38,142 nt of DNA, from NCBI GenBank assembly GCA_001773135.1, contig MEVX01000019.1:1-38142 (forward strand). The letters are read 5' to 3'. The DNA comes from a candidate division WWE3 bacterium RIFOXYB1_FULL_43_24 (lineage in GTDB: Bacteria > Patescibacteriota > WWE3 > UBA101185 > UBA10185). Shown here in pieces: positions 1 to 38,142 of the stretch (position 1 is the stretch's first letter; every line of letters starts with the position of its first letter). The notes below the pieces were generated by a model, which ran no database searches, had not been told where the DNA came from, and was given only the letters and a program-made list of their open reading frames with translations. The position numbers were made by a program, and so were the translations under genes.

Positions 1-2
1 CA

Positions 3-269
3 ATGATGCCCGCAGCCGGTAACGGTGGCGAGCCAGCCGAACCTGTAGAAGAGAAAACAGAGTTCGACGTAGTTTTAACAGACGCCGGTGCGAACAAGAT
101 CTCAGTTATCAAATCGGTTAGAGAGATCAACCCCGCGCTCGGTCTTGTAGAAGCTAAAAGTCTTGTAGAATCAGCTCCTAAAGCGATTATAGAAGGAGCC
201 AAGAAAGAAGCAGCCGAGGATGCAAAGAAAAAGCTCGAAGAAGCAGGAGCTAAAGTTGAGTTAAAATAA
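3..269 (+). CDS. rplL: Ribosomal protein L7/L12, C-terminal part (5' end truncated by window edge)
   Basis: Translation [72 protein letters not shown] is typical of the L7/L12 C-terminal domain. Confidence 0.96.
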
Positions 270-325
270 CTCTCATTTGGGTACAAAAGTGGAATTGAAG
301 TAACATTCTCTTACTACGAAAAATG

Positions 326-352
326 AAAAACGCCTCTACGGGGGCGTTTTTT
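326..352 (+). terminator. Rho-independent terminator after rplL
   Basis: aaaaacgcc-tctacggg-ggcgtttttt: GC stem followed by a T run. Confidence 0.85.
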
Positions 353-378
353 GTTGGCTCAAATACCGGACAGATCAG

Positions 379-1323
379 TTAAGCTAAGCTCAAAGTCTCT
401 TTCTCGTAACATTCTTTGACATGAACTGACAACGTTTTTGCGGCATCTGAGGGAGTAGCCTTGTCACTGACCCAAATTCCCGCGCCAAGTTCCAGACCCC
501 CCATCACTTTAATATGCGCTATAAAACCCACATGCCAGTGGTACGGTTCATACCTTTGGTTGTGAATCCAAAAATTTCTGTCCGGTCTGCCGAAAAGTAC
601 GTCGTACGCGTAAAGAGCTGCTTTCATAATCCGGGCGAAGTCGTTAATCTCAACTTCGTCCATATATTCAAAATTGGGTCTGTGGTTCTTGGGTATCAGA
701 ATCATTTCGTAACTCCACCTACTTGCTTCAGGAACGAGCAGCGCAAAGTGCTTTGATTCGTATACAAGATTAGTTTCCATTAATCCGTCTTTTACAGCGT
801 CACACCAATAACAACTGTTCTTCTCATTCATATATCTAAGTGCCTTATTTTTCTCCATTTCGATGATTCCCGGGAAGCCTGGCAATGCAACGATTTGGGA
901 ATGGGGGTGCAAAATGGACGCTCCCGCTTTACCACCGCGGTTGTTAAAAACCATAACTTCTTTGCCCTGAGTAGTGTAATAGTTTGTGCGGTTTAAGAAC
1001 GCTCTCACAATTTTAACGTTTTGTTCGTGGTCGAAATCAGGGATATCCTTTTCGTGGTCAGGGCTATGAACTACGATCTCATGTGACTCAGCCAAAGGAA
1101 ACTTGTTTGGAAATACCCTAACGTTCCAGTCGTCAGCATCCTGGTAAACCGCTTCGGGAGTAAGGGATTCATTACCTCTACAAAAAAAACATACCTGAGG
1201 TTTGGCATCTTTAGAAGCTTCGGATTTTTTGCCTGTTGCCCCCGTTTGATCGGCTCTCTTAGCCCTGTTTGTGGCTAATATGGTTGGGGTACCTGTAAGT
1301 TCGTCAAAAATAAATTTGGGCAT
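379..1323 (-). CDS. galT: Galactose-1-phosphate uridylyltransferase
   Basis: HIT-type motif HPHSQIVALP, zinc-site-like cysteines (CFFC, CYWC), C-terminal HWHVGFIAH. Confidence 0.88.
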   Translation of the reverse strand: MPKFIFDELTGTPTILATNRAKRADQTGATGKKSEASKDAKPQVCFFCRGNESLTPEAVYQDADDWNVRVFPNKFPLAESHEIVVHSPDHEKDIPDFDHEQNVKIVRAFLNRTNYYTTQGKEVMVFNNRGGKAGASILHPHSQIVALPGFPGIIEMEKNKALRYMNEKNSCYWCDAVKDGLMETNLVYESKHFALLVPEASRWSYEMILIPKNHRPNFEYMDEVEINDFARIMKAALYAYDVLFGRPDRNFWIHNQRYEPYHWHVGFIAHIKVMGGLELGAGIWVSDKATPSDAAKTLSVHVKECYEKETLSLA

Positions 1324-1330
1324 GGGCAGT

Positions 1331-2728
1331 TTAGCTTAAAATTCTTTCATACAACTTTTTATATTCTACCGCACTTTGCTCCCAGCCGAAATCCTTTTGC
1401 ATGGAATTTTGAATCATTTCTTGCATTCGCTCGGTTCCGTAAACAGAAAGTGCTTCTTTTAGGGAAGTTAGTAATGCCCCGGACGAGTACCTGTTAAAAA
1501 CGAAGCCATTTTCCCCGTTTTTAACAGAATCTTTTAGCCCCCCTACGTCGTGAACAACAGGCAAAGTTCCGTACCACATAGCAATCATTTGGATCAATCC
1601 GCAGGGTTCGTATCTTGACGGTACAACTAAAAAGTCGCTACCCGCGTACATCAGGTTAGCCAGTTCCAAATCGAACATAATGTTGCAGGAGAATTTGTCA
1701 TTGATTGTCTTATCATTTGAAAGATCAATTAATTTTTGCTCCCATGTTTTATCACCGGTCCCGAGAAGTAAAAATACCGCATCGTCTTTTAAAAGGTCCG
1801 GCAAGGCTTCAAAAATAATATCAAGACCTTTTTGGAAACCATCTATTCTGCCGACAAATGAAAACACAGGTGAGTTTTTATATTTTTTGTCGATTTTTAA
1901 CCTGTCTAATAAAACCTTTTTGGCTTCTTTTTTACCCTCCTCCACAGAATTTATATCGTAACTGCGGGGATGCGCTGCGTAATCTATGCCGTTTAAAATA
2001 CCGCTCAGGCGTCCTTCCCTGGATTTCAGGATATCCTCAAAACCGCTGCCGAATTCTTTTGTCAAAATTTCTTTTGCATAGGATGGGGAAACCGTATTTA
2101 TAAAATCACTCGAGGTAATTCCCTGCTGCATCATATTTAAATCCCCGTCCGCAAGATCCCAGTCTATTAAAGGGTGTTCGCCGGGCACTATGCCGGTATC
2201 TCTTAGTAATGCCGGACCTCCGATACCCTGATAATTTAGGTTGTGTATTGTAAAAAGAGTGCGGGGGCGTTCGCTGCCTAACTCATCCTTCAACATTGCC
2301 GTCACCAAACCGGTGTGCCAGTCATTGCAGTGGACTATGTCATAGGTATTGAAAGAAGATTTGACGTACTCAACTACTGCCTTGTTAAAAAAAGCGAACA
2401 TTTGAGTTTCAGTTATATTGTTAGCGAAAAAATTAGAACCACCTACAAAATATTTGGCGTTTTTCAAGAGATAGAGGTCGACATTAGAACCCGGAAGTTT
2501 AGTTTTAAAAACCTCCACGATGTTACTCTCATTTGCAAACGGAACATGTAGATCAAAGGTTTTATACAGCTCTAAACCTTCGGTGTTCACCGAGGGAAAA
2601 AAAGGAACGATAACATCTACGTTCACAGATATTTTTTCCAAGGCTTTGGGAAGGGCACCAATAACATCTCCCAACCCGCCGATCTTTATGACCGGGGCTA
2701 CTTCTGAGGCAACAAGAAGCACTTTCAT
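1331..2728 (-). CDS. glgA: Glycogen/starch synthase (GT5)
   Basis: N-terminal MKVLLVASEVAPVIKIGGLGDVIGALP; HCNDWHTGLV; PSRYEPCGLIQMIAMWYGTLPVV. Confidence 0.93.
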   Translation of the reverse strand: MKVLLVASEVAPVIKIGGLGDVIGALPKALEKISVNVDVIVPFFPSVNTEGLELYKTFDLHVPFANESNIVEVFKTKLPGSNVDLYLLKNAKYFVGGSNFFANNITETQMFAFFNKAVVEYVKSSFNTYDIVHCNDWHTGLVTAMLKDELGSERPRTLFTIHNLNYQGIGGPALLRDTGIVPGEHPLIDWDLADGDLNMMQQGITSSDFINTVSPSYAKEILTKEFGSGFEDILKSREGRLSGILNGIDYAAHPRSYDINSVEEGKKEAKKVLLDRLKIDKKYKNSPVFSFVGRIDGFQKGLDIIFEALPDLLKDDAVFLLLGTGDKTWEQKLIDLSNDKTINDKFSCNIMFDLELANLMYAGSDFLVVPSRYEPCGLIQMIAMWYGTLPVVHDVGGLKDSVKNGENGFVFNRYSSGALLTSLKEALSVYGTERMQEMIQNSMQKDFGWEQSAVEYKKLYERILS

Positions 2729-2763
2729 AAGGGTAATGTTAACAGAAATAAATGTTTGAACAA

Positions 2764-4263
2764 CTAGCCTCTTTGCTCAGGCTGTCCGCCACGAATCTTA
2801 TGGTATTTTTCCGTATATTTGTCCAGGGTTTTTTCAACTTCTTCATTTCCTATCTCCAGCCTCAGCAAGTCTATCGCGTTTATAGTGTCGTATATATCGT
2901 GCTTGTTTTCGAGTTTAAAAAGGGCGTCTCTCCAGAGCACCGCCTTCTCGTACTCCCTGTTCTTAATTGCTTTGGCCTCCTCTTCCCGAATCATGTGAGT
3001 GAATCCTTCCCACACACCTCTTTGGTGCCCTCCTTTGTCATATGTCCTTTCTTTAAACGGGATCCGTGTGGCTTCGTTTTGGTCTTTTGCCATCTGTCTT
3101 ACCTTGCCGGTGCGTTGCCACTCAAATGCAGTAGACACTATCAACTGGTAATATTTCTGGGCAGTACTTATATCATTTTCTGAAACATCGGGAATATTTT
3201 TTACCAAATCCAAAAACCTAAACGCACCCTGCTCTATCATCTCAAGACTCCACCAGGGTTTGGCAGACGCCCACCAAAAATGATCGCTGGACATAGCGAT
3301 ATCCATTTTATTTTTTAATACATCGTAGTTTTCGGAGCTCTCAGGAATTTTATAAAACAAATTAAGAGCAAATTTGAAAAAATCCCATTGGTACCCATGT
3401 ATGGGGTTAGATGTGTCAAGCCATGACAAAAATTGAGCACCCCTCTCGATATCTTCGGGGCTGCTTGCCCATGTAGATTCACGCGGTGTCACTATTTCAA
3501 CGGGCAGTTCTTTGGAGTAATTAGTCAAAAATTCAGATATTGACACGGTAGTGTACGGCTCCCGGGAATTAATTATCTCGCCAAGCAAACTTTCCAATCC
3601 CGGTCTGTGGTGTCCGAAAGTTTCTCCATCCATTCCTGTAACTACGTATTTGTTCGATAACATATCTTTAATAGCCGGGTCCAAAGTATCCTTGCTCCTC
3701 ACAACGGCGCTCATAATCAAATTGCTTAAGCGCCTGTTTCTGAAAAATACTGCCAAATTGCTATCTTTTATACGGTACAAACTATCCTCCGCCGGAAGAA
3801 CGGTATTTTTGTTATAAGCAATTTCGTCCAGTACGAGCCATTTATACCCCAGTTCTTCAAGCATCCCGGGCAGAACTACCGAGTACGCCATTTCGGGAGG
3901 GAAAAACCCCGCTTTTTTAAAAGAATTTCCAAAGTAGAACTGAAGTGTTTCCTCATTCTTCACTATTTGTCTGTAAACCTCGTTTTCCGGAATTAAAGGT
4001 ATAAATGCGTGGTATTTGCACGAGCCGGTAAGTTCTACCTTGCCCTCCTCCAGCAGCTTTTTTATCAAACCTAGCAACTCGTGGTACCCGTTGTTATCCA
4101 ACAATTCTAATAAAGAACCTGAAATATTGATCGACTGACTGCCGAATTTAGACGCGGCTATGGTTCTGAAAACAGGAAAGTAAGATTGGGAAACAACTGC
4201 TTCCAGAATGTCTTTTTGCTGATCAGCGGGTTGATAAAAATGAAGAAAACTTAACCACTTCAT
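2764..4263 (-). CDS. Glycoside hydrolase family 57 protein
   Basis: LHFYQPA start, GFFPPEMAYS (nucleophile region) and DGETFGHH (GH57 motif 4). Confidence 0.88.
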   Translation of the reverse strand: MKWLSFLHFYQPADQQKDILEAVVSQSYFPVFRTIAASKFGSQSINISGSLLELLDNNGYHELLGLIKKLLEEGKVELTGSCKYHAFIPLIPENEVYRQIVKNEETLQFYFGNSFKKAGFFPPEMAYSVVLPGMLEELGYKWLVLDEIAYNKNTVLPAEDSLYRIKDSNLAVFFRNRRLSNLIMSAVVRSKDTLDPAIKDMLSNKYVVTGMDGETFGHHRPGLESLLGEIINSREPYTTVSISEFLTNYSKELPVEIVTPRESTWASSPEDIERGAQFLSWLDTSNPIHGYQWDFFKFALNLFYKIPESSENYDVLKNKMDIAMSSDHFWWASAKPWWSLEMIEQGAFRFLDLVKNIPDVSENDISTAQKYYQLIVSTAFEWQRTGKVRQMAKDQNEATRIPFKERTYDKGGHQRGVWEGFTHMIREEEAKAIKNREYEKAVLWRDALFKLENKHDIYDTINAIDLLRLEIGNEEVEKTLDKYTEKYHKIRGGQPEQRG

Positions 4264-4264
4264 C

Positions 4265-5581
4265 TTACGATTCTAGCATAGATGAAATATTGTTTGCCAA
4301 CGAAAGTGTTTTTTCTTTCACCTTGCCGTCCGGCATACTGTGAGCAGCATCTCTAGCGTATTGCAGAGATTTCTCAACCATCCCCCTGTGGAATAGCATA
4401 GGATTTCCAAGTATCGCTTTCTTCGAGGACCACCAATATTTGTCGCTGTGCTCAAATTTCATTATCCAAAACAGTCTCTGGAGGTATTCTTTTGTTTCGT
4501 CGGAAGTGTCTGTCATATCGGTATAAAACCAAAGGGGTTGGGCGGTTGAATCGTGATTTTCATCGTTACCCGGAATTCTGGCCTGGTTTTCGTCCAAAAT
4601 ATTTTCTAAGAGTCCAAGATTTTTCTGAATTTCGTTTCCTGACCAGTAGGGGTACGCGTTACCCTCGGACATGTCTTCGTAGCTTGCTCCCCAGGTGGAT
4701 TCCACGATGTCCTCTATTTCTTTCCCTTTTATTTCAGTCAACAGCTGACAAACAGTACTAAAACTACCGCCCCTTTCAGTAACTGTGTTTATAATGTCAT
4801 CCAGTACATCGATTCCGGAAGGGTTGTGGTGACCGAAGGTTTCCCCGTCCAAGGCAATTACCTGAGCATCCCCACCCGCTTGTAAAAAAGTATCGACTAG
4901 CTGATTCACGGAAGAACCCCTATGGAAAGAGAGCATATCGCTTAATCTTTTATTCCTGGATACAATTTTAATATCCATACCTTTGAGTGTGTTATAGACA
5001 GGCTCATAACCCTCATATGACAGATTAGGAATTGCTGTCTGGTCGACAAGTATCCAACCATAACCCAAATTGTTTACCAATGCCACTATGTCCCTATTAA
5101 CAGCGCATTCCGGGGCAAAAAATCCTCTAATATTTTTTGTCATAACTGCAGCCTCTCCCTCAAAACCTGTTCTATTCCCAAAGTAGTAACCTAAGGCATA
5201 TTCGTTTAGCACAATTTGTTTTTCTGCCGACTCTTCAGACAGCTTGGTCAGCAAAGGGTGGTATGCTGCGCTGCCTGTAAGTTCCACTCTTTCAGAGACG
5301 TAAAGATCTTTTATTTCTGATATCCAGCTTCCATACCCATACCTGTCTGCCTGTTCCAACAAACTCAGAGGAATATTTAATGTAATAGAGAGGTTCTTTT
5401 TTGTCCTGATTAGTTTGATAAGAGGTTGGTAGCATTGGGAAAATATCTTGCGGAATACCGCTTCGTCCTGTGTAGGTGGTTGGTATAAGTGTAAAAGCAG
5501 GGCTATCTTCACCCGCGTATTATGAGATAAAACCGCGGTGTTTGTCAAAGATTTCTTTTTCGGAACATCTAAACAATACAA
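4265..5581 (-). CDS. Glycoside hydrolase family 57 protein (second copy; start may be GTG at about 5512)
   Basis: KIALLLHLYQPPTQDEAVFRKIFSQCYQPLI, GFFAPECAV, DGETFGHHNP. The first ~23 residues of the ORF look non-homologous. Confidence 0.87.
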   Translation of the reverse strand: MYCLDVPKKKSLTNTAVLSHNTRVKIALLLHLYQPPTQDEAVFRKIFSQCYQPLIKLIRTKKNLSITLNIPLSLLEQADRYGYGSWISEIKDLYVSERVELTGSAAYHPLLTKLSEESAEKQIVLNEYALGYYFGNRTGFEGEAAVMTKNIRGFFAPECAVNRDIVALVNNLGYGWILVDQTAIPNLSYEGYEPVYNTLKGMDIKIVSRNKRLSDMLSFHRGSSVNQLVDTFLQAGGDAQVIALDGETFGHHNPSGIDVLDDIINTVTERGGSFSTVCQLLTEIKGKEIEDIVESTWGASYEDMSEGNAYPYWSGNEIQKNLGLLENILDENQARIPGNDENHDSTAQPLWFYTDMTDTSDETKEYLQRLFWIMKFEHSDKYWWSSKKAILGNPMLFHRGMVEKSLQYARDAAHSMPDGKVKEKTLSLANNISSMLES

Positions 5582-5610
5582 GAGTGAGCTTAGAGCCCGG
5601 AAAAATTAAA

Positions 5611-5690
5611 GGGTACGATCCGGGAGGGACGGCTTCTTATACTCCTGCCCACAGCATAAGAAACTTTAATGTCCCCCTCGGGTCGCACCC
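5611..5690 (-). repeat. Long imperfect hairpin between glgA (5717-7249) and the GH57 gene
   Basis: Arms 5611-5630 (gggtacgatccgggagggac) and 5671-5690 (gtccccctcgggtcgcaccc): 16/20 Watson-Crick plus 2 G-U on either strand. Inner perfect stem ttcttat 5634-5640 / ataagaa 5656-5662. On the minus strand followed by TTTAATTTTT. Confidence 0.75.
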
Positions 5691-5716
5691 ATTAATGCGG
5701 AAATCCTATCAAAAAC

Positions 5717-7249
5717 TTATAGGTTTGTCAAACCTTCCAAAGCGGAGAACGAAACGTGAGGTTTTTCGTGGAAATTTTTCGTTGTTTCATACAGTTTTGA
5801 ATATTCTTTGGCACTAAACTCCCAGCTATAATCCACTTTCATGGCGTTTGACTGGAGTTTACGCCATAATTCAGTGTTTTTATGCAGTTCTATCGCTCTA
5901 ATTATCTTGCCGAATAAAGAAAACTCATTAAATTCATTAAATAAAAATCCAGTGCCAGTTTGTTTCATTGTGTCAAAATTATCGACAGTGTCTGCCAATC
6001 CACCCACATTTCTGACAATTGGAATGGCTCCGTACCTCATAGCTTCAATTTGTACGATTCCGCACGGTTCAAAACGTGAGGGGTACAGCACACAATCCGC
6101 GCCTCCGAACACCAGCCTGGGTAGGGTAAAATTAGGGTAAGGATGTATGCCAACCTGTGTCGGGAATTCAGTTTTAAGGTTATTCAAACGTTCTGTCAAG
6201 GACCAGTCGCCAGCGCCAATCTCCACAAACTGTACGTCATATTCTTTCAAGACATGGTGCATAACTGTTGTCAATAAATCGACACCTTTCATGAAATCGA
6301 GCCGTCCGACAAAGGCGAAGATCATTTTATCGGGGGAGGTGGGAAGATCGAACTCTTTTTGAAGAGCTTTCTTATTCTCTGCCCTAAGTTCAATACTCCC
6401 GATGTCAAAATTTCTGGTAATCAGCTTGTCCGTTGCCGGATCAAATTCTTCGTAGTCGACACCATTAACAATCCCGAACAGCTTACCTTTAAGTTCAGAA
6501 AGCAACTTATCCAATCCCTCCCCGAATTCGGGTGTAAGAATTTCTTTCGAGTAAGTTTTAGAAACAGTGTTAACGGCGTCGGCAAAAATAATCCCTCTTC
6601 TCATGTAATTCAAGGTGTTAGCTCTATCCGAAAATATCGAACCTATGACAGACTTGCCATCGTCGTAATTCATTTCCGACACATGCCTGTGATCGAAAGT
6701 ACCTTGGTATGCCAAATTATGAATAGTCAGTAAAGAAGAGATGTTTTTTAGAACAGGGTCGTTCTTGTAGACGGTTTTTAAATAAAACGGGATTGAGGCA
6801 GCATGCCAATCGTTGCAATGTATGACATCAGGAACAAACACTCCCTGCCTCACGAACTCCAACGCTCCCCGGGATAGTATTAAGAAACGCGTAGGATCGT
6901 CAGAATACCCGTAAACATTAGCCCTTTTTTCAAAATATTCCTGATTTTCCAAAAAATAAACCTTCACTCCCGAGCTATCTTCATAGTATTTCACGTTACA
7001 CACCAGTTCAGGGTTTGTGGGGTCGTCGGTAGGAACCGCCAATCCTTCCACAACCATCTTCATCGGGTATTTCTGCTCATCTATTAGACCAAATTTGGGA
7101 ATAAATACCGCAACCTCGTACCCAAGCCCCGTCAGTGCAGTGGACAAATGTCCTATAACCGAGCCTGCCCCTCCGACAGAAACATAGGGCTGAGCTTCCG
7201 TAGCAACTAGTAAGATCTTGTGAACTTTCGGAGACTTCTTAGCAATCAT
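5717..7249 (-). CDS. glgA: Glycogen/starch synthase (GT5), second copy
   Basis: KILLVATEAQPYVSVGGAGSVIGHLSTAL; HCNDWHAASIPFYL; YPSRFEPCGIVQIEAMRYGAIPIVRNVGGLADTV. Confidence 0.92.
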   Translation of the reverse strand: MIAKKSPKVHKILLVATEAQPYVSVGGAGSVIGHLSTALTGLGYEVAVFIPKFGLIDEQKYPMKMVVEGLAVPTDDPTNPELVCNVKYYEDSSGVKVYFLENQEYFEKRANVYGYSDDPTRFLILSRGALEFVRQGVFVPDVIHCNDWHAASIPFYLKTVYKNDPVLKNISSLLTIHNLAYQGTFDHRHVSEMNYDDGKSVIGSIFSDRANTLNYMRRGIIFADAVNTVSKTYSKEILTPEFGEGLDKLLSELKGKLFGIVNGVDYEEFDPATDKLITRNFDIGSIELRAENKKALQKEFDLPTSPDKMIFAFVGRLDFMKGVDLLTTVMHHVLKEYDVQFVEIGAGDWSLTERLNNLKTEFPTQVGIHPYPNFTLPRLVFGGADCVLYPSRFEPCGIVQIEAMRYGAIPIVRNVGGLADTVDNFDTMKQTGTGFLFNEFNEFSLFGKIIRAIELHKNTELWRKLQSNAMKVDYSWEFSAKEYSKLYETTKNFHEKPHVSFSALEGLTNL

Positions 7250-7264
7250 ATTGCTGAATAATAC

Positions 7265-7307
7265 ACGCGCACCCGTCTTTGGGCAACAGCCCGTTCCGAG
7301 TGCGCGT
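7265..7307 (-). other. GC-rich stem-loop just upstream of the second glgA
   Basis: Minus strand: acgcgcactc...gggtgcgcgt (10 bp including one G-U), inner gggc-tgtt-gccc. Ends 15 nt before the glgA start; no T-tract follows. Confidence 0.7.
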
Positions 7308-7339
7308 AATTTAGTTTTCTTACCTTACTGCTATGCCTT

Positions 7340-8281
7340 TTAAAGAATCGATTCAGCTTCCTCTATAAGTTCGCCATCACCGTGTTTTCTGATATCGGCC
7401 AGCAACCTGCTCTTGTCAGCAACGAACAATCCGTGTAGTTCCTCGCTCGAAGAGTACAAATCCTTTTCATCGTTGGTCATGATGCAGAGCTGCGCGTTGT
7501 TCTCATCAGAAGGAGTCAACATAAGGATTCTTTCAAAGAAATCTTTGTCTTTAGATTTTATGTATACGTGAAGCAAAGAGAACGGCTTTATTGCCTTGAA
7601 CAACGAAAGCCCGGCGTTCATTGTAAATGCGTAGTCCAGTCCGGAATTTCTCGAAGACTTGTCTATGTTCTGAGCAATATCCTTTAGTCCACCAAGTCTG
7701 CTTCTATAAAAGAACAGCTGACTCTTAGGAGACGCGGGTTCCTGCTCTGTTATGCTGGCAAATGTTTCCTTCTCTTCCGCCACGGGTGCCTTAGCCGAGG
7801 CTTCCACCCTTTTGGCGTTTTCCTCATCGAACTTTTTTGCTGCTTCCCTGAATTTGGCAAGCCAATCAATCGGCTCTTCCTCAACAGGAGCTTCTTTTTC
7901 TTTAACTTCTTCTTTAGGTTCAGGTTCCTTAACCTTAACCTCTTCTTCGACCTCAACCTCTACTTCTGCTACAGGTTCAACTTCAGCAGGGGTCTCTTCA
8001 ACCACCGCAGGAGTATCCTGCTCTTTTTCTTTTTTCTTTGTTTCTTTAACATCTGTATTAACTGTTTCTTTAGGCACGGTTTGTCCTGCTTTTTCTTCAG
8101 AACCTCCGGGGTATAAGAAGTCTAAGATGTTTTTCTTAGTAAATCTATGACGGCCGGTCGCAGTCTTTACTTCTGCTTGCAATTTATCTTCCTCGATGTA
8201 TCTGTAAACGGAACGGAGACTTACTCCTAAAATATCAGCCACTTCGGTAGACGTATAAAGTTTATCTTCAAGATTTATCAT
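7340..8281 (-). CDS. HTH (MerR/excisionase-like) DNA-binding protein with acidic E/V/K-rich linker and C-terminal sensor-like domain
   Basis: YTSTEVADILGVSLRSVYRYIEEDKLQAEVKTATGRHRFTKKNILDFL is a helix-turn-helix/MerR-like signature; low-complexity linker EVEVEVEEEVKVKEPEPKEEVKEK. Confidence 0.78.
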   Translation of the reverse strand: MINLEDKLYTSTEVADILGVSLRSVYRYIEEDKLQAEVKTATGRHRFTKKNILDFLYPGGSEEKAGQTVPKETVNTDVKETKKKEKEQDTPAVVEETPAEVEPVAEVEVEVEEEVKVKEPEPKEEVKEKEAPVEEEPIDWLAKFREAAKKFDEENAKRVEASAKAPVAEEKETFASITEQEPASPKSQLFFYRSRLGGLKDIAQNIDKSSRNSGLDYAFTMNAGLSLFKAIKPFSLLHVYIKSKDKDFFERILMLTPSDENNAQLCIMTNDEKDLYSSSEELHGLFVADKSRLLADIRKHGDGELIEEAESIL

Positions 8282-8286
8282 AATTA

Positions 8287-8316
8287 AATGTAAACACTTG
8301 TTTCACATAGTGTCAA
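8287..8316 (-). promoter_or_regulatory. Sigma70-like promoter of the HTH gene with overlapping inverted repeat
   Basis: Minus strand TTGACA - 18 nt - TACATT, then 5 nt to ATG. Spacer region contains ACACT-N10-AGTGT, a possible autoregulatory operator. Confidence 0.55.
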
Positions 8317-8369
8317 CAGATGAAAGTTGCAGCAATAGTGATTATTATTTGTATTTATCAAAAGAAAAT

Positions 8370-9269
8370 TTACTTCAGAGAACCAAAAAAAACCTTGATT
8401 GGGAACAAAGGAAATGCCCTGACAATACGGGAAAAACGCCACGGTTGAGTACACAGGCGGAACAACCACTCCAAGTTATGCTGAATAATATTGTCACTCG
8501 GTTTCTTACTAACACCTGACAAATAGTCGAAAGTTCCTCCTACCCCAACTCCCACTCGGCAGGAAATCTTGCTCAAATTTCGCTGAAGCCACGCTTCTTG
8601 TTTCTTCTGCCCATAGGCGACCAGAATAAAATCCAAAACTTCAACTCCTGTCTTACTCATGCAGTCTTTGATATACCGAAGTGTAGTTTCGTCATCGTCC
8701 TTTTTGTATGTAAAAGCGGACGATGCTCCGATTATATTAACTCCAGGGTAATCCTTTCGCATTTTTTCAGCAGTTCTCTCAGCAAGATCTTCCGTAGCCG
8801 TATCAGAAAGTTTCCCCGTCCAATCCCTGGGCATACCTCCCAGTAGAAATACAGTGTATTTTTTTTCTGCGGATATTTTAAATATCTCTTCGCTTAAACG
8901 GACACCCGTTACTTTGGGAGCAAAAATCGCAGATTTAGTAAATGTTCCTATTGCCGTTTGGAACCCTATTCCCAACCCAGCAAAAAATCTTGACCCCGCT
9001 GCTCTACTTTTGAGTTCAGACATTTTTTTAAGATAATAGTCCGCCATCACTATTCCGGCTCCATCGGGTAACGAAAGATCGGCATTGTTTATCATATCTT
9101 TAAACTCGGGGTCATTTTGAGCTACCATAATAAATTCCGGATTCGTAGTACAAATATAATGAGAGCCTTCCCGAAGGAAATCTGCCTCTATTTTTTCGAT
9201 GACACACGCGACGTCGCAATCCATGTCTACATTTACTCCCAATATGTTCACTTTTCTACCGTACTTCAT
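8370..9269 (-). CDS. WecG/TagA/CpsF family glycosyltransferase
   Basis: VNILGVNVDMDCDVACVIEKIEADFL; TTNPEFIMVAQNDPEFKDMINNADLSLPDGAGIV; GVGGTFDYLSGVSKKPSD..LEWLFRLCTQPWRF. Start chosen at MKYGRKVNILG, not the longer ORF. Confidence 0.92.
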   Translation of the reverse strand: MKYGRKVNILGVNVDMDCDVACVIEKIEADFLREGSHYICTTNPEFIMVAQNDPEFKDMINNADLSLPDGAGIVMADYYLKKMSELKSRAAGSRFFAGLGIGFQTAIGTFTKSAIFAPKVTGVRLSEEIFKISAEKKYTVFLLGGMPRDWTGKLSDTATEDLAERTAEKMRKDYPGVNIIGASSAFTYKKDDDETTLRYIKDCMSKTGVEVLDFILVAYGQKKQEAWLQRNLSKISCRVGVGVGGTFDYLSGVSKKPSDNIIQHNLEWLFRLCTQPWRFSRIVRAFPLFPIKVFFGSLK

Positions 9270-9310
9270 ATGGAAGCAATTATACATCTCCACGGGACCT
9301 AAGCTTAGTG

Positions 9311-9330
9311 GCATTTTAGCCCCAAAATGC
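9311..9330. promoter_or_regulatory. Palindrome in the divergent WecG / PEGA intergenic region
   Basis: gcatttt-agcccc-aaaatgc, 7-bp perfect arms between divergent starts 9269(-) and 9382(+). Confidence 0.5.
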
Positions 9331-9381
9331 TCCCCTCTGAAAAACAAAACTTTATCCCCGTTTTCTGATAAAATAGGTACC

Positions 9382-10551
9382 ATGAGTGCCGAAAAGAAGA
9401 AAAGGATAAGCATTTTAGAGAAAATACTAACCATAGCTGTAATAATGGGAGTTACCTCTGTTCTTTACCTTTATACCTCCGGCTACAGGCTGGACAAAGG
9501 AAAGGACTCTACCATAGATATCGCAAAGACGGGAATGGTAAGTGCTAAATCTGTCCCTGACGGAGCCAGTGTCTACCTGGACGGAAAATTAAGAACGGCT
9601 ACAAACGACACCTTATCCGGAATAGCCCCCGGTAAACACAAGATCAAAATCGAAAAGAAAGGATTTGTACCCTGGAATAAAGAAATCGAAATATACGAGG
9701 AATTGGTAACAGACATCACGGCCGTACTCGTCTCACAAAGTCCGAGGCTAGAACCATTAACCAATACAGGAGCAAAATACCCAAGCATCTCCCCTTCCCT
9801 GAATAAAATAGCCTACTTTTCTGAAGACGGTGAGAAACCCGGGGTATGGGTCACTTCATTAAACGGAGCAGGGATAGGTCTTTTCAGGAATACCTCCGTA
9901 ATGGCAGTGCAGGATACAAAATTCGTAAAATATTCACAAGGTAAGAGTATAGAATGGGCGCCCGACGAAACCCAATTACTGCTCCAGGCATCGAACAACA
10001 CATACTACTTAGTCGACCTGGCTTCAAATACCGCTTCAACCGCCCTAACGCCTGACAAAATAAGACAGGATTGGCAGGAACTATTGCTGGAAAAAAGAAC
10101 AGTATTGGTGGAAAAACTGGATGTGCCGGAAAATATCAAACAGCTTGCCCTATCAACAAGAGCTCACTGGTCACCAGATGACAAGAAATTCCTGTACACT
10201 GTTCAAGCCGGCGATACCCTGGAATATAGAACATATAACTTTGAGCGCCCGATTCCTATAGGCGAAAAAATTGAAAATACTGCGTTCACAACAAACTTAG
10301 CCGATGCCCAGCCTAAAGTGTCATGGTACTCAGATAGCTTCCATCTAATTCTTGTCGAGGGCAACATCGAACAGGACCAAAGAGGAATAATATCCCTGGT
10401 GAGGATTGACGGTACAAACAAAGTTGAGATCTATAACAACACGCTTATGTTTAACTCGGTATTTGCAGCCCCCACAGGAGATAAAATAATTATACTGACC
10501 TCTTTTAAATCAGGGGAACAGACAGATCTTTACACGGTAGGAATTAGATAA
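9382..10551 (+). CDS. Membrane-anchored PEGA-domain protein with WD40/TolB-like repeats
   Basis: N-terminal TM, PEGA motif SVPDGASVYLDGKLRTATNDTLSGIAPGKHKIKIEKKGFVPW; beta-propeller-like WSPDDKKFLYT repeats. Start at MSAEKKKR. Confidence 0.82.
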   Translation: MSAEKKKRISILEKILTIAVIMGVTSVLYLYTSGYRLDKGKDSTIDIAKTGMVSAKSVPDGASVYLDGKLRTATNDTLSGIAPGKHKIKIEKKGFVPWNKEIEIYEELVTDITAVLVSQSPRLEPLTNTGAKYPSISPSLNKIAYFSEDGEKPGVWVTSLNGAGIGLFRNTSVMAVQDTKFVKYSQGKSIEWAPDETQLLLQASNNTYYLVDLASNTASTALTPDKIRQDWQELLLEKRTVLVEKLDVPENIKQLALSTRAHWSPDDKKFLYTVQAGDTLEYRTYNFERPIPIGEKIENTAFTTNLADAQPKVSWYSDSFHLILVEGNIEQDQRGIISLVRIDGTNKVEIYNNTLMFNSVFAAPTGDKIIILTSFKSGEQTDLYTVGIR

Positions 10552-10571
10552 TCTCAGAGTTTGAAAACATC

Positions 10572-11243
10572 CTATTTGTAAACAACATCTTTCAGCACAG
10601 CCGTTACCACATATCTATTTATTGTCGTTCCGGGGGGATCGCATGTCTGTAAGGTGAGCACAGGCTCAAGCACAGGTCTCGATAATGGCTGGGTGTTCCA
10701 ACCCTTCATTGCCTCTTTATTCATTACCTCGTAAATGTAATCATCCCCTTTGAAAAACACGTGAACTTTATCTCCATAATTCAGCTTTCTCAATAAGTTA
10801 AACACCGAAGCGTACCCTCCGAGATCAAAGAAATTCAGGGAAGCGTGCGCAAAAAGATAAACGTTACCGGGGCTCTTGGAAGGATATTGGGACACGGACG
10901 CATGCGCAATTCCGTGCTTCAACGCCTCCCTGTAAGCCTTCTCGTCCATTACAGATACATCGGCTATTATAGGCGCGTTCACGCCTATCCTTTCAATAAC
11001 GATGGAAAAGTCCGTGTCTACAGGCACTATATCTATGGGGTCTGCGGACAAAAACTTTGCAAAGACACTGGCCTGCTCTCCTCCTTCGGAGTTAATCTTA
11101 TATTCCTGATTTCTCAATTCCTTTACATAGAACCATATTTCGTCCTTTATTAACGGTCCAAATGAAACGATTAGAAATAGGGCTCCGAGGGCAATTAATA
11201 CATTTGAAAGCTTAGTAAATTTATGGTTTTTTGGGATTAACAT
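10572..11243 (-). CDS. Sortase
   Basis: N-terminal TM; RIGVNAPII; FAHASLNFFDLGGY (His) ; TLQTCDPPGTTINRYVV (Cys...Arg). Start at MLIPKNHK. Confidence 0.88.
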   Translation of the reverse strand: MLIPKNHKFTKLSNVLIALGALFLIVSFGPLIKDEIWFYVKELRNQEYKINSEGGEQASVFAKFLSADPIDIVPVDTDFSIVIERIGVNAPIIADVSVMDEKAYREALKHGIAHASVSQYPSKSPGNVYLFAHASLNFFDLGGYASVFNLLRKLNYGDKVHVFFKGDDYIYEVMNKEAMKGWNTQPLSRPVLEPVLTLQTCDPPGTTINRYVVTAVLKDVVYK

Positions 11244-11271
11244 ATCCTTCCTATCATTGTACAATAACCTA

Positions 11272-11544
11272 ATGAAAGTATTAAAAATAGGAGCAATCTG
11301 GTGCTCCGGATGTCTGGTTATGAAGCCCATCTGGAAAAAAATCGAAAGTGAAAACCCCCGGCTAGAAACCGAGTACTTTGAGTACGACGACAACCCCGAT
11401 ATTGTTAAAAAGTTCGGGCTCGAAGCAGGACTTTTACCCACGTTTATTTTTCTGGATTCCAAAGACGAAGAAATAACAAGAATTAGCGGAGAAGTAGAGG
11501 AAAAAGACCTATTGAAAATTATCGAACAGAATAAGGATAAGTAG
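11272..11544 (+). CDS. Thioredoxin-like protein
   Basis: MKVLKIGAIWCSGCLVMKPIWKKIE with CxxC; LLPTFIFLDSKDEEITRISGEV. Confidence 0.85.
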   Translation: MKVLKIGAIWCSGCLVMKPIWKKIESENPRLETEYFEYDDNPDIVKKFGLEAGLLPTFIFLDSKDEEITRISGEVEEKDLLKIIEQNKDK

Positions 11545-11547
11545 TCT

Positions 11548-12759
11548 ATGCGCAGGAGCATCTTACCAGTTTTCGCGTTATTACTTTTTTTTGCACTCTC
11601 AACGTTGTTATCGTCTGCAAACGCTGAGGGTCCGGTACTGGATATATATCTATTCCAAAGCAACTCCTGCTCCCACTGCACCGAAGAAAAGGCCTTTTTA
11701 AGGGAAATTGCACCCAAGTATCCCGGACTGGTGATAAATTCCTACGAGGTTTCCGGAAACCATCAAAATTTACAACTTATGCAAAAGGTGGGAGAAAAGC
11801 TCGGTGTGGAAGCCGGCGGGGTGCCTTTTTTAGTCATAGGGAAAGAAAGTATTATCGGATTTGGTGGCGCAAAAACGACCGGAATCCAGATAGAGAAAAA
11901 AGTTGAAGAGGCCCTGCAAAATCCTCCGGAGGACATGGTAAAACAAGTATTAGCCGAAAACCAGAAACTGAATACGGTAAGAACCTACCTTACACCTGAA
12001 AGTCCTGCAAAAGAAAAGCCTACAGAGAAAAAAAGCCCGGTTAAATTTGACGTTCAATCTCTGCCCCTCCCTATGTTTACATTTGTTATAGCTCTGATGG
12101 ACGGCTTTAACCCCTGCGCCATGTGGGCACTACTGTTTCTTATTAGTTTGTTACTTGGTATGAAAGACAGAAAAAAGATGTGGCTTCTCGGGGGTACATT
12201 TATTGTCATCTCAGGCGTTGTCTACTTCCTATTTTTAGCCGCCTGGCTCAACTTTTTTATGATTATGGGATACGCTCTAATAATCAGATATATTGTAGGC
12301 ATTTTTGCTTTTGGACTCGGCATCTATTACCTATATGACTTTTACAAGAACAGAGGTGGTTGCGTTGTTACGGAAAACGAGAAACGACGTGGTTTTATTG
12401 AGCGGATTAAGAAAGTCGTACTGAACAAGCATCTTTCTATCGCGTTGTTGGGGATGGTAGTGCTTGCAGTGTCAGTCAATTTAATAGAGCTTTTGTGTTC
12501 TGCGGGACTTCCGGCAGTTTATACCAAGGTTTTGAGTATGAATAACCTCCCGGTCTGGCAGTATTACCTATACCTGCTGTTCTACATACTGATATTTATG
12601 CTCGACGATATTATCGTGTTTGTTGTTGCTATGGTAACGTTGCAGGCCTTCGGGATAAAGAATAAGTATGCAAAATACTCTCATTTGGTAGGGGGCATCC
12701 TTGTTTTGTTGATCGGTCTCACTCTCATTTTCAAACCCGAATTACTGTCTTTCAAATAA
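11548..12759 (+). CDS. Signal peptide + glutaredoxin/thioredoxin-like domain fused to a CcdA/DsbD-like membrane domain
   Basis: LFQSNSCSHCTEEKAFL (CxxC); membrane part with DGFNPCAMWALLFLISLLLGM and ELLCSAGLPAVYTKVL. Confidence 0.84.
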   Translation: MRRSILPVFALLLFFALSTLLSSANAEGPVLDIYLFQSNSCSHCTEEKAFLREIAPKYPGLVINSYEVSGNHQNLQLMQKVGEKLGVEAGGVPFLVIGKESIIGFGGAKTTGIQIEKKVEEALQNPPEDMVKQVLAENQKLNTVRTYLTPESPAKEKPTEKKSPVKFDVQSLPLPMFTFVIALMDGFNPCAMWALLFLISLLLGMKDRKKMWLLGGTFIVISGVVYFLFLAAWLNFFMIMGYALIIRYIVGIFAFGLGIYYLYDFYKNRGGCVVTENEKRRGFIERIKKVVLNKHLSIALLGMVVLAVSVNLIELLCSAGLPAVYTKVLSMNNLPVWQYYLYLLFYILIFMLDDIIVFVVAMVTLQAFGIKNKYAKYSHLVGGILVLLIGLTLIFKPELLSFK

Positions 12760-12802
12760 AACGGTTTTTGGGAAATATTATTACGAAAACAAAAAAACAG
12801 TA

Positions 12803-12830
12803 TTGACGTTTCAAAAAATTTTGGTATAAT
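12803..12830 (+). promoter_or_regulatory. Near-consensus sigma70 promoter
   Basis: TTGACG - 16 nt - TATAAT with extended -10 (TGG before TATAAT). Confidence 0.85.
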
Positions 12831-12836
12831 ATCTGG

Positions 12837-12901
12837 AGCATGTTGGGGCAACCCAACATGCGCTAAAAGAGGCCAGGGATTTATCCCAGGTCTCTTTTTT
12901 T
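12837..12901 (+). ncRNA. Orphan ~65-nt small RNA with two hairpins
   Basis: Promoter at 12803-12830; hairpin 1 gcatgttggg-GCAA-cccaacatgc (10 bp, GNRA tetraloop); hairpin 2 agaggcc-a-ggga-ttta-tccc-a-ggtctct plus T7. No ORF. Confidence 0.8.
12868..12901 (+). terminator. Intrinsic terminator of the small RNA
   Basis: agaggccagggatttatcccaggtctcttttttt. Confidence 0.87.
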
Positions 12902-12929
12902 ATGACTATTTTTAATCAGAGATTTTTCC

Positions 12930-13006
12930 TGGTCGGGGTGGGCGGACTCGAACCGCCGGCCTCACGGTCCCGAACCGTGCACTCTAGCCAACTGAGCTAC
13001 ACCCCG
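12930..13006 (-). tRNA. tRNA-Pro (anticodon CGG), CCA encoded
   Basis: cggggtg...cacgg-ttCGGga-ccgtg...ggcgg-ttcgagt-ccgcc-caccccg-a-cca cloverleaf. Confidence 0.95.
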
Positions 13007-13026
13007 ACGAGCTAATGCGAGGAGGG

Positions 13027-13077
13027 CGTGTAAAAAAAAGCGCAGCCTTATATTCAAGGTGAGCCGGCTTTTACACA
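13027..13077 (-). terminator. Stem-loop with T9 tract on minus strand, between tRNA-Arg element and tRNA-Pro
   Basis: Minus strand gtgtaaaagccggctcaccttgaatataaggctgcgcttttttttt(acac). Confidence 0.6.
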
Positions 13078-13109
13078 CCGAAAAAACCACCCTACAAACA
13101 CGCAAAACA

Positions 13110-13280
13110 CTTTTCTGGTGCCCCCGGCGGGAATTGGTCACGCGTTCTCGTCTGCTGACGATCCGCTCGACCCCGGCTCGGCACCGTCGTGCCTGCGCCA
13201 TTCAATTCCACTCGATTGGGCAGAAAAGCAACCGCTACCGTTGGTAGCGCTCGCTTTTCTGGTGCCCCCGGCGGGAATTG
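13110..13280 (-). repeat. tRNA-tail element A: direct repeat of tRNA-Arg 3' end flanking conserved core
   Basis: cttttctggtgcccccggcgggaattg at 13110-13136 and 13254-13280 (27/27 identical, period 144). Core 13137-13202; inverted degenerate third copy about 13200-13227. Confidence 0.88.
13222..13260 (-). other. Strong hairpin immediately 3' of tRNA-Arg
   Basis: agaaaagc 13222-13229 / gcttttct 13253-13260 and cgctacc 13233-13239 / ggtagcg 13243-13249; no T-tract. Confidence 0.75.
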
Positions 13281-13334
13281 AACCTGCATCTTATTCTTAG
13301 GAGGAACACGTTCTATCCGTTGAACTACGGGAGC
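13260..13334 (-). tRNA. tRNA-Arg (anticodon CCT), CCA encoded
   Basis: gctcccg ta gttc..gaac tgttc-ctCCTaa-gaata ... gcagg-ttcaatt-cccgc cgggggc a cca. Confidence 0.92.
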
Positions 13335-13364
13335 AAAGCAATAAGATTTTAACACACAAACCCC

Positions 13365-14909
13365 CTACTTTGTGACAATAAACATCTCAGGAGGCAGCCT
13401 GTACCTCTTAATTAAATCTTCGTTAGGGGCACCGTTTCTTACTAAGATAAGCGCAAAATCATCTACATAAACCGGCACCCACTCAGGATCATCGAGTCTT
13501 GTGATAAGGAAGGGTTGTGCCCAAGGTGTAAAATCCCTTCTGTAAAAGAAAATAACGTTAAATTTGTATTGCTCCTCAACCTCTTTCCACTTTTCTTCAC
13601 TCTCCTGCATGGGTACATAGATTTGTTTGAAAAAATACTCAGGGTAGGCTTCCGGCCTATTGTCGACAAATACTTTTTCTCGGGGATATAGACCGTAAAT
13701 CAGGTAACTTCCGATATCGTAGTTGTTGAATACCGGGCCTTTCAAGCCATTATTTAAAAAGAACTCGGCTGATCCGAGAGAATCTTTGCCCAGCCCCATA
13801 CCAAAACCTCTTTGGAAAGGAGAAAAAAAGCTACCCGGTATAAAACTGAGCAACAACAAGGATGTGAGAGCAACGTAAACCAACACTTTGTCTTTAATGT
13901 ATCCCAAAGCAGTAACGAATAAAGGGGTGGAGCCGACTACAAAAAGAGGAAACGCCCTGACATATCTTAATGCCAGAAATGTAAACATCAGCGAAACCAG
14001 CGTCAGAGGAAGATTTTCTCCAAACTTCTTCTTGTAAAAAAGAAAAGATAAGCAGCCGATAAAAAATGCCACAATCACCTCAAAGTAAAAATACTCAAAT
14101 TTAGGGGTAAGTCTTTGCATAAAAAATGCAGATTGGTTTTCGGCAATCATATATCCGTAGTTTTTAAAAATGTTAAACGGGGTAAGAAGACCTTCAATAA
14201 AAAACGGGTTGATTAGGCTTGCTGTAACAATCAAGAAGAGCAAGGCTAGCATTTTATATCTTAGATTGATAGATTTTTCGACCGCTACTCTATGTAATAC
14301 GTAAATAAACGTGATCAATAATCCAAACACGAAAAAGATATGGATGTTTACCCAAAACACCTGCAGCAGAAATAGGAGCGGATACATAAACTTAAGGCTT
14401 AACCGCCCCGACTTAAACGATTCGAAAATATATACATAAACTGCTACGAGTAGATAGCTAAAACTTTCGGGGCGCACTTCCTTTCTTGAAGCAAACAATG
14501 GAAATAGCAGAAGCGCGACTGCGGCAAAAATTAGAAAACTACCCCGATTTTGAGAGTTTTTATATAAAAAAAAGGTAGTTAAGGAGGCCAACAGCACGCC
14601 GAGTACGGTAAGACCGTTAAATCCGGCTAAAGTATGCACAATGTAATAAATAACGCCGACTCCCCAATGATGCGTAACAACGGGAAAATCCGGGTGTGTA
14701 TAAGAGTACAGATTAGTTCCTAAAACTGTCCCCTGCTCCAGGAAAATCTTACCGTTCGTGAGGTGGCGGCCGAGATCGACAATTACAAGATTAATTTTAC
14801 TGAGCAGGAATAGGCCTAGATAAGAGAACAAAAGAATTTTTGGGACATATCTTTTGGCTTTACTCAGAATCTTCCGCCGCATCATTTGGACAGGCGGATA
14901 AACTCGCAT
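13365..14909 (-). CDS. Multi-pass membrane protein, glycosyltransferase-C-like (start possibly 14885)
   Basis: About 10 hydrophobic segments; VDLGRHLTNGKIFLEQGTVLGTNLYSYTHPDFPVVTHHWG resembles luminal loop 1 of GT-C proteins; KVFVDNRPEAYP. Confidence 0.7.
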   Translation of the reverse strand: MRVYPPVQMMRRKILSKAKRYVPKILLFSYLGLFLLSKINLVIVDLGRHLTNGKIFLEQGTVLGTNLYSYTHPDFPVVTHHWGVGVIYYIVHTLAGFNGLTVLGVLLASLTTFFLYKNSQNRGSFLIFAAVALLLFPLFASRKEVRPESFSYLLVAVYVYIFESFKSGRLSLKFMYPLLFLLQVFWVNIHIFFVFGLLITFIYVLHRVAVEKSINLRYKMLALLFLIVTASLINPFFIEGLLTPFNIFKNYGYMIAENQSAFFMQRLTPKFEYFYFEVIVAFFIGCLSFLFYKKKFGENLPLTLVSLMFTFLALRYVRAFPLFVVGSTPLFVTALGYIKDKVLVYVALTSLLLLSFIPGSFFSPFQRGFGMGLGKDSLGSAEFFLNNGLKGPVFNNYDIGSYLIYGLYPREKVFVDNRPEAYPEYFFKQIYVPMQESEEKWKEVEEQYKFNVIFFYRRDFTPWAQPFLITRLDDPEWVPVYVDDFALILVRNGAPNEDLIKRYRLPPEMFIVTK

Positions 14910-15259
14910 ACCTTAGTGCATTTGAATTCGCATACGTCCAGAATGTTCTCTTCTGCATAGTGCCTGCAGGGACTGGCACAAAAGTTATACAAACCACTTA
15001 TGCCTACACACTGTATCAGGTTTATATTTTCGCATTCGTGGTATTTCTTTAACCATATGCCACCGGCACTTTTGCAGGCATTAGTCTTGTCCCCAACTGC
15101 ACCACCGAGTATGTAGAAAACCAAAGCCAGGGCTAACATGGACAATATCAACCTAGCCTCTTTGCTGGTTTTGAGGAAAACCCACAGTTTCATATTTAAA
15201 TTATATACAGGAAGGTGGGGGTAGGTATACGTTCCGTCGAAATACTTAGTCCGTCGCAA
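14882..15259 (-). CDS. Small Cys-rich membrane-anchored protein (start may be 15193)
   Basis: One TM segment (LILSMLALALVFYILGGAVG) and 9 Cys in the C-terminal half; 3' end overlaps the alternative start of the next gene. Confidence 0.55.
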   Translation of the reverse strand: MRRTKYFDGTYTYPHLPVYNLNMKLWVFLKTSKEARLILSMLALALVFYILGGAVGDKTNACKSAGGIWLKKYHECENINLIQCVGISGLYNFCASPCRHYAEENILDVCEFKCTKVCEFIRLSK

Positions 15260-15264
15260 ATTCC

Positions 15265-15354
15265 TGGCGGAGGGGGAGAGATTCGAACTCTCGATTCCCT
15301 TGCGGGAATAGTGGTTTTCAAGACCACCGCACTAGGCCACTATGCGACCCCTCC
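15265..15354 (-). tRNA. tRNA-Ser (anticodon TGA) with long variable arm, CCA encoded
   Basis: ggaggggtcgcatagtggcctagtgc-ggtggt-ctTGAaa-accac-tattcccgcaagggaat-cgagagttcgaatctctccccctccgcca. Confidence 0.95.
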
Positions 15355-15425
15355 ACGTACATACTACAGCCGCAATTATATATTAATCCACTAGAGCACG
15401 GAAATTAACAGCAAGTGACCCAAAA

Positions 15426-16007
15426 TCAGTAACTATAAAGGTCTTCGTGCACTCTTTTGTAGTCAATTAGCTCTTCAGGCTTGAACCAAAGTCCTATCTC
15501 CTGTACAGCCTCATCGACTGATCCTGAAGCGTGTATAACGTTGTACGTGGTTCTCTTCCTTATCATTCCTGAGAATGCAGAATCCAACCCATAATCCCCT
15601 CTGATCGTCCCGGGAGGCGCTGTGTCGGGGAAAGTAGAGCCGACCATATTCCTGACCTTAGCGACTGCGTTAGGGCCTTCAAACACTATTGCAAACACCG
15701 GACCTGAAGCTAAAAAATCAGCGTTTCTCTCATCAACCATCTCACCGATTCTTTTAACATCTTCTGTGCCAAATACGTCTTTTGCGTCTAATCCGAATTT
15801 TTCACAATCGGCAACGTTCCTTTTTCCGACCATCTCTTTCCATTCATCGTTATGGTTGTAGTGCTTTGAACCGAATAGCTTATCAACTCGTAAAAGTTTG
15901 GCACCCACAATCTTTAATCCTGTCTGTTCGAGACGGTCAATTATTTCGCCTGTGATTCCACGCGCAACTGCATCGGGTTTAAGTAGTACTAGGGTTTTTT
16001 CTTTCAT
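15426..16007 (-). CDS. ndk: Nucleoside diphosphate kinase with internal insertion
   Basis: EKTLVLLKPDAVARGITGEIIDRLEQTGLKIVGAKLL; TFPDTAPPGTIRGDYG; NVIHASGSVDEAVQEIGLWF. Confidence 0.94.
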   Translation of the reverse strand: MKEKTLVLLKPDAVARGITGEIIDRLEQTGLKIVGAKLLRVDKLFGSKHYNHNDEWKEMVGKRNVADCEKFGLDAKDVFGTEDVKRIGEMVDERNADFLASGPVFAIVFEGPNAVAKVRNMVGSTFPDTAPPGTIRGDYGLDSAFSGMIRKRTTYNVIHASGSVDEAVQEIGLWFKPEELIDYKRVHEDLYSY

Positions 16008-16035
16008 AAATTACTTTATAACACCGGGGATTTGT

Positions 16036-17115
16036 TTAGTCTAGAACAATATCCGAAACCTCGTAGCTGCCGTCCTGATATATAGACAAGACGCTGAATC
16101 TCGATGATTGGAGTGCCTTTTGCGGATACTCGTTGAGACTTGAGGTTATAGCTCCCACCGTGTAGTGCATCAAACTCGGTCTTTTCGGGTCTACTAAAGA
16201 AGAAGATTTGTGGTGATCCCCAGCAATCAATGCTTTCACCCCCACAGTATCTCTGACCAAAGATAAAAGCATCTCGCCCTGGCTTTTCACCGCGTCCTGC
16301 TTGTCAGCGAGAGTAAGATCTGTGACCTCACCATTTGTGCTACCCATAAAAATCCTGTTAAAGGGGGGCGCCAATTCTTCAGTGTGTAGGGGCTGGGACA
16401 CTAGAAAAAAATCTGCGTCAGGCAGCTGAGTTTCTATCCAGGAAATTGCACCCGGCTCAATTATCGTGTAATTGGCGGCGTTGTTAAAATAAACAAAATT
16501 GTAGCCCGCGATATCGGTCTCGCCATATTCATTTCCAAACACAGACGTAAAATTATCCGTATCCGATGACTGTGCCATATCATGATCGCCGGGCAGCGCA
16601 AAATATTCAACACCCGACCCTTCTAAAATACCCTTAATTTTTGTTAGAGAGGGCACATCGCCGTAACCTGTTATATCTCCCAGGATGAAAACGTCTTCTA
16701 TTCCGCGCTCCTGTATCTTTTCCAAAGCAACAGTTAGATTTTCCGCATCGTCGTGAATATCGGATATTATAGCGATCTCAGCAACAGCGTCCTTACCAGC
16801 ATAAACATTCTTGTCGACCTCACTGTCAAGTCTGCTAGAAGATACTCCGGAGCCTAAGTTTGTCTGGGAAATACGCTCAGCAAACTTACCTGCGACTTCC
16901 CCGATTTGCTCCTCATCCACGTTAATATGCATTTTGGCTAATAAAGAAGAGGATATTTTTCCAAAACGGGCAGAATCTACGGCATACAGTTCTTTTGCCC
17001 CCAGAGTGATACCCAGGACCAGTGCGGTTAGAACCACAACAGAAAACACGCCTCTTATAAATCTGAGAAAAGGATTTGTGCCGGAACTTTTACTTTTTGT
17101 CTTACGCCCTAACAT
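16036..17115 (-). CDS. Membrane-anchored metallophosphoesterase
   Basis: IISDIHDDAENL, FILGDITGYGD, LPGDHDMA, IAGDHHKSS motifs; N-terminal TM. Confidence 0.87.
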   Translation of the reverse strand: MLGRKTKSKSSGTNPFLRFIRGVFSVVVLTALVLGITLGAKELYAVDSARFGKISSSLLAKMHINVDEEQIGEVAGKFAERISQTNLGSGVSSSRLDSEVDKNVYAGKDAVAEIAIISDIHDDAENLTVALEKIQERGIEDVFILGDITGYGDVPSLTKIKGILEGSGVEYFALPGDHDMAQSSDTDNFTSVFGNEYGETDIAGYNFVYFNNAANYTIIEPGAISWIETQLPDADFFLVSQPLHTEELAPPFNRIFMGSTNGEVTDLTLADKQDAVKSQGEMLLSLVRDTVGVKALIAGDHHKSSSLVDPKRPSLMHYTVGAITSSLNEYPQKALQSSRFSVLSIYQDGSYEVSDIVLD

Positions 17116-17134
17116 TGATAGTAGTATAAAGCTT

Positions 17135-18922
17135 TTACATCTTTTCTACTACTTCGATGCCCAATAGATCGAGAGCCTGCTTCAACACAACCATCGTTGC
17201 GTGGGACAAAAAGAGACGGAATTTCTTCGCACTTTCGGAGGGAGCATCCAAAATCGGAAGTTCCCCGTAAAAAGAGTTGAACTTTTGCGCGACTTCAAAA
17301 GCATAGTTTGCAATCTGGTTAGGAGAATAATCTTCAGCAGATTTTGCTACATACTCCGGAAAATGAACCAAAACTGATGCCAACGCCCTTTCTTTTACAT
17401 GTAGTGAAAATTCCTTAGGGATAGTATCGTATTTGAACTTCCTGCCACCTATCTCAAATCCCGCTTTTTCAAGTACTGACCCTGCTCTTGCGTAAGTATA
17501 AAGCAAGTACGGACCTGTGTTTCCTTCAAATTTGGTTACTTGTTCGTAGTTAAATACAACATCCTGTTTAGGATCAACTTTGAGCATTCCGTACTTAAAG
17601 GCCGCTAAGGCTACCCGTTCTGCCGTCTCCCGCACTATTTTTGGCATTTTTATGCTATTGCGGATTTCCTCTTCTTCGAGAGACACCAGATCTTCCAGTA
17701 CATCATCGGAGTTAACCACCAGACCGGCGCGCGAAGACATCTTTCCCTGCGGAAGGGAAACCATACCATAAGCGATGTGAACTAATTTTTCCGACCAGTC
17801 GAAACCCAAAAGTTCGATTATTTTAAAAAGTTGTTTGAAATAGTCGGCTTGTCTTACATCAACCACGTACAATCTTTTGTCAAATTTATATTTGTCGTAA
17901 CTTTCTTTTGCAAGCTGAAGTTCTTTGGTGGAGTAGACCGACGTACCGTCGCTTCTTAGTAAAACTTTATCGGGGAGTCCGTATTTTTCGAGTCTCGCTA
18001 TAATAGCCCCGGTTCCATCTTTCTCGGCAAGGCCTTTTTCCAAAGCCAACAATGCGATTTCTTTTCCGACGTCAATCTTTTCGCTCTCGTATTCCCAAAC
18101 GTCAAACTCTACCTTCTGGTCTGAGTAGGTCTTTTTCCAGCCCTCGTACACCCAGGAATTCATCTTTTCCCAAACCGCCTTTACTTCTTTATCTCCTGCC
18201 TCCCAGCGTCTGAGCAGCTCCTGAGCTTCCTTCTCAATTTCAGGGTTTTTCTCGTGTTCCAGCTCATACATAGTGTAAAAGTCGCCCACGTAATGGTCAC
18301 TTTTCTTGTCCGGCAGAGCAGTACCACCGTGTTTCATATACATCAACATGCTCTTGCAGATGTGGATTCCGATGTCGCCGACGTAATTGGTTTTTATGAC
18401 TTCGTAGCCGCAATAAGACAAAATCTTAGAAAGAGAAGAACCAATAAAATTATTTCTGGCGTGCCCTATGTGTAGAGGCTTGTTGGTGTTCGGTTGGGAG
18501 TACTCAACAATAATCTTTTTACCCTTACCAAAATTAGCCGACCCATAGGAGTTGTCTACAAGATTTATATCGAGTGTGTTGTGGAATAGAAATTTGTCAC
18601 TCAACGTGAAATTTATAAATCCCGGCGCATGGGGTTCGATTTTTTCGAAAATAGAATACGTATCTCCCTCGAATTCTATTTTTGGATTTTCCGATAAAAC
18701 TTCCTGAGCGAGTTCGACGGCTACCTGAAATGGGATTCTATCTAAAGTTTTGGCAATTCCGAATGAAATGTTAGTGGAGTAGTCTCCGAAACTTTCGTTT
18801 TCAGGGACATCTACTTCTATGTTCAGAGTTTCTAACCCATAGAGTTTATGGGTAGCGTTGGAAATTAGCTCCTCAGTAATTTTTTTGATTTCGGATTTTC
18901 TATTTTCCATAGACAAAAGCAT
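17135..18922 (-). CDS. argS: Arginyl-tRNA synthetase (start may be 18910)
   Basis: VEYSQPNTNKPLHIGHARNNFIG, LPQGKMSSRAG, FEGNTGPYLLYTYARAGSVL. Confidence 0.96.
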   Translation of the reverse strand: MLLSMENRKSEIKKITEELISNATHKLYGLETLNIEVDVPENESFGDYSTNISFGIAKTLDRIPFQVAVELAQEVLSENPKIEFEGDTYSIFEKIEPHAPGFINFTLSDKFLFHNTLDINLVDNSYGSANFGKGKKIIVEYSQPNTNKPLHIGHARNNFIGSSLSKILSYCGYEVIKTNYVGDIGIHICKSMLMYMKHGGTALPDKKSDHYVGDFYTMYELEHEKNPEIEKEAQELLRRWEAGDKEVKAVWEKMNSWVYEGWKKTYSDQKVEFDVWEYESEKIDVGKEIALLALEKGLAEKDGTGAIIARLEKYGLPDKVLLRSDGTSVYSTKELQLAKESYDKYKFDKRLYVVDVRQADYFKQLFKIIELLGFDWSEKLVHIAYGMVSLPQGKMSSRAGLVVNSDDVLEDLVSLEEEEIRNSIKMPKIVRETAERVALAAFKYGMLKVDPKQDVVFNYEQVTKFEGNTGPYLLYTYARAGSVLEKAGFEIGGRKFKYDTIPKEFSLHVKERALASVLVHFPEYVAKSAEDYSPNQIANYAFEVAQKFNSFYGELPILDAPSESAKKFRLFLSHATMVVLKQALDLLGIEVVEKM

Positions 18923-18930
18923 AATATCAC

Positions 18931-19768
18931 TCAGCGGGACTTTATAACAACACTACCGGCTTTATCGGTACGTATTACCCCGCATCCGGCCTTTTCAAGT
19001 TCTTCAATAACCGATGGAGAAGGATGCCCGAAAGTATTGAATTCTCCAACGGAAATCACGCATATTCTGGGTTTAAGCTCACTTACCAGCTCCCTACTAT
19101 AGCCGTTTATAGCGCCGTGGTGCGCTATTTTCAATACATCCAGCCTCCCGGTTATAAGCCTTTTTAGCTTTCTAAGGTCTATGTCTCTCCTGCGCCCCTG
19201 TTTCAAGGTCTCCCAAAAATAACGCCTCGAAATCCTTATACTTTGCAAATAAAGCAACGGAAGCATCGTTAAGATTTTTCGGCATTCCGTGAATATAACC
19301 GTAAGGCACGATAAGTTTTATAAACACTCCGTGTATTACAAATTGTTCACCGTCAAAAGTTTTTTTAACTTTATTTTCCTGATTATTTTTTACATTTTGT
19401 GGCACGGCCCGTCCATCGAGAACAACGTCGTTATATCTGAGTATGCCAAATTTACACCTTTCTAAAATCCGTTTGAATCCCACAAAATGGTCTCCGTGAT
19501 CGTGGCTTAAAACTACTAACGGAAAATTACAACTCAAGCCTGTCTTTTCCAGAATATATTTGTCCACGGTGTAATCATTTCCTCCGTCAATTAACGCCAC
19601 CGGATTTCCGTTCATCTCGAGATAAATACCATCCCCCTGCCCCACATCTATAACGTGTATGGACAGGCCGGACTCGGTAACTAACCGCCTGCCTATCACC
19701 AGTTGAAAAACAACGATGTAGGCAATGACGAAAATTATTTGGGAAATTAAGGGGCTTTTCATTTGCAT
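18931..19768 (-). pseudogene. ComEC-type metallo-beta-lactamase domain, split by a frameshift near 19195-19198
   Basis: ORF 19172-19768 (SIHVIDVGQGDGIYLEMNGNPVALIDGG, LSHDHGDHFVG, ALFLGDLETGAQ) continues in another frame in 18931-19266 (RRDIDLRKLKRLITGRLDVLKIAHHGAINGYSRELVSELKPRICVISVGEFNTFGHP). Confidence 0.8.
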
Positions 19769-20772
19769 CTATCCTTTGATCTGACAACAAAAATCGTTAG
19801 TATCAAAAACACCGCGTAGTAACAAACAAGAACCGGCATGGGCATCTTCCATGCCACACTCGCAAGTTCGAATTTTGAAAAGAAATTCACTATCCGGATG
19901 AAGAAGTCACAAAAAGGAAAAAGTATCATCCAAACAGGTTTTAGGGGTACAAGTAACGCGGGAATACCCAGCACCGTGGTGATCGGAACTGTCCATAAAA
20001 CAAGGGCGTTGACCAACAAACTAATAAGACTAACCTGCCCGAATATTCCCGATATTAACGGCCAAACCATTACCTGCGCGGAAAAACTCGCCGAAAAATC
20101 CCCCATCACCGACCATTTGTTTTTAACAACCTTTAGCAGAAAATTCTCGACCGGATCGGCGAAAACAATAAGCCCGAAAGTAGCCAGGAAACTTAAATAT
20201 GTGCTGGCACTAAAAAAGTTGCCCGGATTTATTAGGATTACGACAAAATACGATACAACCAGCAGACGCAGTGTATTCAACAAACGGCCCGAAAACTTTC
20301 CGACAAGCATAAAAGAAGTCATTACCCAGGCTCTTAAAACAGGCGGCTCGAAACCCGTGAAAGCGGCGTAAACGAAAGTTGTAATTATTGAAAGAAGCAG
20401 ATTCTTAACTTTGTAAGGACTGCCGAAGATCTTCAGAGCGTAGCCCGCCACAAGACTCATATTAAATCCCGAAACCACAACCACATGGATTGTTCCGGTG
20501 CGTTTTAAGGCATCTTTGAAACGGGGCGATTTCGAAAGATCGTCCAAACCTATCGTCATCCCCAAAACCAACTCGCTGTGAGGACTTGGGAGAAACTTTC
20601 TTGCCCTTTCCGATAAATGTTGCTTAACAGGTTCGAAAAACTCAAACGGACCTTTTTCAGGACTTTGCACGCAGGAAAAAATACCTCCCCGGGTATCACA
20701 AAAATACAACACCCTTATTACCGCAACTAATGCCAGGAGTAAAAACCCTGCGTTCTGTTTTAGTAATCTCAT
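19759..20772 (-). CDS. comEC: ComEC competence-domain membrane protein (without the MBL domain)
   Basis: GLDDLSKSPRFKDALKRTGTIHVVVVSGFNMSLVAGYALKIFG; TGFEPPVLRAWVMTSFMLVGKFSGR. Confidence 0.88.
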   Translation of the reverse strand: MRLLKQNAGFLLLALVAVIRVLYFCDTRGGIFSCVQSPEKGPFEFFEPVKQHLSERARKFLPSPHSELVLGMTIGLDDLSKSPRFKDALKRTGTIHVVVVSGFNMSLVAGYALKIFGSPYKVKNLLLSIITTFVYAAFTGFEPPVLRAWVMTSFMLVGKFSGRLLNTLRLLVVSYFVVILINPGNFFSASTYLSFLATFGLIVFADPVENFLLKVVKNKWSVMGDFSASFSAQVMVWPLISGIFGQVSLISLLVNALVLWTVPITTVLGIPALLVPLKPVWMILFPFCDFFIRIVNFFSKFELASVAWKMPMPVLVCYYAVFLILTIFVVRSKDRCK

Positions 20773-20795
20773 CTTCTCCTGTCACCGCACAAAAA

Positions 20796-21428
20796 TTAAT
20801 AAGTTATTAAATCTTTTATTTTTTCGTAAACCGAATTTGTAAGCCCCGACTTTTCTTTGAACTCCTCTACTCCGGAATAGGGTCTATTTGCAACGATCTT
20901 TCCGGCGTAAGTGGCTCCAATACCCGGAAGGGCATCTAGTTCATCAAAAGTGGCGGTGTTGACGTTTACTGTGCCTGCTCCCTGAGAACCCGTAGCTGCC
21001 GCAGAACTTCCGGAGCTTTCGGTTACGAAGGAAGGCTGCAATGACGGGAAAATCTCCTGGTAGCCACTGCCCGGATTAACGCTATAACCGAGCGCCTCGA
21101 ATGGTATGAAAATTTTTTGTTCGTCTTTCAAAATCTGGGACAGATTAATATTCTTACTAACCCAGTAATAATCGTAATCTGATGTAAAATCGCCCGCAAT
21201 TTTCAGGGCATCTATTATCCTGCTACCCTCTTTGAGGTTATAAACACCGGGGTTTGAAACAGCTCCCGAAATTTCCACACTAATATCCACGGTACCGTCA
21301 CAAGTAGTTTCGATGGGAGCAACAGAAGATTTATCGGAATAAAAAACCGGGTATAGCTGAGATATAAAATACCCTGCTACAAAGGCTAAAGCTACGCTTA
21401 AAATAATCGCTGCGCGGTTTGGTAACAC
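20796..21428 (-). CDS. comEA: ComEA-like competence protein (TM + SLBB + helix-hairpin-helix)
   Basis: VSISGAVSNPGVYNLKEGSRIIDALKIAG-like SLBB; VNVNTATFDELDALPGIGATYAGKIVANRPYSGVEEF HhH. Confidence 0.92.
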   Translation of the reverse strand: MLPNRAAIILSVALAFVAGYFISQLYPVFYSDKSSVAPIETTCDGTVDISVEISGAVSNPGVYNLKEGSRIIDALKIAGDFTSDYDYYWVSKNINLSQILKDEQKIFIPFEALGYSVNPGSGYQEIFPSLQPSFVTESSGSSAAATGSQGAGTVNVNTATFDELDALPGIGATYAGKIVANRPYSGVEEFKEKSGLTNSVYEKIKDLITY

Positions 21429-21503
21429 GCCTTATCGTAAGTCCGAACTTCCGAAGAATAAACAAGCATAAATCTACCCTGTTTAGAATTCTTCTTCTTT
21501 ATT

Positions 21504-21584
21504 TACCGCATAATTGACGCAAACTGATGTTTTCTTAGCAACTTAAACCCGTATGTTTATATTTATTACCGCATAATTAACGCA
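21504..21584. promoter_or_regulatory. Two 18-bp direct repeats between the ArsR gene and comEA
   Basis: taccgcataattgacgca 21504-21521 and taccgcataattaacgca 21567-21584; 17/18 identical, 63 bp apart. Confidence 0.7.
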
Positions 21585-21632
21585 CTTCAAATTAACAACT
21601 TGAAACTCGGTAAAAATGGAAAAATAAACAAA

Positions 21633-21947
21633 CTAATCTTCCAAAGCTTTGAGTAGAATCTCTTTAAAAACGCGGCTTCTGTTTAAATCCTTGAGCAAAG
21701 CGATAAACCTAGTCTCGTTTATCCTGTAATACACTTCTCTGCCTTTTTTATCATTCTTTAAAAAACCTAACGAAGCTAAAACCCTAAGGTGGTGAGATGC
21801 CAGATTTTCCTCTACATTAAGCTTATCCGCAACCTCAGAAACATTCCTCTGACCCGTACTTAAATACTGGATAATCTTTAGGCGGTTCTTGTCTGCCAAG
21901 GCCTTCGAAACTTTTTCTAACATCATGGTGCCTGGAATATACAACAT
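21633..21947 (-). CDS. ArsR-family transcriptional regulator (start probably 21926)
   Basis: ALADKNRLKIIQYLSTGQRNVSEVADKLNVEENLASHHLRVLASLGFLKNDKKGREVYYRI. Confidence 0.92.
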   Translation of the reverse strand: MLYIPGTMMLEKVSKALADKNRLKIIQYLSTGQRNVSEVADKLNVEENLASHHLRVLASLGFLKNDKKGREVYYRINETRFIALLKDLNRSRVFKEILLKALED

Positions 21948-21960
21948 GATTTAAAATAAT

Positions 21961-23496
21961 TCAAGGTTTGTCATTCTTTACCCTATATTGGACGGCTTCC
22001 GCTAGGTGGGCTGCCGAAATTTCCGGGGTGTCCTCGAGATCGGAAATAGTCCGGGATACTGTCAGTATCCTGTGAACTGCCCTTGTGGACAAGCCATATT
22101 TTGAAACAGCCATCTCCAGAAGTGACGAGCCGTCCTTACTAAGATTACAGATTCTATTAATGCTTTCGTGAGGAATTCCGGAGTTATAGCTAATTCCCAA
22201 TGGAACGAGTCTGCTCCTTTGGATAGAAACCGCCTTTTTTATCTGCTCCGCGGTGTGACATTTATGAGAACACTCCCCTCCTGAGTGAACCGCCTCTACG
22301 GGAGAGCCGGAAACATGGGTCAAAATATCAAATCTTTCAAGAAAAGACGGGTTCATCCTTGTATGGTAGGTGTTTAAGTCCTTTCCATTACATTTGCATT
22401 GCCTGTCCTCTGCTCCCAGTAACCCGCACATACAATTGTTGGCTGCCCCTATTAGTAAAAAGTCGGCCGGGTAAGAAACGGGGGCACCTTCGCAATTAAA
22501 CTCAACCTTTTTCCGGTCAATAACTGTCTTCAGCGAATTCAATACTTTGGAAGGAAAAAGGTGCATTTCGTCCAGGAAAAGTATTCCCTTGTGAGCCAAA
22601 GTCGCTTCTCCGGGCATTCTGGGACTTCCTATCAAATCCCCCTCTTTAACGGAAATATGCGGTCTTCGAAATGGCGTAGTTACAATGTTTTCTGTCGGCA
22701 TTCCGCATAAAATACCCGCCTTAATTATTTCTACTGCATCTTTTTGAGTGCCGTCGGGAAACATTGCGGCGCTCTTCTCTGCCAACAAGGACTTGCCTGT
22801 CCCCGAAGGTCCGAGCATCAAAATATTGTGGTGTCCGGAGATACTTATTGTTAATGCCCTTTTTGTCTGAGTGTTTCCTAGCACACCACAAAAACAATCA
22901 CCCGCTCCCGATCTTGCCCAAGCATAGTTATATGCCAAAGTCTGACTTGCCGCTGGCGACACAACCTCCCCATTTACAAAAAAGTCTGCCGCTTGTGATA
23001 GAGAACACAATTTGTATACTTTTAGACCATTAATGTTTTCATTAAAATAAAGCGACCCGTCGGATATAAACAACCTCCCCATTCTTCCCGATGCCCACAC
23101 GTCGTCCAAAAATATAGTTTTGGTCGCAGGAACAAGAAAACCGCCCGAATTTAAGCTACCATAAAATAGGTCCGAAGTACCCGGAGCTACCCCATAATGA
23201 GCAAATAAAATACCCATTGATGCCGGAAACTCTATATCTGTAAGGTCGGAAATTAACCCCGCTGGAAGTATATTTATGTTAATTTTTTTGTTCGGGAACT
23301 GTAATCCGGAATTATTAAACGCCGTCCGAATCTTTTTTATACTTTTTGTGCACTCCCCACCTTTTACTCCTGTAACCTCAACCCTCGGTATTCCCCGAGA
23401 GGAAATTGTTATCTCAACACCAAGTTCGGTCACTGTAGAGCCCTTAATTGCAAAAGTTCTTACCCTACAATACATAGTAAACTCCGTTTTTTTCAA
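21961..23496 (-). CDS. comM: YifB/ComM family Mg-chelatase-like AAA protein (start probably 23475)
   Basis: GHHNILMLGPSGTGKSLLAEKSAAMFP, GILFLDEMHLFPSKVLNSLK, LIGAANNCMCG, FDILTHV. Confidence 0.92.
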   Translation of the reverse strand: MKKTEFTMYCRVRTFAIKGSTVTELGVEITISSRGIPRVEVTGVKGGECTKSIKKIRTAFNNSGLQFPNKKININILPAGLISDLTDIEFPASMGILFAHYGVAPGTSDLFYGSLNSGGFLVPATKTIFLDDVWASGRMGRLFISDGSLYFNENINGLKVYKLCSLSQAADFFVNGEVVSPAASQTLAYNYAWARSGAGDCFCGVLGNTQTKRALTISISGHHNILMLGPSGTGKSLLAEKSAAMFPDGTQKDAVEIIKAGILCGMPTENIVTTPFRRPHISVKEGDLIGSPRMPGEATLAHKGILFLDEMHLFPSKVLNSLKTVIDRKKVEFNCEGAPVSYPADFLLIGAANNCMCGLLGAEDRQCKCNGKDLNTYHTRMNPSFLERFDILTHVSGSPVEAVHSGGECSHKCHTAEQIKKAVSIQRSRLVPLGISYNSGIPHESINRICNLSKDGSSLLEMAVSKYGLSTRAVHRILTVSRTISDLEDTPEISAAHLAEAVQYRVKNDKP

Positions 23497-24379
23497 AAAT
23501 CAGATTTTTTAGAAGCATCTTCATAAGGATTTCGTTCAACCTGCCTGTGGAAATTCCTGTTTTAATACCCAATTCGTTAAAATTCATACCTTTCTCCTTT
23601 AATATATAAAGGAGGTCCGTCTCCCCTGCAGTGCTTCCGCTGTCCCGTACCGAGCCAGATGCTTTTTGTGTTGAAGTGACGCCCATTTCATCCAGTATCC
23701 GGGTCGGTGAAAGGTAGACCTCCGCACCCCCGGAAAGCAACTTATTTGTTCCCGACGACCTCTCGGTATAGATGTCTCCCGGAACGCTGAAAAGTTTTCT
23801 ACCGTATTTTTTAGCGAAGTCGGCTGTGATCATTGAGCCACTTTTCGAAGAAGCCTCCACAACAAGTACTACCTTAGATAAAGCCGCTATTATCCTGTTT
23901 CTTTTTGGGTAGGTCCATTTTTGGGGCATAAAACCATCTTCAAACTCCGATACCACAGCGCCCCCGCCTCCTAATATCCTTTTGTATAGTTCCTTATTTG
24001 AAGACGGGTGAATTATGTCACAACCGCAGGGCATTACAGCTACAGTAGTGCACCCCGCGCTAAGAGCAAACTCATGGGCGTAGCTATCGGTACCTACAGT
24101 AAAGCCCGAGATAACAGCAAGTCCGGTGTCTTTTAAAAAATAAAACAGCTCCCGCAAAACCCTTATGCCGTAAGGGGAAATTCTCCTGCTTCCGACGATT
24201 CCAATACCCAATTTATCCAAATTTTCCGGTAAAATTCCGCGGATATGTAACTCTTTCGGGAGTCCTTTGACAGAGCCCGCACACTTGGGAAAACCCACCT
24301 GATGGGTAAAAACCGCGTTGTTCATGAAAACAAATATGATACGGACACTATAAAACACAACACTCGCTATTCTAGCCAA
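23465..24379 (-). CDS. dprA: DNA processing protein DprA/Smf (start probably 24325)
   Basis: LGIGIVGSRRISPYGIRVLRELFYFLKDTGLAVISGFTVGTDSYAHEFALSAGCTTVAVMPCGCDIIHPSSNKELY; SGSMITADFAKKYGRKLFSVPGDI. Confidence 0.95.
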   Translation of the reverse strand: MARIASVVFYSVRIIFVFMNNAVFTHQVGFPKCAGSVKGLPKELHIRGILPENLDKLGIGIVGSRRISPYGIRVLRELFYFLKDTGLAVISGFTVGTDSYAHEFALSAGCTTVAVMPCGCDIIHPSSNKELYKRILGGGGAVVSEFEDGFMPQKWTYPKRNRIIAALSKVVLVVEASSKSGSMITADFAKKYGRKLFSVPGDIYTERSSGTNKLLSGGAEVYLSPTRILDEMGVTSTQKASGSVRDSGSTAGETDLLYILKEKGMNFNELGIKTGISTGRLNEILMKMLLKNLIFEKNGVYYVL

Positions 24380-24398
24380 GTTAGAAAATACTATTTGC

Positions 24399-24404
24399 TA
24401 TAAT
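24399..24404 (+). promoter_or_regulatory. Extended -10 box giving a predicted leaderless transcript
   Basis: TGC-TATAAT, 6 nt, ATG at 24411. Confidence 0.6.
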
Positions 24405-24410
24405 GCGTTT

Positions 24411-25085
24411 ATGGAAAAAATGTTAAGCACCGAAGAACTTATAAAAAAGGCGCAAGAGGTGGGCGTGGATTTCGGTAAGGGCGATCCTTACAACAGACTC
24501 AGATACTACACTAAAATCGGGTGGCTTCCTCATATGACAAGACAAAAGGATAGCGACGGTAATATAAGAGGACACTACCCCGACTGGGTTTTGGACCGGC
24601 TTGTTACTATTGAAAAACTTAAAACCGAAGGAGCCGGAAACGATGAAATCGCAAAGCAGGTTGAAACTAAGAATAAGTACACAAACTTGTTGAATGTAAT
24701 AAAATCCAAAGAGGTAAGAACACAGCTAATTTCCTACTCCACTCTAATATTATTGCTTATAATTTCCGCCAACGAGTTCGGCCTTATTAATATGGGAAAC
24801 AGAAAATCAAGCCTTATTGAAGCTTTTTCGGCGCAGGGCACCAACAACGAAAGTGTGGAAATACTATCTTCCGGATCAGCCATTGTCCCTAAAGGACACT
24901 CTTCTGTCTTTGTAGATAGCCGGGTACTGACTGCTGACGCTAAGGTAATTATCACTTTCACACAGAGTTTTTCTCCGGCTACTGCATATTGGGTGACAAA
25001 CGTGAGGGCCGGTGAGGGATTCGAACTCAAACTCGACACACCACTCTACTACGACACCTCTTTTAACTGGTTTGTGTCTAAATAG
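24411..25085 (+). CDS. Single-TM protein with N-terminal MerR-like HTH and C-terminal extracytoplasmic beta domain
   Basis: DPYNRLRYYTKIGWLPHMTRQKDSDGNIRGHYPDWVLDRLVTIEKLKTEGAGNDEIAKQ resembles MerR; TM LISYSTLILLLIISANEFGL; C-term SSVFVDSRVLTADAKVIITFTQSFSPATAYWVTNVRAGEGFELKLDTPLYYDTSFNWFVSK. Confidence 0.72.
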   Translation: MEKMLSTEELIKKAQEVGVDFGKGDPYNRLRYYTKIGWLPHMTRQKDSDGNIRGHYPDWVLDRLVTIEKLKTEGAGNDEIAKQVETKNKYTNLLNVIKSKEVRTQLISYSTLILLLIISANEFGLINMGNRKSSLIEAFSAQGTNNESVEILSSGSAIVPKGHSSVFVDSRVLTADAKVIITFTQSFSPATAYWVTNVRAGEGFELKLDTPLYYDTSFNWFVSK

Positions 25086-25131
25086 CACAGCAGCAACAAA
25101 TAACTGCCTTTTCCCTTTACGAGAAAAGCCC

Positions 25132-25160
25132 TTGACAGACTTATTTTCTTCATCCAAACT
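25132..25160 (+). promoter_or_regulatory. Putative promoter of the O-antigen ligase-like gene
   Basis: TTGACA - 17 nt - CAAACT (weak -10), 6 nt to ATG at 25167. Confidence 0.4.
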
Positions 25161-25166
25161 TTATGT

Positions 25167-27407
25167 ATGAAACAAAATAATAATTTGACCTTAATACTCG
25201 AGGGAATATCTAAAGCCATCCCGGTTTACATACTCCCTTTTCTTGTACCAATTTTCTTCCTTCCGATTACAACTGAGTTCTTCGAACTAAATAAGCTCAC
25301 GTTGATAATCTTGAGCACAATACTGCTGACAATACTCTGGGCGATAAGACTAATGCTGGGTAAAAAGATAGAGTTAGCGAAATCCATCTTAGACTTTCCT
25401 CTGGTGATATTCACCGGCGTATATGCTTTATCTACAGTCTTTTCAATGAATAAACCCGTAAGCATTTTCGGAAGCCAGGGAAGGTGGCTGGGATTATTCT
25501 CTTTAATAGTATTCGTAATCTACTATTACATCGCTACTCCCCTTTACAGAGATCCCAAAGCCATTAAAAGTGCCATCTATGCCTTCTTAATAGGTACCGG
25601 GATCGCCACATTCGTGTCTGTCCTCAGCTATTTCAACATCTTCATTTCATCAACTGCTTATATGAAGCTGCAAAACTTTTCATTTTACGGGGGTACTACC
25701 CAAACAGCACTGTTCGCAGCCCTATCCATAGTAATGGCACTTGTACTTATCGCCTATGAAAAGAACGTACTGATAAAAATAGGGCTTGTGGGTGCAACTA
25801 TCCTTAGCATCTTATACGTTTCCCTAACCAGCTCCCTCGCCGCCTGGGCATTGCTCGTGGTCGGTATAGTCGGAATGGTATTTTATGTCGATCTTTCGAA
25901 GGTGTTCAAAGAAGGTGTTTATTACCTTGCCATTCTGGGTACAACTGCAGCAATGGCTATCGTTTTTCTGGTTCCTGCAACACGAAACGTAATTGTGAAT
26001 CCTAATTTCCCCAAAGAATTAAGTCTTCCTGTAAGAGAAAGCTGGGTCGTTGCGTCGTCAACTATCCAAAACTTTCCGCTTCTCGCAACGGGTCCTTCGA
26101 CATTCCAGACCAACTTCACCCGTTTCAGACCAATGTCTCTAAACGCTACTGAATTCTGGAACGTAAGATTTGATATCCCCTTTAACGAGATATTCAATAT
26201 CATCGCTACAGTCGGAATACTAGGACTTCTGGCTACTATATTCCTGGTATCAAGATTGATGAGACTTGCCAACCAAACCAAGTTTACCGATAGCCAGGAA
26301 GGTCTTACCGAGGTTCTGAGCCTTTCGCTCGTAGCCTTGTTGTCCTCCTTCTTATTCACATATGCGACCGTAGCATCAACTTTCATGTTGGTCACGCTTG
26401 TAGCATTATTGGTAGCCGCTCACACATACATTGATGAGCACAGCAAAGTCGCACAAATCAGCTCAGTGGGTGCGAAAGATATCCAAGCGGTCGCTTCATT
26501 GGGTGACAGCTCTGCGATAAATAAAGAGTATTCCAAGTACATTTTTGGAACGGTCATTATTCTTGCAGTCATCTATGGAGGCTATCTCTGGGGTAAAAAT
26601 TATATGGCAGAGTTCTATATGAGAAGGGCCGTCATCGCTTTACTCAATAATGACGGAGCAAAAGTCTATGAGAATCAAAGATTGGCAATTACAACCAATC
26701 CTACGAGAGACTCATACTACAATTCCTTTGCACAAACCGACCTCGCCTTGGCAAATAACCTAGCCGGAAAAGAAAACCTTACGGATGCAGAAAAGCAGAC
26801 AATACAAAGTTTGATTTCCGAAGCTATTATCACAACCAGAGTTACAACAGAGGCTATAAATCCCCTGAGCGCGTCTAACTGGGAAACCAGAGCGTTGATA
26901 TATAGAAGCATTCTAAATGTTGCGGATAACGCTTCTGAGTGGGCAGTATCAGCATACAACACTGCTATACAGCTTGACCCCACTAACCCGAGGCTAAGAT
27001 TAGACCTGGGAGGAATGTATTACGCACAAAAGGATTACCTATCCGCAGCTAACCAGTTCAGACTAGCCTTCTCACTGAAGCCTGACTACGCAAACGCTTA
27101 TTACAACTTTGCACAGTCTATGGTCCAGTTGAACGATCTGCAGAGTGCAAAACAAGCATTCGAAATTACAAAGACGCTTGTAGATGCTGACTCGGAAGAC
27201 GCAAAACTTCTGGATAAAGAGATTGCAGCAGTTGACGAGAAGATCAAAGCAGCGGGCGCAACAGGACAGGTTAAGCCTACGGTAGAACAGATTACGGCTT
27301 CACAAAATCAGGGTCCGACACCACAGGAACCTTTGATCAAAGCCGGTGAAGAACAGCAGATAAACGGTCAAAATCTTGACTTAGGAACATTGCCTGAACA
27401 AGAATGA
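25167..27407 (+). CDS. O-antigen ligase/WzyC-like membrane protein with C-terminal TPR repeats
   Basis: Multiple TMs; GSQGRWLGLFSLIVFVIYY; TPR-like YAQKDYLSAANQFRLAFSLKPDYANAYYNFAQSMVQLNDLQSAKQAFE. Confidence 0.82.
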   Translation: MKQNNNLTLILEGISKAIPVYILPFLVPIFFLPITTEFFELNKLTLIILSTILLTILWAIRLMLGKKIELAKSILDFPLVIFTGVYALSTVFSMNKPVSIFGSQGRWLGLFSLIVFVIYYYIATPLYRDPKAIKSAIYAFLIGTGIATFVSVLSYFNIFISSTAYMKLQNFSFYGGTTQTALFAALSIVMALVLIAYEKNVLIKIGLVGATILSILYVSLTSSLAAWALLVVGIVGMVFYVDLSKVFKEGVYYLAILGTTAAMAIVFLVPATRNVIVNPNFPKELSLPVRESWVVASSTIQNFPLLATGPSTFQTNFTRFRPMSLNATEFWNVRFDIPFNEIFNIIATVGILGLLATIFLVSRLMRLANQTKFTDSQEGLTEVLSLSLVALLSSFLFTYATVASTFMLVTLVALLVAAHTYIDEHSKVAQISSVGAKDIQAVASLGDSSAINKEYSKYIFGTVIILAVIYGGYLWGKNYMAEFYMRRAVIALLNNDGAKVYENQRLAITTNPTRDSYYNSFAQTDLALANNLAGKENLTDAEKQTIQSLISEAIITTRVTTEAINPLSASNWETRALIYRSILNVADNASEWAVSAYNTAIQLDPTNPRLRLDLGGMYYAQKDYLSAANQFRLAFSLKPDYANAYYNFAQSMVQLNDLQSAKQAFEITKTLVDADSEDAKLLDKEIAAVDEKIKAAGATGQVKPTVEQITASQNQGPTPQEPLIKAGEEQQINGQNLDLGTLPEQE

Positions 27408-27435
27408 CAGTAAACGGCTAAGCTTTGAGAACAGG

Positions 27436-27465
27436 AAACCCCCGCTCGGCGGGGGTTTCTTTTTG
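27436..27465 (+). terminator. Intrinsic terminator
   Basis: aaacccccgc-tc-ggcgggggtttcttttt. Confidence 0.92.
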
Positions 27466-27476
27466 TTAGTATTTTT

Positions 27477-27655
27477 CGAAAATTCCTGGTGGACCGTAGG
27501 AGATTCGGTCACGCGTTATCGCCTGCTGGCGATCCGCTCGACCCCGCCTCACTCGCCTTCGCTCGTTGCGGCATTCGAATCTCTCCTTTACATAAAAAAA
27601 TTTCGCAAGCACCTGCGGCACTTCCGAAATTTCCTGGTGGACCGTAGGAGATTCG
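27477..27655 (-). repeat. tRNA-tail element B: direct repeat of tRNA-Ala 3' end flanking conserved core
   Basis: cgaaa(a/t)ttcctggtggaccgtaggagattcg at 27477-27507 and 27625-27655 (30/31, period 148). Core 27508-27575; inverted degenerate third copy about 27573-27606. Confidence 0.88.
27594..27632 (-). terminator. Terminator-like hairpin directly after tRNA-Ala
   Basis: Minus strand aaatttcg-gaagtgccgcaggtgcttg-cgaaattttttt. Confidence 0.82.
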
Positions 27656-27710
27656 AACTCCTGACCTCTTCCATGCCATGGAAGCGCTCTACCAACTAAG
27701 CTAACGGCCC
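27635..27710 (-). tRNA. tRNA-Ala (anticodon GGC), CCA encoded
   Basis: gggccgt ta gctt..gagc cttcc-atGGCat-ggaag ... aggag-ttcgaat-ctcct acggtcc a cca. Confidence 0.94.
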
Positions 27711-27740
27711 TAGTGTAATAAATAATGCTAAAGAATTATA

Positions 27741-28886
27741 TCAGATGCCCCGGGGAGTAAAAGTTTTAACATTTTCACGGCCGAAAACCATTCTTTTGTT
27801 TGGAAGATTATCTATCGTGAACAGTTTTACCGGTTTTTCCGCGTTGAACATCGGTCTTTTCGGATTGTCCTCAAGTATCTTTTTAATTTTCCCAATCAGC
27901 TGTTCTATCCCCTCCCCCGACACGGCTGATATCCCGATGACATCAATTTTCTCTTTTTTAAAATAGTCAGTAACACTTTTTAGAATATCTTTTACTTCAG
28001 TAATATCTATTTTATTTATAATCACTAATTCAGGCTTATCTATTAACCCCTTTCCATAAACTTCCAGCTCTTTTCTTATTTTTCTGTAATTAGAAAGGGC
28101 GTTTTCTGCCAAATCTAAACCGCCCCCATCAGAATAGCCTTCCAGCGGATCTATGAGGTGTACGAGCACCCTGGTGCGTTCTACGTGCCTTAAAAACTCG
28201 TCCCCTAACCCCCTGCCTTCAGAGGCACCTTCTATCAATCCGGGAATATCGGAAATAATGATATTCTCACCATTTTCCAGCTCCATTACGCCTAAATTCG
28301 GTGATAGGGTTGTGAAAGGATAGTTTGCCACTTTAACGTTAGCGTGTGTCAATTTATTTAATAACGTACTTTTTCCGGCGTTAGGTAAACCTATTAGTCC
28401 CACATCTGCCACGAGTTTTACCTCGAGCTTGATTTCTTTTTGTTCACCCAAAGTTCCCGGCGTGTATTGAACCGGTGTCTGGTTGGTAGAACTCCGAAAC
28501 CTGAAATTACCCCTGCCTCCGATACCACCGCGGGCGATAAGAAATTCCTTTCCGTCAGTATCCATATCGGCAACTAAAACTTCGCGGCCATCTTTTAATT
28601 CATACACTAAAGTGCCCAGAGGTACCGAAATTCTGTAATCTTCGCCGTCAGCTCCGTACATCTTAAGTTTCCCCCCGTGGCCACCATCCTCTCCCGCGTA
28701 CATTTCTTTGGCTCTAAAATCCCTAAGAGTAGCCATATTCCTGTTTGCGACAAAATAAACGCTACCTCCGTCGCCCCCGTCGCCCCCATCAGGCCCGCCT
28801 TTCGGAGTACCTTTTTCTCTGAAAAAAGAGACTTTTCCGTCTCCGCCATTACCGGCTCTTAATTTTATTTTTACCAGATCTATCAT
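27741..28886 (-). CDS. obg: Obg family GTPase
   Basis: MIDLVKIKLRAGNGGDGKVSFFREKGTPKGGPDGGDGGDGGSVYF; GLPNAGKSTLLNKLTHANVKVANYPFTT; DIPGLIEGASEGRGLGDEFLRHVERTRVLVHLID. Confidence 0.97.
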   Translation of the reverse strand: MIDLVKIKLRAGNGGDGKVSFFREKGTPKGGPDGGDGGDGGSVYFVANRNMATLRDFRAKEMYAGEDGGHGGKLKMYGADGEDYRISVPLGTLVYELKDGREVLVADMDTDGKEFLIARGGIGGRGNFRFRSSTNQTPVQYTPGTLGEQKEIKLEVKLVADVGLIGLPNAGKSTLLNKLTHANVKVANYPFTTLSPNLGVMELENGENIIISDIPGLIEGASEGRGLGDEFLRHVERTRVLVHLIDPLEGYSDGGGLDLAENALSNYRKIRKELEVYGKGLIDKPELVIINKIDITEVKDILKSVTDYFKKEKIDVIGISAVSGEGIEQLIGKIKKILEDNPKRPMFNAEKPVKLFTIDNLPNKRMVFGRENVKTFTPRGI

Positions 28887-28888
28887 TT

Positions 28889-30091
28889 TTATCGAACGAA
28901 ATTAAATGGATCCTGGGCAATCCCATTGTATTTAACAGTAAAGTGAACATGCGGACCTGTCGATCTCCCGGTGTTGCCCATTAAGCCTATAATTTCGCCT
29001 CGCGAAACTTGCTGGCCATAGCTTACATCAATACGGCTCATATGGCCATAAACTGTCTCATAACCGCTCCCATGGTCAATTCTCACATGTAACCCCAACC
29101 CGAACGGATCCCAACCTGCTCTAATTACAGTTCCTGAAGTACACGCCAATAACGGAGGAGAAGAAATGTTATGGGGCGAGGCAACATCAATTCCATTGTG
29201 ATACCAGCTGTAGTATTGGGTAACGATTCTAACAGTAGTCGGCCAAACGCAAAAACCCTTATCGGCTGCAGCTGTAGAAGCGTTGCCTGTAGAGGCAGCC
29301 CCTGAATATGCGGTGTATACCGGTACAACTTTAGGCACTTTTCCACCCGGAATAACCAGTTCCGTACCCAAAGCCAATGTCGATGTATCCAGTAAATAGT
29401 TAAAGTCGGCTATGGCTTGCGAGGGAACATCGTATTTTAAGGCAATTGAGGTGAGGGTATCCCCTCTTTCAACTGTATGAATCAGACCGGCTACGGGAGG
29501 AACTGTTATTTCCTGCCCTACCTTAAGAATTGAGTTATCCGAAAGATTATTTACATATTTCAAAGCGTCCGCGGATATCTTGAATTTCTCCCCGACGCTA
29601 TAAAGCGTATCCCCAGATTCAATTTTGTATACAAAAGCCTCTGTTCTCCTTCTCTCTTCAGGGAGCGTTGTCACGGCCATTTCTCTTTTAGGTATTATAT
29701 CGGTGGACGTAGCTAGATAATCTGCTTTAACCTGAGGACTGGCAATAAAATCGTAGCTGCTCAACACTTCGCCTATCATAAATACCCCCAGAGATACGGT
29801 AACTACGGTTATAAAAGCCAACGGTCTCCCGAGTTTTCCCCTTGACCAGATTAACTTTTTGACGATAAAGGACTTTGCAACGGAAGGAAGTTGGAATAGA
29901 AAAAAAAGTGCGGTACCGATTATAAATAGTAGATCTACAAACTTGTCCCACAGATACTCGAGAATAGAGCGGAAAAACTCCGCCCATATATTCACGAACT
30001 GTTCAAATTTGTTTCGTCCCTGAGGCCTAAATCCTTCAAAACTGAGCTGAAAAAAACGTTTAGACGCCGGGCGTTTGATGGTAAATACCAT
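28889..30091 (-). CDS. LysM-containing M23 family peptidase, membrane anchored
   Basis: Two LysM motifs (YKIESGDTLYSVGEKFKISADALKYVN; HTVERGDTLTSIALKYDVPSQAIADFN); M23 HNGIDVASP...GLHVRIDHGSGYETVYGHMSRIDV...GNTGRSTGPHVHFTV. Confidence 0.94.
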   Translation of the reverse strand: MVFTIKRPASKRFFQLSFEGFRPQGRNKFEQFVNIWAEFFRSILEYLWDKFVDLLFIIGTALFFLFQLPSVAKSFIVKKLIWSRGKLGRPLAFITVVTVSLGVFMIGEVLSSYDFIASPQVKADYLATSTDIIPKREMAVTTLPEERRRTEAFVYKIESGDTLYSVGEKFKISADALKYVNNLSDNSILKVGQEITVPPVAGLIHTVERGDTLTSIALKYDVPSQAIADFNYLLDTSTLALGTELVIPGGKVPKVVPVYTAYSGAASTGNASTAAADKGFCVWPTTVRIVTQYYSWYHNGIDVASPHNISSPPLLACTSGTVIRAGWDPFGLGLHVRIDHGSGYETVYGHMSRIDVSYGQQVSRGEIIGLMGNTGRSTGPHVHFTVKYNGIAQDPFNFVR

Positions 30092-30177
30092 GGTTAGTTC
30101 TTCCGGGCAGACACTCTAACGATTTTACCAATACCCCAGTATAACGGCAAATCATCGTTTTAGGTGGCTTTCGGAAA

Positions 30178-31527
30178 CTAGGCTCCCGTGTGAAGGGTAT
30201 CAAGAAAATCCTTGTTGGTTTTTGTCTTCTTGAGCCTGTCTATGACCAAATCTGTGGCATCTCTTTCGTCTAAAAGGTCAACCATTCTTCTCAGTCTATA
30301 AACCTTCTCCAACGTAGGGGCATCAAATAATTGCTCCTCGTGTCTTGTACCGCTTGATTTTATGTCTATTGCCGGAAAGATACGCCTTTCTGACAAGCTT
30401 CTGTCTAGTCGCAACTCCATGTTGCCCGTACCCTTAAACTCTTCGAAAATAACATCGTCCATTCTGGAACCTGTCTCGACCAAAGCCGTGGCAATAATAG
30501 TCAGACTACCTTTTTCTTCGAAGTTTCTTGCAGCACCGAAAAAGTGCTTTGCAGGATACAAAGCTGCGGGATCAAAACCGCCTGTCAAGGTTCTACCTGA
30601 AGGAGGCGCTACCATATTGTATGCACGGGCAAGCCTGGTAATTGAGTCCATCAAAATAACAACGTCTTTTCCTCTTTCAGCCAATCTTTTCGCCCTTTCG
30701 AGGCACAGCTCTGAAACCCTTGTCTGCTCTTCGGCCCTCTCATCAAAATTACTTGCGTATACTTCACCCTTAACGTTGCGGCTAAAGTGCGTAACTTCTT
30801 CCGGGCGTTCTCCTATGAGAGCTACCATCAATATGGTTTCAGGATGGTTAGTAGTTATACCGTTCGCAATATCCATAAGCAAAAATGTCTTACCTGCCTT
30901 AGGAGGAGCAACAAGCATAGCTCTTTGTCCTTTGCCTATAGGTGCTATCAAGTCTATTAATCTTGTAGCGATAACATCTTTAGTCGTTTCGAGCTTCATC
31001 CAGTCTTTCGGGAAAATAGGTGTTAGCTCGGTGAAATGGGGTCTTTTTCGGGCACTTTCGGGCTCTATCCCTTCTACCGACTCTATTCTTAACAATGAGA
31101 GGTATCTCTCCCCTTCTTTGGGAGGCCGCGCATAACCTTTTATCATGTCGCCTTTTCTTAAATTGAATCTTTTTATTTGTGAGTGGCTAATATAAACATC
31201 GCGGGGAAGATCCGATTCGGATCTTTCTTTCTGCCTTATGACGCCGTAATCGTTCAGTATCTCCAACATACCTTCTATGCCAACCGAGTCTCCGTTAGAA
31301 CCGGTTTCCTCCGTGGAAACATTGGGCTTGTGCTGGTAAGAGTATAAAGGAGCTGCCACTACCGGAGTTTCCTTTACAACCTCCTGTTCAACAACAGGAG
31401 AAACACTCCCCTTATCTTCAGTCTTAGGAGCTATTTTCTTCTTAACAGCGGAAGTGTCAGAAAGTTGAGCACTATTATTAATCAAATTACTATCTTTACT
31501 TGTATCTACAGGTTTTCTATTCGGCAT
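30178..31527 (-). CDS. rho: Transcription termination factor Rho with N-terminal extension
   Basis: GLLEILNDYGVIR-like start of RNA-binding domain; GKGQRAMLVAPPKAGKTFLLMDIANGI; DSITRLARAYNMVAPPSGRTLTGGFDPAALYPAKHFFGAARN. Confidence 0.97.
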   Translation of the reverse strand: MPNRKPVDTSKDSNLINNSAQLSDTSAVKKKIAPKTEDKGSVSPVVEQEVVKETPVVAAPLYSYQHKPNVSTEETGSNGDSVGIEGMLEILNDYGVIRQKERSESDLPRDVYISHSQIKRFNLRKGDMIKGYARPPKEGERYLSLLRIESVEGIEPESARKRPHFTELTPIFPKDWMKLETTKDVIATRLIDLIAPIGKGQRAMLVAPPKAGKTFLLMDIANGITTNHPETILMVALIGERPEEVTHFSRNVKGEVYASNFDERAEEQTRVSELCLERAKRLAERGKDVVILMDSITRLARAYNMVAPPSGRTLTGGFDPAALYPAKHFFGAARNFEEKGSLTIIATALVETGSRMDDVIFEEFKGTGNMELRLDRSLSERRIFPAIDIKSSGTRHEEQLFDAPTLEKVYRLRRMVDLLDERDATDLVIDRLKKTKTNKDFLDTLHTGA

Positions 31528-31586
31528 ATTTAATTGTTTAAAAGTGAAATTTATACATCAATCTATTTAAGGCACTTGCCTAAAGC

Positions 31587-31619
31587 CGGGAGATAGCCAC
31601 TGCCCCTTGCTACCTCCCG
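31587..31619 (-). other. 11-bp hairpin between sortase and rho
   Basis: Intergenic between rho (start 31527) and sortase (stop 31639): cgggagatagc / gctacctcccg with 11-nt loop (one G-U on the minus strand), beside a smaller hairpin aggc-aagt-gcct. Confidence 0.65.
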
Positions 31620-31638
31620 ACTCTAAGCCTCATCTGAA

Positions 31639-32280
31639 TCACAGAGAATCGATAAGTTCGGCCTTCACGACGAGTCTTTTGTCGTATGTCGATTTACCTG
31701 GAAGCCACACTCCACCACATGTAATCAATGTCAGCTCTGACTTGCCATCAGTATCTTCCAACACCTTTAGCCTATCGGGGTCATTGATGTCAACTAGTAG
31801 AGAATCGACAATCTGGTAAGCGTACTGTCTGCCCAGGCTGTCTTCTAAAAGAACTGTATCACCTACCGTAGCGTTTTTCAACTGCCAAAAAGCAGCGGGT
31901 CTTCCGAAATTGTCATCAAAATGTGCGTTGATTATTACATTGCCGTCTTCCCCAGGTTTAGCTCCTTTTTTGTACCACCCCGCTTCGTTCCATTTCTTAG
32001 GCGTGTCTAGTGTACCGTCAGTTTGTAACCCCACTTCAATAATATCGGCGCTAATATTTCTTTCTGTTATAAAAATGTGTGTGGGTGGCATTAAAATAGG
32101 TTCGGCAACAGGCTCAAAAACAGACACCTGCTCCTGGACGGACTGTTCTACAGGGGATTCTTTTTTCCTAAAAAAATCGGGCAATATACCCAGGGTATAA
32201 GCGTAATAACCGGCACCGCCTAATATAACCAGGAGTATTATGAAAAATATGAACTTTTTCGCACGGTTAGGTGATTCCAT
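31639..32280 (-). CDS. Sortase
   Basis: N-terminal TM; INAHFDDNFGRPAAFWQLKNATVGDTVLLEDSLGRQYAYQIV; SELTLITCGGVWLPGKSTYDKRLVVKAEL. Confidence 0.9.
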   Translation of the reverse strand: MESPNRAKKFIFFIILLVILGGAGYYAYTLGILPDFFRKKESPVEQSVQEQVSVFEPVAEPILMPPTHIFITERNISADIIEVGLQTDGTLDTPKKWNEAGWYKKGAKPGEDGNVIINAHFDDNFGRPAAFWQLKNATVGDTVLLEDSLGRQYAYQIVDSLLVDINDPDRLKVLEDTDGKSELTLITCGGVWLPGKSTYDKRLVVKAELIDSL

Positions 32281-32313
32281 AATGTGATTATGAAGGAAAT
32301 TTTAGGCAAGGAA

Positions 32314-32352
32314 CAGAATGGTCGAGTAAGTAACCCAAACCCAACCATTCTG
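32314..32352 (-). other. 9-bp stem in the LPETG-sortase spacer
   Basis: cagaatggt 32314-32322 / accattctg 32344-32352; a second hairpin cggac-ggat-gtccg at 32392-32405. Confidence 0.55.
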
Positions 32353-32412
32353 CCCCCTGCCCAAAGGCAAAGGGCAAACGGGGCCTTCATACGGACGGAT
32401 GTCCGCAGAAGG

Positions 32413-33030
32413 TTATCTTTTCTTTCTCAGTAAAGCACCGACTAACAAAGATCCGATTCCTGCTATACCGGTTACCGATACAGCTCCGGTTTCAGGTAAT
32501 TCTGTGGGTTCACCTTCACCGTAACATACAGTAGCGGTGTCGGATCCCTCAAATTCACCATCCCAATAGACCTTAGCTTTGTTAACAATACATTTGTCAA
32601 AAGCTTCGTCTCTATCAAACTCGTCTGAGTCTATCTCAGCCTCTATGATAAAGGTTTTGGTCTCACCGGGCTCAAAATCGTCCCAGTATTCAGTTAAGCC
32701 TGAGCCACCTACTCTATCCATTTCATCGGGTAGAGAGTCACTCATCTTCATATCGTCGAAATCTATGTCGGCATCCTCGTCAGAAAGGTTTTTGATCTTT
32801 ATTCTAAACTCTACGACATCGTCTTCCTCGACGTCAGTAACTTTAGATTCCCAATCATCGTCGCCTTCTATTCTGACTTCCTTCTCTATGCTAAACCTCT
32901 TGTTTATTATGCAGGTTTCGCCTCCGCCGTAAGTTGACTCGCAGTCAGCAAGGGCCTTGTCACTTGACAAAAGGAACAAGCCGGCTACGACAGTTACCAA
33001 AGCTATTAACTTGTAACCTTTTTCTTTCAT
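32413..33030 (-). CDS. Secreted acidic protein with LPETG sorting signal
   Basis: Signal peptide MKEKGYKLIALVTVVAGLFLLSSDKALA; DUF11-like body; C-terminus ELPETGAVSVTGIAGIGSLLVGALLRKKR (LPxTG, hydrophobic stretch, basic tail). Confidence 0.92.
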   Translation of the reverse strand: MKEKGYKLIALVTVVAGLFLLSSDKALADCESTYGGGETCIINKRFSIEKEVRIEGDDDWESKVTDVEEDDVVEFRIKIKNLSDEDADIDFDDMKMSDSLPDEMDRVGGSGLTEYWDDFEPGETKTFIIEAEIDSDEFDRDEAFDKCIVNKAKVYWDGEFEGSDTATVCYGEGEPTELPETGAVSVTGIAGIGSLLVGALLRKKR

Positions 33031-33216
33031 ATATATCAAATAACAAAACCCATACCCACCTTACTACATGCTAAGTTAAATATGGCAGTTTTTGTTGATT
33101 TGGCAGGAAAATAAGTACTCTTGGATTGGCCACACAGGTCAATCATATCGATATTCTAACCTAATCCGGCACTTTTGTCAACACTATGGGGTTGTCTTGG
33201 CGGGGGCTGTTTGGGG

Positions 33217-34230
33217 TCACTTTTCAAGCCCGTCCGGGTACTTTTTGAACCAGCTTACAAGGTTATTAATGCCCGTCTCAAGAGACGTGGAAGGGTTCCA
33301 GTCAAGAGAGGCGGCCGCCTTGTCGAAATTGGCGTAAACCTCTGCATACTCCCCCATGCGGATCTCTCCCGGGTTGCGATCGAACTTATTTCCTACGGTT
33401 TTTTCTACCTGATCGACTATTTCATAAACTGTGTAACCTTTACCCGTGCCAAGGTTGAAAATTTCGTTCGCCCCACCCTTTTCAAGATACATTACAGCTT
33501 TAAAATGAGCGTCCACCAAATCCACGACATCTACATAGTCCCTCACCGGGGTACCGTCACGTGTATTAAAATTATCGGCGCAAGTTACCATAAAAGGTGA
33601 AAGGCCTAAAGCGCCCCTAACAGCACTCTGTACGAGGTGTACAGAGGGCAAAGAGCTGTACCCTACATCACAATCAGGATCAGAGCCAAAAACATTAAAG
33701 TAACGAAAAATTACGTAATGTAGCCCGAACAACTCCGAATACCATTTAATGGCCTTTTCCACCATAAGTTTTGATTCTCCGTAAGGATTGGTGGGATTCT
33801 GCGGGTGTTTCTCGTCTATGGGCAGGTATTGGGAATTACCGTAAGTAGCGCAGGTCGAGGAAAATATTATGTTTTCTATTCCGGTTTCTTTTATGGCCTC
33901 CAAAAGGTTAACGGATCCCATTAGGTTGTTCAAAAAATACTTTTGGGGGTCCCGCATAGACTCGCTGACAGACAATACCCCCGCAAAGTGTAAGACAGTA
34001 GAAATGTTCTTCATACTTTCCGCCGTTAAAGCCTTTTTCACCCTCTCTGCGTCTCTCAAGTCGACCTCGATTACGCAAATATCCCCGTATTTCTTCAAAT
34101 TCTCCAGAGCTTGTCTGCGCCCGGTTGTAAAATTATCCAGGACATGAACTTTGTAATTTTCCTGTAGCAACCTTTTAACGGCATGACTTCCGATGTACCC
34201 CCCTCCCCCCGTGATTAAAATCTCACTCAT
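33217..34230 (-). CDS. galE: UDP-glucose 4-epimerase
   Basis: SEILITGGGGYIGSHAVKRLLQENYKVHVLDNFTTG; YGESKLMVEKAIKWY; FNVFGSDPDCDVGYS; GTPVRDYVDVVDLVDAH. Confidence 0.95.
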   Translation of the reverse strand: MSEILITGGGGYIGSHAVKRLLQENYKVHVLDNFTTGRRQALENLKKYGDICVIEVDLRDAERVKKALTAESMKNISTVLHFAGVLSVSESMRDPQKYFLNNLMGSVNLLEAIKETGIENIIFSSTCATYGNSQYLPIDEKHPQNPTNPYGESKLMVEKAIKWYSELFGLHYVIFRYFNVFGSDPDCDVGYSSLPSVHLVQSAVRGALGLSPFMVTCADNFNTRDGTPVRDYVDVVDLVDAHFKAVMYLEKGGANEIFNLGTGKGYTVYEIVDQVEKTVGNKFDRNPGEIRMGEYAEVYANFDKAAASLDWNPSTSLETGINNLVSWFKKYPDGLEK

Positions 34231-37200
34231 CGGTGTCCCCCTTGTCATCAATAATTTTTTCTTTGTACTTAAAAATGAAAATTGCGGTAGGAATTAAAAT
34301 TAACAAACCCAGATATTCCAGAAGCTCGGGTAAAAAGATAAATTTTATACCCGAAGCGTCACTTTTTCCCTCAAACACCCAACCGTTTGCCCAATTATTA
34401 ACCGTGACATGTTTTGCATTGCAGGGTTTTAAACCGCAAAAAGCAGCCCACCCCTTCTCATAAGCTTCGTTCAAAACGACTAACTGTTTACCGGCCACGG
34501 GCAATACCTCAGTGTGGAAACTACGCAGGTAATTATAAGGCACCGGTGAAAGACGAACCGACTCCAGCTGATTCTCGGTGTAGTCGGTACCGAAAACGAG
34601 GTTGGAAAAATTTACTGTATAACCCATTTCCCCACCCATTGGAGGTATCAGGTAGTAATAGCTGGTCATTGACTGATTTTTTGGTAGCTCTACGTACAAA
34701 TCACATCTCTTGGAAAATTCGTTTGTCAGGCACATGCGCAAAGGCGCCCCCGCAATATTGCTTGCTCTCACCTCTAAAAGATATCCGGTACTCTGAGGTA
34801 AATACGGAAACGGAAAGGAATCACATACCGCGTTTTCCACCGAGGAGTAGGTTAAAACCCCCGGAACTCCGGAAATATCGGGAACTTCGTCTTGATTTTG
34901 TATCAAATTACAGTATCTGTGGTAATGATCCATATCAACAGCTTTTCCACCGAAGGACATATTTTTGTCTACTTTATAAGGTTCTGACACAAATGGGGTG
35001 AGAACATTACTTTCATCGATAGTTACTTCCGAAGTAATAACGCTTTCTACCGAATATATTTTGACGTTTCTAAAAGTGGTTGCCACAGGGACATTACTTC
35101 CCAAAGCATTTGAATTGAATCTCAGAAAGTAATCACTAATGTCTCCTTTGATAGTGAACATATGAACACCGTCTCTGTAATAGTTCTCGCACAATCCGGA
35201 CTTGTTGCTAAAAACACAAATGGAATACGGACTATCGGGTGTAATATCGGCCTTTATAACATACGGGTTTGAAGCACCGGCCTCTATATCGTTTTCCAAA
35301 ACCGACACTAGGGGAAGTGTTAAACAAGCTTTTAATCCGCTACCTGTTAAAGTAAATCCGTCCTCCAACCTTTTAATTTCATACGAACTCATACCGTGAA
35401 GGTCGCTGCAGGGTTCCAGCTCCCCGGTGTACCCCATAACAGGGACGTCCCCATCTTTCAAAGTGAAAATGCTTATACTATTTGGGGCACCGATATTGTA
35501 GTAAAAACTGATTTCTTTTTTTCCGTATTCAAGGGGATTAAAAAACATCCCCCGCGCGTCGTTGTTGACTAAAATGGCAACCGCAGACCCACTTTTTATC
35601 CCTTCAAACTCTGACCTCATCAATTCTTCACTCGAAGATATTTGTTTAGTGGAAAAAACCAAACCTTGGTCTCCAGGCAACCTCTCAAGTACCGCGGTCA
35701 GAGGGACGCGGGCCGATTTCTCCCCGCTCTCATCTTTACCCGAAAGTATGGCATTTCCACTAATAAACTTCGGGTTTAGAAAAATAAACTCTCCTTGATC
35801 CTGCACGTATTCCTCTTTCACGGTTTCGTCTGTGTTAGTTATACCGATGTAGGGAAAACTCTCTTCTTCCGCGCTTATATAGGGTTTATAGAAAGAATAA
35901 ACGGTATCAAAAGGTTCTTTATATACCACATCTCCGACCGGATAAAAAGTATCAAAGGTTTCAACCTTAGCTTGTGGTTGCGACGGTGTATATTCGTAAA
36001 CAGAAAGTCCCTGTCCGAAATCACGTGAAAGAGAGATTCCTTGTGTCTCGGCAAACAATTTCTTAAGCTCGGGGTAAAACAGCTGTTTGCTGTCTGCTGC
36101 CGGTGTTATCACCGATTCGTCCAGAAGAAGCCATTTTATTTTATACTTGGCCAAAACATCCGCCAAAAGCTCGGGGTCCCGCGAATACGCCGCATACGAC
36201 ATTTCTCTATAGTACTGTTCGTTCAATAAGTTCCACCTGTCAAACTCACGGTTCATCAAAGGCTGCTTAATCCCGAACCACAAAAACCCGGCTCCCTGGT
36301 AACCCAAACGCGTTGCGGGATTCCAATCGTAATAAACCCAGCCCCAAAAACTGTGAACGGGAAAATCAGCTACTCTTCCGTAGCTATCCTGCCCGTCAAA
36401 GTACTTAAACATCTCGAAATATCTCTCGGGAATATCCACCCGCATTGAAGGGCTAATGAGTTTACCGGAAAAAACCGGCCACATATAGCAAATTAGAAGA
36501 GTTGTTACAACAACTAAAATAAAGCCCCTTACAAACTTCGGAAGTAATATTCTCCGTGTTATTTTGTGAAAAAGGCTTGCATACCAGCTTAGCGCGTAAC
36601 CAAAAAATACGCTGTAAGCAAACATTAGTCCTATTGAAAACTTGGTGAAAGGAAATCGAAAGGCCTCTTTAAACAATGGGATGGTGTTCTGCATAAGTAC
36701 GAAAAGACCTCCAAATGGAGGATTAACATTGAAAAGAAAAAATATGCCGATGCCGAAAAACGCAAACACACCATAACCAAATTTTTCCCTCCTGACAACT
36801 GAAACTATTACTCCTATGCAGGAGAAAATAAACAATCCGTAACCCAGTATAAGGACGCCGGGGCTGTTGAGATGCAAAACCCACTCACCCAGAAGCTCGC
36901 CGTATCGTGCATTTCCCGTGTGCTCTCCCCAGCTGAACAAGAAACTTCTTAAAATAGTGACATCCTGTGTACCTCCGTATTTTTTATTTGCCAAAAAAGC
37001 CTCGTTAGAGAATAACCCGTGAATCTTGGACATATTCACTTCTCCGCCGTGGCTCAAAGCAAAATAAAAATTCGGCAACAGCCAGAAAAAGTTAATTACA
37101 ATTGTGGAGAGGAATATTATAAGCGTCCTTTTTATATACTCCGGACGCCAAGATAGCTTTTGCGAAAGATCGGTTAGCAATATAAGTAGGAAATAAGCAA

Positions 37201-37861
37201 AGAAGTATATGAAAAATGCATAAAACAGTGTGCTCGTATGTGCCTGCGAGGAACCAAAGAGGGTGAAAAGGAAAAAGATTACCAAATATTTGCGTTTTCC
37301 CGTTTGGTAGAACAAAGAAGAAGACCACATATACCAGCCTAAAAGTCCAAAATGAGTCAAAAACATCTCCAGAGGAACATAATAATGCTGCAACGTCCCG
37401 AGATTTAAAAGATAAAAAAGTGCTCCAACAAAAGATCCGAGTAATTTGGACGGTTGTTCGAATCTTCGTAGCAGAACATCCCTGAGAAAAAAGTAAACAC
37501 CGAAAGAACCGAGGAAAAGTGTCAGAAACGCGTATGCGTAACGGACAAACTTTAGCCCAAATAAAAGATTAATCAGGGTGTATAGAACCATTCTCGGGAT
37601 TTCCGAAGCGTGAGACTGCGACGCCACGGCCCCCAATCCTTGATGTTCCTGCCACACACCACCTACAATGCGTTGCCAGTATAAAGACAGGTTGAATTCA
37701 GGATGGAGGGTGTCCCATCCGGTTAAAAAAGTGCCCGGGGTGTAGTTTTTGATACAAATTATGAGAATTATTAGAAAAAGTAGTGTGGGATAAAAACCTA
37801 TCTTACGTAGATTTTTAGGGGTCTTATCAAATATTGGTAATTTTGGAGCACCAAGATGCAC
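34223..37861 (-). CDS. Very large multi-pass membrane protein, GT-C glycosyltransferase-like with long extracytoplasmic C-terminal region
   Basis: 1212 aa; about 10 TMs in the N-terminal ~450 aa, long soluble domain, C-terminal TM followed by basic tail; GWDTLHPEFNLSLYWQRIVGGVWQEHQGLG loop. Confidence 0.72.
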   Translation of the reverse strand: MHLGAPKLPIFDKTPKNLRKIGFYPTLLFLIILIICIKNYTPGTFLTGWDTLHPEFNLSLYWQRIVGGVWQEHQGLGAVASQSHASEIPRMVLYTLINLLFGLKFVRYAYAFLTLFLGSFGVYFFLRDVLLRRFEQPSKLLGSFVGALFYLLNLGTLQHYYVPLEMFLTHFGLLGWYMWSSSLFYQTGKRKYLVIFFLFTLFGSSQAHTSTLFYAFFIYFFAYFLLILLTDLSQKLSWRPEYIKRTLIIFLSTIVINFFWLLPNFYFALSHGGEVNMSKIHGLFSNEAFLANKKYGGTQDVTILRSFLFSWGEHTGNARYGELLGEWVLHLNSPGVLILGYGLFIFSCIGVIVSVVRREKFGYGVFAFFGIGIFFLFNVNPPFGGLFVLMQNTIPLFKEAFRFPFTKFSIGLMFAYSVFFGYALSWYASLFHKITRRILLPKFVRGFILVVVTTLLICYMWPVFSGKLISPSMRVDIPERYFEMFKYFDGQDSYGRVADFPVHSFWGWVYYDWNPATRLGYQGAGFLWFGIKQPLMNREFDRWNLLNEQYYREMSYAAYSRDPELLADVLAKYKIKWLLLDESVITPAADSKQLFYPELKKLFAETQGISLSRDFGQGLSVYEYTPSQPQAKVETFDTFYPVGDVVYKEPFDTVYSFYKPYISAEEESFPYIGITNTDETVKEEYVQDQGEFIFLNPKFISGNAILSGKDESGEKSARVPLTAVLERLPGDQGLVFSTKQISSSEELMRSEFEGIKSGSAVAILVNNDARGMFFNPLEYGKKEISFYYNIGAPNSISIFTLKDGDVPVMGYTGELEPCSDLHGMSSYEIKRLEDGFTLTGSGLKACLTLPLVSVLENDIEAGASNPYVIKADITPDSPYSICVFSNKSGLCENYYRDGVHMFTIKGDISDYFLRFNSNALGSNVPVATTFRNVKIYSVESVITSEVTIDESNVLTPFVSEPYKVDKNMSFGGKAVDMDHYHRYCNLIQNQDEVPDISGVPGVLTYSSVENAVCDSFPFPYLPQSTGYLLEVRASNIAGAPLRMCLTNEFSKRCDLYVELPKNQSMTSYYYLIPPMGGEMGYTVNFSNLVFGTDYTENQLESVRLSPVPYNYLRSFHTEVLPVAGKQLVVLNEAYEKGWAAFCGLKPCNAKHVTVNNWANGWVFEGKSDASGIKFIFLPELLEYLGLLILIPTAIFIFKYKEKIIDDKGDTDE

Positions 37862-37927
37862 CTTTTAAGTATAGGTTTTATGTGGGGTTTGGGCAATTGG
37901 CGTCTGTGTTTTAACCGGGCGCTCGGA

Positions 37928-37976
37928 CAAAAAAAACGGTACCAAGAGTGGATAAATCCAACTTCTCGATACCGTT
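37928..37976 (-). terminator. Intrinsic terminator on minus strand
   Basis: Minus strand aacggtatcgagaagttggatttatccactcttggtaccgtttttttt. Confidence 0.83.
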
Positions 37977-37985
37977 AACAACAGT

Positions 37986-38142
37986 CTAGCGGGTGATAAT
38001 AGGTAAAAATACCTGATATACACCATTACTGACAGTTGCAAACCAGGTCTGTGGGTTTTGATCCCCGTGCCAGGCACTAACATAAACTGTTCTGCCCGGA
38101 AGCGGACTCACGTTTTCCACATGGACCACGACCTCAACAACT
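37986..38142 (-). CDS. C-terminal fragment of an unidentified protein, 5' end outside the window (not in the supplied ORF track)
   Basis: Open minus frame from the window edge: VVEVVVHVENVSPLPGRTVYVSAWHGDQNPQTWFATVSNGVYQVFLPIITR*, followed directly by a terminator. Confidence 0.7.
   Translation of the reverse strand, partial: VVEVVVHVENVSPLPGRTVYVSAWHGDQNPQTWFATVSNGVYQVFLPIITR

Follow-up and report, generated by a model that had tools for sequence, protein, structure and literature searches.

A short insert at the tRNA-Ala(GGC) gene of a candidate division WWE3 bacterium, designated element B, was found to belong to a family of units of common design, whose existence, boundaries, fold, tRNA-specific arm, and gain and loss are shown by the data presented here. 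The fuller reading, that element B is one of a family of very small gene-less DNA elements inserted site-specifically at the tRNA and tmRNA genes of Patescibacteria with a trans-acting recombinase and a single DNA strand folded into the recombination site, is put forward as about as likely as not. The insert is associated with a direct repeat in the window (the whole 38,142-nucleotide stretch of DNA that was analysed), which an earlier note, made from the sequence alone, had placed at positions 27477-27507 and 27625-27655, with 30 of 31 bases identical and 117 nt between the copies; these values were confirmed. The additional claim that the copy reaches from the middle of the T-loop past the CCA held in part: the copies consist of the last 20 nt of tRNA-Ala(GGC), from R57 to A76, together with the common base C56 and a short stretch past the CCA, the duplicated block proper runs from C56 to the CCA, and identity beyond it is mostly incidental. 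The proposal that the repeats are host-specific while the interior is shared was likewise only partly upheld, in that sharing is confined to a core of approximately 69 nt (27507-27575); the hairpin beside the tRNA is not shared, and the segment at 27576-27586, being complementary to the T-stem, is specific to its tRNA.

All features of element B lie on the minus strand. The tRNA-Ala(GGC) gene itself (27635-27710; ARAGORN, Rfam RF00005) is intact, and its 3' 20 nt (27635-27654) constitute copy 1. Immediately past the CCA is a long hairpin, H0 (27593-27634), evident from sequence and fold, which reads AAATTTCG...CGAAATTT and is followed by T's; its sequence varies between elements, and three other units are without it. 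There follows an arm, P0' (27576-27586; GGAGAGATTCG), whose complementarity to the 3' strand of the tRNA-Ala T-stem in copy 2 is supported by covariation in helix 1 and by a permutation test. The conserved 69-nt core (27507-27575; alignments A2 and A3, covariation and model R1) consists of AATG, hairpin 1 (27544-27571) and hairpin 2 (27507-27543), with GTGACC at its end. Copy 2 (27487-27506) is an exact match to the last 20 nt of the tRNA, from R57 to the CCA, in displaced position. The element therefore lies between a tRNA-contiguous 3' end (copy 1) and a displaced 3' end (copy 2), with its junction at C56|R57 of the T-loop. In the complete genome G001, the orthologous tRNA-Ala(GGC) gene carries an unrelated insert before the same native flank that lies behind element B.

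The same design was observed at tRNA-Arg(CCT) (13260-13334, minus strand; ARAGORN), where element A (13116-13259, minus strand) comprises H0 (13221-13259), the P0' arm (13203-13210), the core (13136-13202) and copy 2 (13116-13135), copy 1 being at 13260-13279. The earlier note had recognised this shared design, and had argued that its presence at two tRNAs speaks against chance tandem duplication; both points held, the second by virtue of a shared core at many tRNAs. A scan for more tRNA-linked copies, which the note had proposed, was conducted on all 39 tRNAs plus the tmRNA of the 777,638-bp genome (G000; WWE3, Katanobacteria, Patescibacteria), and revealed 12 units with a common core, 11 of them behind eight tRNA genes and the tmRNA gene and one at a contig edge. 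Besides those at Arg(CCT) and Ala(GGC), units were located at Gly(CCC) (two, in tandem), Arg(TCG), Arg(GCG), Leu(GAG), Pro(GGG), Gln(CTG) (two) and the tmRNA. Chance alone would be expected to yield approximately 1e-8 exact 20-nt copies in the 300 nt behind 40 tRNAs. The two units at Gln(CTG) are distant from the tRNA (3.6 and 5.0 kb), the intervening DNA carrying HNH, DUF4145 and other genes. The possibility, raised in the note, that element B arose from element A by assembly chimerism is excluded, since the same design is present in other, independently assembled genomes, including the complete one (G001, 878,109 bp). The cores at Arg(TCG), Gly(CCC) and the tmRNA differ at only 2 of 69 bases even though the arms and copies differ, indicating that cores spread or convert between loci.

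Several further tRNA-linked features were noted in passing. The unit at tRNA-Pro(GGG) (G000 C12:11930-12027) has a copy 2 that is split by approximately 38 nt holding two short inverted repeats. At tRNA-Val(TAC) (G000 C8:143890-144040) a second copy of the 3' end lies across a run of Ns and has the appearance of a scaffolding artefact, although in G001, too, the end of tRNA-Val(TAC) recurs, 43 nt downstream of the gene. A second type of tRNA-linked insert has a hairpin past the CCA and a different interior, in which there are common modules such as CAATTCTGCGAGCGAAGCGAGTGGAATTGCTTTG and often a T-arm-like piece, GGTTCGA; this interior is followed by the 3' end of the tRNA once more, either complete or in part. 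Inserts of this type were seen in G000 at Glu(TTC) (C8:98963), Glu(CTC) (C12:35094) and Ser(CGA) (C15:32497), and in G001 at Ala(GGC), Ala(CGC), Glu, Cys, Ser and Ile(GAT).

Considered across the family, units are arranged on the tRNA strand in the order tRNA (ending in copy 1), H0 (usually), P0' arm, AATG, hairpin 1, hairpin 2, GTGACC and copy 2. They are typically 95-190 bp or thereabouts in size and gene-less, genes being present only in a few larger intervals. The duplicated block is bounded exactly, almost without exception, by C56 in the T-loop and the CCA end. Among 59 cases with a full copy 2, the boundary on the T-loop side has exactly one common base (C56) in all but one, and identity beyond the CCA amounts to 0-2 nt in 51; the conserved element junction is GTGACC|RANNCC. 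The P0' arm pairs with its own copy better than with others (score of 6.10 versus a permuted mean of 4.50, sd 0.12), the highest score in 5000 permutations being 4.95. Copies associated with tRNA genes that lack an encoded CCA also lack the CCA, indicating that copying occurs at the DNA level and not from the mature tRNA; retro-copying from mature tRNA was rejected on this basis. In several units copy 2 is degenerate while copy 1 remains intact, and the acceptor end and CCA of copy 2 are missing at Pro in G000, Ser-GGA in G001, Leu-TAG in G010 and Leu-CAA in G041. Tandem arrays at a single tRNA combine unlike unit types. At Gln(CTG) of G002 the arm and copy 2 have changed together, indicating a constraint that acts while the unit is integrated, and which an RNA could also impose. 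A TnpB- or Cas-like guide was dismissed as the leading idea, since copy 2 has its first bases paired, with covariation, in helix P0.

The core of approximately 69 nt folds as a three-way junction with very strong covariation. Pairing was found in 97.2% of cells in an alignment of 20 units, where 79 changes are double-sided, and in an alignment of 72 units the corresponding values are 95.7% and 328; controls in which partners were slid gave roughly 30-45% pairing. These values indicate that the fold is under selection. For element B, the single-strand DNA fold of the core has a z-score of -2.3. The units contain 36 G-T pairs, 16 A-C mismatches and 1440 Watson-Crick pairs (one constant G-T pair being left out), whereas the acceptor and T-stems of tRNAs from two of the same genomes contain 57, 4 and 931, respectively. 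Wobbles are hence fewer in the units (p = 3e-5), and the ratio of wobbles to A-C mismatches is lower (p = 0.001), although these p-values are nominal, since the alignment was made to follow the structure and its rows are not independent of one another. The scarcity of G-T pairs and the relatively commoner A-C mismatches fit DNA better than RNA, albeit by an indirect argument, and it is likely that the fold is used as DNA; recombination of a single strand is itself inferred only from the covariation and the few G-T pairs.

Evidence for insertion was obtained by comparing orthologous tRNAs with syntenic flanks on both sides in G000 and the complete genome G001. A unit is present only in G000 at Leu(GAG) and Arg(TCG), and only in G001 at Lys(CTT), the counterpart site being empty in each case. 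At Lys(CTT) of G001, copy 2 is identical to the 3' half of the unoccupied gene in G000, whereas copy 1 has two differences from it, which would be expected of a 3' half that arrived with the element. Presence and absence at matching loci show that units insert. The criterion for tRNA-gene islands of a regenerated tRNA and a displaced 3' fragment flanking an insert is met, as is the general criterion for mobile elements of filled and empty orthologous sites. We conclude that the units are mobile or formerly mobile tRNA-targeted elements, with the reservation that excision was not observed and no dedicated recombinase was found.

A covariance model built from 20 units recovered 72 in the DNA examined. 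Matches to the model were present in 14 of 45 genomes of the class and 48 of 380 genomes of the phylum sample, at many tRNA isotypes, and most of the matches inspected in distant genomes again lie behind a tRNA with a matching copy. One genome has 12 copies in 0.78 Mb and another at least 21. Among near relatives, units are numerous in G041 and G042 and absent from G017 and G040. A strict core pattern gave 15 matches in genome_contigs, all in Patescibacteria (including WWE3, Moranbacteria and Berkelbacteria), and no match in viral contigs. Searches against Rfam returned only tRNAs above threshold, with nothing credible for the units at E-values up to 5.

No recombinase was identified that tracks the units. 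Every one of the 45 genomes in the class sample, whether unit-bearing or not, has tyrosine recombinases (PF00589), generally two genes, and Y1 transposases (PF01797) are missing from the unit-bearing genomes G000-G003, G010 and G042; both were rejected as dedicated partners on the grounds of distribution. Large serine recombinases of the class adjoin tRNAs in 14 of 20 loci (L232-L251), where approximately 3 would be expected, and four islands have such a gene between the tRNA and a unit (G010 Pro, G012 Lys, G012 Glu and G042 His). In most of these islands the right end retains no more of the tRNA than its last 6-10 nt, which with H0 lie ahead of the unit; this suggests that crossover of the island took place at the CCA end of a tRNA behind which a unit was already present. 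At Lys(TTT) of G001 the order is tRNA, unit, copy 2 and recombinase, and many serine recombinases adjoining tRNAs occur in genomes without units. The islands were, in addition, found via distant units, so the association is biased by ascertainment. Gene order and this bias weaken the case for a serine recombinase as the owner of the units, and we read the islands and the units as independent insertions at the same tRNAs. As separate observations, a tyrosine recombinase of approximately 295 aa lies just downstream of, and convergent with, tRNA-Ile(TAT) (G000 C15:62721-63212; G001 C1:764321-764812), recombinases of similar length being found in most genomes of the class sample; and in G042 (L121:500-4720) a reverse transcriptase gene (PF00078) and two related small proteins lie between tRNA-Gly(CCC) and two units, a locus that gives the impression, but no more than that, of a diversity-generating retroelement.

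In the mechanism envisaged, the arm, core and tRNA 3' half would form a folded single-stranded DNA recombination site, loosely like an integron attC by analogy, and a recombinase supplied in trans, as yet unidentified, would join GTGACC|R57 of the element to GTTC|R57 of the tRNA. The element would thereby provide a replacement 3' end, such that the host gene is not destroyed. Cores are also spread or homogenised between elements at different tRNAs of one genome, without loss of the match of arm and copy to the tRNA beside them. The exact boundaries, filled and empty sites, the two-base difference of copy 1 at Lys(CTT) and the unrelated insert at Ala(GGC) in G001, mixed arrays, covariation, few G-T pairs, DNA-level copying and decay of copy 2 favour this insertion model. 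Against it stand the lack of any recombinase that tracks the units, the failure to observe excision or a circular form, the joint change at Gln of G002, and the unexplained matching of the arm to each new tRNA. A bolder reading is offered only tentatively, as less likely than not. On this view folded single-stranded DNA and the arm, which is complementary to the target tRNA, would form part of a phylum-wide, tRNA-based, integron-like system of gene-less elements; nearly every tRNA and tmRNA gene could receive an insertion in its T-loop and be restored on each occasion, and tandem arrays would be built up, with a recombinase acting in trans.

The main rival to the DNA-element reading, possible though less probable, is that a structured RNA, transcribed together with the tRNA or tmRNA, is encoded by the units and acts as RNA, insertion being merely the route of spread; such an RNA might take the form of a tRNA-like minihelix or work as a switch, with the arm and both 3' halves swapping partners as the tRNA matures. 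The strong, strand-consistent covariation, the invariable location on the tRNA strand, alternative folds that pair the tRNA 5' half with copy 2, and the compensating change of arm and copy 2 at Gln of G002 are all in its favour. However, G-U pairs are few relative to the tRNA stems of the same genomes, the acceptor end and CCA of copy 2 are gone in several units, and the units occur sporadically between close relatives and at differing tRNAs. It is unlikely that the units derive from larger, tRNA-integrated serine-recombinase islands, whether as end sites or as remnants, with the small ones being deletion derivatives or moved in trans by the recombinases of the islands. The four islands and the 14 tRNA-adjoining recombinase loci described above are consistent with such an origin, but the right ends that suggest crossover at a tRNA already bearing a unit, the reversed order at Lys(TTT) of G001, the discovery of the islands via distant units, and the tRNA-adjacent serine recombinases of unit-free genomes all count against it. 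Chance, simple tandem duplication of the tRNA end or an assembly artefact can be all but excluded: direct repeats alone would fit, but this explanation is refuted by a common covarying core that recurs at many tRNAs and, within the phylum sample, in 48 genomes, as well as by the exact boundaries, the tandem arrays of mixed type and the recovery from independent assemblies, including a complete genome.

With regard to known systems, partial tRNAs left behind by integrated elements of kilobases and more have been described (PMC9897764). The units resemble the genomic islands and IMEs of tRNA and tmRNA genes (Islander; PMC4383910) in their target, in having a regenerated gene on one side and a displaced 3' fragment on the other, and in the identity block from T-loop to 3' end. 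They differ in being approximately 100-190 bp as opposed to kilobases, in having no integrase or any other gene (the island criterion of an integrase on board is not met by typical units), and in their folded covarying core, their tRNA-complementary arm and the recurrence of one core at many tRNAs of a genome. Integron attC sites act as a folded single strand, with crossover by a helix of which one side comes from the target, and form tandem arrays with cargo between copies. The units share, by inference, the folded strand and the crossover beside such a helix, and also the tandem arrays and, in some cases, the cargo; however, they target the tRNA T-loop, form a three-way junction rather than one long hairpin, have no identified integron integrase and, with GTGACC|RANNCC at the junction, do not meet the attC R-box consensus (RYYYAAC / GTTRRRY). 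REP/REPIN sequences with their RAYTs, and MITEs, are likewise short, gene-less, structured repeats present in many copies per genome and presumably moved in trans, whereas the terminal repeats of the units come from the tRNA and the Y1 family is missing in several carriers. Casposons and CRISPR adaptation (Cas1) target sites near the T-loop and 3' end of tRNA genes, duplicating the target. The units are similar in target site and duplication but are small, without Cas1 on board, and have a folded core and an arm matched to the tRNA. The open-access literature that was searched contained no description of such elements, although an earlier description elsewhere is not ruled out. By the tests applied here, a gene-less element of this size with strong covariation and a target-matched arm fits neither the tRNA-integrated elements nor the attC, REP or Rfam families. 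The family appears to be undescribed, a judgement that rests on these tests and on that search; the mechanism may yet prove to be a variant of site-specific integration.

On a practical level, the copies are tRNA 3' fragments able to mislead tRNA annotation, and the units may break metagenome assemblies at tRNA genes; contigs ending in or beside a unit were noted at the start of G000 C18, the ends of G042 C68 and C75, and the start of G043 C50. More broadly, the units would add a novel class of repeat to a very large phylum of tiny genomes, most of whose members are uncultured, with tRNA genes as safe harbours, and the questions of how a core of approximately 70 nt comes to be matched to a given tRNA, and whether the folded single strand is the substrate, become testable.
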